A stretch of DNA of 64,000 bases, taken from the IMG/VR virus record IMGVR_UViG_3300031623_001144, positions 1 to 64,000 of that record; one strand, given 5' to 3'. Shown one piece after another: positions 1 to 64,000 of this stretch. The translations under genes were made by a program, and so were the position numbers. The stretch comes from a virus. How positions within the stretch are numbered: position 1 is the stretch's first letter; each line of letters opens with the position of its first letter. The notes under the pieces are model-generated. The model was not told the origin of the DNA. It ran no database searches and was given only the letters and a program-made list of their open reading frames with translations.

Positions 1-278
1 GAAACTTTTGATATGGCAGTTTTGTAATCAATCCAAATTTCTCCCAAGAACATTGAAGAGTAACTTCCCCATGGATCAACATCTTCTTTTTGCCATACTC
101 GATACTTTCCATTTCCATCAAATTCACAATTCAGATAGTCACTGGCCAACTCCACATCAAAATTTCCAAATATATCAAAATCAAAAGACAAAATGGCATC
201 TTGCCCCGGCCTCAGTTTGAGTAAATGCTGCTGAGAGGTTGGATTTCTAAGTTGTACTGATGAATATTTCTTAGGCAT
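1..278 (-). CDS. Hypothetical protein, C-terminal part outside window
   Basis: The frame is open from an ATG at 278 to the left edge, so about 92 codons are visible and the 3' end is missing. The start overlaps the stop of the upstream gene by eight bases, the usual packing on this strand. The protein begins MPKKYSSVQLRNP and is acidic and aromatic-rich further in (GNFDVELASDYLN, VDPWGSYSS). I do not recognise the family. Translation is probably coupled to the preceding gene. Confidence 0.7.
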   Translation of the reverse strand, partial: MPKKYSSVQLRNPTSQQHLLKLRPGQDAILSFDFDIFGNFDVELASDYLNCEFDGNGKYRVWQKEDVDPWGSYSSMFLGEIWIDYKTAISKV

Positions 279-843
279 TGATCAAATCTTCTAACCATTT
301 TGAATGACGTGAACTCAACCATTTTATCTGGTAGATGTACGCATCACACACGTCTGATCCTTTAATATACATGAGGGATTTTCTATAAGCTTTTTTTCTT
401 GAACTGTAACTTAAGTTGCAGTTTATGCTTTCACAAACATGTTCATAAAATTCTTTTGGCATATTTTGAGACAACCACGTGTCATATATCAAAAGAAATA
501 TTTCCCATGCTGCTAAATCTGATTCTTTGTCAGATATCGCTAAGTAATCCTTTTTCATATTATTGGTTAGATTAAGAATCTTTCTTTCATAATCTTCCCA
601 ATAAAGATTATCCATTGCTATGTTTTGCAAGGCATTCTCTTTGTAATGCCCATTCCGAACAGGCTTCTTACAATAAACTTCAAAGTATCCGGGATGATAT
701 CCATTGGTCCTCCATCTGCAAGATATTATCCTCCATTGCAAAGGACCATCTTTGCTCCGAAGGATAATTTGCGATGAACTATCATACCTCACCACCGGCA
801 CATCTAAATTGTGCCGGTGGATATACTCTTCATGCAATTGCAT
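271..843 (-). CDS. Hypothetical protein (190 aa)
   Basis: Complete frame with ATG at 843. An AGGAAG Shine-Dalgarno lies six bases upstream and overlaps the end of the preceding gene, whose stop abuts this start. The protein is soluble and rich in Tyr, Trp and Lys, with no signal peptide or membrane segment. It is followed by an overlapping gene. Family not recognised. Confidence 0.7.
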   Translation of the reverse strand: MQLHEEYIHRHNLDVPVVRYDSSSQIILRSKDGPLQWRIISCRWRTNGYHPGYFEVYCKKPVRNGHYKENALQNIAMDNLYWEDYERKILNLTNNMKKDYLAISDKESDLAAWEIFLLIYDTWLSQNMPKEFYEHVCESINCNLSYSSRKKAYRKSLMYIKGSDVCDAYIYQIKWLSSRHSKWLEDLINA

Positions 844-1377
844 CTATGACTTCCTGTTATATCTCGGCCCTAAAGACTTTTCTGGGTTTTTGACATCAGA
901 CGGTCTCTTCATATCTTCTGCCATTATCACCCGTGGCTTAGGAAATTGAACTGGAGGTTCTGGTACTCGTGGTAGAGTCTGTTCTTTTTTAGGAAGAATT
1001 GGACCTTTTAATTCCAACTCCTTCTTTCTTATCACTTGAGGTGCTCTCAACTTGACTCTAGCCCTCTCCTTTGCCTTCTCAGGCGTCATGCACCTAGAAT
1101 ACGGTATTCTTCTCCGGTAATCGTAAACAGTCCTATTACGGCTCTCTGTGACCTCTGGAGCGTATCCATTTATAACTGGCACTCTCACATATCCCCGAGA
1201 GCCATAATGAATCAAAGAATAACAGCGTGTCTCTTCTTTCATCCTTCCCAGATAAATGTCCACATAATGAGTCGGAGCTACATAAACGACAGGTGGAGGA
1301 CACACATAAACCTGTGGCACTTCATAATACACCTGACCTGTAACCAACATTGGAATCATCATTAAAATGTCAAACAT
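844..1377 (-). CDS. Probable secreted Pro/Tyr-rich protein
   Basis: I chose the ATG at 1377 because AGGTGGAG lies just upstream and the protein then starts with a hydrophobic stretch (MFDILMMIPMLVTG) like a signal peptide. An in-frame start at 1398 would overlap the previous gene and add seven polar residues. After the leader comes a Pro/Tyr/Val segment (VCPPPVVYVAPTHY), then a very basic C-terminal half rich in Arg, Lys and Pro. Function unknown; the leader suggests export or membrane association. Confidence 0.6.
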   Translation of the reverse strand: MFDILMMIPMLVTGQVYYEVPQVYVCPPPVVYVAPTHYVDIYLGRMKEETRCYSLIHYGSRGYVRVPVINGYAPEVTESRNRTVYDYRRRIPYSRCMTPEKAKERARVKLRAPQVIRKKELELKGPILPKKEQTLPRVPEPPVQFPKPRVIMAEDMKRPSDVKNPEKSLGPRYNRKS

Positions 1378-1378
1378 T

Positions 1379-1594
1379 TCACTCCACCTTTTTCCCAAAT
1401 TCGGATTGGATTAAATCCTCTGTAGTGACCCATGACCTTTTTTCGTCATCCCATACAATGGGAAACTCGTCTGGGATCGTCTCTAAAATGTCGAAAAGCT
1501 CACTATCATTCTTCGACCTTTCCAGTGACCTCTGGAAAATCAAAGGATGAATATGAGCATATCTCTCTTTCATTGCCTCTTGAACTTCATTCAT
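1379..1594 (-). CDS. Hypothetical small acidic protein (71 aa)
   Basis: Complete frame, ATG at 1594, ending two bases before the start of the next gene. The protein is acidic and probably helical, with no recognisable motif. It is the first gene of a four-gene minus-strand run that leaves the window to the left. A plus-strand gene starts 46 bases away, so the gap between them must hold divergent promoters. Confidence 0.6.
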   Translation of the reverse strand: MNEVQEAMKERYAHIHPLIFQRSLERSKNDSELFDILETIPDEFPIVWDDEKRSWVTTEDLIQSEFGKKVE

Positions 1595-1640
1595 TCCTAC
1601 AAGTTACACAAATTCTTTAGTTTGATCAATAGATACTTTC

Positions 1641-1907
1641 ATGATGAGGTTCAAACAATTCTTACAGACAGAAGACGGTAATGGCAGTGAACAAGGAATG
1701 TTCATGCACGTAAATGCTAAAGACACTGGGCACAGAGTACCAAGTGATGGGCAACCATTCTCGCAATATCTAAACGGGGCATCAGGTGCCAAACCGGGAC
1801 AAAGCGGTGGCGGCGGTGGTGGCATGGGCGGCGGCGGTGGTGGCGGCGGCGCAATGTTTATGAAAAAGCTTATGAAGAAAAAGATGCGTAAGATGATGAA
1901 GAAGTAA
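1641..1907 (+). CDS. Capsid-targeting-like small protein with Gly linker and basic tail
   Basis: The 88-residue protein starts MMRFKQFLQTEDG. This matches a motif shared by several proteins in the window, F-[KRQ]-x-[FWY]-[ML]-x-x-[EK], and resembles the N-terminal capsid-targeting sequence of T4 internal head proteins (MKTYQEFIAEA). Residues about 56-71 are almost pure glycine. The last 17 residues are Lys/Met-rich (MKKLMKKKMRKMMKK), suited to binding DNA or a membrane. Two adjacent ATGs (1641, 1644) could start it. A single plus-strand gene between minus-strand genes. Packaging into the head is inferred. Confidence 0.65.
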   Translation: MMRFKQFLQTEDGNGSEQGMFMHVNAKDTGHRVPSDGQPFSQYLNGASGAKPGQSGGGGGGMGGGGGGGGAMFMKKLMKKKMRKMMKK

Positions 1908-1908
1908 T

Positions 1909-2817
1909 TTACTTCTCTCTAATCTGCAAATAATGGTCAGGAGTTTTTCCAGTAACCAAATCATTTGTCAAATCTGTCAAGTATCTCTTAAACGTCATAT
2001 CGAAGTGCTCACAGTCATTGAACTTCAGAACCTCTTTAACAGAAGCCTCGCCTCCATTAGAAGCATAACTCTTCAAGAATTCTTGGAATTTATCTTGACC
2101 AAATTCTTTTCTTATCAAGAGGCAAAAGGCCATAGCACTGCTGTCATAAAGAGCCTTTTTTTCATCGCTCAACTTCTTGTATTCATCTTTGGTCATAGAC
2201 AACAAAGATTTGCTGAAATACAAGGGATCATCATTTTTGATCACAGCAGCAGTTGAGTTGAGTTCTGCACGAATTTGATCTATCGAGCCATTCATCAGAG
2301 ACATGCCACGATAAGCCCACCATCCAAAATTTGCATCATACTTTTGAGAAAATTCTGCCAAACACACCTCTGTCAAAGGTGCTGAAATAACTCTGGATGG
2401 AGAATCGTTGAGTAAAAGAAAAATCACAGTTTCTTTGATCTTTCCATTAGCATCTCTTCTTATTTCCACTTTCGTAGATTTGATGCGAAACATCTTCTCA
2501 AAAAGCTCTGGGTCATCAACACAGATAAGTTTGCAATCTGCTGAAAAATCAACATCATACAATCCCCATCGAGAAAGAACCCATGCCTTCACAAGCTCAA
2601 GTCGCTTGTGAAGGTATTGGGCCTGTGCGTCATTGAGGCTGCACACAGTAAAATTATTAGTTGTCCACCGATTCCAGATTTTGCCTTCTATCTCTTTCGG
2701 GACAGATAGCATCTCATGCTTTACCTCTAAGGGTAAAGAAACTCTTTTAATACCTTCCCCAAAACATGGAGAAGCAAAAAGGACAATAATCACAAGACTC
2801 GTAAGTATATTTTTCAT
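1909..2817 (-). CDS. Exported protein of unknown function (302 aa)
   Basis: ATG at 2817 with GAGGTGA upstream. Residues 1-20 form a signal peptide (basic MKN, hydrophobic LVIIVLFA, likely cleavage after CFGEG), so the protein should be exported. The rest is a mixed-charge soluble domain. The segment around WWAYRGMSLMNGS resembles the region after the zinc motif in peptidase-MA-like proteins, but I see no HExxH, so no enzymatic claim is made. It converges on the plus-strand gene ending at 1907. Confidence 0.65.
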   Translation of the reverse strand: MKNILTSLVIIVLFASPCFGEGIKRVSLPLEVKHEMLSVPKEIEGKIWNRWTTNNFTVCSLNDAQAQYLHKRLELVKAWVLSRWGLYDVDFSADCKLICVDDPELFEKMFRIKSTKVEIRRDANGKIKETVIFLLLNDSPSRVISAPLTEVCLAEFSQKYDANFGWWAYRGMSLMNGSIDQIRAELNSTAAVIKNDDPLYFSKSLLSMTKDEYKKLSDEKKALYDSSAMAFCLLIRKEFGQDKFQEFLKSYASNGGEASVKEVLKFNDCEHFDMTFKRYLTDLTNDLVTGKTPDHYLQIREK

Positions 2818-2842
2818 GATTCACCTCATGCGTATTTAGCAA

Positions 2843-3400
2843 TCAAGCAGCTAATTCAAAACGAAGATCAACAGAGTTCCAGTCAGACCGGATTTGATCT
2901 TTGTAACGCTTAATCAATTGGCTAATCCTGCTTTCGCTGACTCCAAATTTTTCGCCAACTTCTTTCATTGAATACGCATCAACAAAATAATGTCGCAGAA
3001 CTGCTTTAGCCTGTTTGTCAAGATTTTGAGTAACGACTTCAATAAACTCGTCGTCATTCCTCTCAGGCTTGGCTTCAATTAAATCTTTAAGAGCACATCC
3101 TTCACCTGCATCCATTTCTGAATCCAAGCTCACAGCACTCTTAGGCTCCGTTTTCTTTCCCCATCCTTGTTCTCTAAGGTAGTCATGGATCGCTCCAAAC
3201 ACCCGAGGATAGGCAAAGGTTGAAAAAGCCACTCCACGTTCAGGGTCAAATCTTGACGCCGCTTCCACGAGACCGAGGTAAGCAGCAGACTTAAGTTCCT
3301 CAACGTCCACAAAATTTGGCAATGACCTCTTCTTCTTATAGGCCAATTTGTTTGCCAAAGGTATATATCGCTCCACAAGTTCTTGGTTAGTAACAACCAT
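2843..3400 (-). CDS. RNA polymerase sigma factor, sigma-70 family (SigB/FliA-like)
   Basis: This should direct RNA polymerase to phage promoters. The 185-residue protein has region 2 at about 30-80 (DVEELKSAAYLGLVEAASRF, then FSTFAYPRVFGAIHDYLRE) and region 4 with a helix-turn-helix near the C-terminus (YSMKEVGEKFGVSESRISQL). Regions 1.1 and 3 are short or absent, as in sporulation and flagellar sigma factors. I chose the ATG at 3400 with AAAGGTGA upstream rather than the GTG at 3409. It could read the TATA-type boxes seen before several genes here, but its promoter specificity cannot be read from sequence. Confidence 0.9.
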   Translation of the reverse strand: MVVTNQELVERYIPLANKLAYKKKRSLPNFVDVEELKSAAYLGLVEAASRFDPERGVAFSTFAYPRVFGAIHDYLREQGWGKKTEPKSAVSLDSEMDAGEGCALKDLIEAKPERNDDEFIEVVTQNLDKQAKAVLRHYFVDAYSMKEVGEKFGVSESRISQLIKRYKDQIRSDWNSVDLRFELAA

Positions 3401-3476
3401 AGTAATCACCTTTTTCTTTGTAATTTAAGTTAATAAAGTTATCGTTGTAAAGTAGTTTTACTGTCTGTAATATGTA

Positions 3477-4466
3477 TCATATTTGGCTAATAAATGCAAG
3501 TAAATTATTGGCCTCAAAAGCAACAACTGAAGTTTCTTTATTTCTCGCAAGTTTCTTCAAAAACCATTTTTTCGTCTCCAGCAAATTTTGATCTAAGATC
3601 CAGAAATCTTCTTTTTCTTGAAGGCCAATACATCTTAAAACATCTTTAATATCAGTAGTCTCTGATAGGTCTAAAGGACCGGGTTCTGGATAATCTTTGC
3701 AAGAGTCTATAAAATTCAAAAACAATCTCACCCAATTAAGAACATGATCTGTTTCTAAAATGCACTCTGGAAGCCTAAGCTCAATCGTAGACTTATCATA
3801 ATTCTTCATGATTTGACCAGAAGCATATCCCACAAAATTCAAAGCACATTTCTTTTCATCATTGTTGTGAGTGTTGAAATTTCTAGGAGACATAATTGAC
3901 CAGAACCTAGATGTGTTGTTGGGATCATACTCATATCCAAAACCAACCATCTCCCTGTATTTTTCTTTAAGTGGTTTGCAGTATATGCTCTTGCTGCGTC
4001 TCTTGTTGCATATGCTGAAAAGATATGATTCGATTTTAATCCATCGAGCCATTAAAGACCCCACTTGAGAATTAGTGAGATCGCTTGCATCTGCATGAAT
4101 GTGCAAGCCGCAATTTCGATTGGTCTTCAAGCCAGCGTTGGCGAGCCAATCAGCAATACCAGAAATTGCTTTAACATCCTTGTCCCCACAACCAATATAG
4201 GATGCAATTTCCCATCCATTGTCGATGTGCTTTCCAAGCGGTCCACAAGTGGAATCATATTTCACATGCCAGAAATCATTGCGACGAGTTTCTGCCCATC
4301 CGCCTCTGCCCTTGCCTTTAGTGACAACAACATCTTTTTGACTTCCATATAGAGCCTCATATCCAGAAACAGACATTCCAATTACGTCTTTAGAACACGT
4401 ATTTGTCACCTCTAGCTCTACACCAAACCTTCTCTCGGAAGGTAATTCTCTATATCCAACGTGCAT
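3477..4466 (-). CDS. Putative amidoligase (COOH-NH2 ligase, GCS-like superfamily)
   Basis: Amidoligase enzymes are ATP-dependent ligases related to glutamate-cysteine ligase that join carboxyl and amino groups, often on peptides or cell-wall material. Family hallmarks visible here: RRFGVELEV near the start (metal/ATP-binding acidic pair), an acidic-Gly-Glu-Ser segment NGWEIAS at about 83-89, CGLHIHAD at about 119-126, and TIELRLP at about 227-233. At 330 residues the length fits. I chose the ATG at 4466; a TTG at 4502 would add 12 residues but overlaps the upstream gene. Substrate unknown. Confidence 0.7.
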   Translation of the reverse strand: MHVGYRELPSERRFGVELEVTNTCSKDVIGMSVSGYEALYGSQKDVVVTKGKGRGGWAETRRNDFWHVKYDSTCGPLGKHIDNGWEIASYIGCGDKDVKAISGIADWLANAGLKTNRNCGLHIHADASDLTNSQVGSLMARWIKIESYLFSICNKRRSKSIYCKPLKEKYREMVGFGYEYDPNNTSRFWSIMSPRNFNTHNNDEKKCALNFVGYASGQIMKNYDKSTIELRLPECILETDHVLNWVRLFLNFIDSCKDYPEPGPLDLSETTDIKDVLRCIGLQEKEDFWILDQNLLETKKWFLKKLARNKETSVVAFEANNLLAFISQI

Positions 4467-4480
4467 CCTTGCAGCCTTTT

Positions 4481-4780
4481 TTATTTGGGGATACCATCCC
4501 AATTCTGTGTAGAGGGCCTTGTAGTCACTCCATCGGCATAAGGTTCAGAAGCACCCCTAAGAACTTCTTGATCGTAAGTAGGCGTTCCCACCTGAACCAA
4601 TTCACCATTTTCCATCTTGTATAATGGACCTTCTGGAAGATTTGATGTGTCCGACACATCTTCGTCTGCCACAACAGGAGAATCTCCACCCAGATATCTT
4701 ATCACTTTTGCCACAGAACCAGCAATAGCAATAGATATCAGTAAATTTAAGACGCATATAACAATAATCCAAATTTCCAT
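4481..4780 (-). CDS. Small single-pass membrane protein
   Basis: ATG at 4780 preceded by AGAGGGTG. Residues 1-25 (MEIWIIVICVLNLLISIAIA) form one transmembrane helix with the N-terminus first. The remaining 75 residues are hydrophilic and rich in Asp, Pro and Thr. It lies 13 bases after the giant virion protein gene and 14 bases before the amidoligase gene, probably in one transcript. Function unknown. Confidence 0.65.
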   Translation of the reverse strand: MEIWIIVICVLNLLISIAIAGSVAKVIRYLGGDSPVVADEDVSDTSNLPEGPLYKMENGELVQVGTPTYDQEVLRGASEPYADGVTTRPSTQNWDGIPK

Positions 4781-4793
4781 TTCACCCTCTTTC

Positions 4794-7700
4794 TTAAACA
4801 AATACCGCATCTGTAAGATCGACTCTTTCTTGATCTTCTTTAACTCCAGATTGGGAGACTGTCAAAATCAATTCTGGATCAAATGTCCAAGATGGATTCT
4901 TAAACAATCCGATGTTATCGTAAATTGTATTTTGATAAATTGTAGCCAAAGGATTTACATCCGCAGCATTCAATAAAGTATTGTAATTAACTTCAAAATC
5001 CAATTCATTTGCGTTAACATCACACAAATCTTCTGGCAAAATACCAACAATTATCCTTGTGTCGAAATCTTCAAAAGTAGTTAAGTTTCTTCTGAATATT
5101 TCAACGGCAACTTTCCAAATGTTCATACCAATGTTTATTCCGCCCATATTGTTTGTACATTGCAATTCAAAAATGAGATCCCATTTTTCTTTAGTATCAG
5201 CATCAGGCGACCAACCATCAAAATGAAGATTGGTTTGCCAAGAGTCATTAGTTGTATTGTATCTTAAAAGCAACGTATCAGAAATAGGAAATCCATTTCT
5301 TGCAAGGAATTTTGCAAAAATGTTATCTCTCACCAAATTGTGACCAAATTCAACCACCAACGGCAAAGCTGTACAACCACATTGAGTTACTGTATCAGAC
5401 AATCCTTCTACATCTTGCAAGTCTTCGTCTTCCGCAAAAGAAGCATTTGTCTGCAACACAACCATATCAAAAAAGAACTTTTCAACAGGAGTAGAAAGAC
5501 TTCCCGGAGTAGCATCAGCAGACCCGCTAATGAATACAATGTTTCCATCTGACACATATTCCCAAGCATTTTTTGCCTGCCTTGCAGTTCCGCCTGTAAA
5601 AACACCACCAGATGAAGTGAAAGAAAATACTCCCTCTGGAACTTCAGCTAGACCACCAACACCGATTCCGCCTAAAACATCATGTGTATAAATGGCAGTT
5701 ACTATTGGACCATCTAACAACGCCTGCAAAGGATCGGGAGGATCAACATTGAATACAAGTCCACCTTGCATTGTCTCCCAGAATGGCTTGACTTCGGCAC
5801 CGCCAATTGCCACCAGTCCACCACCGCCAATAAAGTCAACAAATTGCGGAACGGCATCTGCTGACCCTCCTACTTTCGGCTCTGTTATAGCAACAAGAGT
5901 TCTTCCAAAAGCCTCAATGGTCAACTCAATAGCTATTCCATCTATCTTGGCAAAAGCGTTTCCTGTCCCATCAAAGTTAGAAACAGCAATGGCCACTCCA
6001 AAATTTGGATTATTGATTTCATCTGGAGTCAATGGATCAGCATCTAAATCTCTAAACGGAGTCAACTCATCAAGACCATTTGACCCGTAAAACAATGAGA
6101 TCGGCACATTAGGCCACTTCAAAGAAGTATCAGCAAGATTGTCAGACCGAATGGTGTCGCCATTAACCAAATAAAGGTGCGAGTCTTTTATGTCTGTTTC
6201 CAGATAAGAATACTCATATTCCACAACAACATGATTAGGCCCCGGATTTCCATCCCAAACCAAAATCAATGTTCCAGTATTTGGGTCAAGCACTCCAGTA
6301 GTAACTCTTACAACAGGAGACCCAATCGGACTTAAAGTAAACGCACCAACTGAATCAATTGAAAAAGTTTGAACAGCAACAGCACCATCAAAAATTGTTC
6401 CAGACAATGTTCCGGCAACAATTGGTATGTGATCTAAAACATCATAATTGGAAACTGTATCAACACCATCATCAACGCTAGAAGTTTCATCTGTTGAAAA
6501 GAATCCAGAAATTGGACTATTTTGTGCAAATCGATTTGCCACCACCACTCTCAAGCCAACCACTTTCATGTGATCGTCTAAGTCGAATGGCCAGCCTCTT
6601 ACAACCAAAAACTCACTAACTAGGTCTACTGTCTTCAAATCCACTATAGCATAAGAAGGAGATGATATAGAAGAAGCATCTGCTAGTATGGCCCTTTCAG
6701 GATTTGTCCATGAACTGGCAGCAACCGCAGGACCACCTAGAAGTGTTGATAAAGATTCATTCTCTCCATTTTCTGGCCAATCTGAATCGTAAAATATGTT
6801 GGCTGGATTTACAGTGCCATTGTCTTCCCATTCATAATGAAAACTATCAGATGTGTAACTAAGACCTATTGAATATCCGCCTCCCATAACCAACCCTGTT
6901 GGTTGCCCCACTCCAAGTCCTCTTGCTGTCCAGATCAAAGTTGTTTTTACTGGACTTACATCACCGTCAACAACAACGCCTCCAGAAGATTCATAATGCC
7001 ATGCACTTGATGTGATTCCAGAAATTCCACCTGTTTTCAAATTGTCTTTGTTCTTAAATTCCCATGTGGCCTCAACTTTTATTGAATCCACAAAAGCAAT
7101 TGAAGTTCCAATATTGCTGACATCTTTCACTCTAAAAGCAACTCCAAAATCGCTTCCATTAAGGTCATCAACGTCCCATACATTTTCAGAAGAAAACGGA
7201 ACTTGTAAATCGGCTATTCCACTTGATCCATAAATTCTTGTAGTAGAAATCAATGGCCAGTCAAAATTCAAAGGAATGTTATCTGAAATTATTGTATCAC
7301 CTTTAACCAACACAATACTAACGTCTCTAACACCAACTTGAGTTGACAATAGATTTATCCACACGTTGAACCCAAAGATGTTAGCATCACTCGGAAGATT
7401 CAAATCAAACCCACGAACAATCAAATATTCGCTTTCTTTTAAGAAACTTACATCAACTTGTGCAAAAACGCCATCTTCAGTAAGTGCATTTTCTGTAACT
7501 TGCCATGCTACGGCTGATGGATTATTCTGACCTTCGAGATTGTTCTGACTTAATGATGTTGTCCCTGTGGGCAAACCAGAGTGTCTAGGCCACTCTCCTC
7601 CTGTGAACTGCCAATTTGTGAATTCTGTTTCTGCCACAATGGAGAAAATGGCACCGCCATCTCCAATGTAATGATTAGAATAAGCTATAGCAGCATTATC

Positions 7701-10301
7701 TGCTTTCCAATCAGCCGGAACAGCTTCATAAAATCCAGCAAACAAATTCTTAGTATTAGAAACTTCTGCTTCTCCGCTTACAAACACAGACCTATTTGCC
7801 GAAAGACCTTCCCCAGATTCAAATTCCAAATTCCCATTGATCTGTATTCTGGAAATATCCAGATAAAAGTCCACAGTTAAATCAAAATCAACACAAAAAT
7901 CAGCACACTGGGGGATGTCGCAAACATTCACTTCTTCAAGTGCATTGCAATTTCCATTTTCTTCATCAAAGTCATCAACTAATTTTTGTTGAGCTTCAAA
8001 GTCATCAATGATATTTCCCAAAGAAGCCGGTCTAGTAAATCTTTGCACCGACTCAATTGGAAGGATAAACTTCCTTGCACTTAGCTTCTCGCAAAGTTCA
8101 GGCAATGATCTTGCTTGAACATTCAGGATATATTTTTGACAACAAGGATCGGCTTTAAGATTACACTCACTTCCATCTCTTGCTTTTCCAATGACACGAT
8201 AGAAAAATATTCCCAACTCGCCTGTGCTCCACAAGAAAGTGAGATCATTGAATGCAATGCTTCTTATTCTCCAAAGGAACTTCGTGGCGATATCGAATCG
8301 AGAATTAACAAGCGTCAAGTCAAGCCTGTTGTCAAGAATCACACCACCAATTGCGTTGTATTTCGCATCAGTGATGCCTTCGTTGCTTGCTCCTCCTCCA
8401 GTATCTACAGAAGGAGCACCAGTGCTAACCCATGATCTAGGCCCTTGGAATTTATTGACATTAGCCAACCCACCAAGTATCGCTCCACCAACTGGAATTT
8501 GCTCAGTTGCAATTACGGCAACTGCTGCCCCTGATGCTAATACACCACCTTGCATGGTGAATGATTGGAAAACATCTGAAGCTCCAGAAATTAAAGCTCC
8601 ACCTTGCGGCCAGTAAAAGCTTAGAACATCAGCCACTCCCCCGGCCAACAAACCGCCGCCAACAAGTGCATTTATAACAGAATCGTTTGCCGCCGCTCCA
8701 GCAGCGATAGCTCCACCTGATCCTACTTCATTAAAGAAATCAGGAACATGCGCAGCACCACCAAGAAGACCACCACCACTTCCAAATATTTCAAGACTAC
8801 CTGAAATAAAACCAACACCACCAGCTAATATTCCACCACCAACTTCAATGACATCAGAAGATGTGACTATTGCTGCTCCAGCAACAATAGCCCCTCCCGA
8901 ACCTACCTCATCAAACTCTTGAGGAATATCCGCAATGCCTCCAAGGATACCACCGCCACTTACAGACATTGCAAAATTAGACGAAACGGCAGCAGAGCCT
9001 CCAGCTAACGATCCTCCTATTGGTGTTTCAGTCCAAGTTTGAGATACAAGAGATGTTCCGCCAGCTAATGAACCGCCATTGATAGAAGCATTAAAAGCAT
9101 GGACCGTTACAACAAGCTGGAAATTATCCATGTATAGAGATTGAGAGTTGCCACCACCACCGATATCAAAGATGTCACACCATACTCCAGCACCAGTTTC
9201 ATCAAGACTAATTTTTGATAAAGCACCTGAAAACTGAGTAAACACTCCAGCACCACCCCCATTCGGAGCAACGGACTGATTTGCTCCTAGTGCTGTAAAA
9301 TCGCCAAAAATATGAGTTGTAAGCATCGCCGACAACCGACTGCCACTGGAAATTGCATCTTGACTATAAAATGAAATCGTAAACTTTGTGCCAACATCAT
9401 AACCAGAAATGTCTATCTCGTCATGATAAAAGTATTCAGCACCCGTTGTGCCAGAATCGGGAGTAACAGACACATTTTCATGCTGAACTGTATCATAATC
9501 TGTTCTCCAATTTCCAAAATCAATGTTCCAATGATCTAATCCACATTCAAAACTAGGATTAGATAACAAATTTATTGAAGAAACAAAATCAACACAATTG
9601 AAAGCGAAGCCGCCGCCTAAAGCTCCTCCGTCGCCACTTAAAGATGCGGAAGAAGTAACAGCAGCCGATCCTCCTGCTATGGAGCCGCCGCCCACCTCAA
9701 CAACATCATAAAATGTTTGTGTAGCTGATCCGCCACCTGAAGCACCGCCGCTGATTGTTGTAACGTAAGCAAAGTGATAATTGATTCGCATAGAACCATG
9801 ATCAACAAAAGCCGTTCCATCACCAGTACCATCAACCGTCGCAAACAACACAAATCCAAAATCTGAACCTAACACTTCATCGGTTGTAGGAGCTTCAGAC
9901 CATGTGTCAGAAACTCCTCCATAATCTTCTGTCCCATCTGAAGCAGGCCACGAAGTGGCAGAAGCTTTATCTGCCCCTCGTGTAATGGCACTGTTCGTTC
10001 CATCAGACCAAACCAAATGCAGGTATTCATCTACAATTCCATCAATCCCGCTATCCTTTCTATCGATGCGGACTTCAATTCCTTCAATTATAGCTTCTGA
10101 TGTCAATCCACTAAAAGCAAAATTAGAAAAATACAGACCGTCAGACGTGCCATCCATCGTGCCGTCCAATGCAACTGTTGCATAAGATCCGTCATTGCTA
10201 GTGGCATTGCTGGGACTTGTCCAAGCGACCAACCCTACTGGAATATCCAGAGAGTCATCAGTTATTGTTCCTGCATTTGTAAAGGCCGTCTGTCTTGACA
10301 T
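4794..10301 (-). CDS. Giant virion-associated protein with Gly-rich repeats (tail fibre/adhesin-like)
   Basis: At 1835 residues this is the largest protein in the window. Three features stand out. First, at least three copies of a beta-rich module carrying phrases such as RGFDLNLP, RGWPFDLDD, GDTI.SDN, and FGVA plus AF.DSI/AKIDGI, at the N-terminus and twice in the middle. Second, well over a dozen short repeats of the form VGGGxLAGGxA, spaced about 25-35 residues apart. Third, a Cys-containing core (CNALEEVNVCDIPQC) near the middle and a non-repetitive C-terminal 250 residues. Such make-up suits a long fibrous virion protein binding the host surface. No signal peptide is seen. The stop of PhoH coincides with its start. 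Confidence 0.65.
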   Translation of the reverse strand: MSRQTAFTNAGTITDDSLDIPVGLVAWTSPSNATSNDGSYATVALDGTMDGTSDGLYFSNFAFSGLTSEAIIEGIEVRIDRKDSGIDGIVDEYLHLVWSDGTNSAITRGADKASATSWPASDGTEDYGGVSDTWSEAPTTDEVLGSDFGFVLFATVDGTGDGTAFVDHGSMRINYHFAYVTTISGGASGGGSATQTFYDVVEVGGGSIAGGSAAVTSSASLSGDGGALGGGFAFNCVDFVSSINLLSNPSFECGLDHWNIDFGNWRTDYDTVQHENVSVTPDSGTTGAEYFYHDEIDISGYDVGTKFTISFYSQDAISSGSRLSAMLTTHIFGDFTALGANQSVAPNGGGAGVFTQFSGALSKISLDETGAGVWCDIFDIGGGGNSQSLYMDNFQLVVTVHAFNASINGGSLAGGTSLVSQTWTETPIGGSLAGGSAAVSSNFAMSVSGGGILGGIADIPQEFDEVGSGGAIVAGAAIVTSSDVIEVGGGILAGGVGFISGSLEIFGSGGGLLGGAAHVPDFFNEVGSGGAIAAGAAANDSVINALVGGGLLAGGVADVLSFYWPQGGALISGASDVFQSFTMQGGVLASGAAVAVIATEQIPVGGAILGGLANVNKFQGPRSWVSTGAPSVDTGGGASNEGITDAKYNAIGGVILDNRLDLTLVNSRFDIATKFLWRIRSIAFNDLTFLWSTGELGIFFYRVIGKARDGSECNLKADPCCQKYILNVQARSLPELCEKLSARKFILPIESVQRFTRPASLGNIIDDFEAQQKLVDDFDEENGNCNALEEVNVCDIPQCADFCVDFDLTVDFYLDISRIQINGNLEFESGEGLSANRSVFVSGEAEVSNTKNLFAGFYEAVPADWKADNAAIAYSNHYIGDGGAIFSIVAETEFTNWQFTGGEWPRHSGLPTGTTSLSQNNLEGQNNPSAVAWQVTENALTEDGVFAQVDVSFLKESEYLIVRGFDLNLPSDANIFGFNVWINLLSTQVGVRDVSIVLVKGDTIISDNIPLNFDWPLISTTRIYGSSGIADLQVPFSSENVWDVDDLNGSDFGVAFRVKDVSNIGTSIAFVDSIKVEATWEFKNKDNLKTGGISGITSSAWHYESSGGVVVDGDVSPVKTTLIWTARGLGVGQPTGLVMGGGYSIGLSYTSDSFHYEWEDNGTVNPANIFYDSDWPENGENESLSTLLGGPAVAASSWTNPERAILADASSISSPSYAIVDLKTVDLVSEFLVVRGWPFDLDDHMKVVGLRVVVANRFAQNSPISGFFSTDETSSVDDGVDTVSNYDVLDHIPIVAGTLSGTIFDGAVAVQTFSIDSVGAFTLSPIGSPVVRVTTGVLDPNTGTLILVWDGNPGPNHVVVEYEYSYLETDIKDSHLYLVNGDTIRSDNLADTSLKWPNVPISLFYGSNGLDELTPFRDLDADPLTPDEINNPNFGVAIAVSNFDGTGNAFAKIDGIAIELTIEAFGRTLVAITEPKVGGSADAVPQFVDFIGGGGLVAIGGAEVKPFWETMQGGLVFNVDPPDPLQALLDGPIVTAIYTHDVLGGIGVGGLAEVPEGVFSFTSSGGVFTGGTARQAKNAWEYVSDGNIVFISGSADATPGSLSTPVEKFFFDMVVLQTNASFAEDEDLQDVEGLSDTVTQCGCTALPLVVEFGHNLVRDNIFAKFLARNGFPISDTLLLRYNTTNDSWQTNLHFDGWSPDADTKEKWDLIFELQCTNNMGGINIGMNIWKVAVEIFRRNLTTFEDFDTRIIVGILPEDLCDVNANELDFEVNYNTLLNAADVNPLATIYQNTIYDNIGLFKNPSWTFDPELILTVSQSGVKEDQERVDLTDAVFV

Positions 10302-10990
10302 TATTCCTCAAGTTTTTCAATGATATTTGCTACGAGTGGATGTCTGACAATAGAATTTGCCTTAAATTGAACAACACCTACACCCGGCACGTCTTTGAGA
10401 CGATTCATCACATTAGTCAAAGCAACATCACCGCCGCCTAAATCGCTTTGAGTTGGATCTCCAGTGATAATGACTTTGCTGTTTTCTCCGAATCTTGTAA
10501 GAAACAATTTAAGCTGCATCATTGATGCGTTTTGTGCTTCATCAAAAATACAAACAGCGTCATCAAATGTTCGACCTCTCATATAAGCAATTGGAGCAAC
10601 TTCAACAGCTTTATCAACCTTGTCTCTCCAAACATTATTGTCATCAGGATGACCCACAAGTTTATCTATGCAGTCATACATTGGTAACATGTATGGATAA
10701 ACCTTGTTTTCAAACTCTCCGGGAAGAAAACCAAGAGACTCTCCAGATTCTACAATAGGTCTGGTTATCACAATCTTCTTTGACTCTTTTTGTAGAATTC
10801 TCTCTATAGCAAAAGCACATGCAAGAAAACTTTTTCCTGTACCTGCTGGTCCTATTAGAAATAATACGCTGTGCTGCTGAAAAGCGGCCCACGCCATACT
10901 TTGGGCATCATTCTTAAATTCAATGTGGAAATTCCCACCAGTCTTTGTATTTCTCTTCTTGCCACCTATGTTCTTAGCCGTTCGTGCCAT
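10301..10990 (-). CDS. phoH: PhoH-like ATPase
   Basis: PhoH-family proteins are P-loop ATPases common in phages; some show RNA helicase or ribonuclease-associated activity, but their phage role is unsettled. The 229-residue protein has Walker A GPAGTGKS at about 47-54, Walker B with DEAQN (CIFDEAQN) at about 147-154, the family segment TRPIVESGESLGFLPG, and sensor region VIITGDPTQSDL. A basic N-terminal extension (KNIGGKKRNTK) precedes the domain. A strong terminator lies 57 bases upstream of the start, so the gene likely begins a new transcript running into the giant virion gene. Confidence 0.93.
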   Translation of the reverse strand: MARTAKNIGGKKRNTKTGGNFHIEFKNDAQSMAWAAFQQHSVLFLIGPAGTGKSFLACAFAIERILQKESKKIVITRPIVESGESLGFLPGEFENKVYPYMLPMYDCIDKLVGHPDDNNVWRDKVDKAVEVAPIAYMRGRTFDDAVCIFDEAQNASMMQLKLFLTRFGENSKVIITGDPTQSDLGGGDVALTNVMNRLKDVPGVGVVQFKANSIVRHPLVANIIEKLEE

Positions 10991-11046
10991 AAATTCTCTC
11001 CTTCAAAACAAGTTATCTTTATTTATGAGAGGAAACATAGAATAAA

Positions 11047-11079
11047 AAATACCTGTTGCAACTTTTGCAACAGGTATTT
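11047..11079 (-). terminator. Rho-independent terminator upstream of phoH
   Basis: A 15-base perfect inverted repeat (AAATACCTGTTGCAA) around a three-base loop is followed on the minus strand by a run of T. It would stop minus-strand transcripts coming from 11.1-11.5 kb before phoH. Something in the preceding gap is therefore probably transcribed. Confidence 0.8.
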
Positions 11080-11549
11080 CAGACTTCCACAAATTGTTTT
11101 TCAAACCCGACACAACACTCGTCAAGCGACCTCCCAAAAGATAAATGTTGTGCTTAATAATCAAGTTAGCCACGTTATCCGATACGATTCCAGACTGGTT
11201 TAGTAATTTTATGTTGTGACTTACATAAAACTCTACGTTTCGGTAACTTTTCCTCCTCCAAACTTGATTTGTCAATGGTTATCTTAAATACAAGCAAATT
11301 GTACAAGGTATCTCCTTGCAAGAGGACGTTTTAACGGGCAGACGTTCAACCGGCCATTTTTTATGCGAACAAGGGATAAGTTGCTAAACCCAGTGATATT
11401 TTTTGTAATGTGTAGTCACCATGCACCCACTCTTTAACGATGAGTTTATTCGCTATTTTTGAGTCTTTAGATGACCGATTCCAAAGGAATCTTTACTTGT
11501 AGATGTTTCATTATACAGAATAATTTACTTCCTGCAAGATAGATAAGGT
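11080..11549. other. Gap without a clear gene, possible structured RNA or tiny gene
   Basis: No convincing long gene fits between the phoH terminator and the metallopeptidase gene. The minus strand ends in the strong terminator and contains several inverted repeats, such as TTTTATGT/ACATAAAA near 11.21 kb, ACAACA/TGTTGT near 11.13 kb, and CAAGG-AGATA-CCTTG near 11.31 kb. I could not fold it into a tRNA or any RNA class I know. One 43-codon minus-strand frame is listed separately with low confidence. Confidence 0.4.
11175..11306 (-). CDS. Possible 43-aa peptide with SD in a hairpin
   Basis: A TTG at 11306 follows AAGGAG at good spacing and opens a 43-codon frame, MYNLLVFKITIDKSSLEEEK and onward, very rich in Lys and Arg. 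The Shine-Dalgarno lies inside the small hairpin CAAGG-AGATA-CCTTG, which could limit translation. The terminator at 11047 would end its transcript. No homology is recognisable, so it may be chance. Confidence 0.25.
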   Translation of the reverse strand: MYNLLVFKITIDKSSLEEEKLPKRRVLCKSQHKITKPVWNRIG

Positions 11550-11999
11550 ATGATGGGTTCATTCAAACAATTTATGGAAGATGAGATGGACGGCGAAAAA
11601 GCTGACATCGCCAATACACTTGAAAAACTTCCAGACAGCCACGCAGCACTTGTGCAAGGATACAACTGGAAATTTCATGCCGGAAACACTCTTAATGGGG
11701 ACGAGGAGCATGTTGGCTACATGGATGATCATGAAAAAGAGATTGCCATAGCTGCTCCATACAATTATGGACGAGAGTTTACAGTTCTACATGAAATTGC
11801 CCATCGTGTGTTGGAAAAGTTCGTTACACCAGAACACAAACAGATGTGGATGCAAATCGTACAGAACACACCAGAGAAACAAGATCAAAATGCCGAAGAA
11901 CTGTTCTGTATGGCCTACGCCAATCACTACGCCAAGAATAAAATCGTCATTCACGATCATCCTCAATGGCATCAATTCATAGAGAACTTGCCGAAATGA
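11550..11999 (+). CDS. Zinc metallopeptidase-like protein with capsid-targeting-like N-terminus
   Basis: The N-terminus MMGSFKQFMEDEM carries the shared F-K-x-F-M-x-x-E motif. The central region holds a gluzincin signature, LHEIAHRVLEKF at about 88-99, with the two zinc-binding His and the catalytic Glu of HExxH. The downstream acidic stretch AEELFCMAYANHY at about 116-128 is a good candidate for the third ligand. If the tag works as in T4, this would be a peptidase packaged in the head and delivered to the host with the DNA; that is inference. The upstream region has an ATTATACAG box at about 11510 and AAGG before the start. Confidence 0.75.
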   Translation: MMGSFKQFMEDEMDGEKADIANTLEKLPDSHAALVQGYNWKFHAGNTLNGDEEHVGYMDDHEKEIAIAAPYNYGREFTVLHEIAHRVLEKFVTPEHKQMWMQIVQNTPEKQDQNAEELFCMAYANHYAKNKIVIHDHPQWHQFIENLPK

Positions 12000-12084
12000 G
12001 CCAACTCAATCATAAACAATTTTTGGATCAGGACAATAATTCAGAATCGGGCACATGAAACAGTTGTTTAATAAAGGTCTGAGA

Positions 12085-12822
12085 TCATTTAGACTGCTGA
12101 GTCTCTTGCATCAACCTTGCAACAATTCCCATAGCTTTCTCGCTCATCTTTTCAAAATCGCTAGGGTCCATGCTGAACTGTCTGTAATGATGAACAATAT
12201 TGTTTCTTGTAGCTTGAGGCTTGTGTCCTTTTAACTGCGCTCTCAATGTCATAATAAATGACATGCCAACAATTGGAAGCTCTTCCGGCCACGGTCCAAT
12301 ATCATTCCAGCACTCTCTTGTCACCAACATGCACCATTCTTGAATAAAATCAACCTTCTGCTTTTGAATGTAATAGTGCTGCATGGAAGTTCCAACAACG
12401 CCACTTCCTTGAGATTCAGAGATGTTTACAAGAACGTCAATCCAAGCTGGATCAATTACAACTGTATCGGCATGTAAGAATATGAAATACCTTGAATTTG
12501 GGTCAGATACGCCAACACCTTGATTGCACGCTTCAGACCAAAATTTGTTTTCTTTATTTCTTACAACTTTGATTCCTTCTTCTTGAAGTACATCAAGAAA
12601 CTCTTGTGTCTCTTGCCCAGAGTTATTGTCTACTACAATCACCTCATAGTTGTTTAAGTGACTGCAAACATGAATCGATTGCAAGCAAATATTCAAATAC
12701 TCTGGTCTGTCATGATGAATCACCACAATAGAAACCTGTTCTGTGCTTCCATCATGAAGATCAATTGTCATCTCTGGTGGCCCATCTGGGCTCTCTAGCG
12801 GGTTGTGCGGTTGCTGGTTCAT
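12085..12822 (-). CDS. Family 2 glycosyltransferase
   Basis: GT-A fold enzymes of this family move a sugar from a nucleotide donor. Visible parts: nucleotide-binding start VSIVVIHHDRPEYLNICLQS at about 33-52, VIVVDNNSG, and the DxD-like metal site in FLHADTVV. The C-terminal segment after ECWNDIGPWPEE resembles the acceptor part of rhamnosyl/GlcNAc transferases. I chose the ATG at 12822, eight bases after AAAGGAG; a GTG at 12831 and ATG at 12828 are too close to it. It is divergent from two tiny plus-strand genes. Substrate unknown. Confidence 0.85.
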   Translation of the reverse strand: MNQQPHNPLESPDGPPEMTIDLHDGSTEQVSIVVIHHDRPEYLNICLQSIHVCSHLNNYEVIVVDNNSGQETQEFLDVLQEEGIKVVRNKENKFWSEACNQGVGVSDPNSRYFIFLHADTVVIDPAWIDVLVNISESQGSGVVGTSMQHYYIQKQKVDFIQEWCMLVTRECWNDIGPWPEELPIVGMSFIMTLRAQLKGHKPQATRNNIVHHYRQFSMDPSDFEKMSEKAMGIVARLMQETQQSK

Positions 12823-12870
12823 AAACATCACTCCTTTTAGGATATTACAGTAATTAAGGATACATATTTC

Positions 12871-13035
12871 ATGCTCTTGATATTTAACAACAATTTAGAC
12901 TTGCCAGAAACCAAATACATTGAAGCTGGCAGTGACATAAAGAAACGAGACTACAGTTTGTCTTTAGTGGTTACTTCCATTGGCGGATCAGCAACGAATG
13001 TCGTAGGATCAATCGGATGGAATGAGGTTTACTAA
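12871..13035 (+). CDS. Hypothetical 54-aa protein
   Basis: ATG at 12871 with AAGGA nine bases upstream; the stop overlaps the next ATG (TAATG), so the two genes are coupled. The protein MLLIFNNNLDLPETKYIEAG is followed by a beta-rich Ser/Val segment (SLSLVVTSIGGSATNVVGS). No motif recognised. Both frames sit in an otherwise empty gap, which supports them as real. Confidence 0.55.
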   Translation: MLLIFNNNLDLPETKYIEAGSDIKKRDYSLSLVVTSIGGSATNVVGSIGWNEVY

Positions 13036-13193
13036 TGACAGAAGAAATTCAAGCGCAAGGATTCATGGACATCTTTAAGTTGGCCGACAAGGATCTCATT
13101 GATAAAATCCTAGCCCTCTCAAAGTGCGTTAAGATTGAGCATCCTTCAGAGGGTGTCACACGAATCATTATTGACTTTGTGGATCAGAAGTAG
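13035..13193 (+). CDS. Hypothetical 52-aa protein
   Basis: Starts inside the stop of the upstream gene (TAATG at 13033-13037). The sequence MTEEIQAQGFMDIFKLADKD leads into a short helix and a beta strand (RIIIDFVDQK). It is acidic and soluble, with no known family. Its 3' end overlaps the convergent minus-strand gene by 26 bases. Confidence 0.55.
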   Translation: MTEEIQAQGFMDIFKLADKDLIDKILALSKCVKIEHPSEGVTRIIIDFVDQK

Positions 13194-13407
13194 GCTCTTT
13201 AGGCTCTTCAGTCTCTACTTCTACATCTTCAAGTATTCCATATTCGATAACGCAATCAACCTCTCCAACTTTTTCTGTTCGTGGAAGATCATTATCAAAC
13301 AAATACTTGCGCAAGCTATTTGGGCTGGTAGTTGCCTTTATGACGTTGATAAAGACAAACTCGCCCTCTACTTGTCGAGCCACTTTTGTTAGAAGTGATA
13401 TTTTCAT
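13168..13407 (-). CDS. Hypothetical protein (79 aa)
   Basis: ATG at 13407, overlapping the upstream stop by four bases (ATGA). The first 60 residues look like a small alpha/beta domain; the C-terminus is a loose acidic tail (VEVETEEPKEPTSDP). It is last of four tightly coupled genes running from 14477. No family recognised. Confidence 0.6.
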   Translation of the reverse strand: MKISLLTKVARQVEGEFVFINVIKATTSPNSLRKYLFDNDLPRTEKVGEVDCVIEYGILEDVEVETEEPKEPTSDPQSQ

Positions 13408-13748
13408 TCAATCTCCATGGACTCGATTTTTTCGATCCATACATTTGCCACTGCAACATTTGCACCGACAGTAACAATTTCTCTTCCACCATTTAGAATT
13501 GTGAAAGTGAGTGGCCCACCGGTAATTCTTCCCGGTCCATTTGTTATCACAATTCCCTTGTCGGCCAATTCTTGAACAGCAGAGAAGCACAAGCAATATC
13601 CTTCTTCTACCTCAACCTCAACTCCAGAGTGAACTGTTGCCACATATCGACTTGGCATCCCCACACTGTCTTGTTGACTGTCTTGAATTGATTGAACGCT
13701 AACTACCCCATTAACGATCTCGCCCTGTGTTACCTTAACTTTCGCCAT
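13404..13748 (-). CDS. dUTPase-like fold protein lacking catalytic residues
   Basis: The pattern GVEVEVEEGYCLCFSAVQEL, ADKGIVITNGPGRI, then a beta stretch LTFTILNGG and G-x-x-VAVANVW follows the strand order and Gly positions of trimeric dUTPase-type proteins. The catalytic Asp and Tyr of motif 3 and the Ser-rich motif 2 are absent, so hydrolysis is unlikely. A small structural trimer is one possibility. The resemblance is read by eye and needs a structure search. Start ATG at 13748 overlaps the upstream gene. Confidence 0.4.
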   Translation of the reverse strand: MAKVKVTQGEIVNGVVSVQSIQDSQQDSVGMPSRYVATVHSGVEVEVEEGYCLCFSAVQELADKGIVITNGPGRITGGPLTFTILNGGREIVTVGANVAVANVWIEKIESMEIE

Positions 13749-14097
13749 CTTCTCTCTCCTCTTCTGCGATTATCAAATCTTCTACTGGAATCTCTGTGGC
13801 CCAGTCTTCGTTTGCTGCCTCGCTAATTGGTTGGTTTTGTTCTTTTTGACGCTTATCTCTGACTCTTGCAATCATCAAATTGAAATTGCGTCTAAAATGC
13901 GGCAATGCTTGAGTTGGATAGCCTCCAGCTAATTCAATCAATCCATTGGTTGTATATTCATCAAGTCCCTGTAACCTAATCCACTCTGTAATAACCCCAA
14001 GCGTCATCTGTCTCCCAGCAGGATATTGAGCTACACCACGAGCTTGCTTCCCACGACCGGGAATAAAGACTTCTGTTTTAATTTCGTTTCCAGCCAT
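13735..14097 (-). CDS. Hypothetical protein (120 aa)
   Basis: ATG at 14097 shares its base with the stop region of the upstream gene. The N-terminal 80 residues are basic (FIPGRGKQARGVAQY, HFRRNFNLMIARVRDKR) and the last 30 very acidic. No motif recognised. Member of the four-gene coupled unit 14477 to 13168. Confidence 0.6.
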   Translation of the reverse strand: MAGNEIKTEVFIPGRGKQARGVAQYPAGRQMTLGVITEWIRLQGLDEYTTNGLIELAGGYPTQALPHFRRNFNLMIARVRDKRQKEQNQPISEAANEDWATEIPVEDLIIAEEEREDGES

Positions 14098-14477
14098 TAT
14101 TCGTCTCCTTTTTGTAAAGCACTTTTTCTTATGTCTTCCATTTCATCTACGGCCTTATTAGCCTTGTTGTAGATATCCTCTCCTGCCTCGAAAAAGTCCT
14201 CTGGTAGTGTGTTGATACGGTCAAGATGCTCAAATATAGCATCTGAATACTCCCAAATCCCTTCTTCTACATAAGCCTTTTTGTTAATCAAATCAATTCC
14301 CATCATGACAGATTGTTCTACACCACCTTTAGTGTATTCAATACGAGTTGGGGTTAAAAACACAACATCATTGATTTCAACTTCTTCTGTTTCTTCTGTG
14401 GATTCTTCTATATTTTCCTCATTAGATACAACAACTGGCTTTTGAGCCTCATACTTAAAGTCTTTTTTCTCGTTCAT
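14097..14477 (-). CDS. Hypothetical acidic protein, probably leaderless
   Basis: The 126-residue protein is strongly acidic (EENIEESTEETEEVEIND) with a small beta-containing middle. The ATG at 14477 has no Shine-Dalgarno; instead TATTAT ends five bases upstream, the spacing expected if transcription starts at the ATG. The same arrangement precedes the genes starting at 37927, 49986 and 50563. First gene of a four-gene unit. Function unknown. Confidence 0.6.
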   Translation of the reverse strand: MNEKKDFKYEAQKPVVVSNEENIEESTEETEEVEINDVVFLTPTRIEYTKGGVEQSVMMGIDLINKKAYVEEGIWEYSDAIFEHLDRINTLPEDFFEAGEDIYNKANKAVDEMEDIRKSALQKGDE

Positions 14478-14516
14478 GTCATATAATAGCTATTCGACAA
14501 TCATAAATATGTTATC
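14478..14516. promoter_or_regulatory. Divergent promoter region
   Basis: This 39-base gap serves genes on both strands. On the plus strand TATAAT at 14482-14487 lies 29 bases before the ATG at 14517. On the minus strand TATTAT lies five bases before the ATG at 14477. No clear -35 box is visible for either, so a phage sigma factor or activator may be needed. Confidence 0.45.
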
Positions 14517-14978
14517 ATGGGTAAATTCAGAGAATTCTTATTGAACGAAGAAATCGGTCTTGGAGAGCTAGGACCGAAAATAGATGATCTATTCAACAGC
14601 CAATTGTTGGGCGGTCAAATTGGCGGTGCCATGACATCCATGGATACCGATCCTGTAGGGCAAGAGGGCATAGGTGGTTCTGGCGGAAGCTTTGGAAACC
14701 AGTCCATGGCCAGAAGCAACCAGCTAAGTCTTCCATCAACAGATATGGATCTGCCTTCTGTAGAAAAAACAGGAAGAATAACAACCCTGCTTCTTAAAAA
14801 GAACCCAATTTATGTCAGGTTGTCTGATGGGACGGAAGCCAGCTTTACTTATGATGAATACAAAAAGATTCAAGGAGAGCCTGCCTTGGGAAAGAACATG
14901 ACTCTTGTTTTCCAGAGACGCCCCGAAGACGCCTCTGGTCAGCACTCAAAAGTTGATCAAGCAATCGTTAGGGATTAG
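14517..14978 (+). CDS. Capsid-targeting-like protein (153 aa)
   Basis: The N-terminus MGKFREFLLNEEIG carries the shared motif F-R-x-F-L-x-x-E. Residues 30-75 are Gly/Met/Ser-rich and flexible. The C-terminal half (ITTLLLKKNPIYVRLSDGTE, FTYDEYKKIQGEPALGKN, LVFQRRPED) looks like a small beta-barrel domain. No known enzyme motif. It is convergent with the gene ending at 14968, overlapping by 11 bases. A packaged head protein is the working guess. Confidence 0.65.
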   Translation: MGKFREFLLNEEIGLGELGPKIDDLFNSQLLGGQIGGAMTSMDTDPVGQEGIGGSGGSFGNQSMARSNQLSLPSTDMDLPSVEKTGRITTLLLKKNPIYVRLSDGTEASFTYDEYKKIQGEPALGKNMTLVFQRRPEDASGQHSKVDQAIVRD

Positions 14979-15300
14979 CTCCTCTGTCTTTCTCCCAATC
15001 AACTCTCCACTTGTCGGCGTCTTCTATCATATCCGACAACTCTCTTGATGTACTTCTTTCTTGGACTTGTCCATTTTCGTTGTACTTCTTCAATTCATAA
15101 ACCAGTTGTCTTACAACTTCAACTTTGTCTGGATCAAATCCGGGACCATAAGGAGATGGAGAATAATCTTTCTCCAGCCTTTCAATGACCCTATCGGCAG
15201 CTTTGTCTATTACAACTGTTCCAACAACGAATATTCCGATATTCATTAACGACACAAATGCAACAACCCAAAAAAACTTGTTCTTTAGTAAGTCTTCCAT
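14968..15300 (-). CDS. Small single-pass membrane protein (110 aa)
   Basis: One membrane helix at about 9-30 (FFWVVAFVSLMNIGIFVVGT) is followed by a soluble, helical, charged domain (ADRVIERLEKD, ELSDMIEDADKW). The start is one base after the dnaJ-like gene's stop codon region on the upstream side, so the two are probably co-translated. Function unknown. Confidence 0.65.
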   Translation of the reverse strand: MEDLLKNKFFWVVAFVSLMNIGIFVVGTVVIDKAADRVIERLEKDYSPSPYGPGFDPDKVEVVRQLVYELKKYNENGQVQERSTSRELSDMIEDADKWRVDWEKDRGANP

Positions 15301-15301
15301 T

Positions 15302-16327
15302 TCACTCTCCTGCTTTTTCTATGGCGGCTAATTTTTCCAAAATCTCTTTTTGCTCTTCGTTTATTTCTTTAGGGACAAACAAGTCTACTTGAATAAACTC
15401 ATCTCCGTTTTTATATATGCCCCTATTATTAAAGACAGGCAATCCTTGCTCCTTCAATCTCAATTTAGTGCCCGATTGTGTGCCTGCTGGTATCTTTAAT
15501 TTTACCATCCCCGTTAGGGTGGGAGCATCCACCTCATCCCCTAAAACCAACTGAGTATAAGAAACGGGCATCTTGCAAAGAATGTTGCCATTTTGCAGTC
15601 TTTCAAACAATTCGTTCTGCTTTACTTTTACCACAACATATAAGTCTCCTGCAATGCCATCTGCACAAGACTCTCCCTGTCCTCTAAAAGCAAATCGCAT
15701 TCCGTTTTCAACTCCCTTTGGCACTTTGAATGATGAAGTATGTTCTTCTGGATCTGTGAATCCTCCACTACAACCCCCACAATGTGTCTTAATTGATTTG
15801 CCAGTGCCTTCACAAGCGGGGCAAGTGGTTTGGACGGTCATGGCCTGTCCGTGAATCACCTTCCTTCCCGATCCCTCACAGTGCTCACATTTAACCTGAT
15901 CTCCTCCTGTGCCGTTACAAGTTTTGCATAAAGATCGTTTTTGATATTTGATCTCAACAGTTCCACCATTGAGAACTCCAATCAAATCAATTTCATGCTC
16001 TACCAATATATGGTTGCCACGAGATTGTCTTGGTTGGTCTCTTCCAAACATCGAAGAGAAAAAATCATCCACCGTAGAAGTGTAAGGCTTCCTTGCGCCA
16101 CCACTTCTAACAGCCCCGAATCTGTCATACTCCGCTCTCTTTCGAGTATCTTCTAGTATCTCATAAGCAGAGTTGACTTTCTTGAATATCTCAGTCGCTT
16201 CTTTCTGCTCATCAGAACCCTGTTTGTGCATATCAGGATGATGCTTTTTAGCAAGTTCCTTATATGATTTTTTGATATCTTCTGAGGAAGCGTTTCTACT
16301 CACTCCCAATATTTCATATGGATTCAA
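15302..16327 (-). CDS. dnaJ: DnaJ/Hsp40 co-chaperone
   Basis: DnaJ stimulates DnaK ATPase and delivers unfolded proteins; phage versions may redirect host DnaK to replication or virion assembly. The 341-residue protein has the J domain at 1-70 with HPD at 30-32, a very short linker in place of the usual Gly/Phe region, four zinc-binding repeats at about 145-196 (CKTCNGTG, CEHCEGSG, CPACEGTG and the diverged CGGCSGGF), and a substrate-binding C-terminal part. It is slightly shorter than bacterial DnaJ (about 375). It overlaps the upstream glycosyltransferase by four bases. Confidence 0.93.
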   Translation of the reverse strand: MNPYEILGVSRNASSEDIKKSYKELAKKHHPDMHKQGSDEQKEATEIFKKVNSAYEILEDTRKRAEYDRFGAVRSGGARKPYTSTVDDFFSSMFGRDQPRQSRGNHILVEHEIDLIGVLNGGTVEIKYQKRSLCKTCNGTGGDQVKCEHCEGSGRKVIHGQAMTVQTTCPACEGTGKSIKTHCGGCSGGFTDPEEHTSSFKVPKGVENGMRFAFRGQGESCADGIAGDLYVVVKVKQNELFERLQNGNILCKMPVSYTQLVLGDEVDAPTLTGMVKLKIPAGTQSGTKLRLKEQGLPVFNNRGIYKNGDEFIQVDLFVPKEINEEQKEILEKLAAIEKAGE

Positions 16328-17106
16328 AACTGAACTCCTCCCAACTCTTTACACATTTTATCGTAAGCCCACAGTTGGGCTGGCGGCACATTCTTGTGCC
16401 ATAACAACTGGTAATCATGAACCCCTTTATATTGAGCCACTAATCCAGATGGATAACACTCTCCACACTTTGCATAAAGGTTTTCAAAAAATGATCCATC
16501 TGTATCTTTTGTCCAAGGCTTGCCCGGAACAAGTTTTGTATCGTCCTTAAACCACGCACCATGTTTCTTACAGCAATCTAGTCTCCAAGCCACCTGAGTT
16601 GCATCAACTTTTCCAAAAGGTACTATTTTCCCTTTCCACTTGTTGAACTTGCCTCTCAAATTATTCACATTTTCGCTTTTCTGAAAAAATGGATTAAATA
16701 TGTGAATTTTGGAGTAACAGTACATAATTCTTGGATGATTGATGAAATAGTCTGACAACTCTTTTAGATGCTCAGCAACCAGTTCATCATCGTCGCACAG
16801 TATAAGAGCAACATCTGCATCAGATTCTTTCATGGCTTCATTTGCCAGCTTTCCCAGAATCAACCCTTGAAGTATCTTATCTTCAAATTTCATATTGCTG
16901 TGAACAAACTTAACTTTATCCAAATGATCTTTAAGAATTTCCTCAACAATAGGCTTTCCGGGGATATCACTTCCATCATCTCCAAAAGCAAGTTCCCAGT
17001 TTGTGTGGTGCTCATTCGCTTTTAGAATGCTGTTTAGTGTATTCCTGACCAAAATAGGTCTATTGTAATATGAGCAAAGTATCAATATTTTTAATGAATC
17101 TTCCAT
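16324..17106 (-). CDS. Family 2 glycosyltransferase
   Basis: The GT-A start LKILILCSYYNRPILVRNTL, the phrase AFGDDGSD, and the metal-binding DDD in ALILCDDDELV identify a nucleotide-sugar transferase. No membrane segments, so it acts in the cytoplasm. The ATG at 17106 has no Shine-Dalgarno and follows an AAATAT box by four bases, suggesting a leaderless message. Divergent from a sulfotransferase-like gene nine bases away. Substrate unknown. Confidence 0.83.
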   Translation of the reverse strand: MEDSLKILILCSYYNRPILVRNTLNSILKANEHHTNWELAFGDDGSDIPGKPIVEEILKDHLDKVKFVHSNMKFEDKILQGLILGKLANEAMKESDADVALILCDDDELVAEHLKELSDYFINHPRIMYCYSKIHIFNPFFQKSENVNNLRGKFNKWKGKIVPFGKVDATQVAWRLDCCKKHGAWFKDDTKLVPGKPWTKDTDGSFFENLYAKCGECYPSGLVAQYKGVHDYQLLWHKNVPPAQLWAYDKMCKELGGVQF

Positions 17107-17116
17107 AACTATATTT

Positions 17117-17713
17117 ATGTTCGTTTCTCACAAACACAGATTTGTTTATATGGCACCCGGCAAAACTGGGACAACATCCATGCAGGCAGCACTAAGCAAG
17201 GCGGGAGCTAAGCCCTTCATATGGAAATTCACGACCCCGATCCCTGACACTTGGGAAGAAATAGTCGCTAAGCACATCTGCCATCTTCCTGAAGAAGTTA
17301 AAGATTACTATGTGTTCGCTACTGTTAGAGACCCTTTCAAACGACAAATCTCTCGATACCTTCATGGCCAAAGAAACAGAAATCCTTCTCAAGAAGAATT
17401 TGAAAAATTCCATTTTTCGACAACCAATCGTAGAAGTTGTTATCATCTTTTGCATCTACAAAAGGAATACGTTCCACCTAAAGGGTTTGTCAATTACAAG
17501 ATAAACAAATTTCTTAAATTGGAAACACTTGAAAAAGATTTTAACTCACTTCCTTTTATTGACAAGAAAATAAAATTCCCTCATAAGAACAAAAATCAAA
17601 TATCTCTCGATTTGAATTTCACTCCAGAAATGGTTGATCATCTAACAACAACTTGGCAGGAAGATTTTGAATTTTTTGGTTACAGCAAATATTATGGAAT
17701 ACCACTCATTTAA
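17117..17713 (+). CDS. Sulfotransferase family protein
   Basis: Sulfotransferases move sulfate from PAPS to sugars or other acceptors. The PAPS-binding loop is KTGTTSMQAAL at about 16-26 and the 3'-phosphate site is ATVRDPFKRQISRYLH at about 68-83. At 198 residues it is a short family-2 form. First of three plus-strand genes with a glycosyltransferase next, so it may sulfate the same glycan. The start is close to the divergent gene with no room for a separate long leader. Confidence 0.75.
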   Translation: MFVSHKHRFVYMAPGKTGTTSMQAALSKAGAKPFIWKFTTPIPDTWEEIVAKHICHLPEEVKDYYVFATVRDPFKRQISRYLHGQRNRNPSQEEFEKFHFSTTNRRSCYHLLHLQKEYVPPKGFVNYKINKFLKLETLEKDFNSLPFIDKKIKFPHKNKNQISLDLNFTPEMVDHLTTTWQEDFEFFGYSKYYGIPLI

Positions 17714-17716
17714 TGT

Positions 17717-18568
17717 GTGATAATTACAAAGCCAAAAATTCAAATCATTGCAACAATACTTGCCAAGAATGAAGAAGACATCATCGGTCAAATGATCGAA
17801 CACACCATAAGCCAAGGTGTGTCTCAAATAATCTTCACAGATAATGCGTCCACCGACCGTACAAAGGAAATAGCAGCAAGCTACCCTGAAGTTGTGGAGA
17901 TCATCGACGAATCAGAAGATGACCACAACCAGACCAAGTGGGTCACACATATGGCTCGACTTGCCTGCAAGTTAAATCCAGATTGGATAGTTCATCTGGA
18001 CGCCGACGAACTGTGGTGTGGATTACAAAACCTCAGACATTTTAACACATCAGTTGTGAGATGTGAGAGAATGTATTTGCACCCTCCCATTAGCTGGGAA
18101 TTCGATTTTCTTAAATCGAAGCATTACGTTGACTTCGATCATCTCCCTATACCACAAGAATGTAAGATAGCTCACCGCCCAATGGAAGATGTAGTAATCA
18201 CACATGGCAACCATGGCATATCAGAACCAGATGTTTCTTATTCCACCACTACAGAGGTTTACCGACATCATTATCCTATAAGATCGTTTAAGCAGTGGGA
18301 AAGAAAGTGTTTAGGGCATGAATGTCTTCAAAGAAGAGGTTCATCTTGTGTTAGATGGGAAAATTGGTACAATGACATGACTAATGACAGGTTGGGGAAA
18401 CGATTTACTAGACTTGTAAGAGTCTGGAAACAAATGTTAGAAGACCCCCAACCTGAACTCTTACATGATCTCATGGAGTTTTGGGTGACGGAAGAGATGT
18501 TAGAGTTCTTTAAGAACAACGCAAACATGATGCCACGCATCGGGGAATGGCCCAAAAATGAGAAGTAA
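17717..18568 (+). CDS. Family 2-like glycosyltransferase
   Basis: IIATILAKNEEDIIGQMIEH at about 10-29 is the typical start of glycosyltransferases related to GT2. IIFTDNASTDRTKEIA and the metal site HLDADELW at about 95-102 follow. The C-terminal half has conserved-looking His/Trp positions (YRHHYPIRSFKQWERKCL). Translation appears to begin at the GTG at 17717 just after the upstream stop; no Shine-Dalgarno is evident, so it is probably coupled. The 3' end overlaps the next gene by 11 bases. Confidence 0.8.
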   Translation: MIITKPKIQIIATILAKNEEDIIGQMIEHTISQGVSQIIFTDNASTDRTKEIAASYPEVVEIIDESEDDHNQTKWVTHMARLACKLNPDWIVHLDADELWCGLQNLRHFNTSVVRCERMYLHPPISWEFDFLKSKHYVDFDHLPIPQECKIAHRPMEDVVITHGNHGISEPDVSYSTTTEVYRHHYPIRSFKQWERKCLGHECLQRRGSSCVRWENWYNDMTNDRLGKRFTRLVRVWKQMLEDPQPELLHDLMEFWVTEEMLEFFKNNANMMPRIGEWPKNEK

Positions 18569-19034
18569 AATAGTCTTAATCAAAGGTTGGGGACCAATAT
18601 CCCCTGAGATCACTTTAGGAGAATACGACCGTATCAACGCTGATTACGTTGTTCTTATAACGGCTCTTAAATATCCTGCAACACTTCCAGAAGAGTTCTC
18701 TGGATTTGAATCTGACCCCACAGAAATGTATACCAACGTAGAAAAGATACTTGGTTACTGGGCAGAATATGAGCAGGAGTATTTGATCGCAGCAGAATAC
18801 GCTGGGATCATTACTGGCAGAAGTCGTCACGAAATAAAAGCTGTCGAGGGAGAATCTCTACAAACAGAATGGTTCTATGACACGGTGAGAAACTATCACC
18901 GCCACTTCAACCAAAACGTGATTGACACAGAAATCATCTGGACCGAAGGTCACAAAAGAGTGATCATTGATGGGAAGTCTCATCTACTGGAAGAGGCCAT
19001 CCAGATGCTAAAGCCCCCTGCATATCTCGGTTAA
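18558..19034 (+). CDS. Hypothetical protein (158 aa)
   Basis: ATG at 18558 overlaps the upstream glycosyltransferase. The protein is acidic and soluble, with a GWGPISPEITLGEYDRINAD start and many Tyr/Trp residues. It shares its operon with sulfo- and glycosyltransferase genes. It overlaps the convergent GNAT gene by 71 bases, unusually long for this genome. No family recognised. Confidence 0.6.
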   Translation: MRSKIVLIKGWGPISPEITLGEYDRINADYVVLITALKYPATLPEEFSGFESDPTEMYTNVEKILGYWAEYEQEYLIAAEYAGIITGRSRHEIKAVEGESLQTEWFYDTVRNYHRHFNQNVIDTEIIWTEGHKRVIIDGKSHLLEEAIQMLKPPAYLG

Positions 19035-19686
19035 ACCGCTTGATAAATTTGTCGGCCATCACATGGTCAAAATTTTCATTACAACAACCTTCATATGCCG
19101 CAACCCGTGGACTTGTTACCCACTCTTCTCTCAGGATTCCCAATTGTACTGAATCGTAATATCTACCGGCCTTGTATACGGCCCTACGACGCCTTCCCTC
19201 AATCTTGAAGCCCAGATGTCCTATCTCAAGTATCTGAGCCGCAGCGTGCGTCTCCAACACCTCTGCGCCCACTCTTTGCATGTTGAGCACTTCAAATGCG
19301 AAATCAAGTCCACCAGAGAACGCTGGCTTGACAATCCCATTCATGTCTTTGCGTTTATCCTTATAGATCGATCCACTGATATTACAAGAATGTCCTATCC
19401 AATCAATTTGAGTCAAGCAACAAATTCCAACCGGAACAACTCCCTGCCGTTTAACTTCAGACCCCATGAAGCCCTTCTTGCTCTTGGCCGCAGCTTCAGC
19501 GTCTATTTCTGCAATCATGTAAATTTCATCAGCCGGAATGTTTTCATACCATTTCTGTTGATCTTCAATATTGATGATCATAGTAGCGTGAGTTCCCCAC
19601 CAACTTTCTTGCTTTAGAGCAAGCAAAGAGTGAAGATCGCCTTTATGAAGCTTCCTAAAAGTTATGCCATCTTTGTGCGTGTACAT
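18964..19686 (-). CDS. GNAT-family N-acetyltransferase
   Basis: GNAT enzymes move acetyl from acetyl-CoA to an amine. The pattern matches: a FRKLHKGDLHSLLALKQE start, strand VGICCLTQIDWIGHSCNIS (beta-4), acetyl-CoA loop region, then MQRVGAEVLETHAAAQILEI with GHLGFKIEGRRRRAV, the C-terminal motif of RimJ- and PseH-like members. PseH-type enzymes act on amino sugars, fitting the nearby sugar genes, but the substrate is not proven. The C-terminal 60 residues lie outside the fold. Convergent overlap with the 18558 gene. Confidence 0.75.
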   Translation of the reverse strand: MYTHKDGITFRKLHKGDLHSLLALKQESWWGTHATMIINIEDQQKWYENIPADEIYMIAEIDAEAAAKSKKGFMGSEVKRQGVVPVGICCLTQIDWIGHSCNISGSIYKDKRKDMNGIVKPAFSGGLDFAFEVLNMQRVGAEVLETHAAAQILEIGHLGFKIEGRRRRAVYKAGRYYDSVQLGILREEWVTSPRVAAYEGCCNENFDHVMADKFIKRFNRDMQGALASGWPLPVDETSHQ

Positions 19687-19955
19687 TCTAATACTCCTTT
19701 ATTTACATGTTTGATACGACACGGCTCTTGAACCTTGCCATCTTTAACTGTCAATCCCTTGTTCACAATTTGTTTGATGAGTTGTTTAAGCTCATCACCT
19801 TCGGCTGTTACAATTTTTGTTGTAAGAGCATCATTCTCCGACTTGTTCTTTTGTTCTACTCTCTTCTCACGAAAATCTTTGAATCCAGTAGACATCCCAT
19901 GCTTAACAGCATCAAACATCTCACCTTCTTCTAGCATGTAATTTTTGAATCTCAT
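19662..19955 (-). CDS. Small basic protein with capsid-targeting-like N-terminus
   Basis: ATG at 19955 is fused to the previous stop (TGATG), with AAGAAGG seven bases upstream. The N-terminus MRFKNYMLEEGEMFD carries the shared motif F-K-x-Y-M-x-x-E. The rest is Lys-rich (EKRVEQKNKSEND) and helical, ending in a Cys-containing segment (CRIKHVNKGVLECTRT). One of two members of the tagged group on the minus strand. Overlaps the following GNAT gene by 25 bases. Function unknown. Confidence 0.6.
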   Translation of the reverse strand: MRFKNYMLEEGEMFDAVKHGMSTGFKDFREKRVEQKNKSENDALTTKIVTAEGDELKQLIKQIVNKGLTVKDGKVQEPCRIKHVNKGVLECTRTKMA

Positions 19956-20194
19956 CAAAAACCTTCTTTTTTCCACTCAACAGTTTGTTGAGTGCCATCA
20001 TAATATTCCCAGTTATGTCCAATATCCATATGCCAAACCTCTACATCATCTGATCGAGTCAAGATTGGCATAAGATTGTCTGGCCCAATGTACTCAAGAT
20101 ATTCTCCCGGATTAAGCCACTGGTCTCCCATGTTTTGGGTTCTCACCATGATCGAATAATCATTATTGTTTTTGACAATATAGGTGTGGTTCAA
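19955..20194 (-). CDS. Hypothetical protein (79 aa), likely TTG start
   Basis: I place the start at the TTG at 20194, which overlaps the upstream TGA and follows GGAGGG, copying the coupling seen at 19955. The protein MNHTYIVKNNNDYSIMVRTQ is acidic and beta-rich, ending WKKEGF, where the last codons double as the next gene's Shine-Dalgarno. An earlier TTG at 20212 is possible. No family recognised; it resembles its upstream neighbour in style. Confidence 0.55.
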   Translation of the reverse strand: MNHTYIVKNNNDYSIMVRTQNMGDQWLNPGEYLEYIGPDNLMPILTRSDDVEVWHMDIGHNWEYYDGTQQTVEWKKEGF

Positions 20195-20460
20195 AAACCC
20201 TCCTGCAACCAATTATGCAATGGAGATGTGCCGCCGATCCGACGACGCTCCAGCAAATCAGAATAAAAATTAGCATGAGCAAACTCATCATCCCTATCTT
20301 CAAGAAGTCCATGCTCAACAAGAATCCAAGTTTCCTCTGTCGGATAGGCAACGCAGTCTTCATAAAGGAATGAATCTCCCGGATGCAATAACTTCTCTGT
20401 GCCATCTGTAAGATCGACAAGTAAAATTACCGAGCACTTATTTGTCAGAGAGCAAATCAT
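20191..20460 (-). CDS. Hypothetical protein (89 aa)
   Basis: ATG at 20460 with AAGGAG seven bases upstream, inside the end of the epimerase gene (23-base overlap in another frame). The first part (CSVILLVDLTDGTEKLLHPG) is beta-rich with a small cupin-like phrase DGTEKLLHPGDSFLYED. The C-terminus ends LQEGF, where the last codons provide the next Shine-Dalgarno. No function assigned. Confidence 0.6.
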   Translation of the reverse strand: MICSLTNKCSVILLVDLTDGTEKLLHPGDSFLYEDCVAYPTEETWILVEHGLLEDRDDEFAHANFYSDLLERRRIGGTSPLHNWLQEGF

Positions 20461-21310
20461 TCACATACTCCTTCAAACAATGTTTTGGCTCCCAGTCCAA
20501 CTTGGATTTGGACTCTTGTATGTCGGCCAAAGTTGTTTGAGCTTCTCCGGGTCTATCTGCTATGTGCTCGATTGGATGATTGAACATTTCTGCCACTTCA
20601 TTTATGGAATGATTCGTTCCTGTTCCGAGATTGAAAATATCTGCATTCCAATCTTCTTGGGACATGGCGATCAAGCCGCTGACTATATCATTGACATGAG
20701 TGAAGTCTCTCCTCTTTTCTCCTGTGCCTGTAACCGTCAAAGGCAAGTCTTCTCTGAACTGTTTCTCAAAGATTCCGAGCACAGTTGCATATGCCCCTTC
20801 TTCCAATTGGCGGTAGCCATACACATTAAAGAATCGAGCAATGGCCACCGGAACTCCATACACTCTGTTATACAACGTGGCGTAATCTTCAGCGAGTTGT
20901 TTTGTGAATGTATAAGGATTGGCGAATTTGTCATGATACACAGAACTAGAACCAGCATACACAAAACGAGCCTTATGCTTCCTGCACAATTCTAAAATCT
21001 CCACTGTGCCAGTGACATTAGATTTGTGAGTTAACACAGGCTTCTCAAAGCTGGGTTGAATTCGAGCTTCGGCAGCAAGATGAAACACTACATCAAACTT
21101 TGTTGGCGTTTCCTCCCATGACTTGGCGATCTGACTGTGTGTGTTTGACACATCATCTTGATCAATCTTTAAGTTCTTATGTGATGGCAAATTCTCCCAC
21201 TTGCCTGTCGATACATTATCAAGCACCGTGACCTCATGACCTTCTTCCAACAATCTATCAACTAATGTTGATCCAATAAAACCCGCTCCACCAGTAACCA
21301 AGTATTTCAA
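20438..21310 (-). CDS. NAD-dependent epimerase/dehydratase (UDP-glucose 4-epimerase-like)
   Basis: Extended short-chain dehydrogenases of this kind epimerise or dehydrate nucleotide sugars. The NAD-binding GGAGFIG at about 7-13, LDNVSTG, catalytic Ser in YAGSSSVYHD, and YTFTK (Tyr and Lys of YxxxK) at about 133-137 are all present. The C-terminal NLGTGTNHSINEVAEMF is the sugar-binding family motif. At 290 residues it is complete. It would supply activated sugar for the neighbouring glycosyltransferases. Confidence 0.9.
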   Translation of the reverse strand: MKYLVTGGAGFIGSTLVDRLLEEGHEVTVLDNVSTGKWENLPSHKNLKIDQDDVSNTHSQIAKSWEETPTKFDVVFHLAAEARIQPSFEKPVLTHKSNVTGTVEILELCRKHKARFVYAGSSSVYHDKFANPYTFTKQLAEDYATLYNRVYGVPVAIARFFNVYGYRQLEEGAYATVLGIFEKQFREDLPLTVTGTGEKRRDFTHVNDIVSGLIAMSQEDWNADIFNLGTGTNHSINEVAEMFNHPIEHIADRPGEAQTTLADIQESKSKLDWEPKHCLKEYVNDLLSDK

Positions 21311-21341
21311 ATTTCCTCCGAAGGCGCATCACCATGAGCCT

Positions 21342-21668
21342 CTACACTACATTGTTCCAATTAGCTCTATTAGCAACCCACTCTGATGTTATTTCAACTC
21401 CATCAGTAGGCGTTACTTGAATTGTGTTTTCTTGAATAACCCATTCATGTTGAGGAGCAGCAGCACCATCCTGTATGGTAATCGGCTGATAAGAATTCGA
21501 CCCGTCAAAAGAAAATGTTGCTTGCTGATAAAAATCTTTTGCTTGCAACTCTGTCCCACAAATATCATCTAATGTTTTTTCAGCGTACTCTTCTTTTAGC
21601 TCCAATGACCCACGCCATCCAGCTTCATAGGCTTTTAACAAAGCTTCTTTAATTTTTGATCTTTCCAT
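21342..21668 (-). CDS. Hypothetical protein (108 aa)
   Basis: ATG at 21668, two bases past the upstream stop. The first 40 residues form a charged helix (ERSKIKEALLKAYEAGWRGS), the rest is Thr/Gln-rich and beta-like (QENTIQVTPTDGVEITSEW). No signal peptide or family. It shares a transcript with the 368-residue gene upstream. Confidence 0.6.
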   Translation of the reverse strand: MERSKIKEALLKAYEAGWRGSLELKEEYAEKTLDDICGTELQAKDFYQQATFSFDGSNSYQPITIQDGAAAPQHEWVIQENTIQVTPTDGVEITSEWVANRANWNNVV

Positions 21669-21669
21669 T

Positions 21670-22776
21670 TTACGTCCAGTAACTAACAAAATAATGCTCT
21701 CCATCTCTTTCACCGAGCAATATTGCAGTCATTCCTTTCTGTATAAGAGTCTCATCTATTCTCTTTTGCCCAATCAACACATCAGGAAATGATAATCCTG
21801 ATCCCGACTTTGAAGAATGAGCCAATGAGCCAATGGATTCTTGCCATTCCCCTCCCGGCACCAACACTCTGAAGTGATCAAACAAAGTGCGTCTGCCCAA
21901 AGGTGGGTACTCGTCTAAATAATCCATCAAAGACTTCATTTCATCTGAAGCAATGTCTTCAAGATCATGATAGGGATAAACTCTCGGCAAATATCTACAC
22001 TCGGCCTGACCTTCAAATGTACCTTCTGGAATGATATATTTGTCTAAAGAGCAAACACATCCGATCATGTTCCCCAGAATCACAGCAGCTTCCACCAAGT
22101 TTATTTGATTGAATCCCATATATTGAGACAACTTGGATTTTTCGATAATGGTATTCAAGCCAATTTCTATCTCTTCTGCCATGGACACAAGACCTGAATC
22201 AGCCAGTCTTGCTATTCTTTTCTTTGCCTCTTTAATGTCATTTTCATATTTAAGAACTCCATAAAAATAATCATCAAAATCACTAGGCACGTCTCTTGGA
22301 GGAATCAACTGCATACCTTGAGCACGCTTTTCTTCACGATATGATTTCAAAAAAGTCTTTGTTTTGACAAATCGAAGATAGCGAAGATTCAAAGAAGGAG
22401 AGTCTATGTTTCCATTAAGCTCTTTGTAAGTAGAATTAGATGTAACAGATCGCTTGAGGCTTTTTAGAACACTGTCAGAAAGACCCCACGTTTTTCCATA
22501 AGTGCAAAGTTTAAGATGATCAGTGGCTATTCTACTGAACTCACCACCATTAACCAGTTCGCCTAAAAAGATAGACTTGAGATCAGGATGTCTCAAGTCT
22601 ATATCTCTCGCAAAGTTTCTAAAACTTCTACCAAAGTCTCCCATGGCGTAAATGACTTCTTCTTCGCTATGCACAGAAATCTCATTCAAGACACCTGTGA
22701 ACAACTCTCCTTCAGCAAATTCTTCTTTACGAATATTTTTAAGAATCTTTCTTTGCTTTTTCTTTAGGGTTTCCAT
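21670..22776 (-). CDS. Hypothetical protein (368 aa)
   Basis: A basic N-terminus (METLKKKQRKILKNIRK) overlaps the end of the IF-3 gene by 38 bases. The protein is soluble, mostly alpha-helical up to about 290 (LADSGLVSMAEEIEIGLNTI), then has a Gly/Ser segment HSSKSGSGLSF and a beta-like end. No catalytic motif I can name. Its position directly after IF-3 may be chance. Confidence 0.6.
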   Translation of the reverse strand: METLKKKQRKILKNIRKEEFAEGELFTGVLNEISVHSEEEVIYAMGDFGRSFRNFARDIDLRHPDLKSIFLGELVNGGEFSRIATDHLKLCTYGKTWGLSDSVLKSLKRSVTSNSTYKELNGNIDSPSLNLRYLRFVKTKTFLKSYREEKRAQGMQLIPPRDVPSDFDDYFYGVLKYENDIKEAKKRIARLADSGLVSMAEEIEIGLNTIIEKSKLSQYMGFNQINLVEAAVILGNMIGCVCSLDKYIIPEGTFEGQAECRYLPRVYPYHDLEDIASDEMKSLMDYLDEYPPLGRRTLFDHFRVLVPGGEWQESIGSLAHSSKSGSGLSFPDVLIGQKRIDETLIQKGMTAILLGERDGEHYFVSYWT

Positions 22777-23302
22777 CCTTGGACTCTTTCTTATTCAATC
22801 TTGCTGTAACGGTGTGCCCTTCAAATCCGGGCGGCTTCTCAACAGACACAATATCCTCAAGCATTATAATGAGTTTTTCAAGAGCGGCAAAGCCTTTGTC
22901 TTTATGGGCTTTTTCTCTAGCCTTGAATTTAACGACCACCTTAACCTTGTGGCCTTTCTCTATGAACTTGCGAATTTGATTTGCCTTGGTAGTCAAATCG
23001 TTATCGTCAATAACATACCTGAAAGAAACTTCCTTGTCTTTAGCAAAATGTTGTTTCTTCTTTTTATTCTTTTCAAATATGAACTTGCCATAATCCATGA
23101 TTTGACAAACAGGAGGATGAGCATTTGGAGACACCTCAACAAGATCAAGATCCAACGACACAGCCTTGGCTAAAGCATCTCGTGTCTTCATTACTCCTAG
23201 ATTCTCTCCTTCATGAATCAGCAATACTTCGAAAATTCTGATTCTATCATTACACCGTACAAAATCTTGTTTTTTCTCAAACTTCTTTTTGGCCTTGGCC
23301 AT
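22739..23302 (-). CDS. infC: Translation initiation factor IF-3
   Basis: IF-3 binds the 30S subunit, prevents 50S joining and checks the start codon and initiator tRNA. The 187-residue protein is full length. The N-domain (VRCNDRIRIFEVLLIHEGEN, LDLVEVSPNAHPPVCQIMDY) joins through a Lys-rich helix (FEKNKKKKQHFAKDKEVSFR) to the C-domain (KANQIRKFIEKGHKVKVVVK, FKAREKAHKDKG). Start ATG at 23302 with AGGAAG upstream. Huge phages are known to carry translation factors. Together with tmRNA, bS21-like protein and deformylase it suggests control over host translation. Confidence 0.93.
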   Translation of the reverse strand: MAKAKKKFEKKQDFVRCNDRIRIFEVLLIHEGENLGVMKTRDALAKAVSLDLDLVEVSPNAHPPVCQIMDYGKFIFEKNKKKKQHFAKDKEVSFRYVIDDNDLTTKANQIRKFIEKGHKVKVVVKFKAREKAHKDKGFAALEKLIIMLEDIVSVEKPPGFEGHTVTARLNKKESKDGNPKEKAKKDS

Positions 23303-23320
23303 TTATGTAAACTTCCTTTC

Positions 23321-24955
23321 TTAAATTTTCTTACTTAAGGCTTCAGTCATTCTGGTTAGCCCTTGTGAAACATCGTCTCTTGCAACTTCAACATTTAACA
23401 CGAATAACTCTTTTGAACCAAGAGCTTCCTGCACACTTTCAAACAACTGGCTTTCAGTAGTACATCGCCTAGCTTCCCCGCCGTTGATCAAAGTTGTTAC
23501 GTCGTGATAATTCCATCTTCTTAAATTGTTGAAATCGCCATCCAACAGAAATCTTTCTGTTGTGTACCCATCATTGTTTAACACAAACACGATAGGATTT
23601 AATCCTCTATCTACAATAGTGCTAAGTTCCAAACATGACATCTGAAATGCACCATCACCAACAATTACTATTGGTCTGACATTTGGCTTTGCTGTCTGAA
23701 CGCCCAACGCTCCGGGAATAGCCGATCCCATGCTTGTGTAAAACGCAGGACTCAAAAAATGATTCCTGTGATGAACAGTCAAGTCTGCTGCCCCAAACAA
23801 GCTGTCTCCAATGTCAGCGACTATGGCCATGTCTTTATCTAAAATAGAGTCAATGTACTCAAATAATCTTTTGGTAGTTAAAGGATCATCTCCTTCCACT
23901 GGTACAAATTTTGTTTTCTCTTCTTTTTCAGGCAAGCACACCAACAAATCTTTCTTTCCAAAATCTAATTTGAAAAGAGCTTCACAAAAATCATCAAACT
24001 GTACTTCGGTGTAACTGTGATTTTTCACTTGCAACCCAGATACACTCGCCGCTACCACCTGTCTCTTCTTAAACTTGTCTGGTTTGAAACACAAAGTCAT
24101 ATCAGTAAGCATGACTCCAAACATAAGAAGACAATCGGATTCCTCTATCAAGTTCTTTGTCAACTCGTCACTGCTAGCTCCAGAATAAATTCCAGCAAAC
24201 AATGGATGACGTTCGTTAATGACAGATTTGCTCAACAAGGTTGTTGCCACAGGTATGTTGGTTTTTTCTGCAAACCTAACAATCTTTTCTCCCAAGTTAT
24301 AACGAGAGATTTCAACACCGGCCAAAATCATCGGATTCTTAGCCACCTCAACCCATGACATGATTTCTTCCAAAGCCTCTTGTAAGTTCTCTGGGTCTGT
24401 GTCTGGGGCAGTTGGTGTTCCTTGCTTGTATACATCGTAGCTGATCGACTTCTTAGCAACATCCCGAGGCAACTCAATATAGATCGGCCTCTTGTAATGA
24501 TGTAAAGCTTCCATTGCCTTGTCGATCTCATATCCTGCCGTTGCTGGATTGTCCAAAACAACTGAAGCACATGTTATTTTTTCAAACATTTCCTTTTGGG
24601 AGTTGAAAGAACCTACCATGTGGTGCAGCAACATGCCTTCTTGCCGTTCATCCATTCCGGGAGCACCCGAAATGATAATCAAGGGGGATCGCTCAGCGTA
24701 AGCACACTGAACAGCATTGATGACCTTTGAGGCACCAACATTATAAGTCACAGCAACACACCCAATTCCATGAACTCTGGAATATGCGTCAGCAGCAAAA
24801 CCAGAATGGTTTTCATCTGTATTGTTTATGACTTCAATATTTTTATTGTCCCAGAGTTCTTTGTAGAAATCTAAGACATAATCTCCGGGTAAACCAAACA
24901 CATGTTTGACCCCGGCATTTTCCAACCGCTCAATAAGAAAACTAGAAACGTACAT
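23321..24955 (-). CDS. Thiamine-diphosphate-dependent decarboxylase (pyruvate/indolepyruvate decarboxylase family)
   Basis: These enzymes decarboxylate 2-keto acids using ThDP and Mg2+. The 544-residue protein has all three domains. The PYR domain has catalytic Glu48 (NTDENHSGFAADAYSR), a His-His pair at 111-112 as in pyruvate decarboxylases, and the PP domain carries GDG at 433-435 and NND at 460-462 for Mg-ThDP binding. The HH pair points to a decarboxylase rather than acetolactate synthase, but the keto acid is not readable. Strong SD (AAGGAGAGG). No pathway partner is nearby. Confidence 0.88.
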   Translation of the reverse strand: MYVSSFLIERLENAGVKHVFGLPGDYVLDFYKELWDNKNIEVINNTDENHSGFAADAYSRVHGIGCVAVTYNVGASKVINAVQCAYAERSPLIIISGAPGMDERQEGMLLHHMVGSFNSQKEMFEKITCASVVLDNPATAGYEIDKAMEALHHYKRPIYIELPRDVAKKSISYDVYKQGTPTAPDTDPENLQEALEEIMSWVEVAKNPMILAGVEISRYNLGEKIVRFAEKTNIPVATTLLSKSVINERHPLFAGIYSGASSDELTKNLIEESDCLLMFGVMLTDMTLCFKPDKFKKRQVVAASVSGLQVKNHSYTEVQFDDFCEALFKLDFGKKDLLVCLPEKEEKTKFVPVEGDDPLTTKRLFEYIDSILDKDMAIVADIGDSLFGAADLTVHHRNHFLSPAFYTSMGSAIPGALGVQTAKPNVRPIVIVGDGAFQMSCLELSTIVDRGLNPIVFVLNNDGYTTERFLLDGDFNNLRRWNYHDVTTLINGGEARRCTTESQLFESVQEALGSKELFVLNVEVARDDVSQGLTRMTEALSKKI

Positions 24956-24972
24956 GAACCTCTCCTTATGAA

Positions 24973-26031
24973 TTATAATTCAACTGTGGGAGAATCTTCG
25001 ATTTTAATGAGGAATCCTTCGCCGCTAATCGGCATTCTTCTAACCCACTCAACACCTTCTCCTAAGATACACCCAAAATAATATGGTGTCAAAGCTTCAT
25101 CTGTAAAGCTTGGTATAAGAGAAATATCGAGTAAAGCTTTGCCATCCTCATTATATGCTGTTTCTGCTCCTGATGGAATACCAGTTTGATTTAAGATAAC
25201 AGATCCGTCATTTTGAATCAAACCTGTGTAAGTATTGGTATCTGAATGAAGATGCGTTTGCCCAGTCCATGGAACGTCTGGGAGAAAGAATTTTTTCGCC
25301 ACTTGATCATAAGATAGTCTCACAGAACTTTCTGTAAATGTTGTACCAGTATAAAAAAATCCGTCTGGATGAGTGTTAGTCTTCCCAGTCCAATGACCGC
25401 CCGGAAGATAAAACACTACATCAATCATCTTTAGAATCTTAAATTCAAGCCAATAGCATCCGGGAAGACATGTATCTTCTGGTTGCCATTCGTAAATTAA
25501 AGAAGCCTCTTGAAGTACATTTTTTGTAATAGTTCCGTCTACATCTGTAATATCATCAAAAGTCAACTCTGATTCAGCCGGTGCATTTAGAACACGAAAA
25601 ATTCTTAACGTATCTCCCTTCTTCCAAGCAGAAGGAGTTGTTCCATGATATCCTCTTTGCACACGAACTAAACTATTGGTTTCGTCAAAACCTGTAACGA
25701 GCATTCTTTCTGGCAGTCTCACCCGATCCATTACAATGATGTCGCCCATCATAATTTGATTAAAACCAATGTTATCAGCGAGGTTAAAATATGTTTCTGA
25801 ATCTGTGATCGCACACTTAAGCTTTCCTAAAGCCCACATGTTTACTTCAATGGTCAAGCCTTGAAGATCCATCGCTCCTTCACAGTCTTCTACTGCTACT
25901 TTCAAAGGAGGTCTTGTATCATGACGCCTAATAACAAAGTCGGGACACACGTTAGGAGGACATCCATCTTTGGAAACACAAGAATCCTGCGACCTACAAG
26001 AACCAGATTTTAGATTAAAATTAACTGCCAT
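24973..26031 (-). CDS. Putative virion structural protein (352 aa)
   Basis: ATG at 26031 with AAGGTGG upstream (a GTG at 26037 is less likely). The N-terminus is Cys-rich (CRSQDSCVSKDGCPPNVCPD). The middle resembles phage tail or baseplate proteins that bear GFDETNSLVRVQRGYHGT. Two copies of a short motif, WTGKTNTHPDGFFYTG and WTGQTHLHSDTNTYTG, lie about 40 residues apart. No enzyme motif. Structural role inferred from style and neighbours. Confidence 0.55.
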   Translation of the reverse strand: MAVNFNLKSGSCRSQDSCVSKDGCPPNVCPDFVIRRHDTRPPLKVAVEDCEGAMDLQGLTIEVNMWALGKLKCAITDSETYFNLADNIGFNQIMMGDIIVMDRVRLPERMLVTGFDETNSLVRVQRGYHGTTPSAWKKGDTLRIFRVLNAPAESELTFDDITDVDGTITKNVLQEASLIYEWQPEDTCLPGCYWLEFKILKMIDVVFYLPGGHWTGKTNTHPDGFFYTGTTFTESSVRLSYDQVAKKFFLPDVPWTGQTHLHSDTNTYTGLIQNDGSVILNQTGIPSGAETAYNEDGKALLDISLIPSFTDEALTPYYFGCILGEGVEWVRRMPISGEGFLIKIEDSPTVEL

Positions 26032-26689
26032 TTCCACCTTCTGTTGTATGTTCGTAAACGATTTTAATGAGTCCTTTGAATTCTTGGTCTGTCATATTCC
26101 ACTTCAAAGTATTTACGTTTACGAACTCAGAACAGAAAACCCACTGTAGATTATCCACCTCGTTGATGCCGCCTCGACTCTTGGGGACAATGTGATCAAG
26201 AGTGCAATTTTCTCCTAGAATCAACTTTTTTCCAGTATAAGGGCAAGTGTGATTTTGGTTTTCTAACAACTCTAAAAGTTCTGATGTTTTTGCATAAGTC
26301 TTAAAATGAAACTTAGATACTCTCCTGCAAAAACAGTCTCCACACGTTTTAGAATTTTCTGTATGATTACGATTTCCGCACAAAACACAGAGACCCTTTT
26401 CCAACCTAGAAAACTCTCTTTTTTCTCGTTGCTTCCTTTGTTTAGACAAACAAGTTTCGCACTTGCTTTTTCCGTTGGTTTTATTTTTGCAAGAGATACA
26501 TTCGCCACGCTTTTTCTTTTCAGCAAAAAGCTCTTTTCTTCGCTTTGTCCTCTTTTCCCAACACTCTTTGCAATACCCGGAAATTTCTTTAGGTCCACCA
26601 CATGACTCACAAACTTGAGCACGTCTTTTTCTAAGATACTCTTTTCTTTTTTCTGAATTATCCATGAATCTATATAGATCAGGACACAT
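26021..26689 (-). CDS. HNH endonuclease with zinc-finger array
   Basis: The C-terminal HNH domain CTLDHIVPKSRGGINEVDNL holds the catalytic His and Asn and its CPYTG lead-in. Before it run four CxxC zinc-knuckle pairs (CESCGG, CKECWEK, CISCKNK, CETCLSK, CVLCGN, CGDCF), typical of phage and intron homing endonucleases. I place the start at the ATG at 26689, after the dCMP deaminase stop; other ATGs at 26767 and 26665 are possible. Overlaps the virion-type gene by 11 bases. A freestanding homing element is likely. Confidence 0.8.
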   Translation of the reverse strand: MCPDLYRFMDNSEKRKEYLRKRRAQVCESCGGPKEISGYCKECWEKRTKRRKELFAEKKKRGECISCKNKTNGKSKCETCLSKQRKQREKREFSRLEKGLCVLCGNRNHTENSKTCGDCFCRRVSKFHFKTYAKTSELLELLENQNHTCPYTGKKLILGENCTLDHIVPKSRGGINEVDNLQWVFCSEFVNVNTLKWNMTDQEFKGLIKIVYEHTTEGGNGS

Positions 26690-26712
26690 CTTTTCTTTAA
26701 GAAAACTTATCC

Positions 26713-27264
26713 TTACATTTCGAAAACTCCGAGCGATCTTAATCGTTCGTTCCAATCTTGCAACCATGAAACACTTCCAGTGAATTTTTCAATCTTAACT
26801 CCACCCAAATCTGCTATCTTTTTCGATACATCTTGTTGTGTTTGTCTTAACATAGACCCCGAATCCGATTTGTGATCAAAATATACAACTTTTCCTATTT
26901 CTTCCTTAACAATTTGCTTCATGCAATCCTTGCAAGGAAATCCTGTCACATACAAAATGGCGTTAGCAAGCTCTTTTCCGCAACTGTGATTTATCGCATT
27001 TATTTCGGCATGTATCACAACGTCATATTTAGAAAAAGCATTTGGATCATCTTTTGGAGGTCGGCACCAACTGAAAGAATCGTCTTCTATCAAACGAGGT
27101 GGACCGTTATATCCAGAACCCAAGGGAATATTGTATTGATCAACCAGTTGCGCTCCTATTTGAGTGCTGGGGTCTTTTGAGAAACCGGCCCACATCCAAG
27201 CCATCCCCATGTACTTCGAATCTCGATCTGGGACTTCTCTGGGCGGTATCATTTTATCTTTCAT
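26713..27264 (-). CDS. Deoxycytidylate (dCMP) deaminase
   Basis: dCMP deaminase makes dUMP for thymidylate synthesis. Zinc site: HAEINAI at about 89-95 (His, catalytic Glu) and PCKDC at about 113-117. A long N-terminal part with GSGYNGPP and a C-terminal helix complete the T4-like enzyme, about 183 residues. Start ATG at 27264 is fused to the previous stop (TGATG) with AAGAAGG upstream. It adjusts nucleotide pools for replication along with the MazG-like gene at 55172. Confidence 0.88.
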   Translation of the reverse strand: MKDKMIPPREVPDRDSKYMGMAWMWAGFSKDPSTQIGAQLVDQYNIPLGSGYNGPPRLIEDDSFSWCRPPKDDPNAFSKYDVVIHAEINAINHSCGKELANAILYVTGFPCKDCMKQIVKEEIGKVVYFDHKSDSGSMLRQTQQDVSKKIADLGGVKIEKFTGSVSWLQDWNERLRSLGVFEM

Positions 27265-27464
27265 CAGAATCCTTCTTCTTTCCAATTTACTTTTTCATGT
27301 CTTTCATTTTCTCTGTCCATAATCATCCTATGTAACAGACTAATCCCCTCATCCATATAGGATAACATTCTTCTATGATTCTTAATTCTACCTCTTTCTC
27401 TAAAGAAAGAAAATAGAACATATCCCATGGACAGGATTATTACAGCAATTTGAATAATCATCAA
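27264..27464 (-). CDS. Small membrane protein (66 aa)
   Basis: One N-terminal membrane helix (MMIIQIAVIILSMGYVLFSF) followed by a basic tail and helical part. The C-terminus NWKEEGF is encoded by the Shine-Dalgarno of the next gene, whose ATG overlaps this stop. First four bases overlap the upstream stop. Function unknown. Confidence 0.6.
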   Translation of the reverse strand: MMIIQIAVIILSMGYVLFSFFRERGRIKNHRRMLSYMDEGISLLHRMIMDRENERHEKVNWKEEGF

Positions 27465-27868
27465 TACACATTCAAAATTTGTAGAAATTGAATTTGGTAA
27501 TTTGAAGATGGATATTGCAACTTCCAGTCAGATAATTTTGCTTTTTGCTCTGCCGACATATGACGCCTTAGAACAGGCTTGGGCAAGGGTATGTCAGATG
27601 ACCAACAACTGGTGGCGTCAACTAATTTGTAATTGACAGGAATGCTTCCAATAGACATGTAGTCTACTCCTTCAACGTAGTAGACATCTCTAATCATGTC
27701 GTAACATTCATTTCCTATAGGCTCTCCAAACTTAGCTGGAATTTTAAGAATGCCATCACCCTCATCTATGCTAGAAGCAATGGCATAAACAAAAACGCCT
27801 ATATCGTATTTGACGACTTTAAGGTTTCTTTTAACATCACGTCTATCCTTGACGATTTCTTCTGTCAC
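27461..27868 (-). CDS. Hypothetical protein (135 aa)
   Basis: ATG at 27868 overlaps the upstream stop. The protein is soluble, with strands KYDIGVFVYAIASSIDEGDG and a Tyr/Asp-rich centre (YDMIRDVYYVEGVDYMSIGS). No motif recognised. Lies between two membrane-associated small proteins. Confidence 0.6.
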   Translation of the reverse strand: MTEEIVKDRRDVKRNLKVVKYDIGVFVYAIASSIDEGDGILKIPAKFGEPIGNECYDMIRDVYYVEGVDYMSIGSIPVNYKLVDATSCWSSDIPLPKPVLRRHMSAEQKAKLSDWKLQYPSSNYQIQFLQILNVY

Positions 27869-28560
27869 AGATCGTTCCTTCCCAGAAATATAGCAATAAC
27901 GACTCTCTTCTCAAACAGGTAAGCGTCGTTCTCGACGAGAATTGTTCTTGGCTCTCTGCAAATCATACACGCAACAACTGATCGATAAAACTTTGTAAAC
28001 TTCTGCCGAGAGTGTCGAAACTCATGTGCTAAAATTGAAGCTTTAATTCCATCATTTTCCATAAAGGAAATTCGATTGAATGTTAGCTCCTTGTTGATGT
28101 AATCATATTTGGCGTAAGTGCCTGAGTTCTCCTTTTCCCAAACAATTTTTCCATTTGCGTATCTGTCTCTAACCCACTCAGAAACCTCTGGACAAACTTT
28201 GTCTAAAATCAGTAACGTCGTCTGCAACTCATCCCAGCACTCTTCTTCTTCTTTGAAATTTGAATAAACCCCTTTGGTTGTATTCATATGAGCCATTATA
28301 AATTCACGATCACGAACATTAAGACTTCGAATGCGAGGAACTTCTTCTTCTATTATAAACTCACAGACTGAAAGTGAACCCAATATGACCAATAATGCCA
28401 GTGCAGTTATTGTCGTGTATCGCAGGGTTGCGACTGTCAAATGACAAAAGAACCAAATGATTGATGATATTATTTTTCTGAAGATTCCAAATCTTTTGGG
28501 GCGTCGTCTTCCTTCTTCTTCTTTAAGCGTTCTTTGGATATCTCTTTCAACTTTTTCCAT
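27865..28560 (-). CDS. Membrane-anchored metallopeptidase-like protein
   Basis: A basic N-terminal segment, then a membrane helix at about 38-64 (TVATLRYTTITALALLVILG). The soluble part has ASILAHEFRHSRQ at about 185-197, with HExxH zinc-binding pattern, and a later acidic ENDAYLFEKR that can supply the third ligand (about 213). Thus a membrane-tethered zinc peptidase is likely. It overlaps the end of the upstream tagged gene by 91 bases, a long overlap, but the ATG at 28560 has GAAGGGG before it. Confidence 0.65.
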   Translation of the reverse strand: MEKVERDIQRTLKEEEGRRRPKRFGIFRKIISSIIWFFCHLTVATLRYTTITALALLVILGSLSVCEFIIEEEVPRIRSLNVRDREFIMAHMNTTKGVYSNFKEEEECWDELQTTLLILDKVCPEVSEWVRDRYANGKIVWEKENSGTYAKYDYINKELTFNRISFMENDGIKASILAHEFRHSRQKFTKFYRSVVACMICREPRTILVENDAYLFEKRVVIAIFLGRNDL

Positions 28561-28781
28561 GCCCCTTCTTTCTCGATATCAATATCGTCGTCTTTTTGTG
28601 GGTGTGTTTTTTTATCTTTCTTGGATTGAGATGCTTTGTGATCAAGCTCAGAATCGTTCTTCTTTGCTTGGCCAACCATTGAATCTACATCGGTGCCTAA
28701 TTTCTCTGCTGATTTCGCCCAGCTATCAAACGCATAGTTTGGACTCTGTGCTTTTTCAAGAAATACCCGGAATGACATCAT
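28470..28781 (-). CDS. Small charged protein with capsid-targeting-like N-terminus
   Basis: The N-terminus MMSFRVFLEKAQSPNY carries the shared motif F-R-x-F-L-x-x-[EA]. The remainder is extremely Lys/Asp/Glu-rich, with little hydrophobic content (SKKDKKTHPQKDDDIDIEKE), like T4 internal proteins. Two adjacent ATGs could start it. The 3' end overlaps the next gene by 91 bases. Packaged head protein is an inference. Confidence 0.6.
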   Translation of the reverse strand: MMSFRVFLEKAQSPNYAFDSWAKSAEKLGTDVDSMVGQAKKNDSELDHKASQSKKDKKTHPQKDDDIDIEKEGAWKKLKEISKERLKKKKEDDAPKDLESSEK

Positions 28782-28986
28782 AGCTTCTCAACTCCTCGTA
28801 GATTTCATCTATCCTACGAGAGTATGTAGCCAGATCATTTTTCATTTGACTGACAGAAACCTCTATATCTTCGGTTGCTAACCTCGATATGTATAATTTA
28901 GTTTTTGCCTGAATTTCTGCAATCATTCCAAATAAGCCTTTTGCTTCACAAACAAGGTCTTCTCTATTCTTTAAGTGATTTTCCAT
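28756..28986 (-). CDS. Small coiled-coil protein (76 aa)
   Basis: ATG at 28986 with GGAGGGCG upstream. Nearly all of it is predicted helical with a heptad-like pattern (LATYSRRIDEIYEELRS). The 3' end overlaps the tagged gene by 26 bases. No family recognised. Confidence 0.55.
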   Translation of the reverse strand: MENHLKNREDLVCEAKGLFGMIAEIQAKTKLYISRLATEDIEVSVSQMKNDLATYSRRIDEIYEELRSYDVIPGIS

Positions 28987-29035
28987 TTACGCCCTCCTCG
29001 GCGCATAACTTGAGATAAACTATTCTCCGAGAAAA

Positions 29036-29347
29036 TCACTTATTTGTCAATGGAAACTTGCCTGTTTCTATAAGTTGAACAGTGCGCATACCATCCTCTG
29101 TTAAAGATACTTTTGCCTCATTGTAGGCAATTTCCAGTATCTTTAGCTTTTTTCTTAGCTTAAAAAGCATACGAGGGTTGCAATGATGACCAGTGTGGCT
29201 CTTGAAATTACGATACTGACCAAAAATCAAAAAATACCTTAAGAAAGCTTCTTGAAGCTCTGTCTTAAAGTATTTTTTGAAGTATCGTTTTTCTTTTGGT
29301 ATTTCATAGTCGAAAAATCGACCAGAGATGAATTCCATGTCCTGCAT
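29036..29347 (-). CDS. Hypothetical basic protein (103 aa)
   Basis: Basic and aromatic-rich (EKRYFKKYFKTELQEAFLRY, RMLFKLRKKLKILE), likely helical, with a His/Cys cluster HTGHHCNP. Start ATG at 29347, an internal ATG at 29338 also possible. Function unknown; nucleic-acid binding is conceivable from the charge. Confidence 0.55.
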   Translation of the reverse strand: MQDMEFISGRFFDYEIPKEKRYFKKYFKTELQEAFLRYFLIFGQYRNFKSHTGHHCNPRMLFKLRKKLKILEIAYNEAKVSLTEDGMRTVQLIETGKFPLTNK

Positions 29348-29353
29348 TACCTA

Positions 29354-29770
29354 TTAAAGCAACGGAGGTGGAGGAATTTCAATTCCTTTGCAAAATTTGA
29401 AATACAAAAGTAGCAAGCCGGGCTGAAAATCCTTAGAAACACCATACCCTCTGATCTCTTCCAAGAGACAAAGAAGAGTGTGAACCGTCCAAGGAACACT
29501 AGGGTCGTTGTACCCAGCGGCTTCTGGAATTTCGGTCAAACACCTATCATGAATGTAATCAAAGACAGCATCGTCAAATTGGGTTCTTAAAACTGTTTTA
29601 ACAGCCCAATCTGACTCAAGTTCTGATTTTGGTATCGGTCCTCCGCAATACCAATTTTTGTTCCCAAAGAAATTACTTATAGCTTCTTTGGAAAGCTTAT
29701 TTAAGTCTACGGCGAAATCACCCTTCTCTAAAGGATTGTCTTCACAGTTTCTTTGTCTTCGTCTTGGCAT
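29354..29770 (-). CDS. Hypothetical protein (138 aa)
   Basis: ATG at 29770 (a TTG directly before it also follows AGGAGACA). Starts with a basic MPRRRQRNC and ends Pro-rich (GIEIPPPPLL). The middle is acidic and helical. First gene of the run 29770 to 26021; the opposite strand carries a lipoprotein gene about 137 bases away. No family recognised. Confidence 0.55.
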   Translation of the reverse strand: MPRRRQRNCEDNPLEKGDFAVDLNKLSKEAISNFFGNKNWYCGGPIPKSELESDWAVKTVLRTQFDDAVFDYIHDRCLTEIPEAAGYNDPSVPWTVHTLLCLLEEIRGYGVSKDFQPGLLLLYFKFCKGIEIPPPPLL

Positions 29771-29906
29771 CAATGTCTCCTATACCTGTGGTACGGACTA
29801 CTTTTCATTATTCACTTTACCGTCGTCAAAATCAAGCCCATTTCGTTGATATTAAGGATAAATAAAGAAGAAGATTAGATTCATGAACTATTTCAAGGAG
29901 GTAAAA

Positions 29907-30395
29907 ATGAAAGGGTTGTTCATAACACTCGTCGCCGCAGCGACACTTTTCATATCTGGTTGTGGAAATCTTTCTCCAAGACAACAACAAGATATTGATA
30001 ACCAGAATGGGAAAATTGGGGAAATTGAAAACTTGGCCAACAGTATGAAGGCTGAAGTTGGAAACCTTAAGACACAAAACGATATCCAAGACAGCGAGAT
30101 TGGCCAAATGCAACAAGGCTTGGCTAACTGGCAAAGTAACTACGAAAACAGTGGTGTCCAGATTTTTTCTGGCCCCGGTGGAATAATGGTTGCACTGATT
30201 GGACTACTCGTCGTGTCAACAATCGCAGTTCATTATAGAGGCGCATCAAAGAAACATGAAAAGACATCTGAAATTCTAGCTGAAAGAATCATCAACAGAG
30301 ATGATCCTCAACTAGAAGATGAAGTCTTTCAAGCTGCAATGTTTACTGACGTAGAAGAAAATGTGCTCAAAGTAATGAAAAAGCACAAGCTTTAA
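29907..30395 (+). CDS. Lipoprotein with coiled coil and membrane segment (spanin-like candidate)
   Basis: ATG at 29907 with a perfect AAGGAGG upstream; an ATG at 29883 is out-competed by it. Residues 1-18 form a lipoprotein signal with lipobox FISGC (Cys19). Residues 30-75 are a charged Gln/Asn-rich coiled coil (IENLANSMKAEVGNLKTQ). A second membrane helix lies at about 101-120 (GGIMVALIGLLVVSTIAVHY), with about 45 cytoplasmic residues after it. Outer-membrane lipid anchor plus C-terminal inner-membrane helix is the layout of unimolecular spanins. The long tail is unusual for one. Confidence 0.6.
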   Translation: MKGLFITLVAAATLFISGCGNLSPRQQQDIDNQNGKIGEIENLANSMKAEVGNLKTQNDIQDSEIGQMQQGLANWQSNYENSGVQIFSGPGGIMVALIGLLVVSTIAVHYRGASKKHEKTSEILAERIINRDDPQLEDEVFQAAMFTDVEENVLKVMKKHKL

Positions 30396-30652
30396 TCAGC
30401 TTGCTTATCATCGTTGTGCGGAATAGCGTCTGCTCTAATTGTGCTAACACCATCCACGGTGAGCATTGAGCTAAGCGTGACCGCTTCAGCGGTGGTGGCT
30501 ACATGCCTCGCCATCTCAGTCATACCTTCGTAGAAATTAGCTTTCTCTGATTCATCTGTAAGATCGAAGGTTCTCTCGTATTTAGCTCTCCATGCCTCTA
30601 CGAACTCGGCAATGTCTGGACGCTTTTCTTTTAGAATTGTTGTGTCACTCAT
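30392..30652 (-). CDS. Hypothetical protein (86 aa)
   Basis: ATG at 30652 with AAGGAGAG upstream. Helical N-terminus (DIAEFVEAWRAKYERTF), the rest rich in Ala/Thr. Convergent with the lipoprotein gene, overlapping by four bases. No motif. Confidence 0.55.
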   Translation of the reverse strand: MSDTTILKEKRPDIAEFVEAWRAKYERTFDLTDESEKANFYEGMTEMARHVATTAEAVTLSSMLTVDGVSTIRADAIPHNDDKQAD

Positions 30653-30691
30653 TTCACTCTCCTTAGTTCTTTATGATACAAATTTTGTTGT

Positions 30692-30955
30692 TCAATATCG
30701 ATCCGACTTCTTTGGTTCTTTGCCTGCCTTCTTTCGCAGTTTATTTGTGTGCTTAAGAAGCTTCTTGTATTCGACCTTCTCTTCTTTAGCCTTGTCATGC
30801 CAACGATTATAATCAGCTTTGTCTCCAATCGAAGCTTCCATTCGATTGACAAGTGTTTGCACTTCCTCAACAAGCCCAAGCAATGAACCGTAATTGCGAG
30901 CTTTGTCAATTTTTCTCATTTCCTCAAGCACATCACAGACATATCTATTAGGCAT
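30692..30955 (-). CDS. Hypothetical Lys-rich helical protein (87 aa)
   Basis: ATG at 30955 with AAAAGGAAA upstream. The sequence is a long charged helix with natural composition (LVEEVQTLVNRMEASIGDKA, LLKHTNKLRKKAGKEPKK). Another frame across 30649-30909 has poor composition and I consider it a shadow. Unknown function. Confidence 0.55.
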   Translation of the reverse strand: MPNRYVCDVLEEMRKIDKARNYGSLLGLVEEVQTLVNRMEASIGDKADYNRWHDKAKEEKVEYKKLLKHTNKLRKKAGKEPKKSDRY

Positions 30956-31040
30956 TTCCTTTTCCTTTTCCTTTATCTATCCATTGTTGATGCACCCACC
31001 ATAGCAAGCACAAACACACTTAAGCATATCAAAAGTTCCA

Positions 31041-31319
31041 TTAAGTGTCATATCCTTGCGGCTTTGATTTTAAGACCACAAATCCTCCGCAGTTGTCCCC
31101 AAGAGGAACTCCTTGCTTGTATGGGTCTTGTCCACTCTTCTTGCAATCTCCTAAGAACTCGACAAGTTCTTCTTCAACTATTTTTTTGTAAGGAGATTTC
31201 TTTTTACAGATATGGATGATATCTCCTTCGTCATCAACGTCTTCGTCCAAATAACGACATTGATTAGATCCACCCCAGATGAAACAAACATCTTTCAATT
31301 GTTTTGTTGTCAGAGCCAT
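31041..31319 (-). CDS. Small Cys-containing protein (92 aa)
   Basis: ATG at 31319 with AAAGGAA upstream. Five cysteines (CFIWGGSNQC, HICKKKS, GDCKKSG, NCGG) suggest a small metal-binding or disulfide domain. Acidic stretch LDEDVDDEGD. A terminator sits just upstream, so it has its own promoter. Function unknown. Confidence 0.55.
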   Translation of the reverse strand: MALTTKQLKDVCFIWGGSNQCRYLDEDVDDEGDIIHICKKKSPYKKIVEEELVEFLGDCKKSGQDPYKQGVPLGDNCGGFVVLKSKPQGYDT

Positions 31320-31340
31320 GTTGATTCCTTTATGAATGAA

Positions 31341-31385
31341 AAAGTGACGGCCTCTTGTTTATCATTTCTCGGAGGCCGTCACTTT
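31341..31385 (-). terminator. Rho-independent terminator after peptide deformylase
   Basis: A 14-base inverted repeat (AAAGTGACGGCCTC) with a 17-base loop and a T run on the minus strand. It follows the peptide deformylase gene by about 60 bases. A second small stem, ATGTGGTG/CACCACAT enclosing TGGGG/CCCCA, lies between the gene's stop and the terminator. Confidence 0.75.
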
Positions 31386-31445
31386 ATAATTTAAGTCACA
31401 TTATGTGGTGTGGGGAGTTGACCCCATTTCAATAAAGTCTCTTTA

Positions 31446-31946
31446 TCACCACATAAAGACTTCTTTCCCAATTTCAGAAATCAGCGTACCTCGTTGATGG
31501 TCAATTTCATGAGCAAAGACCACCCCCTCTTCAGTTACGTCCAATTCCTGCTCAAAATCTACAAATATATTATTTTCTAAGTATAAACCTTTTATATTTA
31601 TCTTCTCGTGGCGATTCACCTGAAAGGACCGCAACTGACCATCATCTGACCGAATTGACAGACATCCTTCCAACGATACGACCTGTTGTTCCGACGTAGC
31701 TTCGTATTCAGTATTTGCAAAGTAACCGTATTGCCCCTCTGGCACCAATGGACATGTTCCATCGCCTTTCACTAGAAATAACCTCCATGGTATTCCCACT
31801 TGAACTGCGGACAAACCAATGCCATTCTCTTTTTCACAAACTTCCCTCATCTCCTGACAGACCTTGTACACGGCGACAAGATCGTCCAAAGGAACGTCTA
31901 TGATTTCCTCTACCTTTGGGATCTGACTCACTTCAACGATGAGCAT
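31446..31946 (-). CDS. def: Peptide deformylase
   Basis: Removes the formyl group from the first methionine of new proteins. All three family motifs are present: GIGLSAVQVG at 42-51, EGCLS at 93-97, and HEIDH at 146-150 (Cys and two His bind the metal, Glu is catalytic). At 166 residues it is full length. Start ATG at 31946 with TTGGAG upstream. Phage deformylases are known in marine phages. Here it joins IF-3, tmRNA and a bS21-like protein as a fourth gene acting at the ribosome. Confidence 0.93.
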   Translation of the reverse strand: MLIVEVSQIPKVEEIIDVPLDDLVAVYKVCQEMREVCEKENGIGLSAVQVGIPWRLFLVKGDGTCPLVPEGQYGYFANTEYEATSEQQVVSLEGCLSIRSDDGQLRSFQVNRHEKINIKGLYLENNIFVDFEQELDVTEEGVVFAHEIDHQRGTLISEIGKEVFMW

Positions 31947-31972
31947 AACTTAATCTCCAAGTTTAAGCAACT

Positions 31973-32272
31973 TCAATTGTTCTTCGTAACTGCTTTAAGT
32001 ATCCCATTCATTTGAATGGTCAACCATTTTTGCAATTCCTCTGGATCAGACTTATATGCGTTTGGCACTTTAAGCACAACCGGAGTTACTTCTTCATCTA
32101 TCGGTTTTCCGATCACCATTGGATCGTCATCTATATTTAACTTCACCGCCTGCTCTATCAATCCTCCCACGTATGCAGAAGCCGATAGACCTTTTCTCTT
32201 TGAGTACCTTTTAAGCTCCTCATGGAGATCAGGCATAATGGCGATGCTCATAACTTTCTTATTCTTTGACAT
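31973..32272 (-). CDS. Ribbon-helix-helix DNA-binding protein
   Basis: The N-terminal half fits the RHH fold used by Arc/CopG-type regulators: strand VMSIAIMPDLHEEL at about 7-20, then two helices with KGLSASAYVGGLIEQAV at about 27-43. The C-terminal half is a separate acidic segment. It lies between deformylase and bS21-like genes and may regulate this group, but no operator can be pointed to. Confidence 0.7.
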   Translation of the reverse strand: MSKNKKVMSIAIMPDLHEELKRYSKRKGLSASAYVGGLIEQAVKLNIDDDPMVIGKPIDEEVTPVVLKVPNAYKSDPEELQKWLTIQMNGILKAVTKNN

Positions 32273-32283
32273 ATTACCTCGAT

Positions 32284-32607
32284 TTAGTTTCTCCGATTAT
32301 TTTTATCTTTATCTTTCTTGCCACCGGCCATGATTTTCTTAATCACACCAGATGGAGCTTTCACTCTTTCCCCTCGCCGAATAGCCTCTTCAAGCCTACT
32401 TTGTTTTTGCTTCTTTTTTGCTTCGGCCTTGGATTTTCTTGCTTTCTCTGATTTGCTCTCAAAATATTGATGAGCCTTCAGATCATGTAAGATTCCCGCA
32501 TTGCTGACCCTTCTTTTGAACTCTTGGTGCATTTCCCGAAAGTTCTTTGCAGGATCATTATACTTCTTCTTTAACTCGACTCTTACTCTCGCTACATTTC
32601 TAGCCAT
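32284..32607 (-). CDS. bS21-like ribosomal protein
   Basis: bS21 sits on the 30S subunit near the anti-Shine-Dalgarno region. The protein shows the family pattern: EFKRRVSNAGILHDLKAHQY at about 29-48 (the F-K-R plus aG-i-l-x-e-l core), then FESKSEKARKSKAEAKKKQK at about 49-68 matching the E-K-x-x-x-R-K-x-K region. It is longer (107 residues) than bacterial bS21 (about 70) because of a Lys/Gly-rich tail. Huge phages are known to carry bS21 homologues, proposed to replace host S21 and favour phage mRNAs. Confidence 0.8.
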   Translation of the reverse strand: MARNVARVRVELKKKYNDPAKNFREMHQEFKRRVSNAGILHDLKAHQYFESKSEKARKSKAEAKKKQKQSRLEEAIRRGERVKAPSGVIKKIMAGGKKDKDKNNRRN

Positions 32608-32632
32608 GGAAGTTTCCTTACTTGTTTGTGGC

Positions 32633-33760
32633 TCATCTGTTTTTAGATGAGTTGATAAAAGATGTGCCCATTCGACGCACCTTCCTGTCTCTCACCATGT
32701 CATATGAAATCTCTTCATACGACTCCGTAGTAGAACCCCAATCGCCCTCTGGATTAAAGTCCTCAAGTCTTTTAACGATATTGTCAATAACGCTCGCTTT
32801 CCAATCTTGCGGTCCACCAGCCATCAACATTGTAGAGAACGAAAAGATATATTGCCTTGGCATGTCTCCGCAACAGAGATCGTCAATCGCATAATCTTGA
32901 TGTTCCATAAATCTTTGTCTTTCATCAACAGCAAGGAATGGAGTGCGTGCTGCAATAGCTATTCGAGATATTCCCGAAAACACATCAACAACAAGTCCCA
33001 CACATTTCATAGCTGTCAATAAATCTGAAGAAGTAGATGGCACAACGTAAACACATCGTTCTACAAAGTCTGGAGACATGTCATAAGTAAAAGGACTTTG
33101 ATAAACCACTGGAAGATACCCCTCTTCCAACAACCTCTCTAAAAGAGAATTCCAAAATTCTTTTGACACAGGCAAATTAACACTCTTGCCTTTTTGCCAC
33201 GAACGCATCTTTGTAACAGGATGCACCATGATCTTCCGACCATCTCGCTCAAGTATCTGGTTTCTAAATATATCTGTAATTTTGCTTATAGAAGGAATGT
33301 TTGGTAGGTATCTATTAACGTGAGAAAATGTGTTCCAATATTTATCTGTAAATCCACAGTTGTAATATTCTTGCCAATCTTTGTGAGTAATGATATTCAC
33401 ACACTCCAACAAATTTTGTGCCAGATCAGCCGCTACATCTCCATCATTATAGAAGTTATTAGCTCCCAATGCAAGAGTTTTCATTAAAGATTCATCTTCT
33501 AAGGACCAGAATTCATCTACATAAGGAAATAAATCCTGAAATCCGGGCCAAGAACAAAGTATAAGATACTTGTCTTTATTCTTTTCCTTATAAGTCTTTA
33601 ACAATAAAGATGACAAAATGAAAGTAGAACTGATATCTCCATAAAATGGAATAGCATATACATTGTCAGTCGCAGTAGGCATATTTTTCTCGATGTAAGA
33701 AAGCCTTTTGTGCTTCGTGCGATCTGCCGCTCTTTGGATATAATCAGCTATTTGTGTCAC
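32633..33760 (-). CDS. GT-B glycosyltransferase-like protein (GT9-like)
   Basis: The two-domain plan and C-terminal segment VVPSTSSDLLTAMKCVGLVV followed by VFSGISRIAIAARTPFLAVD resemble the nucleotide-sugar-binding half of GT9 (heptosyltransferase-like) enzymes. The N-terminus has FYGDISSTFILSSLLLKTYK. Start is a GTG at 33760 overlapping the upstream stop. Cytoplasmic, no membrane segments. Substrate unknown; neighbouring genes also encode sugar enzymes. Confidence 0.6.
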   Translation of the reverse strand: MTQIADYIQRAADRTKHKRLSYIEKNMPTATDNVYAIPFYGDISSTFILSSLLLKTYKEKNKDKYLILCSWPGFQDLFPYVDEFWSLEDESLMKTLALGANNFYNDGDVAADLAQNLLECVNIITHKDWQEYYNCGFTDKYWNTFSHVNRYLPNIPSISKITDIFRNQILERDGRKIMVHPVTKMRSWQKGKSVNLPVSKEFWNSLLERLLEEGYLPVVYQSPFTYDMSPDFVERCVYVVPSTSSDLLTAMKCVGLVVDVFSGISRIAIAARTPFLAVDERQRFMEHQDYAIDDLCCGDMPRQYIFSFSTMLMAGGPQDWKASVIDNIVKRLEDFNPEGDWGSTTESYEEISYDMVRDRKVRRMGTSFINSSKNR

Positions 33761-33948
33761 TTGTAATACCCCTCTGTGTCATAAATGTTCTCAGAATACA
33801 CTTCCACTGAAAGTATTGCTCTGCTAACAGCATCTATGAATTTTTTGTCCTCTTCTTCGATCATCTCTCTAATGATCCTTTCATCAAAGGATTTCTTCCA
33901 TTCCTTGAATTCTCTATCTTTTTTTCTCTTAATCCAATGATTTTTCAT
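33757..33948 (-). CDS. Hypothetical protein with MKNHW start (63 aa)
   Basis: ATG at 33948 lies in a 16-base sequence repeated exactly at the start of the next upstream gene, so both proteins begin MKNHW-[IL]-K. The rest is very charged (EFKEWKKSFDERIIREMIEE). Overlaps the upstream gene by 20 bases in another frame. The duplicated start suggests one gene arose from the other by partial duplication and divergence. Confidence 0.5.
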   Translation of the reverse strand: MKNHWIKRKKDREFKEWKKSFDERIIREMIEEEDKKFIDAVSRAILSVEVYSENIYDTEGYYK

Positions 33949-34153
33949 GGAGAACTCCATCAACATAAAACTTAGAATCATCTCCGTTCACCACTTCCAA
34001 GAGATGATGCCAAGCATTGTCATTCATCTCTTTGATCCACACATCATTGGAATAGATTCTTCCGTTTTTGTTAGGACCGGCTTCTTGGAAAATTCCCTTA
34101 AACACCACCACTTTTTCTTTATCTTCTCTTTTTTTCAGCCAATGATTTTTCAT
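33929..34153 (-). CDS. Chimeric small protein: prohead-protease-like and LamG-like fragments
   Basis: After MKNHWLKKRED the protein reads VVVFKGIFQEAGPNKNGRIY, which matches the first strand and N-x-N-G-R-x-Y region of phage prohead proteases and related head proteins. It then changes to WHHLLEVVNGDDSKFYVDG, which fits the last part of a LamG/concanavalin-like domain. Neither domain is complete and no catalytic residue is present. Starts inside the upstream stop (ATGA). Probably a remnant or a recombined gene. Confidence 0.5.
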   Translation of the reverse strand: MKNHWLKKREDKEKVVVFKGIFQEAGPNKNGRIYSNDVWIKEMNDNAWHHLLEVVNGDDSKFYVDGVLHEKSLD

Positions 34154-34154
34154 G
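33934..34154. repeat. 16-bp direct repeat at two gene starts
   Basis: The sequence CCAATGATTTTTCATG occurs at 33934-33949 and at 34139-34154, 205 bases apart, each copy placing an ATG at the start of a gene. It codes for the MKNHW N-terminus on the minus strand. Exact identity over 16 bases in adjacent genes indicates a recent duplication or selection on this start. Confidence 0.7.
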
Positions 34155-35337
34155 TTAACCACTCCTCATGTTCAGCTTTAAGAACTCCTGTAAACCACTC
34201 ATCTTCTACCATCCCCAATATATCTTCCTCATTGCCCTCTTTAAGCTCCTCTGCGGCCCGTTTAACTAACTCTAACGCTTTATCAGGGTCTTCGTACACA
34301 TTCTTGTAATGGGCCATTACGAGCTTCTTAGGACCGAATGACGCCAACTCCAACCGTTTGCCTTCCTGAGCACCACAAAGGCCAGAGGATGACACATAAA
34401 TCTGCTCTGGACTCTCAAACAAAATGAATGGCGTACCCATCATGCTTGACAGTCTGCTAGATGCTGTCCAGAACTGAATAGTGAAGTCCAAATTGCAAAC
34501 AATAGCCAGAGTTCTCTCAAGCTCCTGTGACTCTTTCATTCTGGAATAATCCAAGACATGATCGACCGGACAAGCTTGTGTACTTTGTTTTTCACCCAAC
34601 CAAATGACATTGTGCCCCATTTCTTCTAAAATTTGTATTAGCTTAACATAGAATTCCGGCTGCAAATTTCTTCCGTAAGTTTCCCTACCTCTGGCAAAAA
34701 CTCCCACAGTATTTGGTTTAAGCAAATCTTTAGCCCAATCCAAATACTCCTGTCTAGGCTTAGGAATCTTACGAGCCGTTGGCTTGTTCTCTTTAATGTC
34801 AGTAAATATCGACTTCACCAAAACCGTGCTTTTACAATGAGGACACTCATCCGATCTAACTCTCCACTCGTTCCAATATGCCCCACACGTTCTACAGTAA
34901 TTTGATACAGCATACTTCCCAAGGGCCGCAGCAGGCACCACATCTCCATGAACAACAGCAGCCTCTTCAAGCCTTTTGAGATTATCAGAGATGCTATGAA
35001 AAGCTCTGGTATATTCCCTTAACCACATGTTCTCTTCTTTAAGCTCCCAGTATTCATCCACCAAATGACGATACAAATACTCTCGGCCATACCAACCCAT
35101 TGCAATGACATAAGAGCCGGGATATCTTCTCAATAATCGAGGAATACAATACAAGCATCCAATCGTCTCACATCCAAACTCAGAGAAACACGATACTATT
35201 TTGATCCTATTTCTCTTTTTAGGCTTTGGCCTATGATTCAGCTTATACACATTGAACATCATCTTAGAGAGCTTCACCTCGTCTTTAATGATCTTCTTGG
35301 TGTGATCAGGCTTAGGCTTAAATATTGCTAAAGGCAT
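34150..35337 (-). CDS. GT-B glycosyltransferase-like protein with zinc ribbon
   Basis: ATG at 35337 overlaps the upstream stop. A zinc ribbon lies in the middle (CRTCGAYW, CPHCKST at about 170-190). The C-terminal half (VGVFARGRETYGRN, VIWLGEKQST, IQFWTASSRLSSMMGTPFIL) follows the GT9/GT-B donor-binding pattern. Zinc ribbons inside glycosyltransferases are uncommon. The C-terminus is a long acidic helix. Cytoplasmic; sugar and acceptor unknown. It lies with other carbohydrate genes. Confidence 0.6.
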   Translation of the reverse strand: MPLAIFKPKPDHTKKIIKDEVKLSKMMFNVYKLNHRPKPKKRNRIKIVSCFSEFGCETIGCLYCIPRLLRRYPGSYVIAMGWYGREYLYRHLVDEYWELKEENMWLREYTRAFHSISDNLKRLEEAAVVHGDVVPAAALGKYAVSNYCRTCGAYWNEWRVRSDECPHCKSTVLVKSIFTDIKENKPTARKIPKPRQEYLDWAKDLLKPNTVGVFARGRETYGRNLQPEFYVKLIQILEEMGHNVIWLGEKQSTQACPVDHVLDYSRMKESQELERTLAIVCNLDFTIQFWTASSRLSSMMGTPFILFESPEQIYVSSSGLCGAQEGKRLELASFGPKKLVMAHYKNVYEDPDKALELVKRAAEELKEGNEEDILGMVEDEWFTGVLKAEHEEWLT

Positions 35338-35798
35338 TAACAACAACCATCCTCACTACAACACCCGCTCTTCTCAAAGCTCGGGACTCCACATTTGTCT
35401 GGAGCTAAACAAGTTGTAACTTTGTTCATGAGAACTAACACTAATCCATTTTCGTCCTTTTCCAAAATTGCCAAATTGTAATTTGACGCAACATCTTCGC
35501 CATACTCAAATGACACAGGCAAATCATCTAATCCGATACTTTCATCTGCCATTTTCATAATGTTGAGAAGTTTTTTTGATTCAAGTCGATGATCAACATC
35601 GCAGGCAACCCAAACTTGTATAAGACAAGACTCCCATTCACGAACCGTGCCACCGCAATCAATAAAATTTCTGCAAACTTTTCCAACTTCTGTAACGTGG
35701 AAATTCTTCGGAACATCTCCTGAAGGAAGCTTTATCCTCAAAGGATTGTCTTCACCTTCCTCAAGAAACTCCATTAACTGTTTAACTGTTACTATCAT
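35337..35798 (-). CDS. Hypothetical protein with Cys-rich C-terminus (153 aa)
   Basis: Acidic, mixed alpha/beta protein with a Cys-rich end CGVPSFEKSGCCSEDGCC that may bind metal. Residues 30-80 have beta pattern (FHVTEVGKVCRNFIDCGGTV). Start overlaps the upstream stop by four bases. Unrecognised. Confidence 0.55.
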   Translation of the reverse strand: MIVTVKQLMEFLEEGEDNPLRIKLPSGDVPKNFHVTEVGKVCRNFIDCGGTVREWESCLIQVWVACDVDHRLESKKLLNIMKMADESIGLDDLPVSFEYGEDVASNYNLAILEKDENGLVLVLMNKVTTCLAPDKCGVPSFEKSGCCSEDGCC

Positions 35799-36076
35799 TG
35801 TCTACCTACAATCCTCTTCATTTGTGATGGCATCGCACATTTGGGACACTTGAATCTACGCCACTTACCACAATTAACACATCCGGGCTCGATCTCATTA
35901 AGATCGACGATATCCGTCTTGATTCCAGATGTTATTCTGGCCCAACGACATCTAGGACAGCGAATTACGAAATTCTTGGGAACGCCAGAGGTATCTGGCT
36001 CAGGCACGTATTCTTCTTTAGGATCGGCTGCTGGCCTTTCCTCTTCATTTTCAGGTATTGGTTTTGTTTCTGACAT
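35795..36076 (-). CDS. Zinc-ribbon protein (93 aa)
   Basis: Three CxxC/CxxxC pairs (CPRCRW, CVNCGK, CPKCAM) in the C-terminal 60 residues mark a double zinc ribbon; the N-terminus is acidic and disordered. Start ATG at 36076 with TTGGAGG upstream. Could bind nucleic acid or another protein. Confidence 0.6.
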   Translation of the reverse strand: MSETKPIPENEEERPAADPKEEYVPEPDTSGVPKNFVIRCPRCRWARITSGIKTDIVDLNEIEPGCVNCGKWRRFKCPKCAMPSQMKRIVGRQ

Positions 36077-36121
36077 ATTTTACCTCCAACTAATATAGTG
36101 CAAAGTTATTAAGAATTTGAA

Positions 36122-36700
36122 TCACTTTTTCATAAAATCCCAATCGCCTCCTGATTTAACCATAGAAGTATCAAAAATTGGTAAAAACTTATCCCCCACT
36201 TTTCTATAATTAAGAAGACCTAAGTAATCAACAACTTCGGACATCACCACATCAGGTTGAGATACAAATTTTGTGTAATCAATGATTTTGAGCTTCAGAG
36301 GAAACTCTTCTAAAAGAGACTTGTGTTTATCATATTTGTTTCGCCTCACTTCATCATCGTCGCCCCAAAGCCCTTTCGTCCATGTGCTTTTTTGCCAACT
36401 TTTATTGATCATTTCAAAAGGCTTTGACATTGCCAGATAATGAGCATCTGGCATGTTCTCTACGAAGAAGTCAGTCATCGACTCAGACCACGGCCTCTTA
36501 AACATCACTCGACGTGATGGAAATTGTGACACAACAGACTCCATGTCTTCAATCTTCTTATTGAAAATCATGTCATTTTCATAGTTATAGACATTGTGAA
36601 ATAGATGAATGTGCGGATGCTGGCTTAAAACGTGTGTGAAAACAGTTGTACCTGAACGTGCCATTCCAAACACGATAATGACTCTATGGTTATCCTTCAT
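36122..36700 (-). CDS. Sulfotransferase family protein
   Basis: The N-terminal PAPS loop reads VFGMARSGTTVFTHVL at about 10-25. A downstream segment RRVMFKRPWSESMTDFFVEN holds the 3'-phosphate-binding Arg and Ser positions, in a compact 192-residue protein. Starts within the end of the deacetylase gene (11-base overlap). It probably acts on the same glycan as its neighbours; substrate not readable. Confidence 0.72.
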   Translation of the reverse strand: MKDNHRVIIVFGMARSGTTVFTHVLSQHPHIHLFHNVYNYENDMIFNKKIEDMESVVSQFPSRRVMFKRPWSESMTDFFVENMPDAHYLAMSKPFEMINKSWQKSTWTKGLWGDDDEVRRNKYDKHKSLLEEFPLKLKIIDYTKFVSQPDVVMSEVVDYLGLLNYRKVGDKFLPIFDTSMVKSGGDWDFMKK

Positions 36701-37364
36701 TCAAATCACGCAAAGCAATCACTTGCCACCCTTCATCTTTCAGGTGCTCAACACACTTCTCGAAATACCTTTCTCTCCCCAAGCCTCTTAACCCATGGAA
36801 AGCAAATACAGGATGTGAATTTTCTGGAGCATTTGCCAAGTCTTCCCTGAACTGATCAAAGTTGTAGTCGGCCTCTTTACCAAATAGCCCTGTGCAATAA
36901 ATCATAAATGGGTCATCGTCTTCAGTATGATAATCAATCTTCTTCCTGTTTAATGAGTCCATGGCATCACCTGCGCTGTAGCCCATACGAGCACATTGAT
37001 ATCCTCTGTCTCTTAGATCAGAAGCCAATTTAGAATTGTATTGATAAGAAGGATAACAAAAAGATCGTGTATGAATTTCATACTCTGAAACCAAGAAGTC
37101 ATCCAGCTTCACAACATTATCAATCCCCGCACCCGATGAATGCGACCAAGTATGGTTGCCAATCTCAAATCCCATGTGATGCAAATCAGCAACACGATCC
37201 CACTCAAGTTCATCTTCTTTTACCTCTGGCTCAAATCTGTGCCAAAGCTTCCTTGCTGCTGTAACAAAAAACGTGGCACAAAAATTGTACTCCTTCAAAA
37301 CAGGAGCGGCCAAAGCCAAATGAGTTTCAAGACCATCATCAAATGTGAATATACACTTTTTCAT
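36690..37364 (-). CDS. Polysaccharide deacetylase (NodB-type)
   Basis: NodB-fold enzymes remove acetyl groups from N-acetyl sugars with a metal. The N-terminal FTFDDGLETHLALAAPVLKE holds catalytic Asp-Asp, and GFEIGNHTWSHS holds the metal-binding HxxxH at about 71-75. TFFVTA and SFCYPSYQYN complete the barrel strands. No signal peptide, so it acts in the cytoplasm, unlike secreted relatives. Start ATG at 37364 with GGAG upstream. A second copy lies at 48723. Confidence 0.85.
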   Translation of the reverse strand: MKKCIFTFDDGLETHLALAAPVLKEYNFCATFFVTAARKLWHRFEPEVKEDELEWDRVADLHHMGFEIGNHTWSHSSGAGIDNVVKLDDFLVSEYEIHTRSFCYPSYQYNSKLASDLRDRGYQCARMGYSAGDAMDSLNRKKIDYHTEDDDPFMIYCTGLFGKEADYNFDQFREDLANAPENSHPVFAFHGLRGLGRERYFEKCVEHLKDEGWQVIALRDLNEG

Positions 37365-37927
37365 TTATTAAACTCCAATACAACTGCCCACCAACAGTAA
37401 TTGAATTTCCATGGGGCATGTCTTTCTTTATCATCACCACCCGGCTCATCATAAGCCCACTCAATTACTGTGGCATCATACTTCTTAGCCAAATCTTCCA
37501 TGTAAGACTCACACCTATATCCGCCAGCAAGCAACGTGCAATCTCTGTCTTGCAAAATCTCAATAGCATCATAAATCACAAATGGGTTAATCCACATGTG
37601 ATAAACTTCCGCTTCGGGCATGAATTGTGTCCAATCTCCCAAAGTGACATCCAAACCTTCGGCCAGATTTGCTCTACTGGTTTTCTCAATGCCGATAACA
37701 CGCTTGGCGTATCTCTGTATTTCCCGCATTTGGTCGCCTTCTCCACACCCAAGATCACACACCACCTTGTCTCTGATGATGTCCTGTGTGGCTTCTGCGA
37801 GTCCCAGAGGGGATCTCCAAGGAAAGTCCCGTTTAGCGGCTAGAATGTCTTCTGAGGAGACGTGGACTTCTTTACGGACTACTGGAATAGTCGGTGATTT
37901 TAATGATAAGTCATGTGGATCGTTCAT
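37361..37927 (-). CDS. Class I SAM-dependent methyltransferase
   Basis: The SAM-binding motif I VVCDLGCGEGDQMREI lies at about 50-65, and motif II (KRVIGIEK) follows. The upstream phrase FPWRSPLGLAEATQDI recurs in the protein at 49417, marking a paralogue. No Shine-Dalgarno before the ATG at 37927; instead TAATAT lies five bases away, behind a terminator. It heads the transcript leading to the deacetylase and sulfotransferase genes. Acceptor unknown, perhaps a sugar. Confidence 0.75.
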   Translation of the reverse strand: MNDPHDLSLKSPTIPVVRKEVHVSSEDILAAKRDFPWRSPLGLAEATQDIIRDKVVCDLGCGEGDQMREIQRYAKRVIGIEKTSRANLAEGLDVTLGDWTQFMPEAEVYHMWINPFVIYDAIEILQDRDCTLLAGGYRCESYMEDLAKKYDATVIEWAYDEPGGDDKERHAPWKFNYCWWAVVLEFNK

Positions 37928-37932
37928 GTTCT

Positions 37933-37938
37933 ATATTA
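37933..37938 (-). promoter_or_regulatory. -10 box for a likely leaderless gene (37927)
   Basis: TAATAT is followed by five bases and the ATG at 37927, so transcription would start about at the ATG. The box lies immediately behind the preceding terminator's T run, in the string ATGCGCAC-(4-6 bases)-ATATA. A very similar string precedes the gene starting at 50563. No good -35 box is seen. Confidence 0.45.
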
Positions 37939-37948
37939 GTGTGCGCAT

Positions 37949-37983
37949 AAAAAAAGCCCGGCAGGTTTACTGCCGGGCTTTTT
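37949..37983 (-). terminator. Rho-independent terminator after the DUF4139 gene
   Basis: A 14-base G+C-rich stem (AAAGCCCGGCAG with its complement) and a five-base loop. T runs on both sides could make it work in both directions. On the minus strand it separates the DUF4139 gene from the methyltransferase gene. Confidence 0.88.
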
Positions 37984-37993
37984 AATTGATATC

Positions 37994-40003
37994 TTACTTC
38001 TCTTTCCACTTGGCTGTCACTTTTTGCAAAGCAACAGACATTTCTTCAGTAAGACTACTTATCTTTTTGGCCAACTCTGGCAAAGTTTTCTTGTTGATCT
38101 TGCGAATTTCATTTTCGCTTTCATCAAGATCATCAATCCACTTATCTAGCTTTCCGCCACTGGCTACACTCTGAGCCGACTCAAGGTTTGCTCTAACACG
38201 TTCAACTTGCTGATTCAAATCCTGTATACAAGTTCGTGCAGCGTTATTCTCACGTTCAGATTCATCAATCTTTGCTTGAATCTGAATACATTTTTGGATT
38301 TGTGGGTCTTCAGTCAAGGGACTCTCTACATCAATGATGTTCCGAGAAATCCAATCAAAGCGATTTCTGAAAATCGTGGTCTGCTTATCCAAGTTGGATT
38401 CTGTGACCGTCAAAGTGAATTTTTGATTAGCGGCAACTTCGAAGTAAGCTCTCCATCCGTTGTCGATCTTCTCTTTCTCTTTAACTTCAACTCCAGAAAA
38501 ATCTATATGAGCATTGTCGCCAACTACACGAGCAACATGCTCCAAAGCCACCTTAAATGGTTCTGCTTTTTTGTTCTCAATCGCATATTCAGTGACACCT
38601 GTTTGAACTTGCTCTACAACAGCCGCACCTTCTGAAATCTTGATTGAACTACGTCGAACTTCTACACCGCCTTTTCCTCTGACGATCTTGACGCCATTCT
38701 CAAGACAATGAGGCAGCATTCTGTTTTCGCCGGGCTTTGTAGAATCAAGCACACACTCGCCGCTGAAAAGACCCTGATTGTAAATCACAGTCTTTCCTCT
38801 TCCCAAGCTGTACTCAGTTTCGTTCTTAAACTTGATGGCTCTAAATGGCCTCCGAGAATTGTTGCTCTCTTTGTACAGAAGCACTACTCCTGCATGATTA
38901 AGAGGAACTGAGAACATTGGCACAACAGCACTTTTTCGAGACAAGATTGTAATTGGCTCTTTGCATGAAAATACACAGAAGTCACCAACATCTTCGCTCT
39001 CCACGCCGGGAGCTTCCGCTGCGTGCTCGGCATAACCCAATCCTTCTGCATCACAGCTTTCCAAACCAAAACCGGCATAGTTGGCCGTTGACATCTTGGC
39101 ACCAAGCCTTCTTGCTGATGCACTAGAATCCATTCCTCTCATTGGCCCACCAGCGGCACAGGCTTCCGCCATCATCACGCCTTCTTCTGCTTCCACATTC
39201 CCCAAAGCCAAACGATCCACAAGATGAACCATTTTTCTCTCTGGAACAATAACATCAGCGATGTCAGTGTTGAACGAAATCGGATTTCCAGTGACAACTG
39301 AAACCTTAAAGTTATTCCAATCCTCATCAGTGTTGTTGTCAATGATTGCAGCACCTTCGATAGAGAAATTTCCATCCTCTTCACGAATTGCGTATCTCAT
39401 CTTCCATGCAGCAACAGGAATTGTGTATTGCACACTAGCTTCTGTTTCGTCATCTCCAGTTGGAGACAAGCAAATATCCAGCAGCGTTGAATCCGGTTTG
39501 ATTTTTTGAAAATTCGCTTTCAAAGCCTTGTCAATCTCGGTTCTTACTGACTCGTCTTCAAAACGAATATCATTAACATCTGAAAGAGGAAATCTGCGAA
39601 CAGCACCGTCTTTCATAGCTACCAAAAAATCCTTCTGGACTTCTTCGCCGTTGACAAAAGAAGATTCCGTGTCGAGTCCCAGCAGTGTATATTCTACTGG
39701 ACTGACATTTCTAAGCTCGATGGCAACAGTAGCTCCTGAAAGTTGTCTCACCAAGCTTTTCATCGCCGATGATTGACAAATATCAAGAGATGTAGCATTC
39801 GAGTTTGCTGGGGTGAACGATGGCGGCGAATTGAGCCGCACCTTTCCAAAGACCTGAAGAGAGGCTGCAACGTCTCCGATGCAATCAGTCTTGAAGGGGA
39901 TGGCGATCTTGGCTTCTTCTCCAGCGGGAACGCTATAAACCCGCCTAAAGTGCCCAATCCCATTTGAAAATAAAGTAACGTCGTTAGTTTTTCCTGAAAT
40001 CAT
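37994..40003 (-). CDS. DUF4139-family protein (669 aa)
   Basis: Proteins of this family have a beta-rich C-terminal domain and long coiled coil; their function is unknown. The N-terminal part (NDVTLFSNGIGHFRRVYSVP) and the beta segment SVQYTIPVAAWKMRYAIREE match the family's mucoidy-inhibitor-like layout. A helical coiled coil fills the last 100 residues (IDESERENNAARTCIQDLNQ). A Cys/Met/Ala insert lies at about 280-330. Large, with its own SD (AAGGATGAA). Reason for being in a phage is unknown. Confidence 0.65.
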   Translation of the reverse strand: MISGKTNDVTLFSNGIGHFRRVYSVPAGEEAKIAIPFKTDCIGDVAASLQVFGKVRLNSPPSFTPANSNATSLDICQSSAMKSLVRQLSGATVAIELRNVSPVEYTLLGLDTESSFVNGEEVQKDFLVAMKDGAVRRFPLSDVNDIRFEDESVRTEIDKALKANFQKIKPDSTLLDICLSPTGDDETEASVQYTIPVAAWKMRYAIREEDGNFSIEGAAIIDNNTDEDWNNFKVSVVTGNPISFNTDIADVIVPERKMVHLVDRLALGNVEAEEGVMMAEACAAGGPMRGMDSSASARRLGAKMSTANYAGFGLESCDAEGLGYAEHAAEAPGVESEDVGDFCVFSCKEPITILSRKSAVVPMFSVPLNHAGVVLLYKESNNSRRPFRAIKFKNETEYSLGRGKTVIYNQGLFSGECVLDSTKPGENRMLPHCLENGVKIVRGKGGVEVRRSSIKISEGAAVVEQVQTGVTEYAIENKKAEPFKVALEHVARVVGDNAHIDFSGVEVKEKEKIDNGWRAYFEVAANQKFTLTVTESNLDKQTTIFRNRFDWISRNIIDVESPLTEDPQIQKCIQIQAKIDESERENNAARTCIQDLNQQVERVRANLESAQSVASGGKLDKWIDDLDESENEIRKINKKTLPELAKKISSLTEEMSVALQKVTAKWKEK

Positions 40004-40028
40004 TTCATCCTTCTTGATGATGCTTTGA

Positions 40029-41168
40029 TTATTTTTTGATTATTCTTTGAATTCGCTTGGTCTCTTTCTTCTTGATAGCAGCCCAAGCTTCTTCTGCGTC
40101 TGCCTCATCTTCATCATCGTCAATGGAAAATCCAGCCAGAGGCAGTTGATAGGCACCTTTGCCATGTTTACCGCCACCAGAACCGTATTTGCCACCGAGC
40201 TTCTTACAGAAATTAGAGACAGACAACGAGGCGTTAGAGCTTCTTACAGAAGCTTCTATTCTGTCTCCACCGATAACTCCAAAGGCGATAGCAGTTTCTA
40301 CTGTTGCCCAAGAGCCCATCTCATCGGCCATATCAGCTATTAGATCACGTTCAGCCGTTGGAATCAACCCCAGTCCTACTATAGCGTACCCCTCTCCATC
40401 AACTTCCGCTTCTGAACAAGCAGCCGCTTTTTTGTCGATCCAGAACTTCCGTCTCTTAAAGAACACAATTTGGTGCAAAAACTGGGAATTTCTGTATTCA
40501 AACAAATCGTTGAAAGCGTGACGCTCGTATTCAGTACAATCATCAGCCATCATAAAATTTGTATCAGTCATGACCCCAGCGATCAACCCGGTGGCCACTT
40601 TCATGTCAGCATCCACCTCGTCATCAAACCAAACATCATCTAATGTAAGCTCTTCTGCATCACACTTACAGAGGTGGTTGATCATGTCATAAATAATACC
40701 AGCACAACTGCCCACTTTCTTATGGATCAAAACTCCCTTGAAATCACTGGTAGGCATGTCTTTATGATGATCAATCACCACGTCAAAGATGACTTGTTTG
40801 TCTCCGGTGCCAGCATAAGAAGGAATGGTATCTACAAGAATTCGCAATTCGTAATTCTCGGACACATAATCTTCAGAGACTCTCTGAAGACCCGGATCAA
40901 GAAGATTGACTAAAATCCCGTTCTGCGGATGAGACACTTCGCCATCATAAAACAGATCGGATTCTATGCCGTACCTTTTTTCCAACAACCACTTCATTCC
41001 CATCATCGATCCAATCGCATCTGGATCGGGACATTTATGGGAAAATATAGCAACCTTGGGACTGCTACCTGTGTGTTTAGAAATTAGATCGTGAAAATCT
41101 TGATATCCATTCAAAGCCTTTGGTTCGCCCTGTTTAGGCTTAGGCTTTTCTAATGGTTCATCGGCCAT
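40029..41168 (-). CDS. DHH-family phosphoesterase (NrnA/RecJ-like)
   Basis: DHH enzymes hydrolyse short oligonucleotides, cyclic dinucleotides or pAp. Motifs: KCPDPDAIGSMMG (DxDA) at about 45-57, VDTIPSYAG, DHHKD at about 132-136, and the DHHA1 domain RSSNASLSVS with GGKYGSGGGKHGKGAY at about 325-340. The core is NrnA-sized, with a C-terminal acidic tail. Its N-terminal 25 residues are Pro/Lys-rich. Function could be turning over nano-RNA or signal nucleotides; not distinguishable here. Confidence 0.82.
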   Translation of the reverse strand: MADEPLEKPKPKQGEPKALNGYQDFHDLISKHTGSSPKVAIFSHKCPDPDAIGSMMGMKWLLEKRYGIESDLFYDGEVSHPQNGILVNLLDPGLQRVSEDYVSENYELRILVDTIPSYAGTGDKQVIFDVVIDHHKDMPTSDFKGVLIHKKVGSCAGIIYDMINHLCKCDAEELTLDDVWFDDEVDADMKVATGLIAGVMTDTNFMMADDCTEYERHAFNDLFEYRNSQFLHQIVFFKRRKFWIDKKAAACSEAEVDGEGYAIVGLGLIPTAERDLIADMADEMGSWATVETAIAFGVIGGDRIEASVRSSNASLSVSNFCKKLGGKYGSGGGKHGKGAYQLPLAGFSIDDDEDEADAEEAWAAIKKKETKRIQRIIKK

Positions 41169-41176
41169 GACTCACC

Positions 41177-41620
41177 TTAATGTAAAAGCAGTTCCTTGTC
41201 ACGAAGAACACTTATCAAGTTGACACGCTGACCGTTATGAGTCAACGTCAAATCAACAATCCAATAACCTTCAATTTTGCGTAACAAAGTTACGGTAGGA
41301 GGTGGTGGCGTTGTTCCATTTAACAACTCTATAACCACCGGGATTGCTTCTTCTTTAGTAGCAACTGGAAGGTGTGCCTCGATCCATTTATCGCCATCAA
41401 GATACAAACCAAACTTGTAGCCATCTACAACCTTGACTGATCTTACTCCGAAAACGGCCCCCGGCTCAAGGACAAAATTTCTTTGCTGTTCCTCAAACTG
41501 AATAGTCGCAATCGTCGGAGAAGAACCCTCCCCCGAACGTGGATTCATATTATAAGCAAAATACCCCGCAGGGGCAATGGCAATGACTGCTAGAGCCACT
41601 GCTAATATCCAATTTTTCAC
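41177..41620 (-). CDS. Membrane-anchored small protein (GTG start)
   Basis: The GTG at 41620 follows AAGGAGCA at proper spacing and gives MKNWILAVALAVIAIAPAGY, a clear membrane helix or uncleaved signal. A longer frame to 41650 would be less well placed. The exported part is beta-rich with a poly-Pro (NGTTPPPPTVTLL). Just upstream of the DHH gene. Function unknown. Confidence 0.6.
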   Translation of the reverse strand: MKNWILAVALAVIAIAPAGYFAYNMNPRSGEGSSPTIATIQFEEQQRNFVLEPGAVFGVRSVKVVDGYKFGLYLDGDKWIEAHLPVATKEEAIPVVIELLNGTTPPPPTVTLLRKIEGYWIVDLTLTHNGQRVNLISVLRDKELLLH

Positions 41621-41628
41621 ATTGCTCC

Positions 41629-42165
41629 TTAATCTCGCTTGACTTCCCAAGGAGAAGGTTCATCTTTAACACCCAGATTACTACTGACTTTCTCAATTCT
41701 TTTCTTCAAAGACTCGATGTCACTCATTGCTTTTCCATGATCTGGGTTATGAGCTTTTTCTACCCACTTTTCACCGCCACCCATTTGTTTTGCCATTTCA
41801 TTTTCGAGCTTAAACATTTTGTTCTTAAGCTCTTCAATTTCTTTGACAATTTCTTCTGTAACCCAAACAGCATCCGTGGTTGTATGATCCGGTCCTTGGC
41901 TATCAGGATAAACAGGGTTTGATGTCTTGTCTTCTTGAATCAAACCGGGGTCTTCCCCGTGTTCTGCATCAAGAAAATCAAAGTATGTATCTTGAGCAGT
42001 ATGTGAATCTCCCGGATCAACTTGTGGATGAACAGCAGGAGCTTGTGGCTCTCCACTGTCTATCTCATCCCACATTGCTTGATACATGTCCAAGTCGGCT
42101 CTGAAGTCATCCATAGGAGACTCAGGTGTCATAGCTCTAATTTCTTCTGGTGTTGGTGAATTCAT
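41629..42165 (-). CDS. Hypothetical acidic Pro-rich protein (178 aa)
   Basis: ATG at 42165 without Shine-Dalgarno; TATACT lies six bases upstream, which may mean a leaderless message. The protein is acidic, disordered in the first half (many Pro/Gln/Ser), then a coiled coil (IVKEIEELKNKMFKLENEMA). Ends a few bases before the next gene. Unknown function. Confidence 0.55.
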   Translation of the reverse strand: MNSPTPEEIRAMTPESPMDDFRADLDMYQAMWDEIDSGEPQAPAVHPQVDPGDSHTAQDTYFDFLDAEHGEDPGLIQEDKTSNPVYPDSQGPDHTTTDAVWVTEEIVKEIEELKNKMFKLENEMAKQMGGGEKWVEKAHNPDHGKAMSDIESLKKRIEKVSSNLGVKDEPSPWEVKRD

Positions 42166-42181
42166 AGTACAAGTATATAAG

Positions 42182-42246
42182 CCCCACAGCAAAAAATCGC
42201 AATATAGAGTTGGCCTTTCGGCAATTTACTATTGGCTGCTGTGAGG
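42182..42246. repeat. Three-tier inverted repeat between genes
   Basis: CCCCACAGCA at 42182-42191 pairs with TGCTGTGAGG at 42237-42246 (nine of ten, the last pair wobble on the minus-strand RNA). Inside, CAATA pairs with TATTG and GCC with GGC. It lies between the methyltransferase gene ending at 42252 and the gene starting at 42165. It has no T tract, so it is not a classic terminator. It may be a structured untranslated region. Confidence 0.45.
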
Positions 42247-42251
42247 CAATT

Positions 42252-42860
42252 TCAGGACATCTTAGGCATATAAAACACAGCTTGACTAGGAAGAGTGATA
42301 TGGTCCATGGCCGCATGATTGCTTAAAGACAGGCACATGTTGAGTATTTCTGCTGGTTTGTAGTAAAAAAGCTGTGCCCATTGTCTTTCAGGAATAGTCA
42401 TATTTTCTGAAAGAACAGTGAATACCAAGCCACTTTCAGCCAAAGAATAAGCCTTTTCAATCAATGTCTGTAAATAAGCCATTTGTTTTTTGTCGGAATC
42501 CCTGACTCTTAAATTAAACGGCCCACCAACAACAATCCAGTCATGTTTCTTTTCATAGTCCAAAAGATTTGTCAACTGAAAGTCAACATCTGGTTTATCG
42601 ATCTTGGCTCTTTCGATCATTTCTTTGCTTATGTCTATACCAGTATAATCTTTTGTTCCCACAAAATCATAAAAATCTCCTTGTCCACAACCAACATCCA
42701 GAATACTTCCCTCTGACATGTCGCCAACTAAAGACAAACAACGAAACATGGCATGTTGATTTTCTTGAGAAGCCCACGCAGATGCCGCCCAACTTTTGCT
42801 TCCATAAAGCTTACAACATTCATCAAAGAATGTTTTTATGATTGTATCTTCTTTTCTCAT
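42252..42860 (-). CDS. Class I SAM-dependent methyltransferase
   Basis: Motif I SILDVGCGQGDFYDF at about 55-69, motif II (YTGIDISKEMI) and DWIVVGGPFNLR (motif IV-like) at about 110-121. The 202-residue protein is complete. ATG at 42860 overlaps the upstream stop (ATGA). Acceptor not readable; it is distant from the sugar genes, so a small-molecule or protein acceptor is equally possible. Confidence 0.72.
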   Translation of the reverse strand: MRKEDTIIKTFFDECCKLYGSKSWAASAWASQENQHAMFRCLSLVGDMSEGSILDVGCGQGDFYDFVGTKDYTGIDISKEMIERAKIDKPDVDFQLTNLLDYEKKHDWIVVGGPFNLRVRDSDKKQMAYLQTLIEKAYSLAESGLVFTVLSENMTIPERQWAQLFYYKPAEILNMCLSLSNHAAMDHITLPSQAVFYMPKMS

Positions 42861-43300
42861 AATTCGATCTTACTTTTGTAATCACCAGACTCTTGATCGT
42901 ACTCCAAAACATCCAATGTTTCCCAATGAACATCGTCTTCAGGCACGTATTCTCTTTGTGTGTAGTAAACCGCCTCCAACACAAATTCATATTCCTTTTC
43001 ACGAACCTCATCAACAGTCATTCCGTGAATAAAAATATCCTCACAAATCTCGGCACAGACTCTATAGCAATCAGGATGTTTGGCTAAATGAATCCTGTTC
43101 ATTACAGATGCCGCTTGTCTGGCTTTATCCGTCAACAACAACTTAACGATGTCATTCTTTTCTTCCCCGCTTCCAAACAATGCCACAGCCGTAAACTTTG
43201 CCATAATTTGGCCTGATTTCGGAGCGTGATTTCTGACATCAAAAAAGTAGTTAGCAAAATTCTCTTTATCAATTACAATTTCTTCAAGTTGTTCTTCCAT
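42857..43300 (-). CDS. Hypothetical protein (147 aa)
   Basis: ATG at 43300 with GAGAAGAGGAG upstream. Acidic, mixed alpha/beta, with a Gly-rich turn FGSGEEKNDI and Cys pair (CYRVCAEICEDIF). Between the polymerase half and a methyltransferase. No family recognised. Confidence 0.58.
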   Translation of the reverse strand: MEEQLEEIVIDKENFANYFFDVRNHAPKSGQIMAKFTAVALFGSGEEKNDIVKLLLTDKARQAASVMNRIHLAKHPDCYRVCAEICEDIFIHGMTVDEVREKEYEFVLEAVYYTQREYVPEDDVHWETLDVLEYDQESGDYKSKIEL

Positions 43301-43355
43301 ATCTCCTCTTCTCGATAAATGACATCTCCCCTATTAAAGAAAGAAACTACAAATT

Positions 43356-46300
43356 TTACACCAATTCAAACTGCATATCGTCTAAATCAATGGTTTTGTC
43401 CTCTGATCTCTCAGGTAATTTCATCGGCCTGATTCGATGATCTTCTTCTTTAGGAGGCAAATGTCTTCTTTTATGCTTTGGAACAGAATCAAATGTAAGA
43501 GTGTTAAATCCACCAGAAGGTGGTCTCACACGTATCTTAATCATGTTTCCTTGAGCGATTTCATCATGCCAACGAATATAATCATCCATCCAAAAGTTCA
43601 TTTTCATTACACGTGCATTAGCATCTTCAAGTTCAATTGTTTTGAACTCCACATCATTCTTGCTAACACGATGCTTTATGGATTTAACCTTAACCTCAAC
43701 CATACCGGCAGTGTTTCCAGCGACCTCACACTCTGCAAAGAAAACATCAAATGTTCTTCCAGAGAAATCTGGACTGGTTTCTAACTCATGAGTCCATTGA
43801 AAACCATAATACGATCCTTCTGCCATGGGATAAGTGATATTACCATCAAGCTCCATGTCATTCTTCAAAATCTTCTCTTCTTCTTCGTCCAATTTGATTG
43901 ACGCTGGATTAAATTGATCCAAAGTAATTGGGTTATCTGTGTCTTCAGTTTCTTTCTCATGGAAATTCCGAAGACTGATGCCCCGTCTTTTAGACAAACC
44001 TTGAAGTATGCTTAATACAGTAACATCTTTGGTTTTCGTTTCTCCCTTGGTCTTGTATTCAACTTCTGTGATCGTGTCATAAAATCGTTCTTCCCATTTC
44101 TTCTCAGCATCTTCTGTATAATCGCTCATTAACTCAAGGTCTGGATCACTCTCTGGAACGTGATCTAACAAAACCGCTTTTAGCTCTTCGAGCTTTTTAT
44201 CCATGGCTTGTTCAAATCTCTTTTTTCGTTCACGCCTCTTCTTGTCTGAGTCCTTAAAGAACTCAGAGAACTTCCGCAAAGTCACTCGATCATATCCCTC
44301 ATCAAAAACACCCAAGGCAGTCAAGGCTTTTATTGCGGTGGCATCTGTGCCAAACTTGTTCAAGAAGTCAGTGAAGTTGTCGTAAGGCTGTTCCTCAACA
44401 ATTCGCTGAGCCACAGCTTCTCCCAGACCTTTGATGTTTTGAAACCCGAAGTAAATTTCATTATCATCTATATGAAAATTTTCACGAGATCGGTTAATGT
44501 GAACAGGACATATATTCACGTCATGCTTCTCTGCATCGAGCTTGTACTCTCGAAACTTCTCATCATCTTTCTCACACATCAAAATTGCTGTGTAAAACTC
44601 AATGGGATAATGAGACTTCAACCACAGCAAACGAGATGAGATGTAAGTGTAAGCATAACTGTGACTATTGCTTGTTACAATGCCATTTGGTAAGAGAAAA
44701 TTGTGGGTAGGATTGGTGACTTCAAGATCACACATTTGTCTTTTGCCCACGTAACGGACTCCCACAACCCTCCGAGACACCAAACCCCCGGTGTTGGTGA
44801 TCGGAGCATGTCCTGAAACAACTCGTACCACTCCTCCTGCATCGCTCCTGAACTGCTCTTGAAACATGTCATGTCGATCCGAAGCAACATCACATCTCCT
44901 CGACGTATCGCCTCGTCCCTCAACATTTCGTCCCGTTGTTGGACAATATGCAGCTTCCCTTCTCTGTTCTTGCAAGCTGGATTGAAGAAATGATAAAATC
45001 CGTCCACCTCGATCCAAATTTTGTCTTTCACAAAATCGACCTGTTTTCTCTCTTCTCCACATCGAATTTGTTTCATGTCCCATCCTATCTCTTGACGAAG
45101 CCATGCCTCCATTCGAGATCGTTTCGGACTTCTCCAAGCTGCTTCTGTGCATTTCGCAAACTTCTCGGGATTCTCTTCCCGCCACTTCTTCAATTGTGCA
45201 GCACGTTGAGCTTGAATCTCTGGACGAGCCGAAGTCTTCTTGGCTGTCTCGGAAAATATCTTCCTGCGATCTGGATGTTCGTTGTCTTTGTTCAACTTCT
45301 CCATCTTGAGACGTATATTTTCTTTCTTGATCGCCTCGCACTTCGTACATTCCTTGAAGTGACTCTCCCGCAACCTCCAAGTCTTGAACTCCATTCCGCA
45401 ACGTGCTTTGTGAACTACATTGCCCCAACCCAACTTCTGACACTCCGAACATTCTTTGTGATGTTTGGTCATCAACTTCTTGGTTCTCTCCACTTTCCCA
45501 CATCTGGTCTTCCAACCACTCTTCTTCGCATTTGACATAATTCTCTCCTATATGTTTATCAACACATACAGAAGAGTGTGTTCTGCAAATTTCTCGAAGT
45601 GGCATTTGTCCTTTTTCTGTAAGAAACTTATGATCAGCAGAACAAGTCACTTGATAGCCATCATCAAATTCCACTTCAAAAGCATCTAAAACCCCATGGT
45701 CGTGTACTGCAACCACTTCTGTCTCAACAGTATTTCCGTCTTCATTAACGCAAAATACTGTTTCTCCGGGTTCGAATTCGCATATTGGCTTCTCACCACC
45801 GGGATAAATAACCAGTGTGCTCTTGTCAACCGATTTGTTGAAACCGTACTCGGCGAAGCTTTCTATTTGCGCCCACAAGTTAGTGACAAAATCCTCATTG
45901 ACTCTAAGATTTTGTTTCCCGTTCTCAACAAACATTTCTTTGTATTTGATGAACCCTTTGACATTCTTCTTTGAGATAGCTTTTCTAACTTTCTCTGTGT
46001 GCATGTCAGGAATACTGCCTACAACTCTAAGAATGTCCATGACCTGTTCTTGATATGCCATGACACCATATGTCTTACCCAGAATGCTCTGCATCAAAGG
46101 ATGAATGTTGTAAGACTCTTCTCCTTGCTTTCTTTTACAATACCGAGCATCCATGCCCATTCCCAATGGACCGGGACGGTAGAGAGCAGAGTAAGCCGCC
46201 ATATCATCGAAGCAATCTACCCCGCCACGTTTGACCAACTTGCGAATGCCTTCGCTATCAAACTGAAAGATGCACTTAAGGTCTGCTTTATTTGCCATAT

Positions 46301-47225
46301 TGAGAGAAGCAGGGTCATTCAAGTATTCAATATCTGACCAATCCCAGCTTCCGGGTAAAGCACAAATCTTCTCTACGCCATGACGTTCTTTAATCAGATG
46401 ACACGCAATGGCAATCTGCATCAAGTTGTTAATGACAAGAAGGTCAAACTTAATGAGGCCCACAGGTTGAAGGTCTTGTGCAGCCAACCCTTCTGTCCAA
46501 GCAGAGCAGATGACTCCGTGGGGATTTGCTTTGTTAACCGACCGTACTTCCATTGGAACAAAGTCTCCAATGGGCTGATCTGAAATAATCAATCCACCAG
46601 CATGAACACCACCCGATTTATTTCTCCCCTGCATTAAATTGGCAGCACTAGAAACATCTTCATGCGCCTCACAGTACGCCCTAAATTCAGGATACATTTC
46701 AAGAGCTTTGTCCCACTCTAAAACTTTTCCCTCATCATCTTTATCTTCCATCTTAACAGTGATGCCCTGAATTTCTGTTTTGGAAAGTCCATGCACTCCT
46801 GTCATATCCAGCATGGCTGATTTGATGCCTGCTGTTCCATAAGTTCCAATCTCGCAGATGTTCTCTTGCCCGAACTTCTCTGCGGCCCACTCACGTTTAA
46901 GATAATCTCGCACCGGCTTAAGATAATCGATATCGATATCTGGGAACTCGCCTTGTACGGATGCGCTCTCCTTATTTACATCAAACTCATCTGACAAGCC
47001 CAGCAAAAAATCGATCAGATTATTGTGTTCGTTACAAGAGAACTTTACTTTTCTGTCATAAAGATCAAGAAAATATTCATGTTCAGCCTGCGCATCAACT
47101 TCTTTGATCTCTTTCTTCAAACGACTCATATACTGGTCTTCTTTGCCAAGACCTTTATCATTCAGAGAATGTAGACATAGCCTCAAAAGCCTTTCACGTT
47201 CCTTCATGCGACTCTCCTTAGTCAA
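43356..47225 (-). CDS. dnaE: DNA polymerase III alpha subunit, C-terminal half, with intein
   Basis: This is the catalytic half of a DnaE-type polymerase split from its N-terminal part (gene 56225-57613). It begins with about 95 less-conserved residues, then FPDIDIDYLK at 94-103 with the catalytic Asp pair, AYSALYRPGPLG, and the fingers phrase EYGFNK at 459-464. That phrase is interrupted by a 389-residue intein (465-853) and resumes as SHSYAYTYISSRL at 854-866, completing FNK-SHSYAY. The thumb and C-terminal part follow (helix-hairpin-helix near IKGLGEAVAQRI). Without the intein the protein is 900 residues. Confidence 0.88.
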   Translation of the reverse strand: MTKESRMKERERLLRLCLHSLNDKGLGKEDQYMSRLKKEIKEVDAQAEHEYFLDLYDRKVKFSCNEHNNLIDFLLGLSDEFDVNKESASVQGEFPDIDIDYLKPVRDYLKREWAAEKFGQENICEIGTYGTAGIKSAMLDMTGVHGLSKTEIQGITVKMEDKDDEGKVLEWDKALEMYPEFRAYCEAHEDVSSAANLMQGRNKSGGVHAGGLIISDQPIGDFVPMEVRSVNKANPHGVICSAWTEGLAAQDLQPVGLIKFDLLVINNLMQIAIACHLIKERHGVEKICALPGSWDWSDIEYLNDPASLNMANKADLKCIFQFDSEGIRKLVKRGGVDCFDDMAAYSALYRPGPLGMGMDARYCKRKQGEESYNIHPLMQSILGKTYGVMAYQEQVMDILRVVGSIPDMHTEKVRKAISKKNVKGFIKYKEMFVENGKQNLRVNEDFVTNLWAQIESFAEYGFNKSVDKSTLVIYPGGEKPICEFEPGETVFCVNEDGNTVETEVVAVHDHGVLDAFEVEFDDGYQVTCSADHKFLTEKGQMPLREICRTHSSVCVDKHIGENYVKCEEEWLEDQMWESGENQEVDDQTSQRMFGVSEVGLGQCSSQSTLRNGVQDLEVAGESLQGMYEVRGDQERKYTSQDGEVEQRQRTSRSQEDIFRDSQEDFGSSRDSSSTCCTIEEVAGRESREVCEMHRSSLEKSETISNGGMASSRDRMGHETNSMWRREKTGRFCERQNLDRGGRILSFLQSSLQEQRREAAYCPTTGRNVEGRGDTSRRCDVASDRHDMFQEQFRSDAGGVVRVVSGHAPITNTGGLVSRRVVGVRYVGKRQMCDLEVTNPTHNFLLPNGIVTSNSHSYAYTYISSRLLWLKSHYPIEFYTAILMCEKDDEKFREYKLDAEKHDVNICPVHINRSRENFHIDDNEIYFGFQNIKGLGEAVAQRIVEEQPYDNFTDFLNKFGTDATAIKALTALGVFDEGYDRVTLRKFSEFFKDSDKKRRERKKRFEQAMDKKLEELKAVLLDHVPESDPDLELMSDYTEDAEKKWEERFYDTITEVEYKTKGETKTKDVTVLSILQGLSKRRGISLRNFHEKETEDTDNPITLDQFNPASIKLDEEEEKILKNDMELDGNITYPMAEGSYYGFQWTHELETSPDFSGRTFDVFFAECEVAGNTAGMVEVKVKSIKHRVSKNDVEFKTIELEDANARVMKMNFWMDDYIRWHDEIAQGNMIKIRVRPPSGGFNTLTFDSVPKHKRRHLPPKEEDHRIRPMKLPERSEDKTIDLDDMQFELV
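44667..45833 (-). other. Intein in DnaE, Ser1-type, with HEG inserted out of frame
   Basis: Codons 465-853 of the polymerase reading frame. The intein starts at Ser1 (SVDKSTLVIYPG), with block A/N2 and block B (VEFDDGYQVTCSADHKFLTE). It ends with block F/G, VTNPTHNFLLPNGIVTSN, followed by Ser+1. Extein residues join as FNK/SHSYAY. Between residues about 100 and 340 of the intein the polymerase-frame translation is Ser/Arg/Gln/Glu-rich and unlike a folded protein. A complete endonuclease gene fills this stretch in another frame. Confidence 0.85.
44675..45538 (-). CDS. Homing endonuclease nested in the intein in another frame (zinc fingers plus Vsr-like nuclease)
   Basis: A 287-codon frame runs within the intein, shifted one base from the polymerase frame. 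Its own AGGAGAG Shine-Dalgarno ends six bases before the ATG. Two zinc fingers of identical spacing, C-x12-H-x3-C-x2-C, lie at 13-33 and 47-67. The nuclease core has Glu144, Asp168 (KQVDF), IEVDGFYHF at 176-184 with Glu177, Asp179 and His183, and QRDEMLRDEAIRRG at 201-214 with Asp203. This is the E-D-x-H-D pattern of Vsr-like homing nucleases, with a final strand VMLLRID. The last 40 residues overlap the intein's block F and are less convincing. Confidence 0.82.
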   Translation of the reverse strand: MSNAKKSGWKTRCGKVERTKKLMTKHHKECSECQKLGWGNVVHKARCGMEFKTWRLRESHFKECTKCEAIKKENIRLKMEKLNKDNEHPDRRKIFSETAKKTSARPEIQAQRAAQLKKWREENPEKFAKCTEAAWRSPKRSRMEAWLRQEIGWDMKQIRCGEERKQVDFVKDKIWIEVDGFYHFFNPACKNREGKLHIVQQRDEMLRDEAIRRGDVMLLRIDMTCFKSSSGAMQEEWYELFQDMLRSPTPGVWCLGGLWESVTWAKDKCVILKSPILPTIFSYQMAL

Positions 47226-48250
47226 TCATAATCTTCAGGGCTGGATTCATCTTTACCAAACCCCAGAGGTTCTTCGAAATCTTTGTCTTTTACTTCTTCT
47301 TTCATCTTGCTGAGAGTCTTGATGGCGTCTTCGTATTTGTCTTCCAAAATCACCACTGCAACGAACAACTCTTTAAGATGAGCGATACTGAATTTATCAG
47401 TATCCTTAACCCACTTATCTAAGTCAATGTCAAGTTCTTTAACATCTTCCTTGCCAATGAGATGATCGAAGTAAACCCTGCGAGATGCTTTACTTGGAAA
47501 TCCGATCTTAAATCTTTTGTCAAATCGACTAGGACGATTGATGATCCGGTGCCCAAGTTTGTCTGGATAGTTTGTGGTTGCCAAAAATACCACTTTATCC
47601 ACTTCGTTGACGCCATCAAGAATGTTTAAGATTTCTGATTCGTTATTCATTTCCAGAAGTGCGTCAATGTCTTCCATGACAGCCACAACTGGGCAATCAG
47701 GCTGAATCTTTCTTAACTTTCTTAAACCATCAATAAACAAATCTGGTCTGTGGAATTCAATGACAATTCCGCCACGCTCCACAACATCTGCCATGATGAG
47801 TTGAACAGTACAACTTTTTCCGCTTCCCGGAGGTCCATAAAGCATGATACCACGCTTGTAAGTCAGATCGTACTTGCGGAAAATTTCTTCTCTTTCCCAG
47901 AAGTTTTGAACTTCTTTAACAACCTTTTCCGATTTGGTGTCAGGAAACTTAATTAAACCTTCAGTCCTTACAGGAATTTTCTCAAAGTAAAGACCTTGCT
48001 GACATGTATTGATCTCATACACGCCCGGCTTTAACTTCCTTACTGTTTTCCCAATGGGAAAGAATATTGTCCCATCTGAACTACTCCACTGCTTGTAGGC
48101 AATGTCGAATTCATAATCCTCGTCCTCATCATAAGGATCGTAATTTCTTTTGGCAGGCATACGTCTTCCTTTCTTTGGTTTTCCAAAAATTCTTTCGAGA
48201 AGCTTCTTAGCTGATTCACTTTCCCTTAAGGGTGGTGTTTTGCGGGTCAT
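47222..48250 (-). CDS. AAA+ ATPase (phage Cdc48/BCS1-like)
   Basis: Walker A GPPGSGKS at about 150-157, Walker B MEDIDALL at about 203-210, sensor 1 ATTNYPD, and arginine finger NRPSRFDKRF. Before the AAA domain lies a beta-rich region of about 130 residues. The C-terminal lid is helical, followed by an acidic tail. I use the ATG at 48250; a TTG at 48271 adds seven residues. Its stop overlaps the polymerase start by four bases, so the two may act together or be co-made. Substrate unknown. Confidence 0.85.
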   Translation of the reverse strand: MTRKTPPLRESESAKKLLERIFGKPKKGRRMPAKRNYDPYDEDEDYEFDIAYKQWSSSDGTIFFPIGKTVRKLKPGVYEINTCQQGLYFEKIPVRTEGLIKFPDTKSEKVVKEVQNFWEREEIFRKYDLTYKRGIMLYGPPGSGKSCTVQLIMADVVERGGIVIEFHRPDLFIDGLRKLRKIQPDCPVVAVMEDIDALLEMNNESEILNILDGVNEVDKVVFLATTNYPDKLGHRIINRPSRFDKRFKIGFPSKASRRVYFDHLIGKEDVKELDIDLDKWVKDTDKFSIAHLKELFVAVVILEDKYEDAIKTLSKMKEEVKDKDFEEPLGFGKDESSPEDYD

Positions 48251-48339
48251 TTTTACATCTTCGACTTTCAATCATAAATATCAAAGTCATTATAGCAAAA
48301 TTACAGAAGCTTTCAAGATACATAAAGAAAGGAGGAAAC

Positions 48340-48726
48340 ATGGCCCTAAAATACAAACTAGAGTTTAGCTGGGATGAAGGAGACCCTTCTGATCCCGGAG
48401 TGTACATCCAATTCAAAGGCTTTAATCCGCCTATTTACAGACCACATACAGACAAGGAAGATTATGATGTTCTCCCAGCAGAAGAGAAGCATGACTTTCT
48501 TACAGGGATCTTTAACATTCAAGGAGTGGTTGAAGTTTCAAGCAAAGCATACCGAGTTTGGCTTATGAAGTCCCCAATATATGATTGGGAAGAAGTGTTA
48601 AATCCAGTATTGATTTTTATTCAAGATGAAGCTGGAGAAACTGAATTAGACGAATTACCGGGATCAGGAAAAATTGATGGTTCTGGATTCACTCTGGATA
48701 ATCCTGTGAATCGTAGAGATCGTTAA
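48340..48726 (+). CDS. Hypothetical acidic protein (128 aa)
   Basis: ATG at 48340 with AAAGGAGG upstream. The protein is acidic, Trp/Tyr-rich and beta-like (VYIQFKGFNPPIYRPHTDKE). No motif recognised. TCATAAATATC and CATTATAG boxes upstream could be promoter elements. It overlaps the convergent deacetylase gene by four bases. Confidence 0.6.
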   Translation: MALKYKLEFSWDEGDPSDPGVYIQFKGFNPPIYRPHTDKEDYDVLPAEEKHDFLTGIFNIQGVVEVSSKAYRVWLMKSPIYDWEEVLNPVLIFIQDEAGETELDELPGSGKIDGSGFTLDNPVNRRDR

Positions 48727-49445
48727 ATATCTCTGAAAGCGACTGGCTCCCAGTCGTTCTTAGAACAATACTCTAACATTTCAATGAATGCCTTTTGACG
48801 AATCTCTAAAGGCATTCCATGTCCAGCAAATACAGGAATTGCACCATCAGGCGTTCCTTCAAGGTCTTTAATGAACAACTCAGATGTGTAGCAAGGATTC
48901 CTGATATTGCCATTAAGAACCCCTGTGACAAATATCATCTGAGGATCGGTCTCTCCGGGGATGTAATAAGACACTTCTTTTCTGTCCCACGGAGCACAAG
49001 CAAGATGCCTGTCAAAATTTTCAAAATTTGGCTCACGTGGTTTATATCCTGCACGACAATATTTGTAATCAAGATTTTTAAGAATTTCAGCCGCTTCAAC
49101 AGTAGCACGATAAGAAGGATAACCGAAAGTAACAGGTTTGGGCAACCCATTAGATTTCATTGCCTGTTCCATGTCTTTAATGGAATATGTTAATTTTTCT
49201 TTACTTAAAGATTCTACAGAATCATGAGAATAGCTGTGATTGGCAATCTCAAATCCATCATCTGACATTTCTTTAAGTTGTTGCCAAGAAATTTGAGGCT
49301 CTTCAAGTTCTGTGCCATCCCACAGACGAGCTATGGCTGTAATAAAGAACGTAGCACTAAAGCCATAATCCTTTAATGCTTTTGCAGTAAACGTATAGTT
49401 TGACAACATTCCGTCATCAAACGTGAACGTCAGTTTTCTTTTCAA
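48723..49445 (-). CDS. Polysaccharide deacetylase (NodB-type)
   Basis: Start at the TTG at 49445 gives MKRKLTFTFDDGML, matching the paralogue at 36690. The catalytic DD of FTFDDGM, the metal-binding HSYSH of FEIANHSYSHD, TFFITA and TFGYPSYRA are all present. Cytoplasmic (no signal). Overlaps the methyltransferase gene by 29 bases. The gene pair methyltransferase then deacetylase occurs twice in the window. Confidence 0.83.
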   Translation of the reverse strand: MKRKLTFTFDDGMLSNYTFTAKALKDYGFSATFFITAIARLWDGTELEEPQISWQQLKEMSDDGFEIANHSYSHDSVESLSKEKLTYSIKDMEQAMKSNGLPKPVTFGYPSYRATVEAAEILKNLDYKYCRAGYKPREPNFENFDRHLACAPWDRKEVSYYIPGETDPQMIFVTGVLNGNIRNPCYTSELFIKDLEGTPDGAIPVFAGHGMPLEIRQKAFIEMLEYCSKNDWEPVAFRDI

Positions 49446-49986
49446 TAACACCAACCCACCACTTCCCTTCTTCTTCACGTTCCAAATCTTCATTAAATTC
49501 TTTGTACGGAATGGTTAAGACTTTTCCATCCCATTTAGTGACAGATTTTGTTACATGTGGAGCACCGTTTCTGCCAGCAGTAAGAATGATCGCTTCTTGA
49601 ACTTTAGGATGGGCCATCAAATGGTCCACCATCAGTTGAGATGTCTCAGGACTAGGTCCCCAAAGATAATACACGTCACAAACTGGAAACTCCGCATTCC
49701 TGATCCTAAAGAAATTGCCAACCTTAACCGTGAGGCCACGTTTTATAGCAACAGGAAAACGATCTGGGTTCATCTCGATGCCCACAACGCTCTCGGCATA
49801 CTTAGCGAATTGATACAGCATATCCCCTTCTGCACATCCAACATCACATAAAGATTTGCCAGAGACTATTTCTTTTAGACCCTCTGGTGCGCTAGACGGG
49901 CTTCTCCAAGGGAATACTCTAAGCCACTCGTCTTTGGTTGCTTCTCTGATCGGCACTGGATCAAGTTCAATTTCAATGATTTCCAT
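49417..49986 (-). CDS. SAM-dependent methyltransferase-like protein
   Basis: Motif I SLCDVGCAEGDMLYQF at about 45-60 and motif II VVGIEMNPDRF. The N-terminal FPWRSPSSAPEGLKEI pairs with the FPWRSPLGLAEATQDI of the 37361 gene, so the two are paralogues. The Asp that often ends motif II is Glu here, as in that paralogue. ATG at 49986 lacks a Shine-Dalgarno; TACTAT lies five bases away with TTGTAA 16 bases further up. Likely leaderless. Confidence 0.72.
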   Translation of the reverse strand: MEIIEIELDPVPIREATKDEWLRVFPWRSPSSAPEGLKEIVSGKSLCDVGCAEGDMLYQFAKYAESVVGIEMNPDRFPVAIKRGLTVKVGNFFRIRNAEFPVCDVYYLWGPSPETSQLMVDHLMAHPKVQEAIILTAGRNGAPHVTKSVTKWDGKVLTIPYKEFNEDLEREEEGKWWVGVIEKKTDVHV

Positions 49987-50038
49987 GCTTTATAGTAGTT
50001 AGGGAGTTTTCAATTACAAAATTTACATAGGCGCATAA

Positions 50039-50563
50039 TCACTTTGTCACAACTGCTTCGCAAAAACTTCTAAGTTCTCCATCACTAAATTCATTCTTAG
50101 CTATCTGAGCCATATAAGACACAAACTGAATATTCCCATTCACGTATCCCTTGGATGAATCAATCCTATCTAAGCTGGCCCGGTCTGGAGTTTTAGGAAG
50201 CTGATTTTTAGTGCTCATGTTTTCCATGTTCTTCAACTCCCAACCAGTGTATGGACATCTTCCTTTTTGTTTATCCCAAACACCTTTAAGGTCTTCAAGA
50301 GTAACATCAAATTCATGCTTTCTCCTTTTAGCATTTCTATAATGCCAACGAAAAGGAGAGAATTCATCAGCTTTATTTCCGGGGTCAAGATGATCCCATC
50401 TTTTGGACTCGGACGGGATATTATCAGCAGTGCCCTTTCCACAACACTTTCTGCTACAAAAATTGCGTTTATGTTCTCGCTTGAGACAGCGATCATGCTC
50501 AGCTTTCCTTCGATGGAACTGTGTGCCACAAACATCACAAGTTAATTCGATTGTTTTTTCCAT
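50039..50563 (-). CDS. HNH homing endonuclease, next to the intron-bearing tmRNA
   Basis: Zinc-binding CDVCGTQFH and CSRKCCGKG start the protein; the HNH fold holds CPYTG and ASLDRIDSSKGYVNGNIQFV. The first His of the motif is Arg, a variant common in phage HNH enzymes. The nuclease shares CPYTG with the one at 26021. ATG at 50563; no Shine-Dalgarno, TATATA lies four bases away. Directly downstream of the tmRNA terminator. It may cut intron-less tmRNA genes and so spread the group I intron. Confidence 0.82.
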   Translation of the reverse strand: MEKTIELTCDVCGTQFHRRKAEHDRCLKREHKRNFCSRKCCGKGTADNIPSESKRWDHLDPGNKADEFSPFRWHYRNAKRRKHEFDVTLEDLKGVWDKQKGRCPYTGWELKNMENMSTKNQLPKTPDRASLDRIDSSKGYVNGNIQFVSYMAQIAKNEFSDGELRSFCEAVVTK

Positions 50564-50584
50564 GCAATATATATCAGTGCGCAT

Positions 50585-50621
50585 GAAAAAATCCCATCCG
50601 CTCCATGTGAGCGGATGGGAT
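50585..50621 (-). terminator. Rho-independent terminator of the tmRNA transcript
   Basis: A 13-base perfect stem (ATCCCATCCGCTC with its complement) with a five-base loop is followed on the minus strand by six T. It starts ten bases after the tmRNA 3' end. Confidence 0.93.
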
Positions 50622-50649
50622 TAACTTGAGTGGACCGGACGGGGTTCGA

Positions 50650-50875
50650 CGTTTTTACCTACAGGTTTCCCTGAGAACGGACTATATCATCACCCCAAAG
50701 GGTGTCGGACGCTCGTGGCGGTAATTAAGAGGACTTTACCTCTCCGCTAGTCTCTGCACCTTCCTGTGATGTATCACAGGCTTGGCTCAGGATTGCCCTC
50801 GGCGATACCGTTAGGGTTTCCCTGAATTCATCCGATTTGCTCAGAATGTTTCCAAACTGAGGGGCTCTGCTACAA
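50650..50875 (-). other. Group I intron (subgroup IA) in the tmRNA T-loop, no ORF
   Basis: The 226-nt insert shows the group I core. P1 forms between exon GGGT and intron GCCC with a U-G pair at the splice site; P2 is CTCAG/CTGAG; P3 is TCGGAT/GTCCGA; P4 uses TCAGG/CCTGA; P7 is GACTA/TAGTC; P8 is CACCC/GGGTG. Between P7 and P3' lie GCGG/CCGC and GAGG/CCTC pairs, extra helices typical of subgroup IA. The intron ends in G. Splicing gives the T-loop TTCGAAC. Bacterial and phage tmRNA introns at this site are known. Confidence 0.88.
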
Positions 50876-51102
50876 ACCCGTGTCTTGCTCTATAATCAGA
50901 GCGGCTTCTACGATCATATCCCTTGATTTGATCTCGCCGTATCGACGCCCACAAGGAAGCGGCTTCTCAACAGCCAGTTGAATTTGAGTCTCGTTTTATC
51001 GACCTATCAACATTCGGTCTCAAAAACCAGCCTGAAGTTATACTCTTTGAACGTATCAGACATCCATTCTCAGAGCTTCGGACGGCCTTAAGCCGTCACA
51101 GC

Positions 51103-51138
51103 TTACGCTGCCATGCGAAGAGGTGTTGTGTTTTCGAC
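51103..51138 (-). CDS. tmRNA tag peptide frame, VENTTPLRMAA
   Basis: The tag frame starts at GTC (resume codon, after TAGTT, like TAGTC before the E. coli resume codon) and ends at TAA. It codes for VENTTPLRMAA, so tagged proteins end in Ala plus this peptide. The C-terminal MAA resembles LAA, the usual ClpXP signal. A ClpP-type protease gene lies 8 kb away. Confidence 0.75.
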   Translation of the reverse strand, partial: VENTTPLRMAA

Positions 51139-51233
51139 AACTAAAAGTTTGATCAGATTTTTACGTGGCCTTCTGATCAACCACGGATCGCAACCATCTC
51201 ATCAAGATAGCCAATCGATTCCAATTCCAGCCC

Positions 51234-51371
51234 AAGTTTTCAAAGAACAAATCCAGTTTTTACCTTCGTGACACTGCCGAAGCGAGGAGACTGGAAACCT
51301 CAACTCCGATCACGGCCATTAGCCGAAGGGGTCTGTACGCTAGGCTCGCCAAGTGGCAGCTTCGGTCAGGT
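51234..51371 (-). ncRNA. Structured leader RNA of unknown class between promoter and tmRNA
   Basis: The sequence from the predicted start (about 51371) to the tmRNA is about 138 nt long and well structured. ACCT/AGGT and CTGCC/GGCAG close the domain; CGGC-TAATG-GCCG is a stable inner hairpin; GAGG/CCTC and GGAG/CTCC form others. GAAGC and GCTTC could pair in an alternative fold. No known riboswitch, SRP, RNase P or 6S motif fits by eye. No reading frame. It may be a processed leader or a separate small RNA. Confidence 0.6.
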
Positions 51372-51374
51372 ATT

Positions 51375-51542
51375 TTATTTATACGTTACATCAGAGAAAT
51401 TGTCAAGTGAATCACTCCTATTTCTCTCAATCGCCGCCAAAACCTCTGGTTTGTCTTCATCAAACAACAAATGGTACACCAGCCAACAGGCCGGAATGAT
51501 CAACGGCAATAACGCAATGTTTCCCAGCAACTCCATCCACAT
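51375..51542 (-). CDS. Small membrane protein (55 aa)
   Basis: ATG at 51542 with GGAGAGG upstream. One membrane helix (ELLGNIALLPLIIPACWLVY) then a charged tail. It overlaps the peptidase gene by 43 bases in another frame. Function unknown. Confidence 0.55.
   Translation of the reverse strand: MWMELLGNIALLPLIIPACWLVYHLLFDEDKPEVLAAIERNRSDSLDNFSDVTYK
51378..51406 (-). promoter_or_regulatory. Sigma-70 promoter of the tmRNA transcript
   Basis: TTGACA at 51401-51406 and TATAAA at 51378-51383 with a 17-base spacer. The start is expected near 51371. The -10 is part of TATAAATA, also the T4 late promoter box. The promoter overlaps the 3' end of the small membrane-protein gene. Confidence 0.9.
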
Positions 51543-52159
51543 AACGTGCCTCTCCCCTTCCACCAATCGCTCCATCTTCGACACATGGAGCGTGTTTCAT
51601 CTTTTTTGGTGACTACGACAAGTTTTTTACCTTGCCGCACATGATCTACAGAAACAAGACTGGCCAACTCTCCGGGAGAAATTGAATAATTTTTGGACAC
51701 AAAATTTCTCCTGCCTGTGACTTCAATCGCCGCAGCGACCATTTCCGAACAGTGTATACCAGTTCCGGGAATACTCCGCAAGTAACCCCGAATGGAATAC
51801 TGACGATCTATCTGACCTTCCAAATATTCTCTCATTTTCGCTTTCTCAGACCTCGTGCAACGTCGTCTGGGGCGAACTATAGATGTCACAACCTTGCTCT
51901 TGGTGCCTTCGTTCATGCGACCAATCTCTGCAAAGTAATCAACAACTTTGTATTTCCTGATTCGAGGTGGCTCTGCATTATAAAGCCACTGCACGCCGTC
52001 CTTGTCGGACATGATGATCGCAACGTGGCTGTAAGTGGAGTCTGTGTAGCACTCCACAACATTACTGGAATTCTCCAGAAATATGAGAGTGCCGTCCTCA
52101 AATGCTGCTTCTGCAAAAGTAGGAAAAACAAAAACCATCGAGAATAGAAATGATCGCAT
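51500..52159 (-). CDS. YiiX-like exported cysteine peptidase (NlpC/P60 superfamily)
   Basis: ATG at 52159 gives a signal peptide (MRSFLFSMVFVFPTFAEAA). The mature protein has the permuted NlpC/P60 order: GTLIFLENSSNVV, then STYSHVAIIMSD with a catalytic-type His, and later GTGIHCSEMVAAAIEV with the likely catalytic Cys. Such enzymes hydrolyse or bind peptidoglycan peptides or lipids. In a phage it may help release or protect the host envelope. Starts two bases into the stop of the upstream small gene. Confidence 0.72.
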   Translation of the reverse strand: MRSFLFSMVFVFPTFAEAAFEDGTLIFLENSSNVVECYTDSTYSHVAIIMSDKDGVQWLYNAEPPRIRKYKVVDYFAEIGRMNEGTKSKVVTSIVRPRRRCTRSEKAKMREYLEGQIDRQYSIRGYLRSIPGTGIHCSEMVAAAIEVTGRRNFVSKNYSISPGELASLVSVDHVRQGKKLVVVTKKDETRSMCRRWSDWWKGRGTLCGWSCWETLRYCR

Positions 52160-52160
52160 G

Positions 52161-52328
52161 TCAGCATCCTTGTGTTTTGATTCGCTCCTGCTCATAAGCC
52201 AACATCTCATCAGGGAGAGCCGGAACGATCTCAACTTTACCATCTTTATTGATATGGATTCTCTTGTCGCTTCCGAATTTAGCATGGAACGCTTCGACAA
52301 GTTTCTCAGCTTCTTCAATGGCGTTCAT
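52161..52328 (-). CDS. Hypothetical 55-aa protein
   Basis: ATG at 52328 with TTGAGGA upstream; ends one base before the next ATG. MNAIEEAEKLVEAFHAKFGS then KRIHINKDGKVEIVPALPDE is a natural helical/beta small protein. No known family. Confidence 0.65.
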   Translation of the reverse strand: MNAIEEAEKLVEAFHAKFGSDKRIHINKDGKVEIVPALPDEMLAYEQERIKTQGC

Positions 52329-52391
52329 ATTCGTCCTCAATTTGAATGTGAGAATCCACCCATTTTACAAATTTTGGACTAAAAATCAAGA

Positions 52392-53018
52392 TCAACTTGG
52401 TTTCTTGATCACAGCTTCAATGCTGTATTCGCCAGCAGAATGCCAATCCTTGCCTTTGTCCAAAAATCCCTCATCCAAAACTCTAAATTCAGCAAAGTCT
52501 GCATCTGGAAGAACAGACAGGATGACTTTCTTAAAACTCAAGGTGCAAGGCTGCTCCTCATCTTCTGGAAGAAAGAAGTGCTTGTGATCATTGTTCCAAT
52601 TGCTGGGCAGCACACGCTTCTTCTCATACAAGTCTCTATGAGGGACACACATAATTAAGTGTCCTCCCGGCTCAACAATGTCATACCACTTTTTTACAGC
52701 CTTAGATGGGAATCTGATGTGTTCTAAGATGTGACTGGCATAAACAGTGTGAAAGGTGTTATCTGGAACTCCTTCCATCTCTTGAGCGTCCCCATCCTTA
52801 AACTTTTTATCCCATCTTCTGAATGTGTTATTCAAAGCATCTTCACCACATCCAATATCTAATCCAGAAAGGTTTGCTGGAGCATATTTCTCATGCCACC
52901 CCTCTTTTACACGTCTTTCATGTGATTTACTGGTCTCTCCCACAATTCCCCTCCTGTTATATTCGTCAATGACATACTGCCAAGAATCCGGTGCTAATTC
53001 TTTTGAAAAGTGACCCAT
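52392..53018 (-). CDS. SAM-dependent methyltransferase (Methyltransf_11 type)
   Basis: Motif I SGLDIGCGEDALNNTF at about 51-66, then ASHILEHIRFPSKAVKKWYD and VEPGGHLIMCVPHRDL, the standard motif IV/VI region of small-molecule or sugar methyltransferases. The 208-residue protein is complete. ATG at 53018 with AAGGAG upstream. It is divergent from the PspC gene. Confidence 0.82.
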   Translation of the reverse strand: MGHFSKELAPDSWQYVIDEYNRRGIVGETSKSHERRVKEGWHEKYAPANLSGLDIGCGEDALNNTFRRWDKKFKDGDAQEMEGVPDNTFHTVYASHILEHIRFPSKAVKKWYDIVEPGGHLIMCVPHRDLYEKKRVLPSNWNNDHKHFFLPEDEEQPCTLSFKKVILSVLPDADFAEFRVLDEGFLDKGKDWHSAGEYSIEAVIKKPS

Positions 53019-53096
53019 TCTATCTCCTTATATTTATTAAGATAGTTAACAGAACCAAAAATGTACGAAGGAACGTAAATAATAAGGAGGCTTAAA

Positions 53097-53270
53097 ATGA
53101 AAAAAGATAAAGACAATGCAATGCTTGCCGGTGTGTGTGCTGGTATAGCAAAAGAATACAAAGTAGATGCCACAATGGTCCGACTTGGTTTTGCGGTAGC
53201 GACTCTTATGGGATTTGGGCTTCCAATTGTAATCTATATCGTTATGGCCCTCGTCATGCCAAGTGAATAA
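53097..53270 (+). CDS. PspC-domain small membrane protein (57 aa)
   Basis: The sequence DNAMLAGVCAGIAKEYKVDA then TMVRLGFAVATLMGFGLPIV and a YIVMALVMP end is the PspC pattern: an amphipathic GVCaGiA start and one membrane helix. PspC in E. coli is a membrane part of the phage-shock response, and short copies occur in phages. ATG at 53097 with AAGGAGG upstream. It is followed 11 bases later by the tagged gene, so the two may share a transcript. Confidence 0.8.
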   Translation: MKKDKDNAMLAGVCAGIAKEYKVDATMVRLGFAVATLMGFGLPIVIYIVMALVMPSE

Positions 53271-53281
53271 GGAGAAAAACC

Positions 53282-54013
53282 ATGGGACTATTTCAAGAAT
53301 ACATGGATGCAAAAGGCAATGTTAAAAAAGCCGTTGTAGACATTTCAGGAGGAGATCCTGATCCAAAAACACCACCAGTGAAACCGCCTAAAGAACATGG
53401 CGGCAAACCTTACGCTGCAAGCGATGGTAAATGTTGCAAAAAAAACAGTAAAAAGGGACTCGGAGATCAAGGAGATAGTGACTTAAAATACACTCCTTCT
53501 GACGATGCAACCAGCAGTGGGCATCCGCCAGCTAAAATCCCAACAGTAGAACAAGTAGAATTGTCTACCCTCGTGGCCGAAGCCGCTACTCGTGACCAAA
53601 CTCTAATCGAAAATCTTGTTCGCCAACTCAAGGCCAACGGACTTCTTGGTCCATTGGTGGCAGAAATGCTTCAACACAGAGATACTTATGCTCACATTTC
53701 AGAACTTATGGCACATGAATCTTATGGAAACAAAACTTGTAAGAATCTAGTCCGAGCCATGAAAGAAGAAGTCGCTCCACCATTTTCCGACCAACTAGAA
53801 GTTGGGGAAGAAGAGGAAGAAGAGGAAGAAGTTAACGGCGACACATTTGATGACATGGGAATCGAAGACGAAACTATGCCAATGGATGATAACTTCGATG
53901 ATATGCAAGTTGACTTCGAAGACGAACAAGCTCCAGTAGACGGGCCTCTTATGCAGATGGATAAAACCCCTGCAATGAAAAACTTCCAACGAGCACTAAT
54001 GAGCAGGGTGTAA
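53282..54013 (+). CDS. Acidic protein with capsid-targeting-like N-terminus (243 aa)
   Basis: The start MGLFQEYMDAKGNVKK carries the shared motif F-Q-x-Y-M. After a Pro/Gly-rich part with a CCKKNSKK Lys cluster, residues 90-160 are helical and the last 80 are very acidic and Met-rich (EEEEEEEVNGDTFDD, MDDNFDDMQVDFED). No known family. SD GGAGAAAA. Packaged or scaffold role inferred. Confidence 0.62.
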   Translation: MGLFQEYMDAKGNVKKAVVDISGGDPDPKTPPVKPPKEHGGKPYAASDGKCCKKNSKKGLGDQGDSDLKYTPSDDATSSGHPPAKIPTVEQVELSTLVAEAATRDQTLIENLVRQLKANGLLGPLVAEMLQHRDTYAHISELMAHESYGNKTCKNLVRAMKEEVAPPFSDQLEVGEEEEEEEEVNGDTFDDMGIEDETMPMDDNFDDMQVDFEDEQAPVDGPLMQMDKTPAMKNFQRALMSRV

Positions 54014-54016
54014 TCA

Positions 54017-54238
54017 ATGTCTAGTAGTGATCCCAGAGATGCCTTAAAGGATATGATAAATAGTCTCAAAGGCATCTTTGGGAGATACGACCGGCGTGCA
54101 AGAAAAGACGCTTGGTCTTCCCTCACGTCTTCAGAAGGGCAACGTGTGGTTAAAAAGATTCTTGATTCTCCGACTCGCCCAGTCACAGGAATACCCAGAC
54201 TTCTCCGATTCAAAGAATGGTTTGACAAAAACAACTAA
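54017..54238 (+). CDS. Hypothetical basic protein (73 aa)
   Basis: ATG at 54017 directly after the upstream stop. Small, basic, with helices ALKDMINSLKGIFGRYDRRA and RRLLRFKEWF-like end. No family. Its stop overlaps the convergent gene by four bases. Confidence 0.58.
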   Translation: MSSSDPRDALKDMINSLKGIFGRYDRRARKDAWSSLTSSEGQRVVKKILDSPTRPVTGIPRLLRFKEWFDKNN

Positions 54239-54693
54239 GGTGTATTCGGATGAGTCACCGGAGGATAAAAACCTCTTGGGACAACAGTTTCTTCATCCAC
54301 CACTTTAAGTAATTCCATCCCAGAAACCGGTGGGCCATTAGCTGTGGTAAACATCTTTAAGGCATACTGAGCCTGACTGCCTTGTACCGCCACTCTTTCT
54401 CCATGTTTTAGATTTCTACCATGGACGGAACTCAATCCCGGTATCCACATTGATCTGTTGTACTGTCTTTGTTCTGTCAGCACCACCTCATGAGGAACAG
54501 TTCGGACGTTGTAAACGGCCACATTTTTCTGATTAGTTATCGGACCAAAAACTTCATTCATTGAAGGATTAAGATCAACTTCAAAAGTGATTGTATGTTT
54601 TTGTGCAACTAACCTTGGACGTGCAATAATGCTTTGGTTCGCCACCCCGGTAGATATACTACCACCTGAAGTGATTTCATTATAAGTTGTCAA
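54235..54693 (-). CDS. Hypothetical beta-rich protein (152 aa)
   Basis: Gly/Ser/Thr/Val-rich, mostly beta, without Cys. Segment QKNVAVYNVRTVPHEVVLTE and HGERVAVQGSQAQYALKMFT fit a structural-protein style. No clear family; a virion component is possible. Starts with ATG at 54693 after GGAGGAG. Confidence 0.5.
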   Translation of the reverse strand: MTTYNEITSGGSISTGVANQSIIARPRLVAQKHTITFEVDLNPSMNEVFGPITNQKNVAVYNVRTVPHEVVLTEQRQYNRSMWIPGLSSVHGRNLKHGERVAVQGSQAQYALKMFTTANGPPVSGMELLKVVDEETVVPRGFYPPVTHPNTP

Positions 54694-54742
54694 CTCTCCT
54701 CCTGCTTAAATTGGCTAAACTATTTACGTCTACCATGGCAAT

Positions 54743-55168
54743 TTAATGAACCTGAGAAAAACTCCGTTCCCACCTTTTTGCCCAAGCAATAATAGTTGAC
54801 CTGAAGCCCGGCACCACTTTTTCAACATCTTTGTATGAGTAAAATGGCCTAGCCTCAACTAATCTCTTGGCTTTCATTGGCCCAATTCCATAAATGTCTT
54901 CAATTGTGCCTTGGCCTGCGACATTTAGAATTTTGATAGCTATGATCTCATCTTTTTCTTGAAAAGAATTGGTAGATTCCATTTCTTTCTTTTCACGAGT
55001 CAATCTTTCGACCAAAGCGTTAAGCCTGATGATCTCAAGGCCCTTTTTGCCACATGGATAACAAGAACCCACATCTCCCTTGAGCCTGTGATAAATGCCA
55101 TCAAAAACTTTCCATGCCATCCAAAAAGCGAATGTGTATCCCATGAACTGAAAAATCATATCGAGCAT
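54743..55168 (-). CDS. Membrane-anchored helix-hairpin-helix protein
   Basis: An N-terminal membrane helix (FMGYTFAFWMAWKVFDGIYH) is followed by a charged coiled part and a helix-hairpin-helix domain, GTIEDIYGIGPMKAKRLVEA with a second HhH-like part (YSYKDVEKVVPGF), as in ComEA-like DNA-binding proteins. It may tether DNA at the membrane. Role unproven. Confidence 0.65.
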   Translation of the reverse strand: MLDMIFQFMGYTFAFWMAWKVFDGIYHRLKGDVGSCYPCGKKGLEIIRLNALVERLTREKKEMESTNSFQEKDEIIAIKILNVAGQGTIEDIYGIGPMKAKRLVEARPFYSYKDVEKVVPGFRSTIIAWAKRWERSFSQVH

Positions 55169-55171
55169 GGG

Positions 55172-55522
55172 TCACTCGCTTTCTTCTCCTTGCGCATGAG
55201 ATCGACTTTGATCAAATACCCCATCTGGGTAACGATCAGAAAGCTTTTTAACATTACCATCAATAACCTCTTGCAAGCTGCTCCCAATGGTTCTAGCGGC
55301 AAACGCCAGATACCACATTACATCACCCAGTTCTTTGACAGCTTCTTCTTTGTTAATTTCCTGACCATGGAAAACAACCTTCTTCACATGATCAGCGAAT
55401 TCACCAGCTTCACCACACAATCCCAGTCCACCTAGCACCAATTGCATCTCTGGCGTTTCCGTAGATTGAGGAGAAGCTAATCTTAACACAAACTCTTCGT
55501 AATCGTCTAGTGTACTTGGCAT
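55172..55522 (-). CDS. MazG-like nucleotide pyrophosphohydrolase
   Basis: MazG enzymes hydrolyse NTPs or dNTPs to monophosphates, or lower (p)ppGpp. The family helices GLCGEAGEFADHVKK and EAVKELGDVMWYLAF hold E-x2-E and the second E-x2-D metal site. The 116-residue length is that of the short phage form. I use the ATG at 55522, with GGAGG before it. It fits the nucleotide-pool role of dCMP deaminase. Confidence 0.85.
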   Translation of the reverse strand: MPSTLDDYEEFVLRLASPQSTETPEMQLVLGGLGLCGEAGEFADHVKKVVFHGQEINKEEAVKELGDVMWYLAFAARTIGSSLQEVIDGNVKKLSDRYPDGVFDQSRSHAQGEESE

Positions 55523-55549
55523 CCTTGCCTCCAATCCAAATTTTATGTT

Positions 55550-55891
55550 TCAAAGTCTCATAACTGATCCAGCAGCAGTGACACTGCCAGCCACATCTTT
55601 ACATGTGACAGAACCACCGGCCTTTACATGACCTGTGATATTTTCACATTTGACAGAGCCGCCGACTGATACAGCCCCTTTAATGTCGCCATGAACATGC
55701 AAAGAGGAATCTGTCTTCACTTCTTTGATGTCTCCAGACAGTTCCACTCTGACAACGCCATTAAGACGCCCATCGCCTCCGTCGTCGCCTTCCCACTCCA
55801 AGCCATTCACATACAGCTTGTTCCCCATAATGTTGATGCTAGAGCCATCTGGGACTTCTATGACTCTTCCGTTTACATGTACTGTACTCAT
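55550..55891 (-). CDS. Bactofilin-like beta-solenoid protein
   Basis: The C-terminal 70 residues have repeated hydrophobic/Gly strands (GDIKGAVSVGGSVKCENITG, then HVKAGGSVTCKDVAGSVTAA), with a period of about eight to nine residues, as in bactofilin and other beta-solenoid proteins. The N-terminal part is a separate beta domain. It may polymerise. Start ATG at 55891. Confidence 0.6.
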   Translation of the reverse strand: MSTVHVNGRVIEVPDGSSINIMGNKLYVNGLEWEGDDGGDGRLNGVVRVELSGDIKEVKTDSSLHVHGDIKGAVSVGGSVKCENITGHVKAGGSVTCKDVAGSVTAAGSVMRL

Positions 55892-56007
55892 TCGTCGTCT
55901 CCTCCTGACTCAAATAAGAGCCATAATATAAGAAATAAAAACCCGGTTTCTGAATCTCCATTCAGAAAAAATATTAAAGCTAAGAAAGCAAACATCTCAA
56001 GTAACTT

Positions 56008-56228
56008 TCAAGAGTTAAAATCTTCCCAGCCAGCCTTTCCATCTTTAGATTCAGGTGGCATTTCAGTATCAATGACTCGCTTGACTTGCTTGGTCAAGCG
56101 ATCAATAGCTTGTGCGATGGCCAAATTGCCTAATTGCCTAAAGCTACAATCCTAGCGGCCTCTGTCTCTGAGCCATTATATGATCTCAGCTTTTCAATAT
56201 CTCTTTTAGTTACTCTTTCGTCTGTCAT
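56008..56228 (-). pseudogene. Small gene broken by an 8-bp tandem duplication
   Basis: The ATG at 56228 (with AGGAGGTG upstream) opens MTDERVTKRDIEKLRSYNGS and stops after 32 codons at TAG in the repeat. One frame away, the sequence continues as LAIAQAIDRLTKQVKRVIDT to a stop at 56008. Removing one copy of the duplicated eight bases gives one intact frame, a 71-residue protein with VALGNLAIAQAIDRL across the joint. It looks like a recent frameshift, or a phase-variable switch. It could also be a sequencing error. Confidence 0.65.
56124..56139. repeat. 8-bp tandem duplication AATTGCCT x2
   Basis: AATTGCCT occurs at 56124-56131 and 56132-56139. The second copy shifts the reading frame of the small gene on the minus strand. 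Confidence 0.85.
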
Positions 56229-57613
56229 AATGGCACCTCCTCATGTGCAATAGGTTCAATTGAATGTCTGATCTTCTGCTGCTTACCACCACGAGCCGGT
56301 GACAAAAATCGAGAAAATCTTAAGTCATGAATGATCGGTTCGACATCATGAAGCCGAAGACAATAAGCAATCAGCGATCCACACTGGCTACCTCGACCCG
56401 GCCCGACAGCTTCAGAACCATCTCCAAAACCAATGATCTTAGGCCCTTCTGATCGTGCTTCGTCTGTCATCATCTTCTGAACAATGAAGTAAGAAGCGAA
56501 ACCCTTCTCACAAATCAACTCATACTCTTCTTGAATTCTCTTAGAGTACACTGGAGTTCGTGGACAATGGCGAGCAACGAAACCTTTTTTAATCTCTTCC
56601 ATAAGCACCACATCGGCATCTGGAACTTTAGGAAGCTTGATGGTTCGATCAATTTCAACACCTTTGGCTCTTTCACACAAAGCCACAGTATTTGATTTAG
56701 ATTGTTTGAAAAGTTCGTAATCAATAACATCCTTGTAATCAAGCTCCCATTTAGCATTAAGTTCATCTTCTGACTTAAGCCAAAGATTTTCATCTTGAAG
56801 TTCAAACAAATCGTCAGCCTCACCAGACTCGATCAAGGCATTGATCTCTTGAATGGTACGCCGATTCTGCTGCATGAGTTGCAGCCGTTGATTGTGGCTG
56901 TGCTCTTTCTTGCAGTAGTGACAATCCTGTGTCATGATGATTGGCAGGCCATACTTTTCGTGAGCTTTAATGAGAAATATATCGTATGGTTTCTGCATCT
57001 TCCAATCGAGCATCATCAACTCAAGATAGAAGTTCGGCGAAAACATAGCGATGTACTTTTCCAACATTTGGAACGCTGCATCTTCTCCTTCATTAAAGAG
57101 AGCGTTGGCAATCTCGCTGTTGCCACATGTGCTGGTAAAGATAATGCCCTCTTTGTATTGCATGAGGACATCATGGTTGACTCTGGGCTTACGGTAGTAT
57201 CCGTGAATCCAAGACCAAGAGGTTAAGCGAACAAGGTTTTTATATCCTTCGTTCGTATAAGCAACTGCAAGAAGATGAGATGATTTATCAAACTTGGCTT
57301 GCTCGGGGGACTTTTTATCAACCCCGTTGCCAAGACTTTTTCTGAATTCTGCTGATTGGTATCGATTCTCAACTTTTGGTTGCATCGAGTTAACATAAAG
57401 CTCACAGCCAAACATCGGGAAAAGGTTATGCTTCTCGCACTCCTTCACTTGCTGTGGCACCGCACCCATCACACCATGATCTGTAATGCACAGAAACTTC
57501 TGATTGATTTCCTTCTGTCTCTCGGCATACTCATGGACCTTGGCAAAGCCATCCATGAGCGAGAAGTCAGAGTGTCTGTGAATATGCTCAAATCCGGTAA
57601 TGGGGTGGTGCAT
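56225..57613 (-). CDS. dnaE: DNA polymerase III alpha subunit, N-terminal half
   Basis: The PHP domain starts at once (FEHIHRHSDFSLMDG at 8-22, ITDHGVMGAVPQ, FPMFGCELYV), followed by helical and palm parts ending in GFGDGSEAVGPGRGSQCGSL at about 395-414, and FSRFLSPARGG. In intact DnaE the next segment carries the catalytic Asp pair (PDxDxD), which here opens the other gene, 9 kb away. The last 20 residues (KIRHSIEPIAHEE) are not conserved. Start ATG at 57613 with AAGGATG. Both halves are needed for one polymerase. Confidence 0.87.
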   Translation of the reverse strand: MHHPITGFEHIHRHSDFSLMDGFAKVHEYAERQKEINQKFLCITDHGVMGAVPQQVKECEKHNLFPMFGCELYVNSMQPKVENRYQSAEFRKSLGNGVDKKSPEQAKFDKSSHLLAVAYTNEGYKNLVRLTSWSWIHGYYRKPRVNHDVLMQYKEGIIFTSTCGNSEIANALFNEGEDAAFQMLEKYIAMFSPNFYLELMMLDWKMQKPYDIFLIKAHEKYGLPIIMTQDCHYCKKEHSHNQRLQLMQQNRRTIQEINALIESGEADDLFELQDENLWLKSEDELNAKWELDYKDVIDYELFKQSKSNTVALCERAKGVEIDRTIKLPKVPDADVVLMEEIKKGFVARHCPRTPVYSKRIQEEYELICEKGFASYFIVQKMMTDEARSEGPKIIGFGDGSEAVGPGRGSQCGSLIAYCLRLHDVEPIIHDLRFSRFLSPARGGKQQKIRHSIEPIAHEEVPL

Positions 57614-57628
57614 GTGACATCCTTGTCG

Positions 57629-57901
57629 TTAATCAGAACTACTTGAAACGCTGCTTCCTTGACCACCAAGATCAAACAGCACAGCGACTATCATTAACAC
57701 CAGCCATCCACCGCTAACTTGATGATCATTGTTCAACATAGCTGCCATATAAGCTATTGTGGTATATGGCATAAACATCCATCCAAGTATCGGCCAAACC
57801 ATTTCGTCATAAGCTTGACCGATCCAGTCAGTTGCTATCGCAATGACGATCAGCACAAACCTTGGCATCATCAATGAAATTATAGCAAGTAAACATCCCA
57901 T
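57629..57901 (-). CDS. Membrane protein (90 aa)
   Basis: Three hydrophobic segments (LLAIISLMMPRFVLIVIAIA, WPILGWMFMPYTTIAYMAAM and GGWLVLMIVAVLFDLGG) point to a small polytopic membrane protein with a short Ser-rich tail. Phage membrane proteins of this size include holins, but no function can be assigned. Confidence 0.55.
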   Translation of the reverse strand: MGCLLAIISLMMPRFVLIVIAIATDWIGQAYDEMVWPILGWMFMPYTTIAYMAAMLNNDHQVSGGWLVLMIVAVLFDLGGQGSSVSSSSD

Positions 57902-58108
57902 TTACTTCTCCTCTTCTGAGTCCGGTTTTGCAAAGTCATTTTGCAGCGCAACGGCTTCTGCGTCAATAGCAGCTACGGCAGATTTATGACTTTCATAAAT
58001 CTTCTTAAACTCTGCATTGAGTTCTTTCTTCCTCTCATGCAAAGCAGTTACTTTGCCAGAGAATTCTGCGAACTCGTCACTCAGTAAAATGTTAGCTGGA
58101 AGGTTCAT
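57902..58108 (-). CDS. Hypothetical helical protein (68 aa)
   Basis: ATG at 58108 with GGAGGAAA upstream, overlapping the upstream stop. A long helix (FSGKVTALHERKKELNAEFK, YESHKSAVAAIDAEAVALQN) with an acidic end. Coiled-coil type; no known family. Confidence 0.57.
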   Translation of the reverse strand: MNLPANILLSDEFAEFSGKVTALHERKKELNAEFKKIYESHKSAVAAIDAEAVALQNDFAKPDSEEEK

Positions 58109-58857
58109 CGTTCTTTCCTCCATGAAAGAAATTCTCGGTTAAGTATTTCTGCATCTCTTTGATCAATCTTAAAAGATTTTTCTTTCAAAGATTCTTTAAC
58201 ATAACAATTGATTTTATGGAATCTCTCGTTCCCAACCTTTTGCAGCCAAACTTGTCCCTCATCATTGGAATATGCAACAGCGTTTATGTTGCCAGTTTGA
58301 TTCAATCTCTCTCTGGTCAATTTTCCTTCAGAATATGTGTAGAAGGGATTGCGAACTTCGAGTCCTTCACAAGTATCAAATTGTGTCTGATTGATCCACT
58401 CTGATTCCAACCGAGTGATGATCTTCTTCAAGATCACAGTTCTGATGATGTAAATTTCATCATAAAGACCAGTATTGGCATTCTTCACAGCAACGTAATA
58501 AAGCTTGTTTTTTCCATTAACAATGGCAACATAATCACGTCCCAGTTTGTTAAGTCCGACATTGGATTTATTGCTGTAGCCAACATCGCACCCAAAAAAA
58601 GGCTGTCGAAAAACTACTGGACAATCTCTTTGTCCATCTTTACCTGCCACACGCAACTTGAACTGATTAGGAATCCATAACCCACCTGATTCAAACTGGC
58701 ACCAGTAATCCAGTCCTTGCTTGTCTTGTTCTGTAGTGGCTGGTTTAACATCATGAAAATGATTTCGAGCCGCAAGAATCCCAATCAAGTGATTCGTAAC
58801 CCATCTCGATTCCTCATAACGTGTACGGTAACTGGAGTTCTTGTTCGCCTCTGGCAT
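58105..58857 (-). CDS. Hypothetical protein, possible nuclease fold (250 aa)
   Basis: The phrase GLDYWCQFESGGLWIPNQFKL then KDGQRDCPVVFRQPF has the Asp/Gln-x-Lys spacing of PD-(D/E)xK-like enzymes, but without a second clear acidic site. The rest is mixed alpha/beta. ATG at 58857 after the ClpP gene's stop. I do not assign a function. Confidence 0.5.
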   Translation of the reverse strand: MPEANKNSSYRTRYEESRWVTNHLIGILAARNHFHDVKPATTEQDKQGLDYWCQFESGGLWIPNQFKLRVAGKDGQRDCPVVFRQPFFGCDVGYSNKSNVGLNKLGRDYVAIVNGKNKLYYVAVKNANTGLYDEIYIIRTVILKKIITRLESEWINQTQFDTCEGLEVRNPFYTYSEGKLTRERLNQTGNINAVAYSNDEGQVWLQKVGNERFHKINCYVKESLKEKSFKIDQRDAEILNREFLSWRKER

Positions 58858-58861
58858 CTCA

Positions 58862-59533
58862 TCATTCCTCTCTTAACGATTGAACATCTGGATAATCTTT
58901 CGATCCTAAAACTGCATCTGCAAGTCCATAAAAGACTGCTTCTTCAGCATCCAGAAACCAATCTATCTTGTCCTTAATCTTCTTATCGAAGAATCTGTAC
59001 ACAGACTCAACCGTTGTTGACTTTCTTTTAGCAAAGTACGGACCTTTTATAGCCCGTTCTGCAAAAATAGTCAACATCCGTTTGCAGGCCATGATGTCAA
59101 AATCTGCCGCCGTCTTTACAGCAAATGGATGTCCTTCATATCCTCCTGATCCATGGTGCATCATAAAATGACAATCTGGCATCATGATTCTTAACTGAGG
59201 GGACTGAAGGATTATTCCGCTCATTGAAGACGCTTGTGAGTAACACAACATCGTAATGTAGGATCGGGAAAATTGTACAGAATTGAAAATAGCCATTCCG
59301 TTGTTCCAGCAACCACCATCAGAATGAAGGTGTACCAAAATAGGCTTTGGATCAACCCCTTGATCCATTATATGCAAATTCTTTATGAACGTGGTAGCTT
59401 GTCTATACTCCACGCCCGGCTCGGATTCATCGTCTTTAACATAATAGCTGTGAAGATATATGTCACGTAAATTAAGATTTACAGCATGAGTGTGAGCATC
59501 ATAAAGAACTTGATCTTTGCTCTGTCTTGCCAT
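58862..59533 (-). CDS. clpP: ClpP-type serine protease
   Basis: ClpP forms a barrel protease fed by Clp ATPases. The catalytic triad is intact: Ser103 (QASSMSG), His126 (FMMHHGSGGYEG) and Asp191 (DKIDWFLDAEEAVFYGLAD). The HLHSDGGCWNNGMAIF oxyanion region also matches. At 223 residues it has typical length. Phage ClpP-like proteases often process prohead or internal proteins, but could equally degrade tmRNA-tagged proteins. No partner ATPase is seen in the window. Confidence 0.88.
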   Translation of the reverse strand: MARQSKDQVLYDAHTHAVNLNLRDIYLHSYYVKDDESEPGVEYRQATTFIKNLHIMDQGVDPKPILVHLHSDGGCWNNGMAIFNSVQFSRSYITMLCYSQASSMSGIILQSPQLRIMMPDCHFMMHHGSGGYEGHPFAVKTAADFDIMACKRMLTIFAERAIKGPYFAKRKSTTVESVYRFFDKKIKDKIDWFLDAEEAVFYGLADAVLGSKDYPDVQSLREE

Positions 59534-59602
59534 GTGTCCTCCAAAAATTAGAATTGTCTCTACAGTATAATAGAAAAATCAAGTTAGAGAAATACATAAA
59601 GT

Positions 59603-60076
59603 ATGGCAAACTTCAAACAATGGATGGAAGACGAGGCAAGTTTAGGTGCTGCTAGCCCTGAAATGGCTCCTCCTATGGTTAATAAGAACACTGGTACCAC
59701 TGCTTCTGACGAAGTAAAGCGTACAAACCTACAACCACAGGTCGATTCTCAAGAAATCGAAACAAAATCAAAAAAAGAACAAGATCGCATCCTTGCCATA
59801 GATTCTGACATCGAGCACATGGATATGGGTCTTCCTGATGGAGATGACGCCGATACCCCCAAGATTAACAAGTTCAAGCAGATGTGGGATGATCTTAAAC
59901 AAAACTGGGATCAAATTAAAATGGCAGACGAAATCCCAGACGACGGCGAAGACGAAGGACTTGGCAACGACGGGGGCGACGAAGAGTATCTTAAAATGAT
60001 GCAACAACATCCAAACATGGTGCCTCAGACTGGACAAAACCAGCAACAACAAGGTCCGGGCACCTTCGGGAATTAA
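59603..60076 (+). CDS. Acidic protein with capsid-targeting-like N-terminus (157 aa)
   Basis: The start MANFKQWMEDEASLGA carries the shared motif F-K-x-W-M-x-x-E, here followed by E-A as at T4 head-protease sites. The rest is acidic, Asp/Gln/Met-rich and disordered (PDDGEDEGLGNDGGDEEYLK). TATAAT at 59566-59571 lies 32 bases upstream of the ATG. Packaged-protein role inferred. Confidence 0.65.
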   Translation: MANFKQWMEDEASLGAASPEMAPPMVNKNTGTTASDEVKRTNLQPQVDSQEIETKSKKEQDRILAIDSDIEHMDMGLPDGDDADTPKINKFKQMWDDLKQNWDQIKMADEIPDDGEDEGLGNDGGDEEYLKMMQQHPNMVPQTGQNQQQQGPGTFGN

Positions 60077-60438
60077 AGGTTGTCCATCAAGTCATCATCC
60101 ATACCCTGTGGTCTCTCATAACCTTCGCTATCAAGCTTCAGTTGAATTCTATAAGCTTTACACAAACTGGTCTTGCAGTCCTCAAAACCGTCTTTCCAAG
60201 CTCCAAGAGTCCAGACATCGTTCTTTAATCCACTGCGAGTCCAGCCATTTTTGACAAGATGCTCAAGCATTTGGACTTCACGCTTTTCGGCGGCAATCTT
60301 TTTCTTTGCTTTCAAATTCTCTTTCCGACGCAATTTTTGTGTTGCAGAAACCCTTCTGGGTCTCTTTTTAGTGACACCAGATGCTTCTTTTTGAGCACGA
60401 TTCTTAGCCTTGCGGCTTAACTTTTTAGTTTCTGTCAT
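60073..60438 (-). CDS. Small basic protein (121 aa)
   Basis: The first 55 residues are extremely basic (MTETKKLSRKAKNRAQKEAS, KKRPRRVSATQKLRRKENLK). Then a helical domain with Trp and Cys (WTRSGLKNDVWTLGAWKDGF, CKTSLCKAYRIQ). It may bind nucleic acid or ribosomes. Start ATG at 60438 overlaps the SpoVR gene by four bases. Confidence 0.6.
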   Translation of the reverse strand: MTETKKLSRKAKNRAQKEASGVTKKRPRRVSATQKLRRKENLKAKKKIAAEKREVQMLEHLVKNGWTRSGLKNDVWTLGAWKDGFEDCKTSLCKAYRIQLKLDSEGYERPQGMDDDLMDNL

Positions 60439-62036
60439 TTGATAAATTCCTTTTCGTAATCATCTCGCTCCATTACGTGAATGTCTTTCTCTGGATTTGG
60501 TCCATCACAAATATAGACAAACTCCACGTCATCCATGTTCTTCGTGGCTATAACTACTACGTTTCTCCATAGCCTGTAAATAGATGGAAGAACTTCCCTG
60601 ACGTACTTGTCATACAACGGTCTACCATCTGCATAATGTTGCAAGAAGAACCAACCTTTTCCCAGATGATTAGGATCAGCTAATCTGATATCAGGCAATC
60701 CACCGTTAAGATACTTCTTAAGCAAGTTAGCTTTGATTGAGTCAAAATCTCTGTTGATTATCTTCCATTCCCCATTAGGGAATTTTCTGTATTCAAAGAA
60801 CTCTTTCTTCTCACAAAGTTCTCTTGTGAAAAACTCACTAATCAACGTGTAATCATTGTAGTGCTTACGAACGTCAAATACTTTGTCCATACCAAGACCG
60901 AGTTTCTTATCCCAGTTTTCTTTTTCTTGCATGTCCTTGCACTCTTCCCATTCTCTTCCAAACTTTCCTTTGTTCCATCGATCTTCGATGTCCAAAAGAA
61001 TTTCGTATCCAAGCTTGTATGGGTTCATGCTGTACTTGCCGCCAAGAACTCGCATCTTGTGTTCAGCGTAATGCCAAATACCGTCTGCTTCATTCTCTTG
61101 GCCAAGAGATGCTAATCCCTCTCTGCAAAGGAGATGATAGTCTACAAAACTAGCCCAGCCTTCATTGATCATCTTAGTTTGTCTTTGTGGTGCAAAATAC
61201 ATACTCTCTTCATAGAGCATGGTAATGATATCTTGTTGCCACGGTTTCATTGGAGCTTTATCTTTTAAGTACCCCATGATATTACGAGTAGGCTTTCCAT
61301 AAATATCTAAGAAATCAGCAGCTTCCTTTTTCTCAATTTCTTCATGTTGTTCGTCAATGAAATCTTTTTGGTTAACCCACTCATCCATGTATCCATGAGT
61401 TGACGTAAGACGATTAGGAAAACGATATTCTCTATCGTCTTTCAAATTCACATTCACAATCTCCTTTTTTCTCCATGCAATACGAGAATCAATAAGAGTT
61501 TCAACCCTCAAGCATTGATCAATAAATTCAGTCACCACTTCACTGCCCCATCGAGCAATGTAGTTTCTAATACGAGTGCTATGATTAGCCAACTTATTCA
61601 TCATGTTATTGTCAGTTGGCTCAAAGAACACATTGTTCTTAAAGAAATCATTGTGCCCGATAGCATGGCAAATTACATCCACGTTATCGACAAGCGTATT
61701 GGAGTCCATACAGTAGATGTAACATGGATTGGTATTGATGACCATTTCACTAATACGATACTGATTGTGCTCGTATCCCTGAGCCATTTGTTCGTATTCC
61801 ATACCCCACTTCCAATGAGGATATCTCACTGGGAATCCACCATAACTAGCGATCTCAGACATCTCATCATATCTGACAAACTCGACAATAGTTGGATAGT
61901 AATCCAACCCCATCTTCTTACACTCTTCATGAATGCGAGGAATGAGATCATTTACTTCTTTGTGGATCTTCAGACCCGGAATTGTATTGTCACCCTCCAA
62001 CAAGGGAGAGCCGCTCATCATTCTTGATTTAGTCAT
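60435..62036 (-). CDS. SpoVR-family protein (YcgB-like)
   Basis: SpoVR proteins act with the kinase PrkA and a DUF444 protein in sporulation or starvation, but their reaction is unknown. The 533-residue protein has the family's conserved core: YYPTIVEFVRYDEMSEIASY, GGFPVRYPHWKWGMEYEQMA at about 62-81, CHAIGHNDFFKNN, and YAPQRQTKMINEGWASF-like region (MYFAPQRQTKMINEGWASFV). Length is near that of bacterial forms. The gene lies 1.1 kb from a DUF444 gene, the same two-member group. Confidence 0.9.
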   Translation of the reverse strand: MTKSRMMSGSPLLEGDNTIPGLKIHKEVNDLIPRIHEECKKMGLDYYPTIVEFVRYDEMSEIASYGGFPVRYPHWKWGMEYEQMAQGYEHNQYRISEMVINTNPCYIYCMDSNTLVDNVDVICHAIGHNDFFKNNVFFEPTDNNMMNKLANHSTRIRNYIARWGSEVVTEFIDQCLRVETLIDSRIAWRKKEIVNVNLKDDREYRFPNRLTSTHGYMDEWVNQKDFIDEQHEEIEKKEAADFLDIYGKPTRNIMGYLKDKAPMKPWQQDIITMLYEESMYFAPQRQTKMINEGWASFVDYHLLCREGLASLGQENEADGIWHYAEHKMRVLGGKYSMNPYKLGYEILLDIEDRWNKGKFGREWEECKDMQEKENWDKKLGLGMDKVFDVRKHYNDYTLISEFFTRELCEKKEFFEYRKFPNGEWKIINRDFDSIKANLLKKYLNGGLPDIRLADPNHLGKGWFFLQHYADGRPLYDKYVREVLPSIYRLWRNVVVIATKNMDDVEFVYICDGPNPEKDIHVMERDDYEKEFIK

Positions 62037-62076
62037 CCTAAAATTCCTTAAATATACTCACTCTTGAATCTTTATG

Positions 62077-63126
62077 TTACTTCATCTCACATAAAGATGC
62101 AAGCTCTTCTTTGATCCTATTGAGTGGATGACTCCAATCTCCTTCTTTTTCTTGTCTAAACATTCTTACAGAAGGATACCAGAGAGAAGTTTCATATTTC
62201 TTGGTTTCTCCAAAATCATATATCACTTCACTGTTGCCACACTTGCTCCATCTAGGATCAGCTTCAAATGGCAACAATCCAAAAGTTGGTTTGCCCATTG
62301 CTCCAGCCAAGTGAAGAACCACAGTGTCTACAGACACTATCACATCCATTTCAGCTATCGCACTCGCTGTATCTGATAAGTTTTTAAGCGGATGCCACAT
62401 AGCATCAGGATGGATTCCATATAAATAAACCCCAGAGTCGTCACACCAATCTAAAAAATCTTCATGTTGATCATCTGGAACAGATTTCTTCTGTGATAAA
62501 ACATTCTCTGAATTGCTCTTCCACGATATTCCCACGCTCGGTTTCCCCAAAGTGTGGTTCACCTCCTTCATGGGTACTAACTCCGACTGTGTTGGAATAT
62601 CCGACTGGTCGAGCAAGTTCAGAAAATGTACGGGATAGTAAACAGCATGTTTAAGTCCATTCAGCAACGCCGGAATACTTAATATATTTGTGTTGTAATC
62701 ACACTTGATGTGTTCGTTCGTAAATTTATGGATAGCTGGGATTTGTTCCAGAAGCTCTTTGAAGTCGTTATAGTAGGCATAATTGTTTAAGACAATTTTG
62801 CAATCCCACGCCTCTTTCATCACATCCAAATAGCGAAGCATATTGATTGTGTCGCCCATCCCTTGATCGCAAAAAATCTCTATGGATTTTCCATCAAGGG
62901 ACTGACCTTCCCAATACTGCCCAAAAAAGTCTATAACTTGAGTCGGCTCTTCTTCGCTACGACAAGGCGCATGAATCAAATCAAGCAATCTCAAAATCAT
63001 GGGATTGTTTGAATCGATTTTTCTAATTACAGATAACATCTGTATTGCCTTGTTACATCTTCCTGTGTGAATGTAATTGTAACAAGTAGCTAAAGATTGA
63101 TCGACAAACCCTTGGGTTTGATCCAT
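62077..63126 (-). CDS. TPR-containing GT9-like glycosyltransferase
   Basis: Residues 1-60 are a short helical repeat. The GT-B half has FCDQGMGDTINMLRYLDVM at about 93-111 and VSVDTVVLHLAGAMGKPTFG, both typical of GT9/TPR-glycosyltransferases. Lies between the SpoVR and DUF444 genes with its ATG fused to the DUF444 stop (TGATGG). It probably acts on a sugar, so its place inside a stress-kinase pair is odd. Confidence 0.68.
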   Translation of the reverse strand: MDQTQGFVDQSLATCYNYIHTGRCNKAIQMLSVIRKIDSNNPMILRLLDLIHAPCRSEEEPTQVIDFFGQYWEGQSLDGKSIEIFCDQGMGDTINMLRYLDVMKEAWDCKIVLNNYAYYNDFKELLEQIPAIHKFTNEHIKCDYNTNILSIPALLNGLKHAVYYPVHFLNLLDQSDIPTQSELVPMKEVNHTLGKPSVGISWKSNSENVLSQKKSVPDDQHEDFLDWCDDSGVYLYGIHPDAMWHPLKNLSDTASAIAEMDVIVSVDTVVLHLAGAMGKPTFGLLPFEADPRWSKCGNSEVIYDFGETKKYETSLWYPSVRMFRQEKEGDWSHPLNRIKEELASLCEMK

Positions 63127-64000
63127 CAGTCTCCTCCCACATAATCAAGGGATGCTCCAACTGATTGATCTGCCGCTAACAATCTTTTAATGGCACCAAT
63201 GATTTGAGAGTTTCTATCCTCTTCTGACAAATCTGGAGAATATCCCCAATTGCCTCCGAAAGAGTTAGTGTCACTATCGTTGTCTTCTTCGTCTTGTCCA
63301 ATCCCCGCAGTTCTCAAATAGTCTTTATTGAGTTTTCCGTTCTTAAGAGATTCATCAATATACGCCTTAACGCTATCTTGATATCTCCAAGAGCAAATCT
63401 GAGAAATGCCAATCATGTTGATCCTGTCTGGACCAAGCTCTTCTTTGATGATTTCAACCATCTTCTGATTATCTCCACCCCAGTTGTCTCCATCAGAGAA
63501 GTAAAAGATGTAGACATTAAAGTTAGATGGCGGGAATCTGTTCTCAAGCTGATCAGCAATTGATCGAAACGCAGAAGAACACATTGTTCCGCCGCCATAT
63601 CGATAGCTGTAGAATTCTTCTTCGTTGACCTCTTGAGCACGAGTATCATGAACGAAGTAGCATCTCTCAACTCTCTTGTAGAACCTTCTGATCCAGCAAT
63701 CAATCCACCACGACATATCGCTAACGATGTCGCATCTGTAATCATCCATAGAGCCAGAACAGTCTCTTGCGAAGAAGATGACAGCATTCGAAGAAGGTAT
63801 CTTTATTTCCTTAAACTGACGATACCTAAAATCACTATTGATTGGAGTAATGATCTTCATTGGAATTTTTGAATTATTCGCATAATGAAGATCATCCAGT
63901 TGCCCAGTCATAGCCAGACGCTTCATTGCTTCCATCATCGTGCGTCGAGGATGACGCAAAGAGTTTAAGCCAACTTTAGAAATGTCATTATATCTGATTC
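63126..64000 (-). CDS. DUF444/YeaH-family protein, N-terminal part outside window
   Basis: The frame continues unbroken to the right edge; the upstream residues read IRYNDISKVGLNSLRHPRRT, matching the family's start region. The VWA-like fold shows FFARDCSGSMDDYRCDIVSD (DxSxS metal site), RYGGGTMCSSAF and FYFSDGDNWGGDN. YeaH works with PrkA kinase and SpoVR/YcgB in E. coli starvation response. A PrkA gene, if present, should lie beyond the window. Confidence 0.88.
   Translation of the reverse strand, partial: IRYNDISKVGLNSLRHPRRTMMEAMKRLAMTGQLDDLHYANNSKIPMKIITPINSDFRYRQFKEIKIPSSNAVIFFARDCSGSMDDYRCDIVSDMSWWIDCWIRRFYKRVERCYFVHDTRAQEVNEEEFYSYRYGGGTMCSSAFRSIADQLENRFPPSNFNVYIFYFSDGDNWGGDNQKMVEIIKEELGPDRINMIGISQICSWRYQDSVKAYIDESLKNGKLNKDYLRTAGIGQDEEDNDSDTNSFGGNWGYSPDLSEEDRNSQIIGAIKRLLAADQSVGASLDYVGGD

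Follow-up and report, generated by a model that had tools for sequence, protein, structure and literature searches.

Fractured genes, in which a free-standing EDxHD endonuclease lies between the splicing halves of a split intein, were reportedly described by Dassa et al. in 2009. In canonical inteins the endonuclease is translated in frame and fused to the intein (PMC3943268, PMC7765530), and a review of these elements distinguishes full-length, mini and split inteins only (PMC7765530). An out-of-frame HNH nuclease is known from the ShiLan domain (2025), an insert that adds no stop to its host open reading frame (ORF); its authors found neither a splicing domain nor a ribosome-binding site and proposed that the protein retains the insert (PMC11855218). 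For overlapping frames, the same paper cites a preprint by Gosselin et al. (2025, bioRxiv 10.1101/2025.01.02.630785) on non-canonical actinophage inteins, whose title and citing context suggest an unusual architecture with overlapping frames. Finally, in the engineered STALEMATE system an intein-containing meganuclease is entangled with an ORF in the +2 frame, and buffering against mutational inactivation was reported for it (PMC12455656).

Here, we analyzed a window of 64,000 nucleotides from a viral record (IMG/VR IMGVR_UViG_3300031623_001144, positions 1 to 64,000), in which a DNA polymerase III alpha gene contains an intein and the intein contains a homing endonuclease gene in a different reading frame. 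The element is very probably a dual-coded mobile intein. It resembles the fractured genes of Dassa et al. in nuclease type, in the position of the nuclease between N- and C-terminal splicing halves and in having gp41-1 among the closest relatives of its intein. Unlike these genes, in which the host is in two pieces and trans-splices, it occupies a continuous dual-coding frame. As in bifunctional inteins such as PI-SceI/VMA, a splicing element has a homing endonuclease of its own placed between blocks B and F, but the nuclease is out of frame instead of being fused in frame. STALEMATE likewise places a homing nuclease/intein construct in a frame that overlaps that of a second protein; in contrast to that synthetic design, the window element occurs in nature and has been conserved among deeply divergent loci. 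The ShiLan insert, which also hides a homing nuclease in another frame of a stop-free insert, comes closest as a precedent. Whereas ShiLan has an HNH nuclease, no splicing domain and no ribosome-binding site, the window element encodes an EDxHD nuclease preceded by a Shine-Dalgarno sequence and surrounded, with partial overlap, by a complete intein. A first-pass annotation of the window had stated that no case of this arrangement was described; this has to be narrowed, since an out-of-frame nuclease in an open host frame is published, although in an insert that lacks a splicing domain. The nested nuclease is not of the family treated in the Gosselin preprint, because its family has no match among INPHARED phages; priority for the principle of an out-of-frame nuclease within an intein is uncertain, as it could already be described in that preprint.

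Table 1. Features of the polymerase gene, its intein and the nested nuclease gene (positions in the window).
Feature	Position	Strand	Remarks
Host gene, DNA polymerase III alpha (DnaE-like)	43356..47225	-	domain and phrog matches; intein within
Intein, 389 aa, Ser1 to Asn389, +1 Ser	44667..45833	-	profile, AlphaFold and Foldseek
N-terminal splicing half, blocks A and B, invariant block-B His68	45549..45833	-	pLDDT >90
C-terminal splicing half, blocks F and G, DLEV..P.HNFLLPNG..TSN	44667..44786	-	pLDDT ~90-96
Intein-frame linker, ~254 residues, Ser/Arg/Glu/Gln/Gly-rich	44787..45548	-	predicted disordered, pLDDT ~35
Shine-Dalgarno AGGAGAG of the nuclease gene, within intein coding sequence	45543..45549	-	duplex -7.3 kcal/mol
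Nested homing endonuclease gene, 287 aa	44675..45538	-	one base off intein register
Zinc-finger-like motif 1, C-x12-H-x3-C-x2-C, nuclease residues 13-33	45440..45502	-	
Zinc-finger-like motif 2, same spacing as motif 1, nuclease residues 47-67	45338..45400	-	
Vsr-like EDxHD catalytic core, nuclease residues 141-221	44876..45118	-	family conservation

The polymerase ORF runs through 1289 codons without interruption, and its product matched PF07733 (5e-23), PF17657 (7e-39), HHH_6 (3e-16), Intein_splicing (1.3e-5) and phrog_405 (3.5e-131). The mechanically called ORF starts at a TTG; an ATG seven codons downstream coincides with the start of the relative L005 and is probably the start of the polymerase. 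The intein had been delimited exactly in the first-pass annotation. It is inserted at the DnaE motif GFNK^SH and bounded by the junctions FNK^S...TSN^SHSYAY. Its splicing domain is of the DnaE/gp41-1 type, with the two halves about 760 bp apart, and matched profiles of the Npu/Ssp DnaE and gp41-1 inteins. The AlphaFold model of all 389 residues resembled DnaE, DnaB, RecA and gp41-1 inteins, including Npu/Ssp DnaE (Foldseek probability 1.00), and has the HINT fold; both halves are well folded in it, with the ~230-254 residues between them at pLDDT ~35. The residues of class 1 (DnaE-type) inteins (Ser/Thr/Cys1, H68, D369-L370-E371-V372, H377-N378, S388-N389 and +1 Ser) are conserved in 18 sequences. 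Two features count against a dual-coded intein, namely the long linker between the splicing halves and the presence of Thr as residue 1 in 7/17 nested loci, Thr being an unusual residue for the splicing reaction's first acyl shift. The inteins with Thr1 are those of L002, L015, L034, L035, L038, L046 and L051, all in DnaE.

The first-pass annotation had also described, within the intein, a 287-codon frame shifted by one base that encodes two zinc fingers of identical spacing and a complete Vsr-like core, carries its own AGGAGAG and overlaps splicing motif F at its end; each of these features was recovered. The register of the nuclease is one base off that of the intein in 18/18 loci, so that the element departs from a canonical bifunctional intein, where both share one frame. 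Motif 1 (C13-x12-H26-x3-C30-x2-C33) has all four of its ligand-like positions, C13, H26, C30 and C33, nearly invariant in the nuclease family, and in motif 2 (C47-x12-H60-x3-C64-x2-C67) H60 is invariant and C47, C64 and C67 are nearly so. The core comprises E144-D168-E177/D179-H183-D203; across 30 nested and split homologues, D168, E177, D179, G180, H183, F184 and R220 are invariant, and E144 and D203 nearly invariant. Because the nuclease profile matched no sequence in the PDB, we turned to fold comparison. The AlphaFold model of the nuclease (mean pLDDT 90.9) matched the Vsr structures 1vsr (Foldseek probability 0.98) and 1cw0 (0.93), with weak E-values (0.01-1.1), while the EDxHD homing endonuclease I-Bth0305I (3r3p) was a weak, low-ranked match (probability 0.15). 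The homologues matched DUF559 (10/30), Vsr (1/30) and homing-endonuclease families. Both its catalytic residues and its predicted fold identify the protein as a putative EDxHD (Vsr-like) nuclease.

The AGGAGAG sits 4 bases 5' of the nuclease ATG. Across 17 loci, the best Shine-Dalgarno sequence at the nuclease start averaged -7.6 kcal/mol, compared with -4.0 +/- 0.5 for matched background starts, and 0/20000 background draws were as low as the family mean. The exception is L002, which has only a weak sequence (-1.5), and this counts against the dual-coded reading. The nuclease could instead be part of a polymerase-intein-nuclease fusion, and no free protein, if ribosomes left the frame of the N-terminal intein half by programmed frameshifting; a shift would have room to occur because the nuclease frame opens slightly 5' of its start codon. 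This is very unlikely in view of the initiation signals, which are far stronger than background across the family, and of the window and L001, where the frame opens just 9 bases upstream of an ATG with a strong Shine-Dalgarno sequence.

Searches of IMG/VR and GTDB genomes, in which most loci were metagenome assemblies, revealed the dual-frame architecture in 18 non-redundant loci, comprising the window, 14 viral contigs and three bacterial dnaE genes (L001, L002, L015, L016 (=L017), L018, L019 (~L020), L021 (~L022), L034, L035, L037, L038, L046, L048, L049, L050, L051 and L061 in addition to the window). In all 18, the host ORF is free of stops and the frame offset between it and the nuclease is identical. 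The element occurs in at least three host genes: DnaE in most loci, an RNA-polymerase-sigma-like phage gene in L016 and L019 (matching phrog_351 weakly), and, in L021, the gene of a large phage protein that includes a ParB-like stretch; the insertion sites of L049 and L050 are related to that of L021. Intein-less relatives of the polymerase are also found (L006, L007). One contig, IMGVR_UViG_3300037520_002447, carries two divergent nested elements, L018 in DnaE and L021 in the ParB-like gene. Because other host genes were entered within the nested clade and two elements occur on one contig, the element appears to move as a unit. One of the bacterial loci lies on a single contig of 4.28 Mb, the size of a finished chromosome, with a single PF07733 match. 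Since this only dnaE carries the element, the bacterium would have to make its replicative polymerase through the dual-coded frame, which is the strongest indirect evidence for the predicted splicing of the intein. In bacteria the element seems to be rare, as a class-wide survey found it in 1/369 genomes. The nuclease family had no match among the isolate phages of INPHARED, which counts against the dual-coded reading, or among the plasmids of PLSDB. This is also a warning for annotation, as reading the host frame does not reveal the nuclease.

No host-frame stop was present within the nuclease gene in any of 17 tested loci, nor in L061. Synonymous permutation of the nuclease genes predicted 8-19 host-frame stops per locus in these 17 (P < 2e-4 per locus); for the window, 3000 permutations gave a mean of 17.7 polymerase-frame stops and a minimum of 8, against an observed 0. 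Drawing codons from each contig's own usage (10 loci) predicted 8-28 stops, again against 0. The host frame stays open solely because T is never used at the third position of nuclease codons that precede a codon starting with AA, AG or GA (0/1009, compared with 992/2704 in other contexts), while the third frame of the nested loci contains as many stops as expected. The open frame could in principle be due to chance or to sequencing or assembly errors, as metagenome assemblies are the source of most loci. Such an origin is extremely improbable, given the permutation result and 18 divergent loci that share the frame without stops, one of them on the finished-size bacterial chromosome; the same loci exclude the single-base error that the first-pass annotation had named as able to overturn its reading. 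Neither chance nor error is compatible with the results of the permutation, the avoidance of third-position T and the 17 further loci.

The constraint expected in related sequences, on the nuclease frame in the middle and on the intein frame over blocks F/G, was found as the first-pass annotation had predicted. Within the nuclease core, difference rates at codon positions 1/2/3 were 0.46/0.38/0.61, with the third position fastest. Over blocks F/G, where the C-terminal splicing half and the nuclease gene overlap for the last ~37 codons, the rates of the last nuclease codons were 0.07/0.60/0.20, indicating constraint on the intein frame, and host-frame identity of the C-terminal intein was 0.56, where the nuclease proteins alone would predict 0.28. 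The data therefore imply that the middle is selected as nuclease and for lack of stops in the other frame, and the ends as intein. By the sequence comparison, both constraints act together on ~25 codons close to the terminus, and the same DNA segment appears to be selected as two genes simultaneously.

For the linker in the intein frame, no constraint except the lack of stops was detected. Its composition had been called nonsense-like; the richness in Ser, Arg, Glu and Gln was borne out, and the label needed correction, as nuclease codons combined with stop avoidance produce this composition. We also considered that the ~250-residue linker might have a selected function of its own, because host-frame identity in the middle region slightly exceeds what the nuclease proteins would predict (0.186 vs 0.170 +/- 0.002). 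Shared ancestry of synonymous positions accounts for this small excess, however, and hydropathy and hydrophobic fraction of the intein frame in this region are what the nuclease codons predict in most loci. Together with the predicted disorder of the linker and its extensive deletion in L055/L056, where the intein is retained, this leaves a separate linker function with little credibility.

The same nuclease family also occurs between the halves of true split inteins of DnaE, which form a sister clade (L003, L004, L023-L033, L052-L054). L003, L004 and others are thus loci of the type described by Dassa et al. with a nuclease homologous to the nested one. In a nuclease tree with 13 representative split loci (e.g. 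L004, L030, L052), the nested nucleases formed a clade of their own, parted from the split loci by one branch with 100/100 support; the tree is unrooted. Where both halves of a split locus were seen, they share a frame, +1 relative to the nuclease. This fits descent from a continuous ancestor, and a single event is possible. The sister clade also lends some plausibility to a functionally split intein in the window, in which the C-terminal part of the polymerase is produced separately after internal initiation and the frame is continuous only by coincidence, since its DnaE loci have precisely this arrangement with separate halves. We regard this as improbable to a high degree, because the split loci contain 12-30 host-frame stops within the nuclease gene vs 0 in the 17 nested loci, and nothing would maintain such absolute stop avoidance without translation through the element. 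Nor is the host gene of the window broken in two as in a fractured gene. In two further lineages, L055 and L056/L057, the nuclease core was lost by in-frame deletion and the intein frame was kept; remnants of the nuclease C-terminus persist in L055 and L056/L057, and in L056 also of the N-terminus. As judged from these remnants, both are natural mini-inteins derived from dual-coded ones.

For the dual-coded intein, we infer the following sequence of events. The polymerase frame would be translated straight through the whole intein, the splicing halves would fold into a DnaE/gp41-1-type HINT domain with an unstructured linker of ~250 residues between them, and the intein would excise itself by protein splicing in cis, yielding intact polymerase. 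Internal initiation at the Shine-Dalgarno sequence inside the intein would produce the free-standing zinc-finger/EDxHD nuclease as a second product. Cleavage of intein-less alleles at the DnaE site GFNK/SH would then lead to homing, with the whole composite copied into the empty allele. The nuclease would be genetically entangled with an essential gene, because a frameshifting indel in it also breaks the host frame. In-frame inteins are equally protected from frameshifts; the gain from the out-of-frame form would be separate expression of the nuclease, with no need for fusion to the intein.

The arrangement falls outside the full-length, mini and split classes and is conserved across phages and bacteria. 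On balance, we favor the view that dual-coded inteins are a further architecture beside these three, in which splicing and homing functions are held in different frames, move together between unrelated genes and are protected by the host gene from frameshift decay. Such elements may be a stage on the way to fractured genes and split inteins, through acquisition of stops, and to mini-inteins, through deletion of the nuclease. In them, nature would provide an example of a selfish nuclease entangled with an essential host gene, as well as an experiment on the amount of out-of-frame linker that a HINT domain can accommodate.

Among inteins of isolate phages with a similar N-terminal half (12 fetched), the contiguous ones are in frame through the middle and the others lie in fractured genes; none of the readable ones (L073 left out) has a nested out-of-frame nuclease. 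Some hosts of the nested element seem to carry two inteins, because a short distance upstream of it L048 (in DnaE) and L050 (in the third host gene) show what resembles the C-terminal end of another intein (e.g. ...VNGMVIHN^CGKK). In L002, moreover, a neighboring tail-protein-like gene (10785-13535, - strand) has a short insert resembling an intein (HINT) close to its N-terminal end.
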